From Prochlorococcus sp. AG-315-C08 (GTDB lineage: Bacteria; Cyanobacteriota; Cyanobacteriia; PCC-6307; Cyanobiaceae), in NCBI GenBank assembly GCA_003284185.1, contig QBWB01000002.1, positions 1 through 53,366 on the forward strand: DNA of 53,366 bases. Direction: 5' to 3'. Numbering within the stretch: the first letter of the stretch is position 1; the number at the start of each line of letters is the position of its first letter. This document shows positions 1 to 53,366 of the stretch, piece by piece. Position numbers and translations under genes: made by a program. The notes beneath the pieces were generated by a model. That model was not told where the DNA came from and searched no databases. It worked only from the letters and a program-made list of their open reading frames with translations.

Positions 1-1530
1 TTTCGGTAAAGAATTGAGTGATTGTAATGATTCTGAAGAAGGTAAATAATAAGATAATAGTGTATGAATTTTAGAATTAACTTTATACAAATATATTTGA
101 TTGTTTTCAATAATTTCTGTTAATGATTGATCAGCTATAAAATTCTTTAGATGTATATTTGGATTACCCATTAAACCTAGATTATATAAAAGGCTAATAC
201 ATATAAATTGTGGAATAGTGATTATATATAATAACTTATTTAAATTATTATATATAATATCACTTTTAAACAATATATTATTAATAGCTAATATATATGA
301 TGTTAGAAGGAATATGCTTATAATCAGAGTCAATATTAGACTATTATTTGATATATTAAGAACCTCATATTTATATATAAATCCTAAAGTAAATATAATT
401 ATAATCAAGATAGATAATATAGTTGCTAATAGATATTTGAATGCATTTAAAGAGTATGTGAATTTAAATGTAAATGATTCTATATAAATAGAAAATATTA
501 TAGCTAGAGAAGGCAATAAAAACAAAAAATAATGTGGATATTGTTTTGACATAGAGCATAATAATAATACTGAAATAATTGGATAACCGTAAAAAAGCAA
601 GGGTGAAGGAATTCTATTATTAGATTTGCAAAATAAAATAGATAAAATAAATATTAATCCAATAGGAAATGTAAAATATAAAAAATTTAAAGGTATTAGT
701 GATAGATTGTTTATTCTACTTTCACCAATTGCTTGTGTCTTTGCGAAATCAAATAATGATATAACTCCTTCAAAAGAATGTGTTTGAAAAGCGTAATATA
801 GATTAAGTAATGTGGGTATAAGGCCTACAATAAAACCAAGAAATAATATTAATAAAGAATTTAATTTCTCATCTTTTAACTTAGAAAAAAGAAATGGAAA
901 TAAGGCAATAAATGGTACTGCAATCATATAACTTCGTAAAAAGAATGCTATTGAAATAGAAAATGAACTAAAGAACAAATAAATATAGTTAATATTATTA
1001 CTTCTTTCGAAAGCCTTAATTAATAAATAAATAGATATAAGAGTACAAGTAACAAATGCCATATCAGGACTAGCATATCTAGAATATTGAATCCATAAAG
1101 GCATTGAGATAAGAGAAAGAACAGAAATAAATGCAGCTTTTCTATTGGCTAATTCTAAGGTAATATAATAAACAAATATAATACTAATAATCGAGCAAAC
1201 GAAGCTAGGAAACCTCAGAGCAAGTTCACTTGATCCAAAAAACCTAATTGCTAATGCAATCAACCAATAACTACCCATTGTCTTATGGTGAGCTTCATCA
1301 AAAGGAGGTGAAAACCAATTATTAGATTCTTCCAATAATCTAGATCTTCTAGCATATAATCCCTCATCATGAGCTACAAGACTTTGAGATGAAATATCAA
1401 CCCATAAATATAAACCAATGTATGCAAAAGCAATTAATATGACTATTATATAAAATCTAAAGCTTTTAGATTGTAAAAACTTCGATATTTTCCTTTTAAT
1501 AGATAAATTGTGTTTTACTGTTCTATTCAT
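1..1530 (-). CDS. ArnT/PMT-like membrane glycosyltransferase, 3' end truncated by window edge
   Basis: Reading the minus strand from ATG at 1528-1530 gives MNRTVKHNLSIKRKISKFLQSKSFRFYIIVILIAFAYIGLYLWVDISSQSLVAHDEGLYARRSRLLEESNNWFSPPFDEAHHKTMGSYWLIALAIRFFGSSELALRFPS..., with the DEGLYA...W...KPP-like N-terminal pattern of PMT_2 glycosyltransferases. Open in frame to base 1 in the stretches I checked; absent from the ORF track because no stop lies in the window. Confidence 0.75.
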   Translation of the reverse strand, partial: MNRTVKHNLSIKRKISKFLQSKSFRFYIIVILIAFAYIGLYLWVDISSQSLVAHDEGLYARRSRLLEESNNWFSPPFDEAHHKTMGSYWLIALAIRFFGSSELALRFPSFVCSIISIIFVYYITLELANRKAAFISVLSLISMPLWIQYSRYASPDMAFVTCTLISIYLLIKAFERSNNINYIYLFFSSFSISIAFFLRSYMIAVPFIALFPFLFSKLKDEKLNSLLILFLGFIVGLIPTLLNLYYAFQTHSFEGVISLFDFAKTQAIGESRINNLSLIPLNFLYFTFPIGLIFILSILFCKSNNRIPSPLLFYGYPIISVLLLCSMSKQYPHYFLFLLPSLAIIFSIYIESFTFKFTYSLNAFKYLLATILSILIIIIFTLGFIYKYEVLNISNNSLILTLIISIFLLTSYILAINNILFKSDIIYNNLNKLLYIITIPQFICISLLYNLGLMGNPNIHLKNFIADQSLTEIIENNQIYLYKVNSKIHTLLSYYLPSSESLQSLNSLPK

Positions 1531-1684
1531 AAAAAATTGTACAAGTTATATAAAAGATGATAAATATTCCAGAAATCTATTTAGTCTTAATTTAATTCTA
1601 ATTCATAAGCAAATAAATGTGATTATCCAAACATAGATTTAGTGAATAATGTATAATATCAAAACAAAAAATTATCCATAAAAA

Positions 1685-1885
1685 ATGGCAACTGCTAAAG
1701 AAAAAAAGGAAGAGGTCAAGGCTTCTCTAAAGATATTAAGAGCTGAGTTACGAAAAATGCACTTAGGTGTAACAGAAGAGTTATCTCTTCCAGAGCCAAC
1801 AGATGTAAAAAAACTAATGATTCAAATGGAAGATCTATTATCAGTTATAGAGCCTAAATCATCCAAGAAATCTAAAAAAAATTAA
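1685..1885 (+). CDS. small conserved-type hypothetical protein (66 aa)
   Basis: ORF MATAKEKKEEVKASLKILRAELRKMHLG...; charged, coding-like composition; ATG preceded by intergenic DNA. Confidence 0.7.
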   Translation: MATAKEKKEEVKASLKILRAELRKMHLGVTEELSLPEPTDVKKLMIQMEDLLSVIEPKSSKKSKKN

Positions 1886-1916
1886 ATTAGTTATCTTGGA
1901 AATAAGAATAGATTAA

Positions 1917-2123
1917 TCATTTAAACTTAATTTTGACTAGATATGGCATTAGTAAAAGTACTGTTATAGATAATGGATGTCCAGTTATTGTATACAAAAG
2001 AGTTGAGAAAGTAAAATAGTCTAATAACAATTTAATCTCAATCCTTAGATCATATACTGCTATTAGTAATAATATAATTGCTATTATATTGTATTTCAAA
2101 AAAAATAAAATATGATATTTCAA
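1917..2123 (-). CDS. small hypothetical membrane protein
   Basis: 68-aa hydrophobic ORF directly downstream of secF on the same strand. Confidence 0.4.
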   Translation of the reverse strand: MKYHILFFLKYNIIAIILLLIAVYDLRIEIKLLLDYFTFSTLLYTITGHPLSITVLLLMPYLVKIKFK

Positions 2124-2132
2124 AACAATTTA

Positions 2133-3119
2133 TTATTCAGTATCTTTTTTCAGACTCATTGATAATAGAGATGGTGCAAGAGCTATGCTAGACCATGAAC
2201 CAGCAATGACTCCAACAATTAGTGCAAGTGAAAACCAATAAAGTGAAGAACCTCCCCATATAAGAATACATAATAATGGAAGTAATGTAGTACAACTTGT
2301 ATATATTGTTCTTGTTAATGTTGCTGTTACAGCATTATCTATCTGAAGTTTTAATAACAATTGAGTATCAACTTGTCTTCTCTCCCTAATTCTATCAAAT
2401 ACTACGACTGTGTTATTAACAGAATATCCAGCAATAGTTAAAAGGGAAACAGCAAATAGTGAATCGACTTCAATACCTTTAAAATAACCTAGCCAAGCAA
2501 ATACTCCACATACAATTAATACATCGTGCAAGAGTGCAAGCAAGGCTAAGAATGAATATATTTTGTCATATCTAAAATTTATATATAATGCTATTCCAAT
2601 AAATGCAATTAAAAGTGAGATGAAACTACTTTGAAGAAGTTGTTTTCCAAGACTGGGACCTATAATCTCCACTGAAGTATTTGCTTTTAAAAAAGGACCG
2701 AAATTGCTATAAATATCTTCAGTTACAAAATCAGATTGAGAGGCAGAAAGAAATGGAAGACGAATAGAAATAATAGCTGAATTATCTAATAATCTAATTT
2801 TTGAACGATTTAAATTAGGAGCCTTTATGGATTGATTCTTATTACTTGCTATATTTAATAAATTTAAATGCTTCATAATATCATCAGTATTTATTAGGCT
2901 GCATTTTTGCTCACATTCTCGTTCTAACGTTATCTGTGTTCCTCCTGTATAATCAAGACCTAATTTTAAAGGGCTATTAATTTTAGGATTTATAAAACAA
3001 ATAAACATACCAATAGCAGAAATCAAACAAAGACCACTTGAAATTAACCATACTAATTTTCTATTTTTAGAAAGTTTGAACTTTGACCGATTATTAATTG
3101 ATTTGTATGTTGATGTCAT
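2133..3119 (-). CDS. secF: protein translocase subunit SecF
   Basis: LGLDYTGGTQITLE and TIAGYSVNNTVVVFDRIRERR motifs; adjacent to secD. Confidence 0.97.
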   Translation of the reverse strand: MTSTYKSINNRSKFKLSKNRKLVWLISSGLCLISAIGMFICFINPKINSPLKLGLDYTGGTQITLERECEQKCSLINTDDIMKHLNLLNIASNKNQSIKAPNLNRSKIRLLDNSAIISIRLPFLSASQSDFVTEDIYSNFGPFLKANTSVEIIGPSLGKQLLQSSFISLLIAFIGIALYINFRYDKIYSFLALLALLHDVLIVCGVFAWLGYFKGIEVDSLFAVSLLTIAGYSVNNTVVVFDRIRERRQVDTQLLLKLQIDNAVTATLTRTIYTSCTTLLPLLCILIWGGSSLYWFSLALIVGVIAGSWSSIALAPSLLSMSLKKDTE

Positions 3120-3121
3120 CT

Positions 3122-4615
3122 TTATTGAATAGTTAGAGATGGTGATAAAATCTTTCTTGGTTTAATAAAATTGGAAACACGTCTAAGGCCTTTAAATGAC
3201 ATTAAAAATATTAAAATGGACTTTGTACAAGTTAAGGCGGTGAATAAGCTCAATAGAACTCCAATACCAAGAGTTGCTGCAAAACCTTTAACAAAACCAG
3301 TACCAAAATAAAATAAGGCAATACAACTAATCAATGTGGTTAAATGACCATCAATAATAGATGAAAAAGCATTTTTAAAACTTGCATCTATAGAACGAAT
3401 TAAAGTATTACTACGGCGAAGTTCTTCTTTTAATCTCTCAAATATAAGTACATTTGCATCCACAGCCATACCAATACTTAATATAAAGCCAGCAATGCCA
3501 GGTAGTGTTAAAGTAACAGGCAAAAGTGCGTAAATTGCAAGAGTTAATAGGGCATAAAAGGTCAGTGCTAATACTGAAACAAACCCAGCCAATCTATAAA
3601 CAATTATCATAAAAATACCAACCAATGACAACCCAGTTAAAGCGGCAAAAAGGCTTAACTGAACGTTTTCTGCACCAAGAGAAGGACCTATAGTTCTAAT
3701 TTGAATAATTTCTACTGGTAGTGGTAAAGATCCACCTCTTAGTTGCACTTCTAAGTTTCGTGCTGCTTCTGAAGTGAAATTCCCACTTATGGTTGCAGCT
3801 CCACCTGTGATACCAGCATTTTTAAACTGTTGGCCAACACTTGCTTCACTATAAGAAAGACCATCTATAACAATACCCAACAATCTTGGGGTCCCAGCTA
3901 TAGATTTTGTTATTTCTGCAAATTTATCACCTCCTTCACTGTTAAAACTCAAAGTTACTTCCCAATCACTCATATTTTGTTCCTGTCTTCTTCCAGCACT
4001 AACAAGGTCTTTTCCAGTTAATGAAGTACCTTCAAAAAGAGCAGCAATATCTTTATTGATTGAGTTTCTCAGAAGAAGTAAAGATTCAGATTGAGAAAAA
4101 TCATCGATTACAAGATTATATTTCATTAATAAATTAGTAATTACTTTATTCTCACTTATCAATTGATTAATGTTTACTGATTCTTGATTATTAGTCTCTA
4201 ATAGCTTAATAACTGCAGAGACTTGAGCTCTTAACGATTGAAGCTCCTTCAATGAATTTGTTGTACCTTCTTTTTGAATTCTAAATTCTAATAACGCTGT
4301 TTCTCCTAGAACTTTCGCAGCTCCGGAAGGATCTTGTTCTCCTGGTAATTCAAGCAACAACTGATTGTCGCCAATGGTTTGCAGCTGGGAATCAGCTACA
4401 CCAAGTCCATTTACCCTTTTATCCAGAACAGCTTTAACTGATTCAATTTGATTTGAAGTGATTTTTTTTATTTCTTCAGTAGGTTGAACTTCTAATGTCA
4501 ACTGGCTTCCACCTCTTAGATCTAATCCCAATTGAAACGGGAAATTAGTACATATATATAAACACAAAACTGCAATAGCAATAATAAAACCGAGCCAATA
4601 ATTTTGACGACTCAT
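3122..4615 (-). CDS. secD: protein translocase subunit SecD
   Basis: FQLGLDLRGGSQLTLEV, GIAGFILSIGMAVDANVLIFERLKEE motifs. Confidence 0.97.
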   Translation of the reverse strand: MSRQNYWLGFIIAIAVLCLYICTNFPFQLGLDLRGGSQLTLEVQPTEEIKKITSNQIESVKAVLDKRVNGLGVADSQLQTIGDNQLLLELPGEQDPSGAAKVLGETALLEFRIQKEGTTNSLKELQSLRAQVSAVIKLLETNNQESVNINQLISENKVITNLLMKYNLVIDDFSQSESLLLLRNSINKDIAALFEGTSLTGKDLVSAGRRQEQNMSDWEVTLSFNSEGGDKFAEITKSIAGTPRLLGIVIDGLSYSEASVGQQFKNAGITGGAATISGNFTSEAARNLEVQLRGGSLPLPVEIIQIRTIGPSLGAENVQLSLFAALTGLSLVGIFMIIVYRLAGFVSVLALTFYALLTLAIYALLPVTLTLPGIAGFILSIGMAVDANVLIFERLKEELRRSNTLIRSIDASFKNAFSSIIDGHLTTLISCIALFYFGTGFVKGFAATLGIGVLLSLFTALTCTKSILIFLMSFKGLRRVSNFIKPRKILSPSLTIQ

Positions 4616-4617
4616 AT

Positions 4618-5607
4618 CTATTTATCAACCCCATTATTTATTATCTTTTCTGTAGCTTCAACAATTTGATGAGGTTGAATAATTGTTAAATTTTCTAAGT
4701 TTCCATTATATGGAGTAGGAATATCCTGACTTGATAAACGTACAGGCTGAGCATCTAAATCATCAAAAAGATTCTCAATAATTAACGACATTAATTCAGC
4801 AGCAATACCGCCTGTTTTCATACATTCCTCAACAATAATAACTCTATGGGTTTTTTTTATAGACTTGGAAATTGTTTTCATATCAAATGGTTTAAGACTG
4901 ATTAAGTCAATCAATTCAACATCTATACCTTTTTCATCCAATGTCTCAACTGCTTTTAAACAATGATGACGCATTCTAGAATAAGTCAATATTGTGACAT
5001 CATTGCCTTCTTTAACAAGGTCTGCTTGATCTAAAGCACAAACATATTCTCCCTTTGGCAATTCTTCAGTGAGGTTATATAAAAGGACATGTTCAAAAAA
5101 AAGAACTGGATTATTATCCCTAATAGCTGCTTTCATTAAACCTTTAGCATTCGTCGGTGTACTGCAAGCGACAATCTTTATGCCAGGAACAGCATGAAAA
5201 TAAGCTTCTAAGCGCTGACTATGCTCAGCTCCTAACTGACGTCCAACTCCACCAGGTCCTCTTACTACAGTAGGAATAGTAAAATTTCCGCCGCTTGTAT
5301 ATCTCAACATCCCCATATTATTAGAGATTTGATTGAAAGCCAATAATAAAAAACCCATATTCATTCCTTCAACTATTGGTCTTAATCCTGTCATAGCAGC
5401 ACCAACGGCCATTCCCGTAAAACTATTTTCTGCAATTGGCGTATCTAAAACTCTAAGCTCTCCATATTTTTCATATAAATCTTTAGTGACTTTATAAGAC
5501 CCCCCATACTGTCCAACATCTTCACCCATCACACAAACAAATGGATCCCTATCCATTTCTTCATCAATGGCTTCGCGAAGTGCGTTAAATAAAAGAGTAC
5601 CTTTCAC
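4618..5607 (-). CDS. pdhB: pyruvate dehydrogenase E1 component subunit beta
   Basis: [44 protein letters not shown]..., typical transketolase pyrimidine-binding domain. Confidence 0.96.
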
Positions 5608-5670
5608 AGTTTTAACAGAAGGCCCGGAATTACCGGTTTATTAATCCAAGCTATCTCAGACTGTGCCTGA

Positions 5671-5766
5671 TTACCCACCTGCGGCAAAAGTAGATAACAG
5701 CAACACAGAAAGAAGCATCCCTGGACAGAGCAATAGAACTAAAAGTCCGAGGTCATGAATCGTCAT
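5671..5766 (-). CDS. 31-aa single-TM micro-ORF
   Basis: Not in ORF track. Minus strand ATG 5764-5766 to TAA 5671-5673: MTIHDLGLLVLLLCPGMLLSVLLLSTFAAGG. Sits in an otherwise empty gap between the DUF3082-like gene and pdhB, same strand. Confidence 0.6.
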   Translation of the reverse strand: MTIHDLGLLVLLLCPGMLLSVLLLSTFAAGG

Positions 5767-5802
5767 ATTTAAACCTTAGATAACTCATATAACCCATAAA
5801 TA

Positions 5803-6165
5803 CTAATCACTTCTAACTGTTTTGACTTCGATTAAGCTGCGAATAAAAACTAAAAATAAACCTAATCCTATAAATCCAAATGTAAAAGTCGCAAGAAAGC
5901 TGATACCTATTATTAATGTCTTAAATCCAGAAGCAATACTTTGAGCTATTGGAGAAGAATAACTGGAGCTGTGATCCATAAAATAATAGACAATTCTCCT
6001 ACTTAACAAAAAGGCTAGCCAGCTAAGAATAAGACTTGTGAGAGAGCCAGACAAAAAACTTAGAGGTCCCTTTTTAGAATCAGGTTTACCATCAAGAAAT
6101 TTCTCAGATTCGATAGAGGGAATTTTTTCCATCTCATTTTTTGATCCAGTTTTAGATAACTTCAT
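5803..6165 (-). CDS. DUF3082-like membrane protein
   Basis: 120 aa with two TM segments, located downstream of ispE; family assignment from memory. Confidence 0.7.
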   Translation of the reverse strand: MKLSKTGSKNEMEKIPSIESEKFLDGKPDSKKGPLSFLSGSLTSLILSWLAFLLSRRIVYYFMDHSSSYSSPIAQSIASGFKTLIIGISFLATFTFGFIGLGLFLVFIRSLIEVKTVRSD

Positions 6166-7117
6166 TTTTCAATTCAACTCCGAATGTTTTCATTGAACAT
6201 GCCCATGCTGATAATCCAGCATTTTCAAACTTACTTAAATTTTGTTTTAAGACAATTTCAGCTTGATTATAAGTAGAAAATAACCCATAACAACTTGGAC
6301 CGGATCCACTCATTGAAACAAGTCTAGAACCAGGCAAGTCTCTCAAAACATTAAGTGACTTTTGAACTTCTGGTGAAATAGGACTTATAGTTTTTTGTAA
6401 ATCATTTTGTATATATGTTTTTTTATCCATAAATTTATCTGTAGACCAATCAAAACTCCTAGCTTCATTTCTTTTCTTCTCAAATTCAACTTCACTGGAT
6501 AAATAACTTTCAGCGAATTGATCTCTATACCTCTTATATGCCATTGGTGTAGAAATTTGAAATGATGGGTCTTTAACTAAAATCACACCAATATTTGACT
6601 GCTTATTATTTACTCTTTCAAGTAGCTCACCACGACCAAAGCATAATTGCCGTCCACCCAAAACACAAAATGGAACATCTGATCCGATTTCCTTTGCGAT
6701 CTCAACTAATTCGTTTATATCAAATTTAAGATTCCATAACTTATTAAGACCAACTAGAGTTGCTGCTGCATCAGTTGATCCCCCTGCTAAGCCTGCACCT
6801 ATAGGGATATTTTTGATAAGCTTAATATAAGCACCTAAATGATTCTTTCCCGATTTTTTACGTAACAATTTTGCGGCTTTAATGATTAAGTTATCATCAC
6901 CAATAGTTAAGTCTGAATTACTAGATTTAAGTACAATTTTATCATCACCAGATAATTGCATTTTAAGTTGATCAAATAAATCAATACTCTGCATTAGCAT
7001 TGATAACTCATGATATCCATCATTTCTTAAACCAAGTATTTCTAAATGTAGATTAATCTTTGCAAAAGCAGATGCAATCAAATAATCGTTTGTAGTTTTT
7101 TGATCAAACATTCTCAT
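6152..7117 (-). CDS. ispE: 4-diphosphocytidyl-2-C-methyl-D-erythritol kinase
   Basis: SAFAKINLHLEILGLRNDGYHEL, IPIGAGLAGGSTDAAATL GHMP-kinase motifs. Confidence 0.97.
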   Translation of the reverse strand: MRMFDQKTTNDYLIASAFAKINLHLEILGLRNDGYHELSMLMQSIDLFDQLKMQLSGDDKIVLKSSNSDLTIGDDNLIIKAAKLLRKKSGKNHLGAYIKLIKNIPIGAGLAGGSTDAAATLVGLNKLWNLKFDINELVEIAKEIGSDVPFCVLGGRQLCFGRGELLERVNNKQSNIGVILVKDPSFQISTPMAYKRYRDQFAESYLSSEVEFEKKRNEARSFDWSTDKFMDKKTYIQNDLQKTISPISPEVQKSLNVLRDLPGSRLVSMSGSGPSCYGLFSTYNQAEIVLKQNLSKFENAGLSAWACSMKTFGVELKNEVI

Positions 7118-7970
7118 TAGAAAAAGAAACTTTTAACGCACTCGCTAAGGCCAACCATTCAGAAGGCGAAATCTCCTGAGGCCTTTGTTCTAGACTAATC
7201 CCTAAATCAGCAACAAGATCATCTATTGGAACATTAGAAGTTACAAAACTTCCAATAGTATTACGCAATTTCTTCCTTCTACCTGAGAAAGCTATCCTTA
7301 AAAGATTTTCGAGAAAATTTCCAATGCCAACTAAATCCTGCTCATAAGATAAAACAGGTTTAATAAGAAGTACACTTGAATCAACTTTGGGTGCAGGTTG
7401 AAAACATTTTGAAGGAACATCACAAATATATTGACAATTAGCCATAAGTTGTATTCTTACACTAAGAGCACTAAAATTACTGTCTCCCGGTATAGCAACT
7501 AATCTTTTAGCAACTTCTTTTTGCATTAAAAGAACTAAACATTGATATTTATTTTCTGGAGGATTACTTAATTCTCCTATTAATCTTTTCAAAAGAGGAC
7601 CTGTAATATTATACGGAATATTTGCCACCACCTTATTAATAACTTTGCCGTTATCAGGTTCCATAGGAATAGATAAAATATCTCCCTGTTTTAAACTAAA
7701 CCTCGGTTCATTATGAAATCGTCTATTTAAACCAACAATCAAATCTTTATCCAATTCAATGGCATGAATAAACCCCGCTTTAGATTCAATCAATTTTGCA
7801 GTCAAAGCACCTCTGCCTGGACCAACTTCTAGGACACAATCTTCAATTTGCAAATTTGCTGCCATAATTATTTGTGTCAACACACCCTCATCCTTTAGCC
7901 AGTGTTGTCCAAAACGTTTCCTAGGAGTATGCCTTTTAAAATTCAAATCGCATTCCTCACCATCAAACAA
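7104..7970 (-). CDS. ksgA: 16S rRNA (adenine1518-N6/adenine1519-N6)-dimethyltransferase
   Basis: RKRFGQHWLKD, LEVGPGRGALTAKL, VVANIPYNITGPLL motifs; start at TTG, true start may differ; overlaps ispE by 14 bp. Confidence 0.96.
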   Translation of the reverse strand: MFDGEECDLNFKRHTPRKRFGQHWLKDEGVLTQIIMAANLQIEDCVLEVGPGRGALTAKLIESKAGFIHAIELDKDLIVGLNRRFHNEPRFSLKQGDILSIPMEPDNGKVINKVVANIPYNITGPLLKRLIGELSNPPENKYQCLVLLMQKEVAKRLVAIPGDSNFSALSVRIQLMANCQYICDVPSKCFQPAPKVDSSVLLIKPVLSYEQDLVGIGNFLENLLRIAFSGRRKKLRNTIGSFVTSNVPIDDLVADLGISLEQRPQEISPSEWLALASALKVSFSNENV

Positions 7971-8065
7971 CTCACGTTAGGAATGATCACATATTTGTTT
8001 AAATATCTCTAAGTTATTTAAAATAACCATATAAAAAAAATTATTCATAGCAATATACATTTTCT

Positions 8066-8443
8066 ATGATGAGCCTTGATCCACATAGCCTAGAGCGTCT
8101 AAAAGCACTTGGACGACAACTTCCAAAAGAGATTAGTAAAGCTAAACCATCTAAGCCCAATAATTTAAAATCTCATAATAATAAAAATCTTCACCCGGTT
8201 GAAATAGAGGAGAATCCTGAAAAGCTATTTCGCGAACTGATGGACATAAGTCATGATGGAAGTGTGCCTGATCATTTAATAGATCGTCTTAAAAAACTTG
8301 AATCTCACGAAATAGAAAGGAACTCATCCAATCCTAACAATATAGACTTAAGTATTCCTTCAAGCTCTAAGAAAGAAATCAATGATGATTCCTTAAACCT
8401 ATATACAGCATTTAATCGGCTTCTTCTTGAAGATGATATTTAG
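8066..8443 (+). CDS. hypothetical protein (125 aa)
   Basis: ORF MMSLDPHSLERLKALGRQLPKE..., coding-like, upstream of rlmH in same orientation. Confidence 0.75.
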   Translation: MMSLDPHSLERLKALGRQLPKEISKAKPSKPNNLKSHNNKNLHPVEIEENPEKLFRELMDISHDGSVPDHLIDRLKKLESHEIERNSSNPNNIDLSIPSSSKKEINDDSLNLYTAFNRLLLEDDI

Positions 8444-8465
8444 CTATAAATAATATACTTTACCA

Positions 8466-8903
8466 ATGTTAAATATCTCACGTTACCAAATAATAGCAGT
8501 AGGTAAAGTTAAAAGAAAATGGATAAAATCAGGTTTAGAATTATATTTAAATAGACTTCCTGGCCTTAAAATAACTGAGATTAAAGATAGTAATCAAAAA
8601 AAAGAAGCACTGGCAATTAAACAAGTCTTAAAAAAAAATGAACTACTTATAACTCTAAACGAAACAGGTAAATCTTTCTCATCAAAAGAATTTGCATTAA
8701 AGCTCCAAGAATCTCATGATCAACTTCTTACTTTTGCTATTGGAGGTGCTAGCGGCCTTAGCCCGGAAATCAATGACGACGCATCATGGCAATTAAGTCT
8801 TTCACCGCTTACTTTCCCTCACGAACTAGCGCGGCTGCTTTTAGTAGAACAGCTTTATCGAGCACAAACTATTACTCAAGGAGGTCCATACCACAAGGAT
8901 TAA
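8466..8903 (+). CDS. rlmH: 23S rRNA (pseudouridine1915-N3)-methyltransferase
   Basis: C-terminal FAIGGASGLSPEI...LSLSPLTFPHELARLLLVEQLYRAQTITQGGPYHKD is the RlmH/SPOUT signature. Confidence 0.96.
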   Translation: MLNISRYQIIAVGKVKRKWIKSGLELYLNRLPGLKITEIKDSNQKKEALAIKQVLKKNELLITLNETGKSFSSKEFALKLQESHDQLLTFAIGGASGLSPEINDDASWQLSLSPLTFPHELARLLLVEQLYRAQTITQGGPYHKD

Positions 8904-8935
8904 TAAGCAAGCAAGCCAACAACCTACTCCTCAGT

Positions 8936-8949
8936 GGAACATGTGTACT
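8936..8949. promoter_or_regulatory. LexA/SOS-like box for umuDC
   Basis: GGAACATGTGTACT; reverse complement AGTACACATGTTCC fits the cyanobacterial LexA consensus RGTACNNNDGTWCB at every defined position. Confidence 0.7.
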
Positions 8950-8975
8950 ATTGTATGCAAAGCTTCGTCTTTCTA

Positions 8976-9407
8976 ATGGGTCTAAAGAATTTAAATTCTG
9001 CTTCAAAAAGAGCAATACCAACATTATTAATTCCATTAGCAGGAGAATCTATTTCAGCTGGTTTTCCATCTCCAGCGGAAGATTACATAGAACTTGATAT
9101 AGATTTAAATAAACATTTAATCAAGAATCCAACAAGTACTTTCTTTCTACGCGTTAGTGGTAACTCAATGAATAATACAGGAATATATAATAATGATCTT
9201 TTAATAGTAGATCGCAGTATAAATCCTAAACCTGGAGATGTAGTTGTCGCAATCCTCGATAGTGAATTTACATTAAAAAGACTTATTAAAAAAAATGAAA
9301 ATTATTATTTAAAAGCGGATAAGGAGGACTATCCAGTAATAAATTTATATGAGTATAATGAAGTAATAATATGGGGAGTTGCTATTTATTCTATTCACAA
9401 ATTATAA
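8976..9407 (+). CDS. umuD: UmuD-like SOS mutagenesis protein (S24 family)
   Basis: SAGFPSPAEDY cleavage site, RVSGNSM (Ser) and FTLKRL (Lys) motifs. Track start 8934 (GTG) overlaps the SOS box, so I prefer ATG 8976 (or 8955). Confidence 0.93.
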   Translation: MGLKNLNSASKRAIPTLLIPLAGESISAGFPSPAEDYIELDIDLNKHLIKNPTSTFFLRVSGNSMNNTGIYNNDLLIVDRSINPKPGDVVVAILDSEFTLKRLIKKNENYYLKADKEDYPVINLYEYNEVIIWGVAIYSIHKL

Positions 9408-9424
9408 CTTAGAAATATATTCTA

Positions 9425-10702
9425 ATGTCTAAAACAATAATACAAATCGATGGTAATAACTTCTATGCATCATGTGAGCAAATGATTGATCCTTCTCTTA
9501 GAGGAAAGGGATTAGTAATACTTTCTAATAATGATGGATGCATAATCTCTCGTAGTGCAGAAGTAAGAAAAATTGGGATTCCTATGGGAAAGCCTTATTT
9601 CAATTTAAAACAAGATTTAAATCAGCTAAATATAGAGGTAAGGAGTGCAAATTATGAACTTTATGGAGATATAAGTAATCGTCTAATGAGTATACTGAGA
9701 GTGAATTGTGAACAGTTAGAGGTATATTCTATAGATGAAGCATTTGCATGTATAACCCGGCCAGAAAATCAGAGTCTCCATACATGGGCAAAGAACCTAA
9801 GATCATTAGTATATCAAAATATAGGTATTCCTATTTCAATTGGAATTGGCAATAGCAAAGTCCAGTCAAAAATAGCTAACCATATTGCAAAAAGAATAAA
9901 AGAAAATTCAGGAATATTTGATATTGGTATTATCAAAAATAAAGACCAGTATCTTACTTTAATTGAAATAGAAAAAGTTTGGGGCGTGGGCAAGAAAATG
10001 TCCAAATGGTTAAGGAAAAGAGGAATAACAAATGCTCGAGAACTAAAAGATATGTCAAGAGAGGAAATCAAATACAAATTCGGAATTATAGGAGTACGAT
10101 TACAAAATGAGCTTAAAGGTGAGATCTGTATTCCTTTAATTTCAAAGTCTTTAATAAGAAAACAAGTCTGTGTTAGTAGAAGTTTCTCATATCCAATAAG
10201 TAGAATAGAAGAGTTAAATCTAGCAATAAGTCATTATGTTCTAATTGCAAGTGCAAAACTTAGAGCATATAATCAATTATCCTCAGAAATTACAATATTC
10301 ATAAATTCAAGTCTTTATTCCAAAAATTATTTCAAAAAATATGCAACTGCAATATTAGAGATAGCAAGTAATGACTCAGTTACGATGCTAAAAGAAAGCC
10401 TGCTATTAACAAAGAAAATCTTTAGACCATATCAGAAAATAACGAAAGCAGGAGTGATAATGAATAGACTTCAAAGCGATAAATACCAACAGAAAATACT
10501 CTTTAATACTCAAGAGGCAAAAGGATATCTACAGTTAGAATACTTAAGCAAAATAATAGATAGTATTAATAAAAAATATGGAAATAATACATTAAACTGG
10601 GCATCATCAGTAATTAATCAAGACTGGAGTCCTCGTCGAAGAAAACTATCTATGTTGAAAACCACATCCTTAGAAAATATTCCAATAGTATTTTGTAATT
10701 AA
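9425..10702 (+). CDS. umuC: Y-family DNA polymerase UmuC
   Basis: IQIDGNNFYASCEQMIDPSLRGKGLVILSNNDGCIISRSAE, VYSIDEAF, GIGIGNSK-like motifs; directly downstream of umuD. Confidence 0.95.
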   Translation: MSKTIIQIDGNNFYASCEQMIDPSLRGKGLVILSNNDGCIISRSAEVRKIGIPMGKPYFNLKQDLNQLNIEVRSANYELYGDISNRLMSILRVNCEQLEVYSIDEAFACITRPENQSLHTWAKNLRSLVYQNIGIPISIGIGNSKVQSKIANHIAKRIKENSGIFDIGIIKNKDQYLTLIEIEKVWGVGKKMSKWLRKRGITNARELKDMSREEIKYKFGIIGVRLQNELKGEICIPLISKSLIRKQVCVSRSFSYPISRIEELNLAISHYVLIASAKLRAYNQLSSEITIFINSSLYSKNYFKKYATAILEIASNDSVTMLKESLLLTKKIFRPYQKITKAGVIMNRLQSDKYQQKILFNTQEAKGYLQLEYLSKIIDSINKKYGNNTLNWASSVINQDWSPRRRKLSMLKTTSLENIPIVFCN

Positions 10703-10781
10703 TTAAAAAAAGATATAAAACATAAGAATTAAAGATATAATTCTCCTAAGATAAGAAAAGCAAGTTAAAGTAGTTTAAGAT

Positions 10782-11240
10782 ATGGAATTCTTAGCTTTTC
10801 TAGATAAAAATGAAATTGAAATAATAAGACTAATCGAAAAAGCCGGTTATTCTGCGGAAGAGAATACACCACTATGTCTAATTGGAAAAGAATACGTAGG
10901 CTTTATAAAGAAAAAACAGAAGAGAATAGTTATATGTACAAAAAATGCAAAACAAAAAGGAGGTTATCACCAGGTAAAAATAAAGAGAACAAATAGTTTC
11001 AAAATAACTTCTCTACATATAAAAAGAGCTCTTAGGCATGAGGCTGTTCATATTGCACAAGAGTGTAACAATGGTAAATTATTAAATCCAAAAAGAAAAC
11101 TAAAACTTAATCCTTCAAAATTAAATGCATTAAAAGGATCAACAAAAATATCAGGAGAAGAAGAGAAAGAAAAAGAAGCTTATATATTAGAGGACAGACC
11201 AAAACTAATTATAAGTGAATTGAAAAAATATTGTCTTTAA
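10782..11240 (+). CDS. putative HExxH-containing protein (possible zincin)
   Basis: ALRHEAVHIAQECN contains HEAVH; downstream of umuC. Confidence 0.65.
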   Translation: MEFLAFLDKNEIEIIRLIEKAGYSAEENTPLCLIGKEYVGFIKKKQKRIVICTKNAKQKGGYHQVKIKRTNSFKITSLHIKRALRHEAVHIAQECNNGKLLNPKRKLKLNPSKLNALKGSTKISGEEEKEKEAYILEDRPKLIISELKKYCL

Positions 11241-11252
11241 AATATATATAAA

Positions 11253-11552
11253 TTAGTTCTCTCTGAGTAACTGAACTGAATTAAATTTAGAGCTATAAAT
11301 TAATACCATACCTTTACCAAAATAAGGCAGTCCAGTTAAAGACCTGAGTGCTTCAATATTCACAAGAGCAGAACCACAAGTTTCTAAAATAAGAACTGGC
11401 AAGGTAGTTGTATTACCATACATATCTTGAAGGTCAAGAGATTGTCTTATAGCCAATTCAGCTTTTGATAATCCGATATGATTAATAAAATTAGACCATA
11501 AATCATTAGATATAATACAATTTTTAAAGTTATGTGCAATTGATTTTTTCAT
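11253..11552 (-). CDS. hypothetical protein, possibly DUF2949-like
   Basis: IGLSKAELAIRQSLDLQDMYGNTTTLPVLILETCGSALVNIEALRSLTG; family call tentative. Confidence 0.6.
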   Translation of the reverse strand: MKKSIAHNFKNCIISNDLWSNFINHIGLSKAELAIRQSLDLQDMYGNTTTLPVLILETCGSALVNIEALRSLTGLPYFGKGMVLIYSSKFNSVQLLREN

Positions 11553-11584
11553 AGAAAATAATTACTAAATAAATATTATATTAA

Positions 11585-13612
11585 TTATCTAGCACATCTT
11601 TGCTTATCTAAATGAGAAATATTTTTCCTTTCTGAATAATACATTTGTTGAAAATTTATAGCTTCTTTATTGAGCTCATGAAACATTTCAATCACACGAC
11701 CCTCCATATCAACATATTCATTTTTTTCAACATTCTCTTCATTTATAAGGGCCTCAATACAATTCTCAAGAGTTTGTAATCTTTGAGAACACCAAGCCTC
11801 AAGAAGATGCCTACATCTCTTCAGAGACTTTTGTTTTTCTAAAACTGCCAAAGCACCACGAATTTCTAATGCAGGTTCGCCTAGGATTGCCAATTTAAAT
11901 TCATCAGCTTCTAGAAGGGGAGTAAGTTTTGAAGCTACGTTATTATTATTATCGATAAAATTATCTAATAATTGTTTAGGTAAGTCTATATTGGCTAAAA
12001 TATTACCATCATTATTCCCACGATTAATTGACTCAATGGTTTCAGCACCAAAAAGCTCTTCCTCAATATTATTAATAGTCAACCAAATTAAACGATGATG
12101 ATAAATAGCAAAATCATCAAGATCCCTTAACCTCAATTCTCTACGTATAGAAGATCTATAGTTACCACATTGAATATAAATAAAAAGAATATCTGCCTCA
12201 CTTCTCTCTCTAAGGCTTGCTTCACCAGGTTTCTCATGACGGTTTGATCGACCATGCCAACGCTGACCTTTAATTTGATTACGAAGATCCTCTTCTAACT
12301 GAAGAGCAAAACGAGCTTGCCCCCCACTTAAACGCTCTGCGGCCTTTTGAAGATAATGAGTTCGAATAGCAGTTTGGGGTAACTTTCCAAGGAGACTGAC
12401 TAAATCACTAACAGCTTTTTGAAATTGCTCTGATTTACTAAGATCTAAGTCTTTGATTGATTGATCCATCTGCCAATCCATCCACAAAGGAGAAGTAGTT
12501 GCCAAAGCCTCATATTCCGCGGACGAATGATTAAGTAGAAACTCATCTGGATCTTTCCCCGAAGGCAATTGAAGAACTCTTAAATCCAATTGACCTTGAA
12601 TTGCAAGGTTTTCTACTTCGCTGATTGCACGGTTCGCAGCACGAATTCCAGCGTTATCAGTATCAAAATTGAGTATTATTTTTTTGCTATCAGTACAACG
12701 TGATAAAAGTGTGATTTGATTGTTACTCAAAGCTGTTCCTAATGATGCGACAACATTCGTTATGCCTGAATCGTGAAGAGCCATCACATCAAAATAACCT
12801 TCTACAACAACAGCAAAATCTTTTTTTCTAATTGAAGTTGAAGATTTATCCAATCCAAAAAGATTTTTTCCTTTTTCAAAAATTTCAGTCTCTGGAGAAT
12901 TTAAATATTTCGGTTCAGAACCATCCAAACTTCTACCTCCGAAACCAATAACTCTTTTTTGTCTATCGTGAATTGGTATTATTAATCGATTACGAAACCT
13001 GTCATAGAAACCATTCCCACCCTTTCGTGGAACTACAAGACCAGCTGATTCAAGGATTTCTACACCAATTTTTTCTACATCGACAAAATAACGTAGTAAT
13101 GAATCCCAATGATCTGGAGCAAAACCTAGTTCAAAGGCGATAATTGTACCGTCACTTAAACAACGTTTATTCTTCAAATATTCAAGCGCATTCTGGCCGC
13201 ATTCAGCATTCAATTGATTTTGAAACCAGCCAGCAGCTAATTTCAAAACACGATATAAAGTTTCTCTTCGAGTAAGCTGTTTTTTAAGTCTTTCTTGTTG
13301 AGGACCATCTACTGTATCAATAGGTACTTCGTACTTACCGGCGAGTTCCAGAACAACATCACTGAAACTTTGTCGCTGATACTCCATTAAAAATTTAATA
13401 GCATTCCCACCAGCACCACAAGAAAAACAATAATAAAATTGCTTTCCAGGTATTACAGACATAGAGGGCTTGCTGTCATCATGAAAAGGACATATCCCTA
13501 CATATTCCTTACCTTTTTTCTTAAGTACAACGTGTTCACCTATTACATCAACAATATCAACACGTTCTTTTACTGCATCAATTGTTCTAGGGTGAAGTCG
13601 AGCTGAAGCCAT
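11585..13612 (-). CDS. dnaG: DNA primase
   Basis: CHC2 zinc finger (CPFHDDSKPSMSV...FYYCFSCGAGGNAIKF) and Toprim VVVEGYFDVMAL. Confidence 0.98.
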   Translation of the reverse strand: MASARLHPRTIDAVKERVDIVDVIGEHVVLKKKGKEYVGICPFHDDSKPSMSVIPGKQFYYCFSCGAGGNAIKFLMEYQRQSFSDVVLELAGKYEVPIDTVDGPQQERLKKQLTRRETLYRVLKLAAGWFQNQLNAECGQNALEYLKNKRCLSDGTIIAFELGFAPDHWDSLLRYFVDVEKIGVEILESAGLVVPRKGGNGFYDRFRNRLIIPIHDRQKRVIGFGGRSLDGSEPKYLNSPETEIFEKGKNLFGLDKSSTSIRKKDFAVVVEGYFDVMALHDSGITNVVASLGTALSNNQITLLSRCTDSKKIILNFDTDNAGIRAANRAISEVENLAIQGQLDLRVLQLPSGKDPDEFLLNHSSAEYEALATTSPLWMDWQMDQSIKDLDLSKSEQFQKAVSDLVSLLGKLPQTAIRTHYLQKAAERLSGGQARFALQLEEDLRNQIKGQRWHGRSNRHEKPGEASLRERSEADILFIYIQCGNYRSSIRRELRLRDLDDFAIYHHRLIWLTINNIEEELFGAETIESINRGNNDGNILANIDLPKQLLDNFIDNNNNVASKLTPLLEADEFKLAILGEPALEIRGALAVLEKQKSLKRCRHLLEAWCSQRLQTLENCIEALINEENVEKNEYVDMEGRVIEMFHELNKEAINFQQMYYSERKNISHLDKQRCAR

Positions 13613-13660
13613 ATTATAATTTTAAATGAATTTAAAATATTTAGTTAAAACTATTCAGAA

Positions 13661-14557
13661 TTGAATAAAAACACATTACAAATCGATTTAAAGACAAACG
13701 AAGATTTTCTTGGATATAAATATTTAATTGGAAGCGCCATAGCTTTTAGCCTTATGAGCGTATGTGTTAAAGAAATTGGAGGTAGATTACCAATTGCTGA
13801 ACTTGTTTTTGCTAGAGCTTTATTTAGTCTTATTATTACAAGAATAATGTTATATAGACTTAATATTAATCCATGGGGGTTTCAGAAAAAATTATTACTT
13901 ATAAGAGGCTTTCTTGGAACAGGAGCACTTTTTTGTATCTTTAAGTCTCTTACAATATTACCTATAGCTAGCGCAACTGTAATTCAATATATTTATCCTA
14001 CATTTGCCGCTATTAGTGCATATTTTATTTTAAATGAGAAAATCAATAAGAATATAATTTATTCAATCATAATTGGATGGTTTGGTATATTTCTAGTTGT
14101 ACAACCTGAACTGATAACTGATGAAAGGATACCAGATCTCATAATATCAGTGATAATAGCAATATCAGGAGCATTCCTTACATCATTGGCTTATATAAGT
14201 ATTAGGAAACTCTCAAAAGATGAACATCCTTTGGTTATTATTCATTACTTTCCTCTTGTATCACTACCTTTAACAATCCCTTTTTTAGTTGGAAATTTTG
14301 TAATACCACAAGGTAATCAATGGATACTATTATTGGGAATTGGTTTATTTACACAGATTGGGCAAATATTTATAACTAAAGGTTTAAGAATTATTCCAGT
14401 TACTAAGGCTACATGCCTTAATTATTCACAAGTAATCTTTGCGAGTATATGGGGAGTCCTAATTTTCCAAGAGTCCATAACAATTTCACTATATTGTGGT
14501 GGATTATGCGTACTCATATCTACTATTATTAGTATGAAAGCAATAAACAAAGCGTAG
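13661..14557 (+). CDS. EamA/DMT-family transporter
   Basis: Ten hydrophobic segments, ARALFSLIITRI, FLGTGALFCIFKSLTILPIASATVIQYIYPTF; TTG start. Confidence 0.9.
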   Translation: MNKNTLQIDLKTNEDFLGYKYLIGSAIAFSLMSVCVKEIGGRLPIAELVFARALFSLIITRIMLYRLNINPWGFQKKLLLIRGFLGTGALFCIFKSLTILPIASATVIQYIYPTFAAISAYFILNEKINKNIIYSIIIGWFGIFLVVQPELITDERIPDLIISVIIAISGAFLTSLAYISIRKLSKDEHPLVIIHYFPLVSLPLTIPFLVGNFVIPQGNQWILLLGIGLFTQIGQIFITKGLRIIPVTKATCLNYSQVIFASIWGVLIFQESITISLYCGGLCVLISTIISMKAINKA

Positions 14558-14563
14558 TATTCT

Positions 14564-14944
14564 ATGAAGATTGCTCTTTTAACTATTATTTTATTAACAA
14601 CCGGAGTTCTTGGCTCTACTGCAAGTGAGTCCCAGCCAGGTTTATTATCGTTAAGAACATGTACAAGAAATGAGTACATAGAGGAATATATACCAGGCAC
14701 TAGAAATAATCCTGGATATGTTAAAAATTGGGAAGAGACCGTTGAAGTCCCATGTCAGAAAAAGGAATCAAATAACAATACATATAAATTAGATAACAAT
14801 GATTGTTCAGAAGGTACTATTGCAGGTGCAATTTTAGGGGGTGGTGTAGCCACTGCAATTTCAAGAGGGAAAGATAGATGGTGGGCGATACCAGCTGGAG
14901 TAGTTGGAGGTTCCATGTTTGGTTGTCAAATTGATGGAGGATAA
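14564..14944 (+). CDS. secreted hypothetical protein with glycine-zipper-like C-terminus
   Basis: Signal-peptide-like N-terminus, then GTIAGAILGGGVATAISRGKDRWWAIPAGVVGGSMFGCQ. Confidence 0.75.
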   Translation: MKIALLTIILLTTGVLGSTASESQPGLLSLRTCTRNEYIEEYIPGTRNNPGYVKNWEETVEVPCQKKESNNNTYKLDNNDCSEGTIAGAILGGGVATAISRGKDRWWAIPAGVVGGSMFGCQIDGG

Positions 14945-15004
14945 TAAATATCTTTGCTAGCTACTTATTTTTTGCCAATATGTATGTATTGAGGTTAGTT
15001 ATTA

Positions 15005-15706
15005 ATGATTAGTTGGCTAAAGGGTCAAATAATACATAATTGGAATTATTCATCAAAAAAAGGTGTAGTAATCGCTTGTGCAGGAGTTGGTTACGAGGTT
15101 CAACTTTTGTCTAGTCATATAAGTGTTATTAATAATTCACATGATCAAGAGATCTGGACACATCAAATAGAGCGAGAGGATTGTACAAATTTATATGGTT
15201 TCCAAGAAATTAAACAAAGAGATTTATTTAGAAAATTAATCAATGTTAATGGAATAGGTGCCCAAATAGGTATGGCATTATTAGACGATTTTAGTGTTAA
15301 GGATTTAGTCCTAGCTATAGAGTCAGAGAACATTAAAGTTTTAACTCAATCGCAAGGAGTGGGGAAACGATTAGCAGAAAGACTAACAATGGAGTTAAGA
15401 AACAAGCTAAATGAATTTCAATCTATTGAAAAAGATCATATTTATAATAATAAAAATAGAAATCAAAATAATTCATTTTCAGACTCAATAGATGAAATCA
15501 CATCAATCCTCAATTCCCTTGGATACGTTGATCAAGAAATTACTCGAGCATTAGAGTCCATAGAAAATGATGGAAACGATCTCCGCTCGTTAGATAATCA
15601 GCCTTTATCAGAAACAAAATCAGACCTATTCGAGAAACAATTAACAGAAATCCTTAAACGAGTAAGTCAAAACGACCACTTGATTGATGGTAAGGGTCTA
15701 AATTAA
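15005..15706 (+). CDS. ruvA: Holliday junction branch migration protein RuvA
   Basis: MISWLKGQI...GVGYEVQLL, LINVNGIGAQIGMALL, SQGVGKRLAERLTMELRNKL. Confidence 0.97.
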   Translation: MISWLKGQIIHNWNYSSKKGVVIACAGVGYEVQLLSSHISVINNSHDQEIWTHQIEREDCTNLYGFQEIKQRDLFRKLINVNGIGAQIGMALLDDFSVKDLVLAIESENIKVLTQSQGVGKRLAERLTMELRNKLNEFQSIEKDHIYNNKNRNQNNSFSDSIDEITSILNSLGYVDQEITRALESIENDGNDLRSLDNQPLSETKSDLFEKQLTEILKRVSQNDHLIDGKGLN

Positions 15707-15740
15707 ACTAAAGTAACTAAACAAGTTAAGACAAAATCAA

Positions 15741-16010
15741 ATGTCCCTAGGTACCGAAGAAAAACAAAAACTTATCAACACCCATCAAGTTCACTCGACT
15801 GATACAGGTTCATCAGAAGTTCAGGTTGCGATGCTTACTGAAAGAATCTCTAAGTTAAGCCAACATCTTCAAAACAATATTCATGATTTTTCCTCTAGAC
15901 AAGGACTACTTAAAATGATTGGTCAACGCAAAAGACTTTTGGGTTACATACGTAATAAAAGTGAAAAAAGATTTACAGACCTGATAAATAAATTATCCAT
16001 TAGGGGATAA
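15741..16010 (+). CDS. rpsO: 30S ribosomal protein S15
   Basis: [26 protein letters not shown]...[19 protein letters not shown]. Confidence 0.99.
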
Positions 16011-16037
16011 TCACCTCATTCAATTTAATATGAACGA

Positions 16038-16472
16038 ATGACTGACGACAATAAAAACAAACCATCAACTGAGAACAGCCTTGGTTTCGAAACAAAGAAT
16101 CAAGCGCCTAATTTAAAAAAAAGCCCTTCTAATAAAAAAACAACTAAAAGTTCTGGTATACCAAAATATGTAGCGAATAGAATGGCAAGGAGAATTATTA
16201 TCACCACTGGAATACCTACCCTGAGCGGTATGGGGGTTTTTATTGGAAGTTATTATGTAATTAGTAGAGATATAGCTGAGATCTCGCCAACAATTACGCT
16301 TGTCACCTCGGCAATGTGTTTTTTTGTAGGTCTTTTAGGATTAAGTTATGGAATCCTTTCAGCAAGTTGGGATCCCCAACCAGGGTCTTTACTAGGCCTA
16401 GGAAACATTAAGCCAAACATCAGTCGAATAAAAGATGCATTTAAATCGAAAAAGCTAGATACGACTAATTAA
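16038..16472 (+). CDS. PAM68 family (DUF3464) protein
   Basis: IPKYVANRMARRIIITTGIPTLSGMGVFIGSYYVIS...SYGILSASWDPQPGSLLG. Confidence 0.9.
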   Translation: MTDDNKNKPSTENSLGFETKNQAPNLKKSPSNKKTTKSSGIPKYVANRMARRIIITTGIPTLSGMGVFIGSYYVISRDIAEISPTITLVTSAMCFFVGLLGLSYGILSASWDPQPGSLLGLGNIKPNISRIKDAFKSKKLDTTN

Positions 16473-16481
16473 TGATGAACG

Positions 16482-19400
16482 TTAATTGATTAAACTTTTA
16501 CTTGATCTAGCAACAAATGAATTATCGGACAAAATATTCAGAGCTTGTTTAGCATCTCTAACGCAGAATTGATCTCCCAGTCGCACATATCTTGTATTGT
16601 CAGCATCATGAAGACATGCAACCACTGGGACGCGTACCCCTAACTCATTTCTAGCCGGTCTATTTCTAGACAAACATTCTCTTAATTTATGCTGAACATT
16701 TATATCAGTTGCTTGCTCAGGACGAAGATCTATTAAAATAAATTTTAGATCATCTATTTCTCTACAGTCTTCGAGAATCAACTGGACATTATCATCTCTT
16801 CTATCGACACTTGCCCAAATTAATAATCTAGTTTCAACCATTAAATGTTCACATAATCTTTCGTAACTTTTTGGAAATACAACAGCTTCACAGGAACCAG
16901 TTAGATCCTCAAGTTGAATAATTGCCATACGATCTCCCTTTCTCGTTGTTACTTGTCTGATTTCAGGAATCATTGCAATTACACTTACACGTGCCTTATC
17001 TTTCTGATCATCTAATGTACTAAGACTAATTGGAGCAATTAATTTAGCAGGTTCTGATAATTGTTTTAAAGGATGATCTGAAAGATAAAATCCTACATAT
17101 TCTTTCTCTAATTTCAGTTTATCTGTAGGGGGATATTCTTTAACATTAGTAGCCTTTGGAGCAGTACGATAATCATTTGTTAAAGGGTCATTAGTTGAAG
17201 TTGAAATAATGTCAAAAAGATTACCTTGTCCACTAATTCTATCTTTAGCTCTTGAAGAAGCCCAATCAATTACCAAGTCTAAATCCGCTATAAGTTGAGC
17301 TCGGTTTGCATTTTCCTCAAGACTATCTAAAGCACCACAATGAATTAAAGCTTCTAAACCTCTTCTATTAATTACATTTAATGAAATACGGTCACATATT
17401 TCAGCTAACGAATGAAATTCTCCATCAATCTCCCTAGATTTAATAAGTTTCTTAATTGCATTACTACCAAGATTTTTTACTGCAGATAAGCCAAAAAGAA
17501 TTGAATTATCACTAGGTGTAAAATCATAACCGGATGTATTTATATTGGGAGGTAAAACATTTATCCCCATTGAATTACAGTTAGAAATATATCGTTGAAT
17601 TTTATCTGAAGAGCCTGAATTAACTGTTAACAATGCTGCCATATAGGCAACAGGATAATGTGCTTTTAAATAAGCTGTTTGATAAGTTACTGCTCCATAG
17701 GCGGTAGAATGACTTTTATTAAAACAATATTCCGCAAATAAAACCATTTGATCAAATAATTTATCTGCAATGATCTGTTCTACTCCTTTAGAAACGGCTC
17801 CTTCAACAAATAGTTTTCTATGCCTTTGCATTTCAGTTACTTTTTTCTTACCCATAGCTCTTCGAAGTAAGTCAGCTTGTCCAAGAGAATATCCAGCTAA
17901 ATCTTGAGCAATTTTCATAATTTGCTCTTGATAAACCATAATTCCATAAGTTTCACTTAAAATGGGTTCAAGTGAATGGTGTGGAAAATCAACATTTTCC
18001 TTACCATGCTTTCGATTTATAAATTTGGGAATTAATCCAGCATCTAGTGGTCCTGGACGATATAACGCAAGAATAGAAGAAATATCTTCTAGCGATGATG
18101 GTTTTAAATCTTTAACGATTTGTCGCATTCCACTGGATTCAAGCTGAAAAATCCCTTCAAGATCCCCCCTTGAAAGTAAATCAAATGTTTTTTTATCAGT
18201 AAAAGGTAAAGAATCTGGATTTAATCTATGCCCTATTGACTCCTCAACTAAATCTACTGTCTTTTCAATCATTGTGAGATTTCTTAAACCTAAAAAATCC
18301 ATTTTCAATAATCCAAGGGACTCAATATCTTCCATAAAATATTGTGTAATAATTTGGCCATCATTATTTCTTTGAAGAGGTACTAAATTATCAAGCGACT
18401 GTGCAGCAATAACAACTCCAGCAGCATGTACACCAAAAGTTTTATTTGTACCCTCAATTCTCATAGCCATATCAACCCATTTTTTTATTTTTGAATCATT
18501 ATTATATTTTTCTAGGAAATCCTTATTAGGAGAATCCTTACTAATCATGGATGATAGTTTTGCTGGTTTTCCTCTTACAACAGGTATTAATTTTGCTAAC
18601 CGATCTGCCTCTGAATATGAAATATCTAAAACTCTGGCAACATCTTTTAGAACAGCCTTTGACGTCATTCTATTAAATGTAATTATCTGAGCAACTTTAT
18701 CTTGCCCATATTTTTTTGTTACATAGTCAATAACTTCTCCACGTCTCTCTATACAGAAATCCGTATCAATATCAGGCATTGATTTTCTCTCAGGATTTAA
18801 AAATCTTTCAAACAATAAACCATTTTTTACAGGGTCTATATTTGTAATTTGGAGAGCGTATGCAACCAAAGAGCCAGCAGCAGAACCTCTTCCAGGGCCG
18901 ACAGGAATCTTACTTTCCCTAGCAAACTTTATGTAATCCCAAACAACAAGGAAATAAGTAGGAAAGCCCATTTGTTCCATAACATCTAATTCATATTTAA
19001 GTCTCTCCTTGTAAGAGATATCTACTTTATGAAAATTATCAATTTCTAACCGCTGAAGTAAACCACTTATAGTAATTTCTTTCAAATAAGTTACAGGTGT
19101 ATAGCCCTCTGGTATTGGGAAATCAGGCATCTTATAGTTACCTAGAATACTATATTGTTTAACTTTTTCTGCTATTAAACCTGTATTCTCAATAGCTTTA
19201 TCAATAACTTCTGAATCTAAATGATCAATAAATAACTTTCTCATTTCTTCTTCAGATTTAAGATATTCAGTTCCTGTGTATCTAAGCCTTTTTGAATCAC
19301 TAATCAGTTTTCCAGTCAACACACATATCAGTGCATCATGAGCTTCAATATCATTTTTTGAAATATAGTGGGCATCATTAGTCGCAATTATCTTAATATC

Positions 19401-19997
19401 AAGTTCATTTGAAATTCTGAGTATTTCGCTATTAACTATTCGATCTTCAATAGATCCATGATCTTGAATTTCTAAATAAAAGTCATCATTAAAAATTTCC
19501 TTATACCAAGAGGCAATTTCCCTCGCAACATCAAGCCTCCCCTTAAGGATTGCTTGAGGAATCTCTCCACCCAAGCAAGCAGTTGAACATATTAATCCTT
19601 TACTATATTTTTTGAGCAACGATTTATCTATGCAAGCCCGAGAGAATATGCCTCTTCCTCTCATGCCATTAAGATGACTTAATGTTGTCAGCTTTACAAG
19701 ATTCTCATAGCCAATTTGATTTTTTGCAATAACCACAAGATGATATCTTCTTTCTTTTTTAGGCTGAGGATCATCTATAGAGCCATTAATTACATACATC
19801 TCATTCCCAATAATCGGCTTTATATTTGCTGCCTGACATAACTTCAACAATTCAATAGCTCCATACATAACTCCATGATCAGTTATCGCAAGTGCATTCA
19901 GCCCAAGCTCCTTAGCCCTATTAACCATTGCAGGTAATTGGCTTGCTCCATCAAGAAGACTGTAATCACTGTGATTATGAATCGGAACAAATGTCAT
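16482..19997 (-). CDS. dnaE: DNA polymerase III subunit alpha
   Basis: PHP domain [56 protein letters not shown]; 1171 aa intact. Confidence 0.98.
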
Positions 19998-20069
19998 TCA
20001 AGAAACTTTCAATCAGGCCCTTTATATAGTGTAGCCGGAAACCAAGGCGCTATATAGAGTGTTTATCTT

Positions 20070-21530
20070 TTAAAATATGTATTCAGGTTTCTTTTTATTT
20101 TTAAAGACATCAGCTGCAATCTCAAACTGATTAGCCACCTGAAGAATTCGATCTTCTTCAAAAACATTTCCTATCAATTGCAAACCAATTGGGAGACCGT
20201 TTTTATCAAAGCCACAAGGAATACTTATAGCAGGCAATCCAGCTAAGTTAGCAGGAATAGTTAATAAATCAGATAAATACATTGCCATAGGGTTATTGAT
20301 ATTTTCACCAAATTCAAAAGCAGTAGTAGGAGCGGTTGGTGCTAATAAAACATCTACTTTTTGAAAAGCATTATCAAAGTCTTTACGAATTAAAGTTCTA
20401 ACTTGTTGTGCTTTTTTATAATACGCATCTACATATCCAGCAGAAAGAGCGTAAGTCCCTATAAGTATTCGTCTTTTTACTTCACTTCCAAAACCATCAG
20501 CTCTACTTTTCGAAGTCATAGATATAAGTGATTCAGCCTTATCAGAACGAAACCCATACTTAACTCCATCATATCTAGCCAAGTTTGCGGAAGCTTCAGA
20601 AGGGGCAATTAAATAATAAGTAGCAATACCATCATTAAAGCGAGGACAAGATATATTAATAATTTCTGCACCCAAACTCTCTAAAACCGAAGCAGATTTT
20701 AAAACTGATTCTTTAACAGATGAAGAAAGACCTTCGTGCTCAAAACAATTATCAATTAAACCTATTTTTAATCCCTTGATTGACTTAGATAGGTTTTCTA
20801 AATAATTAGGAACAGGAATATCAATAGACGTGGAATCAAGCTTATCCTTACCAGAAATTACTTGCAATAGTTCTGCAGCATCAGAGACAGAAGAGGCAAA
20901 AGGACCTACCTGATCTAATGAACTAGCAAAAGCAATTAGTCCCCATCTACTCACTCGACCGTAAGTAGGCTTTAGTCCAACGACTCCACAAAAAGAAGCT
21001 GGTTGTCTAATTGATCCTCCAGTATCAGAGCCCAATGCACCAAAACATAGACCTGAAGCAACAGCTGCCGCACTACCACCAGAACTACCTCCTGGAACAT
21101 TATTAGTATTCCAAGGATTCAATGTGGGTCCAAATGCGGAGTTTTCAGTTGAACTCCCCATTGCAAATTCATCTAAATTTGTCTTTCCAATCATTACTGC
21201 TCCTGAATTCCAAAGTCTTTCAGTGACCGTTGACTCGTATGGAGGAATGAAATTTCCTAAAATGCGACTTGCACAAGTGGTTTTTATACCTTTAGTACAT
21301 AAATTATCTTTAATACCTATTGGAATACCAGCTAAGGGAGGAAGTGTTTCACCAGCAGAGCGCTTTGTATCAATTGTTTCAGCCTGTAAAAGAGCATATT
21401 CACCAGTTACAGACAAATAACAATTAAGCTTTGGATCTAACTCATTAATTCGCTTAAGTTTTTCTTGAACAAGCTCTTTAGAAGAGACTTCACCACGCTT
21501 TAGCTTTTGGCGTAAGTCTGCGAAAGTCAT
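20070..21530 (-). CDS. gatA: aspartyl/glutamyl-tRNA amidotransferase subunit A
   Basis: Amidase signature [49 protein letters not shown]. Confidence 0.98.
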
Positions 21531-21567
21531 TATTTATTAATAAATTTGAGAAACACTAGTTATAAGA

Positions 21568-21798
21568 CTATGACGTAAGAGGTTCTTTACGCTGAGCTCG
21601 AACAATTGTATGGCTTATATCGTCGGGAGCCTCGTTTGACAAATCCTCAATAAAAGAAAGTAGGCTAAGTTTCAAGCTACGACGAGTAAGAAAGGGACCA
21701 AACCAATAAGTAACTTCAGGCTGCTTAGTTTCAACTTTGGCCCACCAGGCCAGGCCAAAACTGTTACCTAAGCTACGGAGTGCCCTAAGGGGACCCAT
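21568..21798 (-). CDS. DUF1816 domain protein
   Basis: GLAWWAKVETKQPEVTYWFGPFLTRRSLKLSLLSFIEDL. Confidence 0.85.
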   Translation of the reverse strand: MGPLRALRSLGNSFGLAWWAKVETKQPEVTYWFGPFLTRRSLKLSLLSFIEDLSNEAPDDISHTIVRAQRKEPLTS

Positions 21799-22006
21799 GA
21801 AATCATTGCATTTTTGTTATTTTAGTTTCTTAAACGAAAATTTATCAATAAAAAAACAAATTTATGTTCACTTGATGATCAACCTATCAGAAAACCAAAA
21901 TTTATTAAGAGATCAAAAAGCTAAGTGGCAAAAGAAAAATTGAATTTTTATGTTAATTAGATCTTTTAAAACTACAATAGCAAAATTGAATTTATACCAA
22001 TTGAGA

Positions 22007-23197
22007 TTAATTATCTTCCAATGTTTCGATGCTATTTGTGGAAATCTGGGGCTTAAATAATCGAGGAGATGGATCTTGACCAGAGATAGAACTCATCCAT
22101 TTACTTTTAGCAACTTCATACAGAAAAATAGATGTAGCAACAGAAGCATTCAGACTTGTAGTGACACCTTTCAAAGGTATTCTTACTAATTGATCACATA
22201 GCCTTCTAGTTATTAATGAAATACCTTTATCCTCTGATCCAATTACTACAACTAATTTACCTTCAAGTTTAATTTCAGTAAGGGTTAAATCACCTTCCTG
22301 AGCAAGGCCAACAATCTTATAACCTTCATCTTTTAATTTTTCCAAAGACCTGTTTAAGTTAACAACTCTTGCAACAGGTAAATGTTCCAATGCCCCAGCA
22401 GCAACTTTTGCTACCGATCCAGTTAAACCTGCACTGCGTCTTTGAGGTAAAACCAAACCGTGTGCTCCAAGTGCTTCTGCAGATCTAATAATTGCTCCAA
22501 GATTTTGAGGATCAGTTAATCCATCTAAAGCAAGTAATAGTGCTTTATCCCCAAAAGGATTACATGCATCAATTAAATTTTTCAAGTCAAGTGTTTTAGA
22601 GGCAGCAATTTGTAGAACGATTCCTTGATGAACAGCTCCTTTAGTAATTTGACCAAGTCTTGACCATGAAACTTCTTCAACTAAGACCCCAGATGCTTTG
22701 GAATCTTTAAGCAATTGGAAAAACTTAGGTGAACTTCGCATTTCAGAAGTACACCAAATACGGTGAATCGCTCTACCAGATACCAGTGCTGCTTCAGTTG
22801 AATGGCGACCCCAAATCAAATCCTCAGATACATTCTTACCAAAACTTTCTGAATGAGAGACTTGAGGGTGTTGAGTACTTGATTCATTATTAATTTTTTG
22901 GCTTCGATAATCCTTATCAAATTGATTTGAAGGCCTTGATCTCCACCTGGTTGGGTTTTGACTATTGGATGAAAATTGATCATTATTTCTTCTTACTTTA
23001 AATAATCTTTCAGAATATTCATTTGTATTAGCTTGATCAAATTTGCGAATGATTTGATTATTTTTTTTATTAGGCCGCGGATTCCCGAAATTTAAGTTAT
23101 TTGTCTCATTTTCAGAATTTAGACGAGATCTACTCTGCCCTTTTTTATAAGCAGTGTTTTTTGGATTCCTGGTGTCTTTATTGAATCGATAACTCAT
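22007..23197 (-). CDS. rlmB: 23S rRNA 2'-O-ribose methyltransferase (TrmH/SpoU family)
   Basis: WGRHSTEAAL, DGLTDPQNLGAIIRSAEALGAHGLVLP, VIGSEDKGIS, IPLKGVTTSLNASVATSIFLYE. Confidence 0.95.
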   Translation of the reverse strand: MSYRFNKDTRNPKNTAYKKGQSRSRLNSENETNNLNFGNPRPNKKNNQIIRKFDQANTNEYSERLFKVRRNNDQFSSNSQNPTRWRSRPSNQFDKDYRSQKINNESSTQHPQVSHSESFGKNVSEDLIWGRHSTEAALVSGRAIHRIWCTSEMRSSPKFFQLLKDSKASGVLVEEVSWSRLGQITKGAVHQGIVLQIAASKTLDLKNLIDACNPFGDKALLLALDGLTDPQNLGAIIRSAEALGAHGLVLPQRRSAGLTGSVAKVAAGALEHLPVARVVNLNRSLEKLKDEGYKIVGLAQEGDLTLTEIKLEGKLVVVIGSEDKGISLITRRLCDQLVRIPLKGVTTSLNASVATSIFLYEVAKSKWMSSISGQDPSPRLFKPQISTNSIETLEDN

Positions 23198-23214
23198 TTT
23201 AATAAAAAACTATT

Positions 23215-23619
23215 TCACTCAGAATTGATTTGATCAAGATAATCAAAGAGATCAGCAAGACGTTGAGGATTTTTCAAGAACAACCATCCAACAATAGTCT
23301 CAAAACCTGTAGCAATAGCATATGTGGCAGCATCTACATTTTTTGGACCTCTTCCAGCTTTATTTCTTGCCCGTCTAAGATAATCTTTTTCTATATCATT
23401 CAGGAATGGTTCAATTTTTCCTATAGCCTTAGCCTGGCTAATTGCATTGACCTCATTAACAACAGCATTATGTAAATCTTTTGAACGACCAGGACTACTG
23501 CAATAACGCAAACGTTGATGAAGTTCCCATACGGCATCACCCAACCATGCCAATTGCAAGGGTCCTAAAGCATCAGGAGAAATTGATGATGATTTATTAG
23601 AGCGAATCCAATTAGTCAA
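23215..23619 (-). CDS. mrnC: mini-ribonuclease III
   Basis: LAWLGDAVWELHQRLRY...RRARNKAGRGPKNVDAATYAIATGFETIVGWLFL. Confidence 0.94.
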   Translation of the reverse strand: MTNWIRSNKSSSISPDALGPLQLAWLGDAVWELHQRLRYCSSPGRSKDLHNAVVNEVNAISQAKAIGKIEPFLNDIEKDYLRRARNKAGRGPKNVDAATYAIATGFETIVGWLFLKNPQRLADLFDYLDQINSE

Positions 23620-23918
23620 GAAGAAAGTTTGCTAAGAGCTGTTTTCAAATCAAGAGATAAATGTAGGAATTCTTCTAAACGAACAAGTTTAATTGTTTGT
23701 ATAACCCTGGGGTTCCCCACTACTGAAAATGATCTTTTGGCGTCATTGCATTTCTTAGCTGCTTGAACCATTGCACCAAGACCTGAAGAATCAATAAAAT
23801 CTATATTTGACAAATCAAATACAACTGAATATTGATTCGAGGACAATACATCATTTATAAAAGTAGAGAACTGCTTCTCAGAATAAGCATCTAGTTGTCC
23901 AGTAAAAGAAACAACCAA
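23616..23918 (-). CDS. STAS-domain protein (anti-sigma factor antagonist-like)
   Basis: VVFDLSNIDFIDSSGLGAMVQAAKKC; 5' end uncertain because the coding-like frame continues upstream (see finding). Confidence 0.9.
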   Translation of the reverse strand: MVVSFTGQLDAYSEKQFSTFINDVLSSNQYSVVFDLSNIDFIDSSGLGAMVQAAKKCNDAKRSFSVVGNPRVIQTIKLVRLEEFLHLSLDLKTALSKLSS

Positions 23919-24031
23919 ACAACCATCTTGATGGTTAAAACCACCTCGAAGAGAAACAGTAAGTCGTTTAAAATCAGTTATGGGTTCAGCCCCTAAATCT
24001 TCATGATGAAAGTGTAGTGATAGAAAGTAAA

Positions 24032-25186
24032 TTAATCCACGATTGAACGGCGTTCTTCCATCAAGGTTACAAAACGATTAAAATGGTGATCTGAATCGTG
24101 AGGTCCAGGACTCGCTTCAGGATGATATTGAACACCAAAAAATGGCTTATCTATTACTGAAATGGCTGCAACTGTTTGATCATTTAAATTAAAATGTGAA
24201 ATTTCTATCTTATTCTTATTTAAAGAATTTGGATCCAAAGCAAATCCATGATTTTGACTTGTAATTTCTACTCTTCCAGTTAAACCACATGGGTGATTTA
24301 AACCCCTATGACCATATTTCAACTTAAATGTTTTACCTCCTAAAGCTAAACCGAGAATTTGATGACCTAAACAAATTCCAAACAATGGAATTTGTTCATG
24401 ATTAATCAATTTATTTGTTAGATCAATTCCATTAGTAACAGCTGATGGATCCCCAGGCCCGTTAGAAAGAAAAACACCTTCTGGAGATAAAGATAAAACA
24501 TCTGAAAATGAGGAATTTGCAGGTAAAACAGTCACTTCACAACCATGAGCAACTAATCGATTCAAGATTGATTTTTTTATCCCAAAATCTATCGCAACTA
24601 CATTAAAAGGTATTTGTTTAACTAATTTAATTCTTTTATCAAATAAGGCGGAAGAAGTACTATTAGACTTATAAATATATTTTGTAGTAACTTTATCAAC
24701 AAGATTAAGTCCACTCATAGATGGTGCTAATTTTAAAATAGAAAACAGCTCAGGAAATGAATATTTGGACTCTGATGAAATTACACCATTTAAATTACCA
24801 TTTTCTCTAAGGTGTCTAACTAATGCTCTAGTATCTATACCATTGATACCTACAACATTCTCTGCTTTTAACCATCTATCAAGGTCCTCAGTAGTTCTCC
24901 AATTACCAGTATTTTTTGATATTTGACGAGTAATAACACCCTTAACAGATGGATGATTAGACTCATTGTCTTCATTATTTATACCTGTATTACCAATCTC
25001 TGGATACGTAAAAGTAATTAATTGTCCATAATAACTAGGATCAGTAATAACCTCTTGATATCCTGTCATACCAGTATTAAAAACAATCTCTCCTGTAACT
25101 GTACCCTTCGATCCTAAAGACAAACCTTGAAAAAACATACCATCTTCTAATAATAATATTGCAGAATTTTCAGTATCAAATAACAT
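24032..25186 (-). CDS. carA: carbamoyl phosphate synthase small subunit
   Basis: GTVTGEIVFNTGMTGYQEVITDPSYYGQ..., GPGDP, LFGICLGHQILGLALGGKTFKLKYGHRGLNHP. Confidence 0.98.
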   Translation of the reverse strand: MLFDTENSAILLLEDGMFFQGLSLGSKGTVTGEIVFNTGMTGYQEVITDPSYYGQLITFTYPEIGNTGINNEDNESNHPSVKGVITRQISKNTGNWRTTEDLDRWLKAENVVGINGIDTRALVRHLRENGNLNGVISSESKYSFPELFSILKLAPSMSGLNLVDKVTTKYIYKSNSTSSALFDKRIKLVKQIPFNVVAIDFGIKKSILNRLVAHGCEVTVLPANSSFSDVLSLSPEGVFLSNGPGDPSAVTNGIDLTNKLINHEQIPLFGICLGHQILGLALGGKTFKLKYGHRGLNHPCGLTGRVEITSQNHGFALDPNSLNKNKIEISHFNLNDQTVAAISVIDKPFFGVQYHPEASPGPHDSDHHFNRFVTLMEERRSIVD

Positions 25187-25218
25187 AATAATAAAAAAAT
25201 TTAGGAAGGACGAAAGTA

Positions 25219-26280
25219 TTAATTACATAGAAAGGTCTTTAAATCATTAAAAAGTATCCAGGACTTATTTGTCTCTAAACAATCTAAAGATTTTTGAATT
25301 GCCAAACGCAAGTCATCTTCAATGCCGGAAGCCCATAAAACCAATCCAGCATTGAAAGCAACGACATCTTTATGAGACTTTTTACCTTCTCCTAAAAGTA
25401 GAGATTTTAAAATCAAAGAATTAGTTTGAAGATCATCTCCACAGAGATTTTCATTAGAGATACAATTCAAACCAAAATCTTCAGGGCTAAATATTTCAGA
25501 CCTTAGTAAACCATTTTCAAGGAAACGAAATTCATTTGGACCCTGTAAAGATGCTTCATCTAAACCTCCAGCTCCATGAACGACAACAGCCCTTTTTAAT
25601 CCCATACCCTTTAATGCCAATGACATTGGATCCAATAATTTAGAGCTTGCAACTCCTAATACTTGAGCATTTGGCCTTAATGGATTAACCAATGGGCCAA
25701 GCAAATTGAATACAGTACGAATTCCTAAGCTTTTTCTTAAGGGAGCAAGACTAACAAGAGAAGAATGCCAAGAAGGCGCAAATAGGAAAGTAATCCTGAA
25801 CTTATTTAATGCATGTACAACAGTCTCTAAAGGTGCCTGTAAAGGTAAACCAAGATTTTCTAATACATCAGCAGATCCAACCTTTCCACTAGCACTTCGA
25901 TTCCCATGCTTCGCAATATTTACACCACAGGATGCAGAAACAAAAGCAACTGCTGTCGAAATATTAAAAGTATTAGCTCCATCACCACCGGTACCACAAG
26001 TATCCACTAATTCAAAGTGAGGCAAATCAATCGGAATCTTACAGGCGTTCTGAAGGACTTTCGCCATACATGAGAGCTCTGATCCTGAAATTCCTTTAGA
26101 ACGAAAAGCGGCAAGTAAAGCTCCTGTTTGAACTGGTTCAAATTGATTATTCAACCAAGATTCCATTAACCAAGTTGAAGAATCTTCATTCAATTCTTCT
26201 CCTTCAAGGAGTTTTTCAAGAATACCTGAAAAAGGAGATGGATTAGAAGAAGACATTGCTTGGAAAAAGCCCATGAGCAT
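25219..26280 (-). CDS. trpD: anthranilate phosphoribosyltransferase
   Basis: [52 protein letters not shown]. Confidence 0.98.
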
Positions 26281-26360
26281 TAGACTCAGAGCTGGTTTTA
26301 TATCGATTTTAAATATAACAATTATCGCTCAAATTAACTATAAAAAAGACTTTCCTAACA

Positions 26361-26672
26361 TTATTTTGAGTTTGAGTCTGATGTATCAAAACCTGAACCT
26401 AATGATTCAGTGATAGGAGAACTTATAGGTCGAAAGCCATTTTTCCAAATCTCCCTAGTTTTTATTTCTAATTCCTCACGATTCAAATTCCATTTTTTCA
26501 TAATCTTTTTCATATCAACTTTAAGGTCATCAGCTCCTTGGAACTCTTCATATCGAATAATTAACCTTGCAAGATCTACAAGATCGATATCCTGTGGTGG
26601 GTTTATAGCTGACAACCGATCAATGTGTTCTCGATCAGTTGGATACAAAGGATGATTTTGGACTTGATCCAT
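26361..26672 (-). CDS. DUF3288 family protein
   Basis: MDQVQNHPLYPTDREHIDRL...LVDLARLIIRYEEFQGADDLKVDMKKIMKKWNL. Confidence 0.85.
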   Translation of the reverse strand: MDQVQNHPLYPTDREHIDRLSAINPPQDIDLVDLARLIIRYEEFQGADDLKVDMKKIMKKWNLNREELEIKTREIWKNGFRPISSPITESLGSGFDTSDSNSK

Positions 26673-26745
26673 TAACTATTTTTTATAATGATATTCACAT
26701 TCATAGGTCTATATTGCCTAAATTGATGAGCATATTGATAAACGC

Positions 26746-28497
26746 ATGCCTGCATTACGTCTAGATCTAATAAAAAACTATTTAAGACCTCATAAAAAAA
26801 AGTTAGTTGTTGGAGCAATCTGCCTTGTCGTTGTAAACCTTTTGAGTGTTGCAATACCAATGGAAGTAAAGAATATTGTTGACGATTTGAAAATTGGATT
26901 TTCTGCAACTGATGTTCTAAACAAAGCAGCCTGGTTAGTTATTTTGGCGACATCAATGGCATCTGTGAGGCTGATATCAAGACAATTGGTATTTGGTGTT
27001 GGTAGACAAGTAGAAGTTTCTTTAAGACAAAGATTATTTGACCATATGCTTGGACAAGACCCAGGCTGGGTTCAAGAAATAGGAACTGGTGAAGTTATAA
27101 CAAGAGCCACAAGTGATTTAGAGAATATAAGAAGATTACTAGGATTCACAATTTTAAGTCTTACAAACACTTTATTGGCTTACACTTTTACATTGCCTGC
27201 AATGTTGACAATCGATCCCCTTTTAACAGTAATTTCTATATCAATATATCCAATATTGCTAGGAACAGTAGGATTATTTGGGGGTAGAATGGTTAAACAA
27301 CGTAAAACCCAACAAAAAGCACTTTCATTATTAAGCGAATTAATACAAGAAGATTTATCAGGCATTAGTGCAATAAAAATCTATGGGCAAGAGAAAGCTG
27401 AACTAGAAGCTTTCAAACTACTTAACGAAAGATATAGAGATGCTGCGATTAATCTCGCTAAGACAGCAAGCACTTTGTTCCCGCTTCTTCAAGGACTTTC
27501 TTCAATATCACTACTGTTATTGATTGCAATAGGAAGTAGTCAACTCTCAGCTGGGTCATTAACTGTAGGAGGACTTGTAGCATTAATACTTTATGTTGAA
27601 AGACTTGTCTTTCCAACAGCTTTATTGGGTTTCACCTTAAACACATTTCAATTAGGTCAAGTAAGTTTAGAAAGAGTTGAGGAAATCCTTAATCATAAAC
27701 CAACAATTAAAGATGCAGAAAAATCAATAAACATAATTAAAGAGATTAAAGGAAATCTAGAAGCTAAAGACCTATCAATAAGCTATCCAGACTCTTCCAG
27801 AGAAATCCTAAGGAACCTCTCATTCAAAATAAATGCAGGTGAAATAGTTGCATTAGTTGGTCCAGTGGGATGCGGTAAAACAACTTTAGCTAGAGCAATA
27901 GGAAGAATGGTACCTATTTCGAAAGGGCAACTATTTTTAGATGATTATGATGTTGTTGATTTAAAATTAGAGGAGCTAAGAAGCAACATTGCACTTGTAC
28001 CACAAGAAGGGTATCTTTTTACAAATACCCTTGCTGAAAATATAAGATATGGAAACCCAAATGCATCAATAAAAGAAGTTGAAGAATCCGCAAATCAGGC
28101 AAGAATGGCAGATGACATAAGAAGTTTTCCCGATGGTTTCAAAACATTAGTCGGGGAAAGAGGAATCACTCTTAGTGGAGGCCAAAGGCAAAGAACTGCC
28201 TTAGGAAGAGCATTACTGATCAATGCAAAAATAATAGTTCTAGATGATGCACTCGCTAGTGTTGACAACAAAACAGCATCAGCAATACTTCAAACAATAA
28301 AGAATCAATTTAATAGAACAATACTAATGATTAGTCACCAACTATCTGCAGCGGCGGCCTGCGACCGCATTATGGTAATGAGTGAGGGGAAAATTGTACA
28401 AGAAGGTACACATCAACTTCTAACAAGTCAAGAAGGCATTTATAAGAGAATGTGGGAAAGAGAAAAAGCTGCCGAAAAAATACAAGCAGAGAGCTAA
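26746..28497 (+). CDS. ABC exporter (fused membrane/ATP-binding)
   Basis: Six-TM domain followed by Walker A GPVGCGKTT, LSGGQRQRTALGRAL, Walker B IIVLDDALASVD. Confidence 0.96.
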   Translation: MPALRLDLIKNYLRPHKKKLVVGAICLVVVNLLSVAIPMEVKNIVDDLKIGFSATDVLNKAAWLVILATSMASVRLISRQLVFGVGRQVEVSLRQRLFDHMLGQDPGWVQEIGTGEVITRATSDLENIRRLLGFTILSLTNTLLAYTFTLPAMLTIDPLLTVISISIYPILLGTVGLFGGRMVKQRKTQQKALSLLSELIQEDLSGISAIKIYGQEKAELEAFKLLNERYRDAAINLAKTASTLFPLLQGLSSISLLLLIAIGSSQLSAGSLTVGGLVALILYVERLVFPTALLGFTLNTFQLGQVSLERVEEILNHKPTIKDAEKSINIIKEIKGNLEAKDLSISYPDSSREILRNLSFKINAGEIVALVGPVGCGKTTLARAIGRMVPISKGQLFLDDYDVVDLKLEELRSNIALVPQEGYLFTNTLAENIRYGNPNASIKEVEESANQARMADDIRSFPDGFKTLVGERGITLSGGQRQRTALGRALLINAKIIVLDDALASVDNKTASAILQTIKNQFNRTILMISHQLSAAAACDRIMVMSEGKIVQEGTHQLLTSQEGIYKRMWEREKAAEKIQAES

Positions 28498-28588
28498 TCA
28501 TTTCTTATTAAAGTTTTTAAATCTATTTTCAAATATTCAGTTAAAAGAGATTAAAACAATTATGTTCTAAGTATGATTTATTGACATT

Positions 28589-28834
28589 ATGACAAATTCC
28601 TCAAAATATAAACTTATTTGTGACCTTCAATTTGGTGATATCTATATCCAAATACTTGCATGGATGGGAGTAATATTTCTAAGTCTTGCAGCAGGACTAG
28701 GTCTAATGGGGTCGTCAAGACCATTGTTTGCACTTTTTGGTGTAGGTTTAATTTTAGTTTTAAGTCTTCCTTTCTTATTATTTGCATTCGTAACTACATT
28801 AATTAATCATATAAAAATAGCAACAATCAACTAA
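28589..28834 (+). CDS. small hypothetical membrane protein
   Basis: 81-aa ORF with two TM segments. Confidence 0.65.
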
Positions 28835-28839
28835 ATATA

Positions 28840-29595
28840 ATGCATAAAAATATAAAGGAATACATATTTAATAGTATTTCTAAGCTATATTTAAAAAGTT
28901 CAATAAATATGAAATTAGAAAAGGTGTTACATGCCATACTAAAAAATGATATAAAAGCAGAACTAAAAAATAACGAAGAGGAGATCTATTTTGGGTGTGG
29001 ATGTTTTTGGGGCGCCGAGAAAGGATTCTGGAGGTTGCCAGGCGTCAAATCAACAGCTGTTGGATATGCTGGTGGTAATACAAATAAACCTAACTACAGA
29101 GAAGTCTGTTCTGGAATGACAGGCCACACTGAAGTAGTAAAAGTTGTTTGGAATACAGATAAAATCGATATCAGTGACCTATTAAAATTATTCTGGGAAT
29201 GTCATGACCCAACACAAGGAAATAGACAAGGAAACGATATTGGAACCCAATACAGATCTGCAATATATACAACAAAAGATAATCACCAACAGAAGGCGAT
29301 TGAGAGCAAGAAAAGTTACCAAGAACAGCTTTCAAAATATGGATATGGTCAAATCACGACAGAAATCAAACAAGATATTAAATTCTTCTTTGCAGAGGAA
29401 TATCACCAACAATATTTAGCTAAACCAGGTAGCAGGCCTTATTGCTCAGCAATGCCAACAAAAGTACTATTTAATAAATTTGAAGGATCAAATTTTATGC
29501 TCAGTGAAGAGATATGGAAAAACTATAATTGGGAAATTAGCCACTGTATTCTCAGAGGTGAAAATACACCTATCCCACTACCCACTAATGAATGA
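28840..29595 (+). CDS. msrA: peptide-methionine (S)-S-oxide reductase
   Basis: [61 protein letters not shown]. Confidence 0.97.
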
Positions 29596-29752
29596 GCAAT
29601 TGCCAGATAAAACAATAATAATAATAATATTCAGTACTTTATTATTAGTTTTTATTACTATTTTTAGCTTTAGTTCAAATAAGTTAGAAAAAGATCAAAT
29701 CATCGAATGGAAAGATAGCAATATAACATCAACGATAATACTACCAATTTAA
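29588..29752 (+). CDS. small hypothetical single-TM protein
   Basis: [35 protein letters not shown]...; the track ORF begins at 29480 inside msrA but the ATG at 29588 overlapping the msrA stop is more plausible. Confidence 0.5.
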
Positions 29753-29777
29753 ACAGAATAATTAATTAAACAATAAA

Positions 29778-30122
29778 ATGAAGAACAAAGAACATCAGAA
29801 GAATATAGATAAAGCAAAAATAAACATATATAATATTCTCGCAGTAATAATTGTAATAATTCCTGAATTCCTTGCTGAATTTATTTATTCTATAGGTATA
29901 TCTCCATACAATAATAAACTACCTAATGAAGGTTTTGCCTGGAGTCATAATGCAGAATTAAAACTTTCTCGGATGAATATTTTTGAATTAAGAATACTAG
30001 CCCAAAAGCTTTGTATTCATGGATATTCAAACGAAAATAGAGATTCATTAATCCAAAGAATAAAGAAAAAATCTCAAAAAAAGAAATTCAAGGGAATCAT
30101 TAAATGTCTAACAAATAGGTAA
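29778..30122 (+). CDS. hypothetical protein with N-terminal TM and SAP/Rho-N-like C-terminus
   Basis: LKLSRMNIFELRILAQKLCIHGYSNENRDSLIQRIKKK resembles a helix-extended-loop-helix motif; tentative. Confidence 0.55.
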   Translation: MKNKEHQKNIDKAKINIYNILAVIIVIIPEFLAEFIYSIGISPYNNKLPNEGFAWSHNAELKLSRMNIFELRILAQKLCIHGYSNENRDSLIQRIKKKSQKKKFKGIIKCLTNR

Positions 30123-30145
30123 GAGAATATGATAATTTTAAATAA

Positions 30146-30219
30146 CGGGACGTAGCGCAGCTTGGTAGCGCACCACTTTGGGGTAGTGGGGGTCGTGGGT
30201 TCAAATCCCGCCGTTCCGA
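30146..30219 (+). tRNA. tRNA-Pro (anticodon GGG)
   Basis: Cloverleaf: acceptor CGGGACG/CGTTCCG, D stem GCGC/GCGC, anticodon stem CCACT-TTGGGGT-AGTGG, T arm GTGGG-TTCAAAT-CCCGC, discriminator A; no encoded CCA. Confidence 0.97.
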
Positions 30220-30237
30220 TGAAATAAAAATTAAAAT

Positions 30238-30420
30238 TTAATCAATATCTTTAACTAAAGTTTGAATTAATTTAGTTGTACTAATTAGAACAGACAAAAA
30301 AACAAAAACTGATATTAATAAAAGTATTGTAAAAATTGCTGGAGAGATATCAAGTTCACCAAAGGTTATTATGAATAGAACAAAATTAATCATTAAAAAC
30401 AAAATAAATCTATAATACAA
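30238..30420 (-). CDS. small hypothetical membrane protein
   Basis: 60-aa hydrophobic ORF downstream of uppP. Confidence 0.4.
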   Translation of the reverse strand: MYYRFILFLMINFVLFIITFGELDISPAIFTILLLISVFVFLSVLISTTKLIQTLVKDID

Positions 30421-30464
30421 AATAATATGAATTTTAAATTTGTCAAAAGAAGTTAAAATACTGG

Positions 30465-31322
30465 TTATAAAAATAGTAGTAAATAAAAACCTATAAATAT
30501 TCTGTAAATAACAAAAATAAATGTATTATTGGACTTAAGGAATTTCAATAGAAGATCAATAGCTAATAACGAAGAAAAGAAAGAAGAAACAATTCCAACT
30601 ACTAGAGGAAATAATTCAGAGAATGTAAGGAATTTAATTAAGGAAAACAACTCAGCCAAGCCAGCTATCGTAATAGCAGGTATACCGACTAGAAAAGATA
30701 GTCTTGCAGCAGAGCTTCTATTTAGACCTGCATATAAAGCTGATGTTAATGTAATACCTGACCTGGATACACCAGGAATCAAGGCAAAGGCCTGAGATAT
30801 ACCAATAACAATAATATTATTAATATTTAAATCCTTAATTGCCTTATCCTTTCTTCCATAAATTTCAGAAAATAATAAAAGTAAAGCCATAATAATAGAA
30901 ACAATAGCAATAGAATATATACTTCTAAGAAAAGAATCAGAATAGTTTTGCCAAAAGATCTTAATTATTAAACCAACAATACAGATAGGAATACTTGCTA
31001 AAATAATATAAATAGCTAAGCGACTGTTGTCATCCTTAGAAGGAAAACGATATCTACAAGAGGAAAGTAATGAGCTCGTAATGACCCTTAGATCATTTTT
31101 AAAATATAAAATAATTGCAATAACACTTCCAAGCTGAAGAGAAGCTGAGATAGATAAGCCTGGATCATCCCAACCTAATAATAATGGAATTATCTTTAAA
31201 TGAGCAGTACTACTAATCGGAAAAAACTCAGTAAAGCCTTGAACAACACCTAATACAAAAGTCTGCCAACAATGAAAAATAAATAAATCTAACTGCCTAA
31301 TCATATTTAGACAAAAGAACAA
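30465..31322 (-). CDS. uppP: undecaprenyl-diphosphatase
   Basis: LGVVQGFTEFFPISSTAHLKIIPLLLGW, ALIPGVSRSGITLTSALYAGLNRSSAARLSFLVGIPAI; true start may be the internal ATG (MIRQLD). Confidence 0.96.
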   Translation of the reverse strand: MFFCLNMIRQLDLFIFHCWQTFVLGVVQGFTEFFPISSTAHLKIIPLLLGWDDPGLSISASLQLGSVIAIILYFKNDLRVITSSLLSSCRYRFPSKDDNSRLAIYIILASIPICIVGLIIKIFWQNYSDSFLRSIYSIAIVSIIMALLLLFSEIYGRKDKAIKDLNINNIIVIGISQAFALIPGVSRSGITLTSALYAGLNRSSAARLSFLVGIPAITIAGLAELFSLIKFLTFSELFPLVVGIVSSFFSSLLAIDLLLKFLKSNNTFIFVIYRIFIGFYLLLFL

Positions 31323-31371
31323 ATAATAAATTATAGAACTTACTACATTTTCAACTAGTATATAATTAATA

Positions 31372-31389
31372 TTTATGATTGATCATAAA
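31372..31389. promoter_or_regulatory. inverted repeat in divergent intergenic region (possible operator)
   Basis: TTTATGAT-TG-ATCATAAA, perfect 8-bp arms, abutting the ATG of the 31389 ORF. Confidence 0.35.
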
Positions 31390-31673
31390 TGATCTACAAG
31401 AAAATTCTTCTATCATTAATTATAGCAGTGACTTCAATCGTAGGAATCCAATCAAAAGTAAAAGCAGACTATTGGTTGGTTATAGGAAGTTATAGACAAG
31501 GACCTGGATCAAAGCCTCATGTAAGTGGTATTACAAGCCCAACCTTGTTTGCAATACCAATAGGAACAAAAAAAATGTGTGAAGAAGCAGGAAAAAAAAT
31601 TGAGGAGGATATTTATAAACCAGTATGGCAATTTGACAATAAATGGACTTGTATTAGAAATACAACAAACTAA
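31389..31673 (+). CDS. secreted hypothetical protein (94 aa)
   Basis: Signal peptide-like N-terminus (MIYKKILLSLIIAVTSIVGIQSKVKA) followed by a Cys-containing domain. Confidence 0.7.
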   Translation: MIYKKILLSLIIAVTSIVGIQSKVKADYWLVIGSYRQGPGSKPHVSGITSPTLFAIPIGTKKMCEEAGKKIEEDIYKPVWQFDNKWTCIRNTTN

Positions 31674-31721
31674 AAGAAAATTTAAATCTATCTATCCATT
31701 CAAATTATAAAAGTAAAAAAC

Positions 31722-31856
31722 TTATCGTTGTACATCGTGAGCACACCCATCGCCTTCATAATCATCGCTATTATAATAACCATTCTTAGTTCCGAAATAA
31801 ATGCTTGTAATGACAAATGGAATAGCTATCCAAACAAGGAAAATTGACAGATTCAA
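31722..31856 (-). CDS. small hypothetical membrane protein, possible TTG start
   Basis: Not in ORF track: LNLSIFLVWIAIPFVITSIYFGTKNGYYNSDDYEGDGCAHDVQR then TAA. Confidence 0.4.
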   Translation of the reverse strand: MNLSIFLVWIAIPFVITSIYFGTKNGYYNSDDYEGDGCAHDVQR

Positions 31857-31950
31857 AACTAATAGATTATCTTATTTTAAACAATATAACTAAATACATT
31901 TAATATTTCTACCTTTAATTCTTTAAAAATTAAAAAGACTAAAAAAAGAT

Positions 31951-32328
31951 TCAACTGAAACGAACCAATATAGGATTAATAGCAAACTGAATAATAGTAA
32001 AAGCAATCAAAAACCAAGTGAAAAAGAAAAAAAGTATTAACCGATAACCAGTAAAAAAGGGTTTTATAAAACTGCTATCTCCACCCTTATCCAGAAGACC
32101 CTTACATTCTCTGGCTTGAGAATTACTCAATCTGAAATAATCTGAACAAGGTAATCTATTGTCCAAATAGGTTCTTCGCAAATTTTTCGTCAATACTTCA
32201 TGATTATCAGTTTTCAATGAAGCAACCAATTCACCAGGTTTATATGAAGTAAGAGTTCTCTCAAGGTTAGAAGATGATCCTATTATATATAAATCTCCAT
32301 TTCTTATCAAATAAACGAATGAAGACAT
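31951..32328 (-). CDS. putative GIY-YIG (T5orf172-like) protein with C-terminal hydrophobic segment
   Basis: FVYLIRNGDLYIIGSSSNLERTLTSYKPGELVASLKTDNHEVLTKNLRRTYLDNRLPCSDYFRLS followed by LILFFFFTWFLIAFTIIQFAI. Confidence 0.7.
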   Translation of the reverse strand: MSSFVYLIRNGDLYIIGSSSNLERTLTSYKPGELVASLKTDNHEVLTKNLRRTYLDNRLPCSDYFRLSNSQARECKGLLDKGGDSSFIKPFFTGYRLILFFFFTWFLIAFTIIQFAINPILVRFS

Positions 32329-32475
32329 ACCTTTAAGGAATTAACACAATACATAATCATTATATTAGGTTAACTCTTCTATAAAAGATACATGTTTTAC
32401 AAATCATAATTAATACAAATGAAATACTAGAAAGAAATCATACATAAAATATATAATTTATAAAATGAAAAATAA

Positions 32476-33477
32476 CTAACTATAACTATTAGAAACTAAG
32501 TTACAAACTCTTCTATATTGATCAATAGAAACAATAGTATCTGAATTTATATGGGATAGAGACTCTTGAGGAATACAAGTTAAAATCATACGAATAAAAT
32601 TAGTAAGTTTATGACCTCTCAATGCTGAACCTTTCTTCATAAGCATTTCATTTTCTTGTTGTTTTTTCCAATTAATTGTATTTTCAATATTTGTAGCCTT
32701 TAAATGCCAGGTTTTGCATAACATTTGCCAGATATCTGAATATTCTCTAAGCCTATTTTGCACTACTTCACGATATTCAGATTCAAACTGAGTTAAAGTA
32801 GGTTTATAAATGTTATTTAGTTTTGATCTAGACTGAAGTGGTTCACACCCAACAAACCACCCTTCAAGAATTAACACTTTAGGACGGGATTCAATCCATC
32901 CAGATCTATCGCCTAAACCATCCCTTAATGACTTATCAAAAGTTGGGCATTTGATCTTTCCACTTCTATTATAAGAGTCTAATGTATTTTTTAATAACTC
33001 AATAGAATGACTTCCAGGGATACCTCTAGGAACATTCCAAGGATTACCTTTCATAGCTATATCCATTTCTAAACCTGGCAAATAAAAGTCATCCAATGAT
33101 ATAACTTTAATTTCTAGATTTAAACTACTTGCAAGATTATTAATCCACTCACCTAATGTTGATTTACCACTTCCGGGGAGTCCAGACAAACCAATTATTA
33201 TTGGTTTACTAAATGAAGAAACATACCTTTCTAATAAGGAAAAAAAAGGAAAACATAAACCCCATTTCCAATCTAAGTCTATATCTTTTCTGAAGAGTTT
33301 TTCACAAATTGATTCTCTCTTTAAATCTAGCCATTCTTCAAAAAAGGAATGTTGATTAAAAGAAAGATTCTTAAGAAATAATTCATATGAATTAAAGTTA
33401 AAAGTGAAGCTATCCTTTATATCAGAAGGAATGTCTGAATAGAAATTATTATTAAATTTTAACTGATTTTCTGGCAT
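32476..33477 (-). CDS. D-glycerate 3-kinase (plant-type GLYK-like)
   Basis: P-loop IIIGLSGLPGSGKSTLGEWI, VISLDDFYLPG, NPWNVPRGIPGSHSIELL, FDKSLRDGLGDRSGW, LILEGWFVGCEPL. Confidence 0.92.
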   Translation of the reverse strand: MPENQLKFNNNFYSDIPSDIKDSFTFNFNSYELFLKNLSFNQHSFFEEWLDLKRESICEKLFRKDIDLDWKWGLCFPFFSLLERYVSSFSKPIIIGLSGLPGSGKSTLGEWINNLASSLNLEIKVISLDDFYLPGLEMDIAMKGNPWNVPRGIPGSHSIELLKNTLDSYNRSGKIKCPTFDKSLRDGLGDRSGWIESRPKVLILEGWFVGCEPLQSRSKLNNIYKPTLTQFESEYREVVQNRLREYSDIWQMLCKTWHLKATNIENTINWKKQQENEMLMKKGSALRGHKLTNFIRMILTCIPQESLSHINSDTIVSIDQYRRVCNLVSNSYS

Positions 33478-34293
33478 TTATATATCCACATTATTTAAAA
33501 TAATACTCTTTACACTATCAGCCCATCCAACAGCATGGGGTGCATTTGCTAATATGAATTCTCCTCTATTTATCCCATCTGTCAAATATTTGTTAGGACC
33601 ATTTCTGCCTGGTATCACAATTGATATGTCGGCATACTCGAGTAATGGTAAATCGTTCTGTGAATCACCTAAAGCAATTATTCTTACATTTGGTTTCTGT
33701 AAATACTCCTTTAATTTATTAACAGCTTTACCTTTATGACTATTCACACAAAGTAAATGGCTCATTCTATTACCTTTGAAAATATGAACATTATACTTAT
33801 TGCAATAAAACATTATTTTTTCATAAATATTTTCAGGTGGATTTAAAAATGGAACACTCCAATGCCTATCTAAAGCTCTGCTTATTTCATACCCAGCCAG
33901 ACCAGTAAGATTGTGGATTTCATTAGTTTTTAAGTCATTTAGTGGCGTTAGATTAAAAGAAACATCATTAGATAAAGAACTTAATACTTGCCTAAGTTGT
34001 TTATAACTTCTTCCAAGTATTAACTCCCATTCATCTATTTGATTTGCATGAGAACCGTAAATAGCGGATCCATTCTCAACAATAAAGGGGTCTAATAACT
34101 TATTCTCATTTCTAAAATATCTCACCTCAGATGCTGTTTTACTTGTGCATGGAATAACTGGAATAGATAATTTAGCTAACCATTTCAATGTTTCTTTAGC
34201 AGGAGAAATATCGTAGTTCTCATCCATTAATGTTCCATCCAAATCAGTAACAATCCAGAAATTTGAATTATTAGACATAAATAAATCAATCAA
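33478..34293 (-). CDS. gpgP: HAD-superfamily mannosyl/glucosyl-3-phosphoglycerate phosphatase
   Basis: WIVTDLDGTLMDENYD, IPVIPCTSKTASEVRYF, IVENGSAIY, ALGDSQNDLPLLEYADISIVIP. Confidence 0.88.
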   Translation of the reverse strand: MIDLFMSNNSNFWIVTDLDGTLMDENYDISPAKETLKWLAKLSIPVIPCTSKTASEVRYFRNENKLLDPFIVENGSAIYGSHANQIDEWELILGRSYKQLRQVLSSLSNDVSFNLTPLNDLKTNEIHNLTGLAGYEISRALDRHWSVPFLNPPENIYEKIMFYCNKYNVHIFKGNRMSHLLCVNSHKGKAVNKLKEYLQKPNVRIIALGDSQNDLPLLEYADISIVIPGRNGPNKYLTDGINRGEFILANAPHAVGWADSVKSIILNNVDI

Positions 34294-36065
34294 TCAATCA
34301 ATGTAAGCCATACTACTTGATAAGGTTTTAGTATAAAATTAATGGATTTATAAATAGTTCCAGTCAAATTGTCTAAAAATTGGCAATTTCTATTCATAGA
34401 ATCTATATCTAGTTCATCAAATAGTGGAATTTTTAAATCTTTATCAGTCATATTATACATTGCATAGACTTTTTCTAAATCTAAACCTCTTTGGATAATT
34501 ATATGATCCTTTATTTTTGTAGATAAACATTTCATTGGTGATTCTGGATGAAAGGCCATAAGTTTTGATCTAACTTTAATAGCGTGATTAAGATATGAAA
34601 TATTTTTACTAGCAGAGGACTCAAAGTTTTTAAGAATCTCAGCTAATCTATTTGCTTCAAATTTCTCTCGATTCAAATCCCTTCTTTGACCTGTTCTACT
34701 AAATGTTTCTATATCATTTGATGAAGCTAATATTGCCGGTAAATAAAATGCTGGAATACCTTTTAATGATAAAATAAAGATTTGACTAAGATAAAAGCGA
34801 TCAAACTGTAAACTTGGTGAACAATCCTTAATATTAGACATAGCACTCCACCAACTTATATTCAATTCATAAGGTTGATCTTTTCCGTTAGTCATTTTTC
34901 TATGACTAATTAAGCCTCCTCTTTTTTCAGATTCGACAAGAAGATTATGGATTCTTGTGTTATCCATAATGCCCTCTAATGCGCGTAATCCAATACCATC
35001 GTGAGATGAAGTGAAGTTCAATAGAGAAGTATTCTCTGGTAGTTCTGTCCAATTACTTAGCCAATCATTTAGTAAATCTGCTTGGCTGGTATATATAGAT
35101 TCTAAAAGGAGAGGAGGAAGAGTAAAATTATAAGCAATATTTGCCTCATCTCCCTCAACTAAATATGAAAGATTTTCTTTCTCTGGTACATTAGTCTCTG
35201 TAATTAATACTCCAGAAGACTTAATCAACTTAAGGCATCTATTTAAAACTCTTACAATTTTATGTACTTCATCCATATGTAAACATGTTGTATTGGCTTC
35301 TTTCCAAATAAAGGCTATTGCGTCAAGTCTTATCCAAAATGCACCGCATTCAACATATCTAACTAATAGCCTTAAATATTCTAGTAAAATATTTGGATTT
35401 CTCCAATTGACGTCAATTTGATCAGGGCCAAATGTTGTCCAAACATCCTTAATTCCATCTTTTGTTTTAATGCTTGTAAAAAGAGATGAACTTCTTGGTC
35501 TAATAACATTCTTCCATATATTAGATTGATTAGAAGAAACAATATAAGAAGAACCTGGTTGAATACAATTAATAAATTGCTGGACCCATAAGTGAGAGGA
35601 TGAGACATGATTCAATACTAAATCAGCCATTATTATATGTTTAACAGATAAACCTTTTAAATCATCCCAAGTACCAAATATTTCATCTATCTTTTCATGA
35701 TCAGAAACAGCAAAACCCCCATCACTTGTTGAAGGTAAAAAAGGTAAAATATGAACAATAGAAGAGAGATCTCCTAATTTTTTATCAAGAAATTCTTTAA
35801 GTGTTTTTAGAGTACTTTCTCCTTTCCTATAAATTGTGTCTGGATAAGTGATCAAAACCACACTAGAGGAATCCCAACTCGAATCAAAATCTGCATCATT
35901 AGTGTTGGCATTAACAAGATACGGATCCAAAATCTGTAATAATTGAGACCACATTAAAGTGATTTCTTCTTCAGAATGCTTGGGATAAATTCCCCTAAGC
36001 AACTGTCTTAGACTTTCTAATTCACAATTCAACTCTGACACGCTGAATAAGGAAACTATCTTCAC
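34290..36065 (-). CDS. GH13 sucrose phosphorylase-like enzyme; probable glucosylglycerate phosphorylase
   Basis: IVHILPFLPSTSDGGFAVSDHEKID, IIMADLVLNHVSSSHLWVQQF, FWIRLDAIAFIWKE, LITETNVPEKEN; 4-bp overlap with the phosphatase gene. Confidence 0.87.
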   Translation of the reverse strand: MKIVSLFSVSELNCELESLRQLLRGIYPKHSEEEITLMWSQLLQILDPYLVNANTNDADFDSSWDSSSVVLITYPDTIYRKGESTLKTLKEFLDKKLGDLSSIVHILPFLPSTSDGGFAVSDHEKIDEIFGTWDDLKGLSVKHIIMADLVLNHVSSSHLWVQQFINCIQPGSSYIVSSNQSNIWKNVIRPRSSSLFTSIKTKDGIKDVWTTFGPDQIDVNWRNPNILLEYLRLLVRYVECGAFWIRLDAIAFIWKEANTTCLHMDEVHKIVRVLNRCLKLIKSSGVLITETNVPEKENLSYLVEGDEANIAYNFTLPPLLLESIYTSQADLLNDWLSNWTELPENTSLLNFTSSHDGIGLRALEGIMDNTRIHNLLVESEKRGGLISHRKMTNGKDQPYELNISWWSAMSNIKDCSPSLQFDRFYLSQIFILSLKGIPAFYLPAILASSNDIETFSRTGQRRDLNREKFEANRLAEILKNFESSASKNISYLNHAIKVRSKLMAFHPESPMKCLSTKIKDHIIIQRGLDLEKVYAMYNMTDKDLKIPLFDELDIDSMNRNCQFLDNLTGTIYKSINFILKPYQVVWLTLID

Positions 36066-36111
36066 TACATCATCGTAGCCTCGACCTTAATTCTGTTGCA
36101 CTTATTACCGA

Positions 36112-37302
36112 ATGGACTTTCAGCAGGGTTTAATTACTACTATCCATGAATATGGGCTTGCAAAAGATCCATTATCTCAATTAAATCAAGACTTACAAAA
36201 AAGACCAACAGCAATATTAATTCCATGTCTATTTGATGAATTCAGTAGGCCTGCTCTTCAATTAATCAAAGCAACATTAAAGAAATTAAAAAACCTTAAT
36301 CAATTAGTTATAGCCTTAGCTGCAGACAATAAAAACCAGGTTTCTAAAGCTAAAGATTTTTTCGGTGAAATGCCATTTCCTGTACATGTGCAATGGACAA
36401 ATAGCCCTTTGGTTATTGAATTGCTTAAAAATCAAGAAAAGAATGGGCTTGATCTTTTAGGAACACCTGGAAAAGGGTGGGCAGTATGGCAGGGAGTAGG
36501 TGTCGCCACAAAAAGGTCAGAAGTTGTAGCTCTTTTTGATGCAGATATCAGGACATTTAATTCATTTTATCCAGCAAGAATGCTTCATCCGTTATTAGAT
36601 AAATCAAATGGAATCTCATACGTGAAAGCTTTTTATAGTCGTTTATCACTAGAAAATAATGCCTTACAAGGCAGAGCTACGAGACTATTTGTAGGTCCAC
36701 TCTTAGCAAGTCTTGAGCAATTAGTAGGCAATGGAGCATTCATCCAATATCTCCAGTCGTTTAGGTATCCACTTGCAGGTGAATTTGCTTTTACTAGAGA
36801 CTTAGCAATGAACCTAAGAATCCCTTGTGATTGGGGATTGGAAATTGGACTACTTTCGGAAGTATATAAAAATGTAAGAATCTCAAGAATTGCGCAAGTC
36901 GATCTTGGCATCTTTGATCATAAACATAAAGAGATTGGTTCAAAACCCAATGAAGGACTTCAAAAGATGTGTGCTGAAATTCTATCTAGTGTCTTGAGGG
37001 GGGTAATGGAACATCAAGCACAAACGCTTACTAATTCACAATTGGCCAATCTCGAAGTCTTATATAGAAGAGTTGGGGAAGATAGAGTGAAGCAATTCAG
37101 CTTAGACTCTTCTGTTAATCAACTCCCATACAGCAGACATGAAGAAGAATTAGCTGTTCATACCTTTGGTAAACTACTCAGACCAGCAATAAATACATTT
37201 CTTGAATATCCTGTAAAACAACAACTACCAAGTTGGTCAAGGGTTTTAGATTGTGAGGGCAAACTTCAAGATGAATTAGAAAAAGCTGGATCTACTATTT
37301 AA
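36112..37302 (+). CDS. gpgS: glucosyl-3-phosphoglycerate synthase (GT81-like)
   Basis: TAILIPCLFDEFSRPALQLI, GTPGKGWAVWQGVGVATKRSEVVALFDADIRTFNSFYPARMLHPLL, CDWGLEIGLLSEVYKNV. Confidence 0.92.
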   Translation: MDFQQGLITTIHEYGLAKDPLSQLNQDLQKRPTAILIPCLFDEFSRPALQLIKATLKKLKNLNQLVIALAADNKNQVSKAKDFFGEMPFPVHVQWTNSPLVIELLKNQEKNGLDLLGTPGKGWAVWQGVGVATKRSEVVALFDADIRTFNSFYPARMLHPLLDKSNGISYVKAFYSRLSLENNALQGRATRLFVGPLLASLEQLVGNGAFIQYLQSFRYPLAGEFAFTRDLAMNLRIPCDWGLEIGLLSEVYKNVRISRIAQVDLGIFDHKHKEIGSKPNEGLQKMCAEILSSVLRGVMEHQAQTLTNSQLANLEVLYRRVGEDRVKQFSLDSSVNQLPYSRHEEELAVHTFGKLLRPAINTFLEYPVKQQLPSWSRVLDCEGKLQDELEKAGSTI

Positions 37303-37311
37303 ACTTTGCAA

Positions 37312-38091
37312 TTATTTATATAAAGAAAAAGCCTTGATAAACAAACTAATAGAAACAGATAGACAAACTAATTCAAATACAAATTTAATAAACTTAGTTT
37401 GCTTAATAATAGAAAGAGATGCTCCTAAATATCCCCCAATTAACGAACCAGTTATCAGGATCGGAAGGCAATTCCAAAAAATGTCACCATGTAATCCCAA
37501 AGAAAAAGCTCCAACACCATTCCAAAAGATACCAACAAATATTAATGTATAAGCTATAGAAGCTGAAAAAGATAAATTAAAAATTTTTATCATCCAAATA
37601 GTAACAAACAATCCTGTGCCAGACGATAGATATCCATTAAGAAAACCAATAAAGAAAAGACCTAAAGAAGCAACGATAATGTTAAATAAACTAACATTAT
37701 TTGGAGTATTTTTATTACCCAGTTGTTTATTGGTAAATGAATAAAAACTAATTAATAATGTTAGTAAGCCTAATAAAGCTGTAGAGAATCTAGTAGGAAT
37801 AATTAAAACTGTTTTAACACCTAATAAAACGCCTGGTATACCTGATAACAAGATAAGTAGGCCATAACGTAGATTTAAATTTCTATTGCAAAAATGTGGA
37901 ATGGATGCCCCTATTCCCAAGGCCACACTTGCGACTTTATGTGTAGCCAGGGCATTTGAAAAAGGTAATCCAAAAAATAGTAGTGCTGGAAGTTGAATTA
38001 AGCCAGCACCACCACCAGCCAATGCAGATAGAAAATTAGAGAATAAAGATATAAACCCAAGACCGATTTGAGAAAATATATCAAATGTCAT
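37312..38091 (-). CDS. TauE/SafE-family sulfite exporter-like membrane protein
   Basis: LAGGGAGLIQLPALLFFGLPFSNALATHKVASVALGIGA, GFLNGYLSSGTGLFVTIWMI. Confidence 0.9.
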   Translation of the reverse strand: MTFDIFSQIGLGFISLFSNFLSALAGGGAGLIQLPALLFFGLPFSNALATHKVASVALGIGASIPHFCNRNLNLRYGLLILLSGIPGVLLGVKTVLIIPTRFSTALLGLLTLLISFYSFTNKQLGNKNTPNNVSLFNIIVASLGLFFIGFLNGYLSSGTGLFVTIWMIKIFNLSFSASIAYTLIFVGIFWNGVGAFSLGLHGDIFWNCLPILITGSLIGGYLGASLSIIKQTKFIKFVFELVCLSVSISLFIKAFSLYK

Positions 38092-38131
38092 TACGAACTA
38101 ATAGACAAATATTTGCCAACTGAAGAGATTA

Positions 38132-38341
38132 CTAAATGTTTTTAATCATCTCCCTTCTAATAAGATCAATGCAGTTGGGATGCTCATGAATATATCTATT
38201 AAATTCCATTGCGAGCATTCGAGCTTCAAAAGCATCACAAGCATAAAAGCAATTTTCCAACCTCTGATTATCACAGTTTCTGTAATGAACCGTGTAAGGC
38301 CTAAGACTAGATTCTGAGATCTCAAAATGAGTTTGAGACAT
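38132..38341 (-). CDS. hypothetical protein (69 aa)
   Basis: Coding-like ORF with ATG and mixed residues: SLRPYTVHYRNCDNQRLENCFYACDAFEARMLAMEFNRYIHEHPNCIDLI. Confidence 0.7.
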   Translation of the reverse strand: MSQTHFEISESSLRPYTVHYRNCDNQRLENCFYACDAFEARMLAMEFNRYIHEHPNCIDLIRREMIKNI

Positions 38342-38497
38342 TTTTTTATTTAAGTTCTTAATTTAGTTATGCATGCATTCTCAAATTTTATCTACAGATA
38401 TCTTGTAACCAGAATAAACCAGAAATGTTTTGAGTATTGTTATTAAATAAACAAATAAGTCAAATAAAAGATAAAGTTAAAAGGAATTAAGAAAAAG

Positions 38498-38692
38498 ATG
38501 TCAAAGCTTTCAGGGATAGATCTAGGTTCCTCAATACTATCAATCTCGATTTTATTGGGTTTCATAGCTACAAGTCTTGCAATAATAAGATTGTTTGTTA
38601 CGGGAATTAAGTATATTAAAAATAATTCAAACCAAAAACAAGAGAGAAGCAAAGCAATACAAAAGGAACCTATTGATAAAGGGTTTAATTGA
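38498..38692 (+). CDS. small hypothetical membrane protein
   Basis: 64-aa ORF with one or two TM segments and a charged tail; preferred over the overlapping minus ORF. Confidence 0.55.
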   Translation: MSKLSGIDLGSSILSISILLGFIATSLAIIRLFVTGIKYIKNNSNQKQERSKAIQKEPIDKGFN

Positions 38693-38815
38693 AATTAATT
38701 AATTATTTTAGTTCATAAATCGAAAATTTTGTATGAATATATTTAGATATGATTAAAAAGTCTATAGCAAATAAAACCAAAAATAGCTTTCTATATGCTA
38801 ATTTATAAAAAATAG

Positions 38816-39217
38816 GTGCAATTTATAATGAAAACAAACTCATTACTTCCAATTGGATCAGAACTCAATATAGATAAATCTCAAATCAAAACAGATTTAC
38901 CTCAAACTTTAATAAATAAATTACCACAAAAGATAATTGGAAAGATTATTGACTATAAAATTACAGATGGTAGCGGTATTGGATATGTATTAATGACAGA
39001 AAGTAACTCTAAAATATGGATTTTCGACAATGAATTGAACGAGGAGACAATAAAGATGTTTGATATATCATACAATAAACCTATGTATAACAATGACACA
39101 CATATTAATCAATATATAGAAGAATTTGAACTCAATGGAAACTATAAAATAAATTATCTGCTTAATCCCATAAATCTAGTAAAATGGTTACTTTACACAT
39201 TAAAAGATATTGTCTAG
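38816..39217 (+). CDS. DUF2862-like protein
   Basis: LPQKIIGKIIDYKITDGSGIGYVLMTESNSKIWIFDNEL resembles DUF2862. Confidence 0.65.
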   Translation: MQFIMKTNSLLPIGSELNIDKSQIKTDLPQTLINKLPQKIIGKIIDYKITDGSGIGYVLMTESNSKIWIFDNELNEETIKMFDISYNKPMYNNDTHINQYIEEFELNGNYKINYLLNPINLVKWLLYTLKDIV

Positions 39218-39221
39218 AAAA

Positions 39222-39515
39222 CTAAAGTATCTGCCTTTTCATAATTAAAAACAACATATTACCAATTTTAATCGTTTCAGATAGTTCCCATTGCTCAAGA
39301 CCTTTATTATTCAAAAACTTACTTAATTGAATAGCAGGATGCAACTCACTTCCTTCTTCATTGTATTGGTCAGGAAATTGATCCTTTATGAATTCTGGAC
39401 TCAAAGAACCTTTTAGCTTTTCACTAGCAGCCTCAGGATTAGGATTTTTGTTATTTATACTATCCTGAGACGTCTCCTCAACATTCAAATGCACAACATG
39501 ATATTCCCACTTCAT
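39222..39515 (-). CDS. hypothetical protein (97 aa)
   Basis: MKWEYHVVHLNVEE...LHPAIQLSKFLNNKGLEQWELSETIKIGNMLFLIMKR, typical cyanobacterial small protein pattern. Confidence 0.7.
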   Translation of the reverse strand: MKWEYHVVHLNVEETSQDSINNKNPNPEAASEKLKGSLSPEFIKDQFPDQYNEEGSELHPAIQLSKFLNNKGLEQWELSETIKIGNMLFLIMKRQIL

Positions 39516-39637
39516 TAAATTAAATATTAATATTGATTATTCTACAGAATGAAAGGAAAGTTTATTAGTTAAAAGTGAATTACTTTTCCAAGTATGAAAA
39601 AACGAAGCTATGATACTAAAATCAGAAAATTCTAAAT

Positions 39638-39799
39638 ATGGAAGCTTTCGACCCAGGATTACATTATGGTCCAAATGATGCTGGAATCTCGGCCATAAAC
39701 ATTATTGCTATAACCATAGGCATCATAATTATTCCATTGATCTTCAATAAAATCTACTCTCAAGTTATGAAAATACTTGGAAAGGAGAAATCTGAGTAG
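39638..39799 (+). CDS. 53-aa small membrane protein
   Basis: Not in ORF track: MEAFDPGLHYGPNDAGISAINIIAITIGIIIIPLIFNKIYSQVMKILGKEKSE. Confidence 0.65.
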   Translation: MEAFDPGLHYGPNDAGISAINIIAITIGIIIIPLIFNKIYSQVMKILGKEKSE

Positions 39800-39992
39800 T
39801 TTTATACTTGACCATAAACAAAAGGACAGTATCACAAAAATAGTTCTAAAATGCTTCTTAAATTTAATTAGCAAAGTAAGCTCTTAATAAGTCACAAAAA
39901 TAGAAAACTATAATGGTGTGAATTATTGCAAACGAAAAAGATGATACATTGATAGATGTAGTATTTTATAAAACAACTATTAGCATTTACTT

Positions 39993-40121
39993 ATGATAGC
40001 TATGTTAGCTTCTTTAATGGTTCATGAGTGGGCCACCCCATTAAATCTATCAGCTCCAGTAGCAGGCATAATTACGATAGGTGGCTTTATGGGCTATTAC
40101 AGTCTATCTAGAAAGTTTTAA
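39993..40121 (+). CDS. 42-aa small membrane protein
   Basis: Not in ORF track: MIAMLASLMVHEWATPLNLSAPVAGIITIGGFMGYYSLSRKF. Confidence 0.55.
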   Translation: MIAMLASLMVHEWATPLNLSAPVAGIITIGGFMGYYSLSRKF

Positions 40122-40167
40122 AACATTTAAAGTTCAAGAGAACAGAATATATATTAATAGCATGTAA

Positions 40168-40563
40168 ATGAATAAATTAAACTGGCTTGAATTTGAAGAG
40201 TGTATAAATAATATTTCAGAAAAATGTAAAAATAAAGCTTTTGTTGGCGTTTATGGCTTTCCTAGAGGAGGTCTTTGTATTGCTGTAGCTTTAAGTCATT
40301 CATTGAATATCCCTTTACTGACGAAACCAACTAATAATTCTCTGATAGTCGATGACATTTATGAAACAGGTTGCACCCTTGAAAAAATTAGAAATCTAAA
40401 AGATACAGAAACTCATGTATGGATTAGCAAAGCACCACCAGAGTGGTGGAATGCCTATAAAACAATCAACAATAATGAATGGGTTGTGTTTCCTTGGGAG
40501 GACGTAAGAAACGCTAAAGATGAAGAGGTATTATATTATCAATCAAGGAAAGGATTAGTATAA
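40168..40563 (+). CDS. phosphoribosyltransferase-like protein (compact)
   Basis: FVGVYGFPRGGLCIAVALSHSLNIPLL and PRPP-loop-like SLIVDDIYETGCTLEKI. Confidence 0.75.
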   Translation: MNKLNWLEFEECINNISEKCKNKAFVGVYGFPRGGLCIAVALSHSLNIPLLTKPTNNSLIVDDIYETGCTLEKIRNLKDTETHVWISKAPPEWWNAYKTINNNEWVVFPWEDVRNAKDEEVLYYQSRKGLV

Positions 40564-40566
40564 CAA

Positions 40567-41073
40567 TCACCACATTACTTGATTATTACTTTTTTCTTTC
40601 TTGAGAAACGAAGCTGGTCTATAGCACAATAACTTCTCTAGTTTATATGCATACTTATAACTATTACCTTTGAGGTTATTTAATAATATATTCTTTGAAT
40701 TATTCATCCTTTTTCTGATTCTAACTAAGCCCATACACTTCTCCCATACATAATGATCATGATAAATATCTATCCAAAAATCAAAAATATTTTCAATAAC
40801 TATCAAAGGAATATTATGAGAGTAACCATCATGAGATTGATCTATTGAATGTCCCTCTCTATTACAATCAGCAATCAAAATATTTAAAGTACTGCAAATT
40901 GCTTCTTTTATTTCTATTGCAGCATCTAATCCTACAAGCTCTTTTCTATAGCATTCCAATAATTTTGTATCCTTTGTATTTACAGGATCATCACTTTGTG
41001 TAAAGCTAATCTCCCAATAAGCCTCATCGACATCAACACCAGAAGCTAAGTATAGATTAACTGCATCATTCAC
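40567..41073 (-). CDS. hypothetical protein (168 aa)
   Basis: Coding-like ORF MNDAVNLYLASGVDVDEAYWEIS...; convergent with the PRTase gene. Confidence 0.7.
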   Translation of the reverse strand: MNDAVNLYLASGVDVDEAYWEISFTQSDDPVNTKDTKLLECYRKELVGLDAAIEIKEAICSTLNILIADCNREGHSIDQSHDGYSHNIPLIVIENIFDFWIDIYHDHYVWEKCMGLVRIRKRMNNSKNILLNNLKGNSYKYAYKLEKLLCYRPASFLKKEKSNNQVMW

Positions 41074-41249
41074 TTAAAATGATCCAAGTGTGAATTAAAT
41101 TTTAACAGCTAATTCCATGAGTGACAAATGTTTGAAAAAGATTAATAAATATTAGGGTTTGAAATTATCTATAAGTAATAATCTTTATGTAGGAAATTGA
41201 TAATAGTGAATTAATCGTCACACTATATATAGTCTTAAAAATTCAATTA

Positions 41250-42563
41250 ATGCAGAAAATATTGTCGAAGAATTACATTGGTTTCACTAAAAGTTTTGGG
41301 CCTGGGATTCTCTTGGCGGCTGCTTGTATTGGTGGATCTCATCTTATGTCCTCAACTACAGCTGGAGCTCGTTTCGGCTTTTCCTTAATTGGACTTATTT
41401 TACTTACAAATTTGGTTAAATATCCATTCCTACTTGTTGGAACAAGGTTCACAGCAGTAACAGGCTTATCTCTCTTAGAAGGATTTCAAAAGCGAAATAA
41501 ATTGTATCTGCCTCTATATTTATTAGTGGGACTAATTACTGGTACATTGACTATTTCAGCAGTAAGTTTTGTTTCTGGTTTACTCTTAACAAATATAGCA
41601 TTTCTCTCATCATTTCCAGTAATGGATTTAGCTATAGCAGTGTTAATAATAGCTGGCTTCGTATTATTAATTGGTCAATACAAAGCTCTTGATAGAATAT
41701 CAAAAATTTTAGTTTTCTTACTTACATTATTAACCAGTTTTGCTGTAATTTCGCTATTAATTAAAGGACCAGTTGGATTAGTCTCTTCTAGTTGGATAAA
41801 TAGTGATCCATCTCCATGGACTCTATCTAATCTAGCCTTTTTAATACCCTTAATGGGCTGGATGCCCGGACCTGTAGAGCTTTGTGTCTGGCCATCTTTA
41901 TGGATGTTTTCTAGATCTAATGATACTAAACATATAGCCTCAATTAAAGAAGCTGAATTTGATTTCAATCTTGGATATATAATAACTGTAATTACCGCAA
42001 TTTTCTTTGTAATACTTGGCTCATACACAATGTATGGAACTGGTAATGAAATGTTTACAGGTAGCGGGATTAGTTTTGCTCAAAATTTAATCCGTTTATA
42101 TACACAATCTATTGGAGGGTGGGCTAAATGGATAATCGTTCCAGCAGCATTTGCAGCGATGTTCAGCACCACTCTTACTTGCTTAGATGCCTATCCCAGG
42201 AGCATCTCGTCAGCCCATGGCTTAATTCAAAGAAAAGATAAAGGCCATGGCATATCAATGAAAGAAGGAAAACGTTTAAAAAAATGGATAATTATTCATG
42301 TATTTTCTTCTCTTGCCGCATTAATGATTGCTAAATCTGGTGGCATTGGAGTTAAAGATTTTGTATTTGGTGCCATGACAGGTAGCTTTCTGTCAGCCCC
42401 ATTATTTGCATGGATGGCTATGGATACAATGAATAGCAAATTAGTTAAAAGTCAATATAGATATGGAATAGCAATGAAATCACTTAGTTGGTTTGGAATA
42501 GCATTTCTATCAATCTTTAGCTTATTATTTGCTTCAAATAACTTTTTCGGATTTGGTAATTAA
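41250..42563 (+). CDS. Nramp-family-related transporter
   Basis: FGPGILLAAACIGGSHLMSSTTAGARFGFSLIGLILLTNLVKYPFL and about 11 TM segments; canonical DPGN motif not present. Confidence 0.85.
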   Translation: MQKILSKNYIGFTKSFGPGILLAAACIGGSHLMSSTTAGARFGFSLIGLILLTNLVKYPFLLVGTRFTAVTGLSLLEGFQKRNKLYLPLYLLVGLITGTLTISAVSFVSGLLLTNIAFLSSFPVMDLAIAVLIIAGFVLLIGQYKALDRISKILVFLLTLLTSFAVISLLIKGPVGLVSSSWINSDPSPWTLSNLAFLIPLMGWMPGPVELCVWPSLWMFSRSNDTKHIASIKEAEFDFNLGYIITVITAIFFVILGSYTMYGTGNEMFTGSGISFAQNLIRLYTQSIGGWAKWIIVPAAFAAMFSTTLTCLDAYPRSISSAHGLIQRKDKGHGISMKEGKRLKKWIIIHVFSSLAALMIAKSGGIGVKDFVFGAMTGSFLSAPLFAWMAMDTMNSKLVKSQYRYGIAMKSLSWFGIAFLSIFSLLFASNNFFGFGN

Positions 42564-42635
42564 ATAAAAAATAAGAATATGTACAAATGAAACTAATCAT
42601 ATAAATTAAATATATATAAATTAGATAGTTAATAA

Positions 42636-43466
42636 CTAACTAGAAGCAGAAGTATAGTGCTTAAGTGCATATATCCAAAACTGACGACTTAAAACAAAAA
42701 AGAAAGTAGACAAGGCTAAACCAAATAATATTATAAAGAATTTCAATTCACCTAAAACTGCCTCTGCTGGAAAAGTCGTTAAGAAAGCAACTGGTAGAAG
42801 CAATGTAAAAATAAACCTCAATATTACAGGGTATGCAGTTATCGGATACCTTCCTGCAGCCAACAATGCTCTTAGAACTTCAGTAGCATTCCAAGTTTTA
42901 ACAAACCAGATACTTGAAGCTGCTATTAAAAACCAAATAGAATAAAGTATAACAAAGCCGATAAATAAGGAGACAAAAAAAGCAAGAGTATTATAAATGG
43001 ATAAATTTATACCAGTTCTAATTGCAGACCAAAAAACAATACCTAAACCTAAAATTATTTCTGGAATTCCCGCAAAGGAAAACTTTTTGATAGATAACCA
43101 GAATTGACTATCAATAGGTTTAAGTAGAACATAATCAAGAGTACCTTCTCTTACATAATTTACAATTTCTGTTAAATTCGGACGTAAAAGTGTATTTGTT
43201 AAACCATCCAAAAATGTATAGACACCTTGAATAACTAAAGCTGCTTCCCAACTCCAGTCTCCCAATTGCCTACCATCAGAAAAGAATAGTGATAAAATAA
43301 ATATACTTCCTGAAAGAGTACCTAACATCGCTAATAATTCAATCAAAAAGTTCAATTGGTATTCAAGTTGTGCGGCAAAAGCAGTAGACCAAAATAATTT
43401 AATTGTTTTAAGATAACGCTTCATTATGCTCCCATTGCTGTATATCTTCTTACTCCAAGTTTCCAA
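42636..43466 (-). CDS. ABC-2 type transporter permease
   Basis: Six hydrophobic segments, YVREGTLDYVLLKPIDSQFWLSIKKF; clustered with a second permease and an ATPase. Confidence 0.88.
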   Translation of the reverse strand: METWSKKIYSNGSIMKRYLKTIKLFWSTAFAAQLEYQLNFLIELLAMLGTLSGSIFILSLFFSDGRQLGDWSWEAALVIQGVYTFLDGLTNTLLRPNLTEIVNYVREGTLDYVLLKPIDSQFWLSIKKFSFAGIPEIILGLGIVFWSAIRTGINLSIYNTLAFFVSLFIGFVILYSIWFLIAASSIWFVKTWNATEVLRALLAAGRYPITAYPVILRFIFTLLLPVAFLTTFPAEAVLGELKFFIILFGLALSTFFFVLSRQFWIYALKHYTSASS

Positions 43467-44221
43467 AGAGTATTAACACTAGGAAGAAGTATAGTTATCC
43501 ATAAGATTTGATAAAAGAATCCATTTAATAAATCAACAGGCATACCAGACAAAATTTTTGCTGGGAAATTAATTAAATATGGAAAAGGTGTAAAATTTGC
43601 AAACATTAGAACCTTTTCTGGGAAAGCAGATAAAGGAACTAATAAACCAGATAGAAACAAGTAAGGAACAAATATCAATCTTTCCAATGCACTAGATTTT
43701 TCCGTCCAGAAACAAAGAGAAGCGACTAAACTTTGAAGAAGAAAAGCTATAGAGAATGCCAAATGAGTAGCTAAATATGCTAAAAACAATTGGCTCAATG
43801 AAGGAATCCAAAAGGATGATGGATTGAATAAAAAAAAGAAAATAGTAATCACAATCGCAAATGGAAGACGAGTAGCCTGTTCAGCTAAATGTGCAGAAAC
43901 ATATCTCAATAGAGGATGAAGAGGTTGCAGTAAGTATGGTGATAATCGACCAGAAAGTGAGTCTTCCTCAAATGAAAAAACAACCCAAACAACTGAAAAC
44001 TGTCTAACTAAAAAAGCACTTAGGAAATACCTAGCTAAACCAATATCATTAAGACCGAAACTATTACCAACATCATTTTGACTCCAAAGAGAAAACATAA
44101 TAAAAGGCAAAACGCCTGAAAGAGCCCATAATGCAATTTCTACTCTGTATTCAAGCATGTAGGCATATTGAGTAGTAAATAAAGTCTTTATGACTTTAAA
44201 AGATAATCCAAAGAGTCTCAT
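43424..44221 (-). CDS. ABC-2 type transporter permease
   Basis: Multi-TM, SFEEDSLSGRLSPYLLQPLHPLLRYVSAHLAEQATRLPF; overlaps both neighbours. Confidence 0.88.
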   Translation of the reverse strand: MRLFGLSFKVIKTLFTTQYAYMLEYRVEIALWALSGVLPFIMFSLWSQNDVGNSFGLNDIGLARYFLSAFLVRQFSVVWVVFSFEEDSLSGRLSPYLLQPLHPLLRYVSAHLAEQATRLPFAIVITIFFFLFNPSSFWIPSLSQLFLAYLATHLAFSIAFLLQSLVASLCFWTEKSSALERLIFVPYLFLSGLLVPLSAFPEKVLMFANFTPFPYLINFPAKILSGMPVDLLNGFFYQILWITILLPSVNTLWKLGVRRYTAMGA

Positions 44222-45216
44222 CTAACTACTCCTTTTAAAAAAAGATCGCCTATTAACTTATCAATAGGTGGATCACTTATTTCTAAATCAATAACGGAAA
44301 AATCGGATAGTAGTTTACTTACAACCTGAGTTAATTTAGTTCTAGAAACTAATAAACATACAAAGCGGTCATTTAATTCCTGTATCTCACCGTAATTAAC
44401 AAATTGATCAGGGGAGTAGGATTTTTTAAGCTCTACTCTAACTTCTTTTGAAGGTGCTAATGAATTAGCAAGTGAATCTAAATCTCCATCATAAAATAAG
44501 CTTCCATTATGAATGCAAATAACTCTTGGACATAATGCAGTTATGTCAGCCATATAATGACTTGTAAGTATAATCGTAGCCCCAGTTCGTTTATTATATT
44601 CTGCCAAGAAACTTCGGACCCTAGCTTGTGCATTAACATCTAATCCAAGAGTAGGTTCATCAAGAAAAAGAACCGATGGATGATGTAATAACGCAGCGAG
44701 AAGTTCAGACTTCATCCTTTGTCCGAGTGATAGCTTTCTAACTGGGCGTGTAAGTTCTTCTCCGAGTTCAAGCATATCCGCCAATTCATTTATTCTCTTT
44801 CTTGTAACTTCATCCGACAAACCATAAACCGCAGCATTTACATATAAGGAATCCATAGGAGGCAAATCCCAAATCAACTGTTGTTTTTGCCCCATTACCA
44901 AAGTAATTTTCTTTAGAAATGCGGTTTGCCTTCTTTGAGGTAAAAAACCACCAACATCAACAAACCCATTAGAAGGATGAATAAGACCGCACATCATTTT
45001 TAATAATGTAGTTTTACCTGCCCCATTAGCACCAAGAAATCCAACTATTTCTCCTGCAAATATATTAAAACTGATGTCTGTGACAGCAGGTACATTATAA
45101 GTTCTACGATTAAAAAAATGACTCAAAGTCCCTCTAAAACCCGGCTGCTTATCTGCCACTCGGTAGAATTTACTTAAATGATCAACACGGATCAATTCCC
45201 TAGGATTATCTTGCAA
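44218..45216 (-). CDS. ABC transporter ATP-binding protein
   Basis: Walker A GFLGANGAGKTTLLKMMCGLIHP, signature LSLGQRMKSELLAALL, Walker B VLFLDEPTLGLD. Confidence 0.96.
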   Translation of the reverse strand: MQDNPRELIRVDHLSKFYRVADKQPGFRGTLSHFFNRRTYNVPAVTDISFNIFAGEIVGFLGANGAGKTTLLKMMCGLIHPSNGFVDVGGFLPQRRQTAFLKKITLVMGQKQQLIWDLPPMDSLYVNAAVYGLSDEVTRKRINELADMLELGEELTRPVRKLSLGQRMKSELLAALLHHPSVLFLDEPTLGLDVNAQARVRSFLAEYNKRTGATIILTSHYMADITALCPRVICIHNGSLFYDGDLDSLANSLAPSKEVRVELKKSYSPDQFVNYGEIQELNDRFVCLLVSRTKLTQVVSKLLSDFSVIDLEISDPPIDKLIGDLFLKGVVR

Positions 45217-45309
45217 ATGAAAAAAAATAATTCCTTATTAAGATTAATCATTTCATAGATCAAAAGGGATAAAATATATATGAAGAAAAACTAAATCTAA
45301 TAAAAGAAA

Positions 45310-45714
45310 ATGGTTGATCAGAAATATTTAATTGCTATTGCACTTGCAGAACAAAACAATCAAAGGATTATGCCTATTGGTGGTAAAACTATACCTATAG
45401 GTATTTCTGGAAAAACATTCCCTCAAAACGAATCCGAAAAGATTATTTTAGATCTATTACTTAGATTATTTAAAAGAAGTAGTGAAGGTGGACTAAAAAT
45501 CCCAGAAAAAGATACAGGGCTATTCGTAGCAGAAATCAGCATTGATGATATGCAAAAAAATATACCAATAATCAAAGCAAACTGGATAAATAATGGAAAT
45601 ACGAATCAATTGTTAATTAGATTAACTAGTATTTGCAGTCAATTATGGAGTATAAATTACAAGAAATATGAAGGAATGGTTTTCACTCCCTTAAGCAAAG
45701 AGAGCTTATCTTGA
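45310..45714 (+). CDS. hypothetical protein (134 aa)
   Basis: Coding-like ORF MVDQKYLIAIALAEQNNQRIMPIGGKTIPIGISGKTF... Confidence 0.7.
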   Translation: MVDQKYLIAIALAEQNNQRIMPIGGKTIPIGISGKTFPQNESEKIILDLLLRLFKRSSEGGLKIPEKDTGLFVAEISIDDMQKNIPIIKANWINNGNTNQLLIRLTSICSQLWSINYKKYEGMVFTPLSKESLS

Positions 45715-45834
45715 AATTTTAGACTGAGCCTTATCAGCTTTGCGAATGATTTTCTGAGCTTCATCTCTTGATACGCAAGTTTGAGCTTTTGTTTGCAATT
45801 TTATTAACTTTGCGTGTTGCTTCTCTAGATTCAT
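45706..45834 (-). CDS. 42-aa basic small protein
   Basis: Not in ORF track: MNLEKQHAKLIKLQTKAQTCVSRDEAQKIIRKADKAQSKISR; tail overlaps the 45310..45714 gene by 9 bp. Confidence 0.5.
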   Translation of the reverse strand: MNLEKQHAKLIKLQTKAQTCVSRDEAQKIIRKADKAQSKISR

Positions 45835-45933
45835 CAGTCAAACAAAAGGAATAATGCTTAATTTTTTTTAATCTTAGCACAATTATATGTAATCTACAAT
45901 TAATAATTATGATAAAATAGATATTGGTACAAT

Positions 45934-46818
45934 CTAAAGATTGTTTTTATAAATATATCTATGTAATACTGAGATATCTAAGTCTGAATAACCTCTTTCC
46001 ATAAGCTCAGACTCCATTTCCTTGACTTTTGATGTTATAGGAAGATCAACATTAATAGATTTAGCTAAATCAATTGCTATGCATAAATCCTTATGATGTA
46101 ACCCTAATTTAAAACCTAATGGATGATCATTTTTCAATATTGAATTTGATCTATGTTCCAAAGGCCATGAATTAGCGGCTCCTAACTTTAATGAATTAAC
46201 TACAAGCTCCATCGGTAAATCAAGTAATTTTCCTAATGCAATCGATTCAGCGACAGCTGCATATGTTCCTGCTATTAGAATTTGATTTAATGCCTTAACT
46301 TTTTGACCATTACCGATGTTATCAAAATAGTTAATCGATTTACCAAGAACATTAAAAATATCCTCAAAAGAAGCGCAATCCTTTTTACTTGCACCAATAA
46401 ACAAAGAAAGATTACCTGTTTTAGCTCCTTCCGTACCACCTGAAACAGGACAATCAATGTAAAAAATCCTTTTTTTCTTTAATCTTTGATGTAAAGAGAT
46501 TGATTTAGCAGGACTTATTGTGGAAAAGTCAATCACAAAAGAATCAGCTTTAAGTTTTTTTGATAGTCCATTCTCTCCAAATAAAACCGACTCAACAGCA
46601 GCGTCATCAGTAACGCAGATCAAAAGTCCATCAAAGCCCATAACCGTTTCAGAGGGATTATAAGAATATCTGTTATTCTCATTATTAAAAGTTTTATCTC
46701 TATTATATAAATTCAAATCATACCCCCTATTAATCAACAGATCGGACATCGGCCTACCCAATGCCCCTAGTCCAATAAATGCAAGCTTTAATGTGGGTTT
46801 AATTCTATTCATGCTCAT
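45934..46818 (-). CDS. 3-hydroxyisobutyrate dehydrogenase-like NAD(P)-dependent oxidoreductase
   Basis: LAFIGLGALGRPMSDLLINRGYDLNLYNRD, FYIDCPVSGGTEGAKTGNLSLFIG, GNGQKVKALNQ. Confidence 0.94.
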   Translation of the reverse strand: MSMNRIKPTLKLAFIGLGALGRPMSDLLINRGYDLNLYNRDKTFNNENNRYSYNPSETVMGFDGLLICVTDDAAVESVLFGENGLSKKLKADSFVIDFSTISPAKSISLHQRLKKKRIFYIDCPVSGGTEGAKTGNLSLFIGASKKDCASFEDIFNVLGKSINYFDNIGNGQKVKALNQILIAGTYAAVAESIALGKLLDLPMELVVNSLKLGAANSWPLEHRSNSILKNDHPLGFKLGLHHKDLCIAIDLAKSINVDLPITSKVKEMESELMERGYSDLDISVLHRYIYKNNL

Positions 46819-46929
46819 AATTAAAGACTAAAAGGCAAAAAATAATTTATCTTTGTAATAGAAAATTGAATAAGTTACCAAAAAAAGAAACAGTGGTGCG
46901 ATAATAAGCAAGAAGTTGCATGTAAAAAA

Positions 46930-47148
46930 GTGGCAGTTGATTTAACAGATTCTAAGAATGCTACACATCATTGGTATCCATTCTTGAAGTATCAAGAAGA
47001 ATGCGCTGCAGCAGGAAAAGAAGCAACAGTAAATGATTGGATGAGAACTACTGGCAAGTTACAAGATAGGATTGATTTTGAAGACGCCAAGAAAGCTGCA
47101 GAGGCTGAACAAGCAAAGCCTAAAGCACCAGCAAAGACAGAAGAATAA
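46930..47148 (+). CDS. hypothetical protein (72 aa), GTG start
   Basis: MAVDLTDSKNATHHWYPFLKYQEECAAAGKEATVNDWMRTTGKLQDRIDFEDAKKAAEAEQ..., strongly coding-like. Confidence 0.75.
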   Translation: MAVDLTDSKNATHHWYPFLKYQEECAAAGKEATVNDWMRTTGKLQDRIDFEDAKKAAEAEQAKPKAPAKTEE

Positions 47149-47399
47149 AACATAATTAGATAATTCTTCTAATAAAAAATAAATAATTTATATATAATTA
47201 AATATAAATAGTATTATATTTTATTTTTATTTTACTATATAAAAATTTTCTACTGCAAATAAAATTAGAGGCATTAAAATCTATCAAATATTTGCCTGAT
47301 AGAACTTATTTTACTAATATAAGATACTAAAAATGACCTAGGAAAATTCAGCATAAAATTCATTGCTGAAATCTTATGTTGTTCTCATAAAAAAGTTAA

Positions 47400-47735
47400 A
47401 TGGCAGAAACTAAAATTTTAAATGTCCTTCTAGCTCCCAAAGGCCAATTAAGTGGCCATGGACAATTAAGAGAATCAATGAGTGAACGGCGAACACGTAT
47501 GGGTGATGATTATCCAATGTGGTATTTGAATTCAACTCTGGTACAACAATTCAAAGTCTCCGAAATTGAAGGTATGGAAGCAGTGATCGCAGAAGACAAA
47601 TCTACAATTGCCTGGTTGAGTCTTAGATTTGGTGGTGAAAGATTCACTAAATCTTTTGACCCTGAGGAATTATGGGAAAAAGCAAATGTTCTCCCTGAGC
47701 CAGCAGAAAAAATAGATATAAGTTTCAAGGAATGA
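47400..47735 (+). CDS. conserved-type hypothetical protein (111 aa)
   Basis: MAETKILNVLLAPKGQLSGHGQLRESMSERRTRMGDDYPMWYLNSTLVQQF...; adjacent to ferredoxin. Confidence 0.8.
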   Translation: MAETKILNVLLAPKGQLSGHGQLRESMSERRTRMGDDYPMWYLNSTLVQQFKVSEIEGMEAVIAEDKSTIAWLSLRFGGERFTKSFDPEELWEKANVLPEPAEKIDISFKE

Positions 47736-47778
47736 TTTTTATTGCTCAAAGTACTTTCAATTGAGACATGGAGAAAAA

Positions 47779-48165
47779 ATGAAACCCAGTTACAAGATCA
47801 CAATCCATCATCGACAAGAAGGTAAGACCTACACTTTCGATGTTCCAGAGGGTGAGTATATTTTAAGAAATTTCGAATCAAAAGATGAAAACGGACAAAT
47901 CATTGGAGATAGACTTCCATTTTCATGTAGAAATGGATGCTGTTCAGAATGTGCTGTAAAAATAATTTCAGGCGATATGGATCAACAAGCCTGTATTGGT
48001 TTATCTAAAGAAATGAGAGATAAAGGCTTTGGTTTATTATGTGTCTCAAAAGCTACTGGTCCTTTGGTTTGCGAAACACAAGATGAAGATGAAGTCTACA
48101 ACGCACAATTTGGAAAATATTTTAAACGTATTGAAACTAAGGCCGGTAATCCTTTTGATATATGA
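47779..48165 (+). CDS. plant-type [2Fe-2S] ferredoxin
   Basis: FSCRNGCCSECAVKIISG...GFGLLCVSKA cysteine pattern. Track starts at TTG 47761; ATG 47779 with upstream GGAG is preferable. Confidence 0.93.
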   Translation: MKPSYKITIHHRQEGKTYTFDVPEGEYILRNFESKDENGQIIGDRLPFSCRNGCCSECAVKIISGDMDQQACIGLSKEMRDKGFGLLCVSKATGPLVCETQDEDEVYNAQFGKYFKRIETKAGNPFDI

Positions 48166-48192
48166 ATTAAGATAAGGTTGATATATTATTAT

Positions 48193-49296
48193 TTATTTGT
48201 CTGTCCAATAATTTAATATATCTTGACCATTAAAATTAACATCTTTATCATATCTAACAGCATTTGTCTCTTCCATTGGTAGTGCAAATTGCTTAAAGAT
48301 TAAAGTAGCAAATTCAACAAATTTCAATGATTTTTTTAAACCTTTAGCTCCCACAAAAGCTCTGAAAGATTCGATAATTTTATTTCTCAAATCCCAAAAC
48401 TTACTATCCTCAAGATTAAAAACCCATGGGAAAGCATTTTTAGATGTGTGATTTGTTCTTTTAATAACTTCCTCATCAAATTCCTTAGGATCTATACCAA
48501 GCAATTCATAAAATTCTCCTCTTTCGCAAACCGTCAATGTGTGAGTAAGAAAAACACTCCACAAGAAGAAACGACTCAATAGCTTGCCCCTAAAACCTTT
48601 AGTAATTCCTGGCCAGCATCTCATCATGACAGTGAAACAATCCCCATGTCTATTTTCGTCTTGACACCATGGTTCAAAGAAATCAAAGAGAGGTGCAAAA
48701 GCTTGATCAGGATTGGCCTTAAGGTGTCTATCCATCAAGATATATCTCCAATAGCCAATTTTCTCTGATAAATATACAGAGTAAATAACCCAACTTATGG
48801 GGAACCAAGTAGCTGCTCTTTTTCCACCTAAATGAGGGAGATCAACCTCAATTCCCTCTGCAACTAGTGCTCTACTTAGAAAGCCTGCATGCCTAGCTTC
48901 ATCTCTTGCTAAAAACTGAAATAGTTTACCAAGATCCCTATTTCCTTCTTTCTTTAGTCGATTAGAGATTTCCTTAAATAGTAAAAACCCAGAAAACTCT
49001 GATATGACAGATCTAACTAAATAACTCTCATATACTTCTTTTGACTGCTGAGGTAACTCTTGCAATCTATCTAAACTTGCTTTTCTATCAAAGTGGGTAC
49101 AATTATAATCTGCTTTCATTTCTGAAAGCATTGCTTCAAACTCCTCACGAGCATCAGATAGTTCAGTCTTTGCAGCTTTCTTAAATTCAGTTACGTAAAA
49201 GCGAGGTGTTAAAAGGTTTTCATCTAAATGTGGCGGCAACTCATTTGTTCCGCGTGTATCAACTCTTAATTTTGGTGAAGAAGCTGTTGCGGTCAT
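48193..49296 (-). CDS. acsF: aerobic Mg-protoporphyrin IX monomethyl ester (oxidative) cyclase
   Basis: Di-iron motifs ARDEARHAGFL and CQDENRHGDCF; LLTPRFYVTEFKKAAK N-terminus. Confidence 0.97.
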   Translation of the reverse strand: MTATASSPKLRVDTRGTNELPPHLDENLLTPRFYVTEFKKAAKTELSDAREEFEAMLSEMKADYNCTHFDRKASLDRLQELPQQSKEVYESYLVRSVISEFSGFLLFKEISNRLKKEGNRDLGKLFQFLARDEARHAGFLSRALVAEGIEVDLPHLGGKRAATWFPISWVIYSVYLSEKIGYWRYILMDRHLKANPDQAFAPLFDFFEPWCQDENRHGDCFTVMMRCWPGITKGFRGKLLSRFFLWSVFLTHTLTVCERGEFYELLGIDPKEFDEEVIKRTNHTSKNAFPWVFNLEDSKFWDLRNKIIESFRAFVGAKGLKKSLKFVEFATLIFKQFALPMEETNAVRYDKDVNFNGQDILNYWTDK

Positions 49297-49692
49297 ACCT
49301 ATTTATCAAGCAAGAATATAATTATATGACTTGATTTGGAAAAAAGGTGATTTTCTACTCAGGTAGTAATAGACCTTTGTGAAAGAAAAGCAAAAGAGTC
49401 AATATTGAAAATTGAAGAAGACAAGGAATATTTATGAAAAGCTAAAGTAAAGAACATAAGACAATGAAAAAACAAAGAGGTTAGAACAACGAAGTAATTT
49501 GATCGTAAGTAGTAAAAAACACATAGAAGTAGAAATATAATGAATATATATTTGAGCAATTAATTACATAATAAAAAAATGATTCAATATAAATCAGTTG
49601 AAATAGGCTCCAACTAACGGATTATTAAAGAATTAAAAGGGAGAAGGAAAGGGTAGCCATCCATGCAAGAATCTTAAAAAAAAGATAAAGAT

Positions 49693-49980
49693 ATGGCAAA
49701 AGGTTATTGGCTAAAGCAAGCCAAAATCGAAAGCACAGCTCAGTTCATTGAGTACGTTAAGACTGTTGTACCTTGGCTCAGATCAGTTGGAGGAACAATA
49801 ATTGCAAAAGACGTAAATCAAAATTCAGATTTAAACGAATGGGACGGTGGTCAATTAGGGGTTGTCGTGGAATTCGAATCGAAAGCTGCAGCTCAAAAAG
49901 CTTTCAACTCATCTGAATTCCAAGAATATATAAAATTCAGTGGAATAGATCAAAAGCTGAGTCTATCAATTATTGGCTAA
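49693..49980 (+). CDS. DUF1330-like protein
   Basis: MAKGYWLKQAKIESTAQFIEYVKTVVPWLRSVGGTIIAKD...VVVEFESKAAAQKAFNSSEFQEY. Confidence 0.85.
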   Translation: MAKGYWLKQAKIESTAQFIEYVKTVVPWLRSVGGTIIAKDVNQNSDLNEWDGGQLGVVVEFESKAAAQKAFNSSEFQEYIKFSGIDQKLSLSIIG

Positions 49981-50030
49981 ATGAAAGGAAATAGACATCT
50001 CAATGCAAAAATAAACTCTAAAATGAATAT

Positions 50031-50258
50031 ATGATTAAAAATTCATCAAAACTTCAAAAAGGACAAACTCTTAAAGTTGAAATAACAGAGGTAGAAGACC
50101 GATTATCCAAAAATGTTATTAGACAAATTCAAGAAGACCCAATAGTTGAACTGGTTGGATACAAAATGGTCGATGGAAATCAATTTGGACTAGCAGTAAA
50201 ACTAAAGAATGGAGAAGTAAACTGGTTTTTCGAAAACGAACTATCAGAAGTAATGTAA
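50031..50258 (+). CDS. DUF2862 protein
   Basis: LQKGQTLKVEITEVEDRLSKNVIRQIQEDPIVELVGYKMVDGNQFGLAVKLKNGEVNWFFENEL. Confidence 0.8.
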   Translation: MIKNSSKLQKGQTLKVEITEVEDRLSKNVIRQIQEDPIVELVGYKMVDGNQFGLAVKLKNGEVNWFFENELSEVM

Positions 50259-50369
50259 TTTATACCTATTGATTCTCATAAAAGAACTATTGCTATATAT
50301 AAACAAACAGGAATTATTTAATCTCAAATGAATATCTAAAGTAGATTAAGAAAGAATATACATTTTATT

Positions 50370-50480
50370 ATGCCTTATAACCAAACAACAGTTGTAATTG
50401 GTGGACTAATGCATATACCACTAATAATAATGTTTTTTAGATTTGTAGAAAGCAGAAGACTTGCGGCAGCTAAAGGATAA
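50370..50480 (+). CDS. 36-aa single-TM small protein
   Basis: Not in ORF track: MPYNQTTVVIGGLMHIPLIIMFFRFVESRRLAAAKG then TAA. Confidence 0.55.
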   Translation: MPYNQTTVVIGGLMHIPLIIMFFRFVESRRLAAAKG

Positions 50481-50639
50481 TTTTCTCTTCCAACAAAAAA
50501 AGTAACTTAAAATAAAAATAATCATTATGATAATTTTCAAAGAATTAATCATTTAAAATCAAAAAAGAGCATAGCTAATTAATAAACGACAATATATTTA
50601 AATACTACTAAAATAAATATACGCGCTATTCAACAAGAG

Positions 50640-51254
50640 ATGCATCTAGTAATAATATCAGGTCCATCTGGCTCTGGCAAAAGTATTCTAGCGAATAAAC
50701 TTTTAAATGAATTTAAAAATATAAGTATAATTAAAACAGACTCATACTACAGAGACAATTTACTTATCAAACTGTTGTCATTATTTTTTAATGATATTTA
50801 CGATAGAATTATAAGTATAAAGAAAAAAAAATTAATCGATACATTGACATCAATAATTAACAAAGAAAAAAATATCTTTACTTACAATTATAATTTTAAA
50901 ACAAAAAAATCATCAATTAGGAGAATTTTTATAAAAGAAGAAAATAAAAAAAAGATTGTTATATTAGAAGGGATTTTCGCTCATAGATTAATCAATCATT
51001 TTAAAAATAATATATTCATGAAAATACTTTGTATTGAGAAGAAAGAACTATGTTATGAAAGAAGACTCAAGCGAGATAGAATTCAGAGAGGTAGAAAAAA
51101 AAAAGAAGTAGAAGAAAGATTTATAAGATCATGGGATATTTTCCATAACCAATCATATGATTTCAAAGAAGACAATCAAGTTATAGTCTTCGATACAAAA
51201 GATGAAAAACAATATTCAAAAATTGTTTATAAACTTAAAATTTTAAATTCTTAA
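50640..51254 (+). CDS. P-loop kinase, uridine kinase-like
   Basis: IISGPSGSGKSILANKLL, IIKTDSYYRDN, IVILEGIFAHRLI, RRLKRDRIQRGR. Confidence 0.8.
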   Translation: MHLVIISGPSGSGKSILANKLLNEFKNISIIKTDSYYRDNLLIKLLSLFFNDIYDRIISIKKKKLIDTLTSIINKEKNIFTYNYNFKTKKSSIRRIFIKEENKKKIVILEGIFAHRLINHFKNNIFMKILCIEKKELCYERRLKRDRIQRGRKKKEVEERFIRSWDIFHNQSYDFKEDNQVIVFDTKDEKQYSKIVYKLKILNS

Positions 51255-51260
51255 AAATAA

Positions 51261-51301
51261 AAAACGTGAAAAAGTGAAACATGTACACTTCTCCACGTTT
51301 T
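51261..51301. terminator. probable shared hairpin terminator between convergent genes
   Basis: AAAACGTG-aa-AAGTG...CACTT-ctc-CACGTTTT dyad located between the stops of 50640..51254 (+) and 51322..51648 (-). Confidence 0.65.
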
Positions 51302-51321
51302 GATTAGTTTGTTATCTCAAA

Positions 51322-51648
51322 TCATTTATTAGCACTATTTGGATCATTAAATCCATCGTAATTAGGACCAACGACGACAGCCATAATGCCAAATAGAGCC
51401 ATAAAAGCGATACCTAGTATTGGTGCAGTAGGAGCTGGTGTGCTTAGTAGTCCAGCGAAAGTAAAAGGAATCATGGCCATATAAAAGATGGAATAGTAAT
51501 ACCAGTCATTAGGAAAGATATCTATTGAAATTTTAGTTTGTAACATTTGATTCTCTACAAATGAAGCTATAACAGGGGTCTTAATATGAAACATGAAGAC
51601 AATTACATTAAAAGCAAAAGAGTATTCACAGAAAAAATCCCATTTCAT
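51322..51648 (-). CDS. hypothetical membrane protein (108 aa)
   Basis: Hydrophobic segments, AGLLSTPAPTAPILGIAFMALFGIMAVVVGPNYDGFNDPN. Confidence 0.65.
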   Translation of the reverse strand: MKWDFFCEYSFAFNVIVFMFHIKTPVIASFVENQMLQTKISIDIFPNDWYYYSIFYMAMIPFTFAGLLSTPAPTAPILGIAFMALFGIMAVVVGPNYDGFNDPNSANK

Positions 51649-51805
51649 CCAAATACGAAATTGATGTCACCTAATAATCCTTAGTGAGAAATGGCTGAAA
51701 AATACAGTCCAGTTCAAAACCTATTTTGAATTTGCATTAACGAACTAAAACATAACTTGGAAAAGAGCATAATAAAGTTAATGTCTAAAAAGAAAGAAAC
51801 TATAA

Positions 51806-52207
51806 ATGAACAAACTCATAAGGCCCATTACCCCTGTTGCAGAGTTTGAGAAGGCTTGTATTAAGGCAAATTTAAATGAGAAAGAACAAAGAATAATTGA
51901 TCATATAAGATTCACAGGTGTTTTTACACAACCATCTCTGACGAAAGAGTTAGGACTAGAATCAAAGCCTCCTTTATTATCATTCTTGTGTATTATCTGT
52001 CGAAAAATAGGCGCAAATATGCCAGATCATTTTGATAAAGTTAGAGAATGGTCAATGCATATAAACGAGCATAAAGTAAAATGGGATGGCGAACTAATTT
52101 GTAGTCTGGCATGGAATAAAGATGGAGAAAGGCTAACACCAGAGGCAGGTACAACATTATTTCATACATTTGTAGTACATAAAGAATTATTTCAAGGATT
52201 AGAATGA
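51806..52207 (+). CDS. hypothetical protein (133 aa), possible winged-helix-like N-terminal half
   Basis: LNEKEQRIIDHIRFTGVFTQPSLTKELGLESKPPLLSFLCIICRKIGANMP; fold guess only. Confidence 0.7.
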   Translation: MNKLIRPITPVAEFEKACIKANLNEKEQRIIDHIRFTGVFTQPSLTKELGLESKPPLLSFLCIICRKIGANMPDHFDKVREWSMHINEHKVKWDGELICSLAWNKDGERLTPEAGTTLFHTFVVHKELFQGLE

Positions 52208-52321
52208 TTGTCATGTTCAAAATATTTATTTCAGGCTAAATAGTAATAAAATCTATGAAAGAATTAGCAAATTATTTGAAATCATATTACTGTTATAATC
52301 AATCATTAAATATATACAAAA

Positions 52322-52492
52322 CTATAAACTATCAAGATCTATTGATTTAGCTATTGATCTCAATAATTCAGCGATTTCATTATCTGAACAAGAAGTCTCA
52401 ATCTTTAACTCAGAGCATAAATCCCTTATGGCCACATTAGTTGACCACCAAATGCCAGAAGTTTGGGTATCATCAAATTCAAAATTAGACAT
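52322..52492 (-). CDS. 56-aa hypothetical protein
   Basis: Not in ORF track: MSNFEFDDTQTSGIWWSTNVAIRDLCSELKIETSCSDNEIAELLRSIAKSIDLDSL. Confidence 0.6.
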   Translation of the reverse strand: MSNFEFDDTQTSGIWWSTNVAIRDLCSELKIETSCSDNEIAELLRSIAKSIDLDSL

Positions 52493-52561
52493 CAATAAAG
52501 CAGTTAGTATATTTAATAAAAATTTATTATGATTTTTCAGAAAATAATTAAATAATAATGA

Positions 52562-52756
52562 TTATTGAGAATTTGTGGATCTATTGTTAATTTCCTTCAA
52601 TTCATCAGGTAAATCTAAATCAAAACTCTCTAGCAAGTTTTTCAAAAGTTTCTTATTGCTAATATTTGTTTTATATGGCTTAGTATTTAAAAGATAAATA
52701 ATAAAAGAAGAAGCGATAATGAAAATTATAACTTGAAATAAAAAACTATTAAGCAT
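52562..52756 (-). CDS. small hypothetical single-TM protein
   Basis: 64-aa ORF with N-terminal TM and charged tail. Confidence 0.5.
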   Translation of the reverse strand: MLNSFLFQVIIFIIASSFIIYLLNTKPYKTNISNKKLLKNLLESFDLDLPDELKEINNRSTNSQ

Positions 52757-52952
52757 TGTTGGTTATTTTTTTCTATTCTCGGGCAGAAATAGAAAAAATC
52801 AAATAAATTTACTTATTGATAAAATATCATTAGTTAAACGTCAACAATCAAAATTCTGGTCGCTAGAGTCTTGATATCATTGATGTTTAAGAAAATACTG
52901 TCTGATCAGTACTTGTTCAATATCTAAAAAATGTTGTGTCTTATAGAATTTC

Positions 52953-53138
52953 TCACGGACGTTCTAAAGGAAAGGAAAAAGTAGATGAGTCAATCTTCTT
53001 ATAATCAAAATAGTCATTGGCCTCTACATCAGATAAAAAGCTATTTAAATTAGACGAGCATATATGCTCTCCAGCTATCCAACCCTTAGTAGATCTAGCA
53101 GAAGTACGATCAATTGAATTAGACATAAATATATTCAA
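52953..53138 (-). CDS. small hypothetical protein
   Basis: 61-aa ORF, polar, ATG start: MNIFMSNSIDRTSARSTKGWIAGEHICSSNLNSF... Confidence 0.5.
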   Translation of the reverse strand: MNIFMSNSIDRTSARSTKGWIAGEHICSSNLNSFLSDVEANDYFDYKKIDSSTFSFPLERP

Positions 53139-53260
53139 GAGTTATCAACTTATTCAGAAATATGATTTCACGCATGAGCATAAATGCTGAACAAACAATA
53201 CAGGCTTAACAATAAATCAATTAAATATATTTTATAAAAGAATAAATTCAACATTAATAT

Positions 53261-53366
53261 TTATGATAAATGTTCGACTAATTTCTTAAAAGTGCGATAT
53301 CTTTTAAATAATAATATAGATAAAATGATTACCAACATAGCATATTTATTATTAATAACGATCTTA
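53261..53366 (-). CDS. possible 3' end of a membrane protein gene running off the window
   Basis: Minus frame reads ...KIVINNKYAMLVIILSILLFKRYRTFKKLVEHLS then TAA at 53261-53263. Confidence 0.3.
   Translation of the reverse strand, partial: KIVINNKYAMLVIILSILLFKRYRTFKKLVEHLS

What the first reader, a model, noticed from the sequence alone, without database searches (positions are those of the whole stretch)
32476..37302. Self-contained glucosylglycerate synthesis and recycling block
Four genes that together would close a cycle: gpgS (glucosyl-3-phosphoglycerate synthase, +), and on the opposite strand a GH13 sucrose-phosphorylase-like enzyme, the HAD phosphatase (4-bp overlap) and a D-glycerate 3-kinase (stop and start abutting). 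Established roles of these families: 3-PGA plus NDP-glucose gives glucosyl-3-phosphoglycerate, then glucosylglycerate; a phosphorylase would give glucose-1-P plus glycerate, and the kinase returns glycerate to 3-PGA. The divergent arrangement with only 46 bp between the 36065 and 36112 starts suggests synthesis and mobilisation of a nitrogen-free compatible solute are reciprocally controlled. The same glycerate kinase could also serve photorespiration. Synthesis genes are known from marine picocyanobacteria; the complete block with the kinase is what deserves a look.
Basis: partly seen in the sequence, partly recalled or inferred. Interest (0 to 1): 0.6.

Follow-up and report, generated by a model that had tools for sequence, protein, structure and literature searches.

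The report
Prochlorococcus glucosylglycerate synthesis and recycling locus
Four neighbouring genes let this marine cyanobacterium make the nitrogen-free protectant glucosylglycerate and break it down again; the locus is real and largely already described, and the modest new point is that its last enzyme is the cell's only glycerate kinase and outlives the rest of the pathway when that is lost.

Summary
The GH13 protein carries the published signature of glucosylglycerate phosphorylase (TETN at the acid/base, loop-A Glu400) and matches E. coli YcjM far better than any sucrose phosphorylase, so the cycle reading holds. [quoted passage not shown] Corrections: the likely ggaP start is GTG 36041 (70 bp, not 46 bp, to gpgS); gpgP likely starts at ATG 34278 (11-bp gap, no 4-bp overlap); gpgP, a synthesis gene, sits on the mobilisation side, so the divergent layout does not cleanly separate making from breaking. 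New here: this class III kinase is the only glycerate kinase found in complete genomes of the genus; marine Synechococcus have gpgS-ggaP-gpgP together but the kinase elsewhere; several related lineages lost or pseudogenised the other genes but kept the kinase; high-light genomes keep the block but lack glycolate oxidase/dehydrogenase. The kinase therefore appears to serve two glycerate sources, photorespiration and glucosylglycerate, either of which can be lost.

The parts
36112..37302 (+). gpgS, glucosyl-3-phosphoglycerate synthase (396 aa)
   Evidence: NCBIfam GpgS_Meth 5e-119 over the full length, below its curated cut-off; PDB GpgS structures; DADIR/DADIK motif in 38 of 39 sequences, DGDIR in one
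34290..36041 (-). ggaP, GH13_18 glucosylglycerate phosphorylase; longest ORF runs to 36065 but the conserved start is GTG 36041
   Evidence: TETN 289-292, Glu400, RLD 246-248, SHD 354-356 (longest-ORF numbering); E. coli YcjM 298 bits against best sucrose phosphorylase 152 bits; start revision
33478..34278 (-). gpgP, glucosyl-3-phosphoglycerate phosphatase (HAD-IIB, MPGP family); longest ORF runs to TTG 34293
   Evidence: NF001217 405 bits above cut-off 373; DLDGTL and GDSQND motifs; start revision
32476..33477 (-). glyK, class III (plant/fungal-type) D-glycerate 3-kinase (333 aa)
   Evidence: PDB D-glycerate 3-kinases 7xpc and 6ckg at 5e-15 and 3e-14; Walker A GLPGSGKST; only glycerate kinase found in complete genomes of the genus
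36042..36111 (.). probable divergent intergenic region between ggaP and gpgS, with a conserved stretch around TCATCGTAG...ATTCTGT
   Evidence: alignment of the genus and neighbouring genera
37312..38091 (-). TauE/SafE-family permease, tail to tail with gpgS; candidate for the adjacent transporter of the NATL2A paper, not a conserved part of the block
   Evidence: PF01925 5e-37; adjacent in the genus, but distant, inverted or missing at the locus in other block-bearing genera

Best explanation
The locus is the glucosylglycerate cycle of Prochlorococcus. GpgS joins glucose from an NDP-glucose to 3-phosphoglycerate, GpgP removes the phosphate, and the solute accumulates. GGaP cleaves it with phosphate to glucose 1-phosphate and D-glycerate, and GlyK phosphorylates glycerate back to 3-phosphoglycerate, so the bond energy of the glucoside is partly kept and both halves return to central metabolism. 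GlyK is also the only glycerate kinase found in the cell, so it must serve any photorespiratory glycerate as well. Shown here: gene order, signature residues, conservation, the single kinase class, and loss patterns. Inferred: enzyme activities, flux and regulation.
For: GGaP signature (TETN, loop-A Glu; defined in PMC7178133) present in 40 of 40 family loci and in E. coli YcjM, annotated GGaP. YcjM 298 bits against best sucrose phosphorylase 152 bits. GpgS, GpgP and GlyK family matches. Conserved order in 19 of 19 genus loci and in other Prochlorococcus-like genera at 41-77% protein identity. No class I or class II glycerate kinase in the genus, one class III. In NATL2A, synthesis transcripts fall and recycling transcripts rise together in dark-tolerant cells (PMC11631117).
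Against: None of the papers read reports an assay of these enzymes from this genus. Another study names the picocyanobacterial gene gmgG, a glucosyl(mannosyl)glycerate glucosidase (PMC9361551). GpgS scores below its model's curated cut-off, and the GpgP model is named for mannosyl-3-phosphoglycerate.
Confidence: 0.88

Rival explanations
1. The GH13 protein is a sucrose phosphorylase or other GH13_18 enzyme, and the kinase is unrelated photorespiratory baggage.
For: Best database names are sucrose phosphorylase; Prochlorococcus NATL2A also holds sucrose (PMC11631117).
Against: NCBIfam sucrose_gtfA 169 bits, far below its cut-off of 334; GGaP-specific TETN and loop-A Glu invariant; YcjM much closer; constant linkage with gpgS and gpgP, also in Synechococcus.
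Confidence: 0.04
2. The GH13 protein hydrolyses glucosylglycerate (glucosidase, as in the gmgG naming), giving free glucose instead of glucose 1-phosphate.
For: The gmgG name used for picocyanobacteria (PMC9361551; that it denotes this gene is inferred); GH13 contains hydrolases.
Against: Closest characterised relative is the phosphorylase YcjM, with the phosphorylase-clade signature residues.
Confidence: 0.06
3. The kinase serves photorespiration only and its place beside ggaP is incidental.
For: Kept in lineages that lost ggaP and unlinked in marine Synechococcus; class III kinases are photorespiratory in plants (PMC2063504).
Against: High-light genomes keep the kinase in the block although 60 of 60 lack a full-length GlcD match and two of two tested lack a GOX-like protein; PMC9723591 reports no GOX/LOX in high-light strains and no 2PG phosphatase in MIT9312. 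Junction with gpgP is tight across the genus.
Confidence: 0.07

Closest known systems
Glucosylglycerate metabolism operon of Prochlorococcus NATL2A (PMC11631117)
   Same: Same pathway, genes co-located, adjacent transporter gene, recycling to glucose 1-phosphate and 3-phosphoglycerate; opposite expression of synthesis and recycling reported.
   Different: The window is from a different species of the same genus (ggaP about 69% identical to the genome whose length, from memory, is NATL2A's); start sites revised here; adjacency of the transporter is not conserved across genera.
Glucosylglycerate phosphorylase gene clusters (GH13_18, EC 2.4.1.352; Franceus 2017 as reviewed in PMC7178133)
   Same: GGaP beside glycerate kinase, GpgS or GpgP; TETN and loop-A Glu signature.
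   [quoted passage not shown] coli; none from a cyanobacterium in the papers read. E. coli ycjM lies in a transport/dehydrogenase cluster instead.
gpgS/gpgP of marine picocyanobacteria (SYNW2436/SYNW2434 in WH8102, PMC2874817)
   Same: gpgS and gpgP flank the middle gene (SYNW2435); the same three-gene order is seen here in Synechococcus-like genomes.
   Different: In the Synechococcus-like genomes examined the glycerate kinase is elsewhere in the genome; in Prochlorococcus it joins the block.

Membership tests
Glucosylglycerate phosphorylase (GGaP, GH13_18) | (T/S)ETN motif at the acid/base residue | tested here: met
   TETN at 289-292 in the window and in 40 of 40 family loci; shared with YcjM
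Glucosylglycerate phosphorylase (GGaP, GH13_18) | Glu instead of Gln in loop A | tested here: met
   Glu400 in PYE(L/I/V)N in 40 of 40; sucrose phosphorylase 7qqj has YQIN there
Glucosylglycerate phosphorylase (GGaP, GH13_18) | phosphate-dependent cleavage of glucosylglycerate, not sucrose | not testable with these tools
   needs an enzyme assay
Sucrose phosphorylase | N(L/V)D(I/L/V)YQ loop-A motif and sucrose_gtfA cut-off | tested here: not met
   loop A reads QPYELN; 169 bits against cut-off 334.4
Glucosyl-3-phosphoglycerate synthase (GpgS) | GpgS profile match with DxD-type donor motif | tested here: inconclusive
   E 5e-119 over the full length and DADIR present, but 398 bits is below the model's cut-off of 700; by its name that model is built on methanogen-type sequences
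GpgP (HAD-IIB, MPGP family) | MPGP-family profile above cut-off with HAD motifs | tested here: met
   NF001217 405 against 373 bits; DLDGTL and GDSQND; glucosyl versus mannosyl specificity not testable here
Class III D-glycerate 3-kinase (GLYK) | P-loop kinase related to plant/fungal GLYK, unrelated to classes I and II | tested here: met
   7xpc and 6ckg hits; P-loop present; no PF02595, PF05161 or PF13660 in the genus where searched

The most novel reading that the evidence does not exclude
In the Prochlorococcus lineage the cell's only glycerate kinase became physically tied to the glucosylglycerate locus. It now has two possible glycerate sources, and different lineages have dropped one or the other: high-light clades lack glycolate oxidation but keep the glucosylglycerate cycle, while several other lineages have eroded the glucosylglycerate genes (remnants still visible) and keep the kinase.
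Probability: 0.55. Interest if true: 0.42.

Novelty: already known. Interest (0 to 1): 0.28.

Why it matters
Prochlorococcus is a dominant ocean phototroph and glucosylglycerate is one of its major solutes. A phosphorolytic cycle would make the solute a carbon and energy store as well as an osmolyte. The single shared kinase gives a simple test of how photorespiration and solute recycling are linked, and high-light strains offer a natural case where only solute recycling should feed it.

Tried and rejected
Sucrose phosphorylase identity: rejected on signature residues and scores. The recurring TAA inside relatives' ggaP looked like a broken gene but lies at codon 7, upstream of the real start. 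A second glycerate kinase class in the genome: not found. The TauE permease as an integral part of the block: rejected as a conserved feature because its place varies between genera. Naming the glyK-only lineages with genome contigs: failed, one irrelevant hit. The 2017 GGaP paper is not held; its content is taken from reviews. One family scan failed on a coordinate error and was rerun.

Full report
Observation. The four genes are present as described. gpgS lies on the + strand at 36112-37302; the GH13 gene, the HAD phosphatase and the glycerate kinase lie on the - strand at 34290-36065, 33478-34293 and 32476-33477. The genus is conserved across the whole neighbourhood: in 19 wide loci from 19 genomes the order msrA, uppP, two small ORFs, glyK, gpgP, ggaP, gpgS, a TauE permease is the same. 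The window's genome is an incomplete assembly (961,761 bases in 77 contigs, 52% complete). One relative has exactly the length I remember for Prochlorococcus NATL2A (1,842,899 bases); that identification, and high-light or low-light labels drawn from genome lengths, are from memory.

Gene boundaries. The longest ORFs mislead at two starts. Thirteen of 19 genus relatives have a stop at codon 7 of the ggaP frame, whereas the GTG at codon 9 is present in all 19 and in the high-light genomes checked. The likely start is 36041 and the divergent gap is 70 bp. For gpgP, 14 of 19 relatives have a stop codon where the window has TTG, whereas the ATG at 34278 is in 18 of 19. The 4-bp overlap is probably an 11-bp gap. 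glyK starts directly after the gpgP stop, and in many relatives the two overlap by 4 bp. The intergenic region contains a conserved stretch, but I could not assign promoters.

Identity of the enzymes. The GH13 protein scores 169 bits on the sucrose phosphorylase equivalog, with a cut-off of 334. Its best solved relatives are sucrose and glucosylglycerol phosphorylases at about 150 bits. E. coli YcjM, annotated as glucosylglycerate phosphorylase, gives 298 bits. The review PMC7178133 defines GGaP by (T/S)ETN at strand beta-5 and a Glu in loop A; both are present and invariant in 40 of 40 family sequences and in YcjM. Catalytic RLD and SHD/CHD positions are kept. GpgS matches the synthase family over its length but below the curated cut-off. 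GpgP passes an MPGP-family model. The kinase matches solved D-glycerate 3-kinases, the class III type of PMC2063504.

The kinase is the only one found. PF02595 (class I) and PF13660 (class II) were found in none of the 37 genus genomes searched including the window's own, and PF05161 was absent from the own genome, while class III was found once in most genus genomes, including every complete one. In the wider family, class III was found in 239 of 251 genomes at least 90% complete. The kinase therefore cannot be reserved for glucosylglycerate if the cell also makes photorespiratory glycerate.

Two glycerate sources. In three Synechococcus-like loci, gpgS-ggaP-gpgP are together but glyK is absent and lies far away or on another contig. 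In Prochlorococcus-like genera the kinase follows gpgP. At 17 glyK loci chosen because their genomes lack a good ggaP match, the block is missing or broken. Remnants are visible: L075 has a truncated gpgS with a stop and a 23-residue tail of gpgP; L078 has half of gpgP; L080 has the tails of gpgP and gpgS meeting. An 18th locus, L087, has gpgS and gpgP with a ggaP remnant containing three stops. On a glyK tree the loss pattern needs about 5-6 changes, and well-supported branches force at least 2; most inner branches are weak. Conversely, all 60 high-light-type genomes lack a full-length GlcD match, and the two tested lack a GOX-like protein, yet the two examined keep the block. PMC9723591 independently reports no GOX/LOX in high-light strains, an incomplete route in MIT9312, and GOX/LOX candidates in NATL2A and MIT9211, matching. 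The simplest reading is that GlyK handles glycerate from either route.

Regulation. Because gpgP sits with ggaP and glyK, the divergent promoter separates only gpgS from the rest. Even so, NATL2A data show synthesis of glucosyl-3-phosphoglycerate going down while recycling genes go up in dark-tolerant cells (PMC11631117), which supports opposite control of gpgS and the recycling genes. The transporter in that paper is probably the TauE-family gene next to gpgS; its position is not conserved in other block-bearing genera, so a role in glucosylglycerate uptake is weakly supported by context.

Novelty. The block, its logic and its presence in Prochlorococcus are published. Limits: no biochemical test; gpgS and gpgP were not searched genome-wide in glyK-only genomes; several of those genomes are drafts; organism names for them are unknown.

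Noticed in passing
L075, L078, L080, L087 (coordinates): Eroding glucosylglycerate genes beside an intact glycerate kinase in related lineages; in L087 only the phosphorylase is clearly broken, which would leave synthesis without mobilisation.
   Followed up: partly
window 45934-46818 (-): 3-hydroxyisobutyrate dehydrogenase / tartronate semialdehyde reductase-like gene about 8 kb from the block; below the tartronate semialdehyde reductase cut-off. Its activity could matter for glycerate formation.
   Followed up: partly
window 37312-38091 (-): TauE/SafE permease next to gpgS, conserved in the genus but moved or missing at the locus in other genera; likely the transporter named in the NATL2A dark-survival paper.
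   Followed up: partly
gpgP-gpgS adjacency in genus loci L031-L049, against Table 4 of PMC9606707: That paper lists gpgP and gpgS of NATL1A as NATL1_05721 and NATL1_09131, far apart in numbering, whereas in every genus locus seen here the two genes lie in one block; the expression data may refer to other genes.
   Followed up: no
L062 (G086): Locus with ggaP, gpgP and glyK but no gpgS between ggaP and the TauE gene; draft genome, so loss or assembly gap is open.
   Followed up: no
window 42636-45216 (-): Three-gene ABC-2 type exporter (ATPase and two membrane proteins).
   Followed up: no
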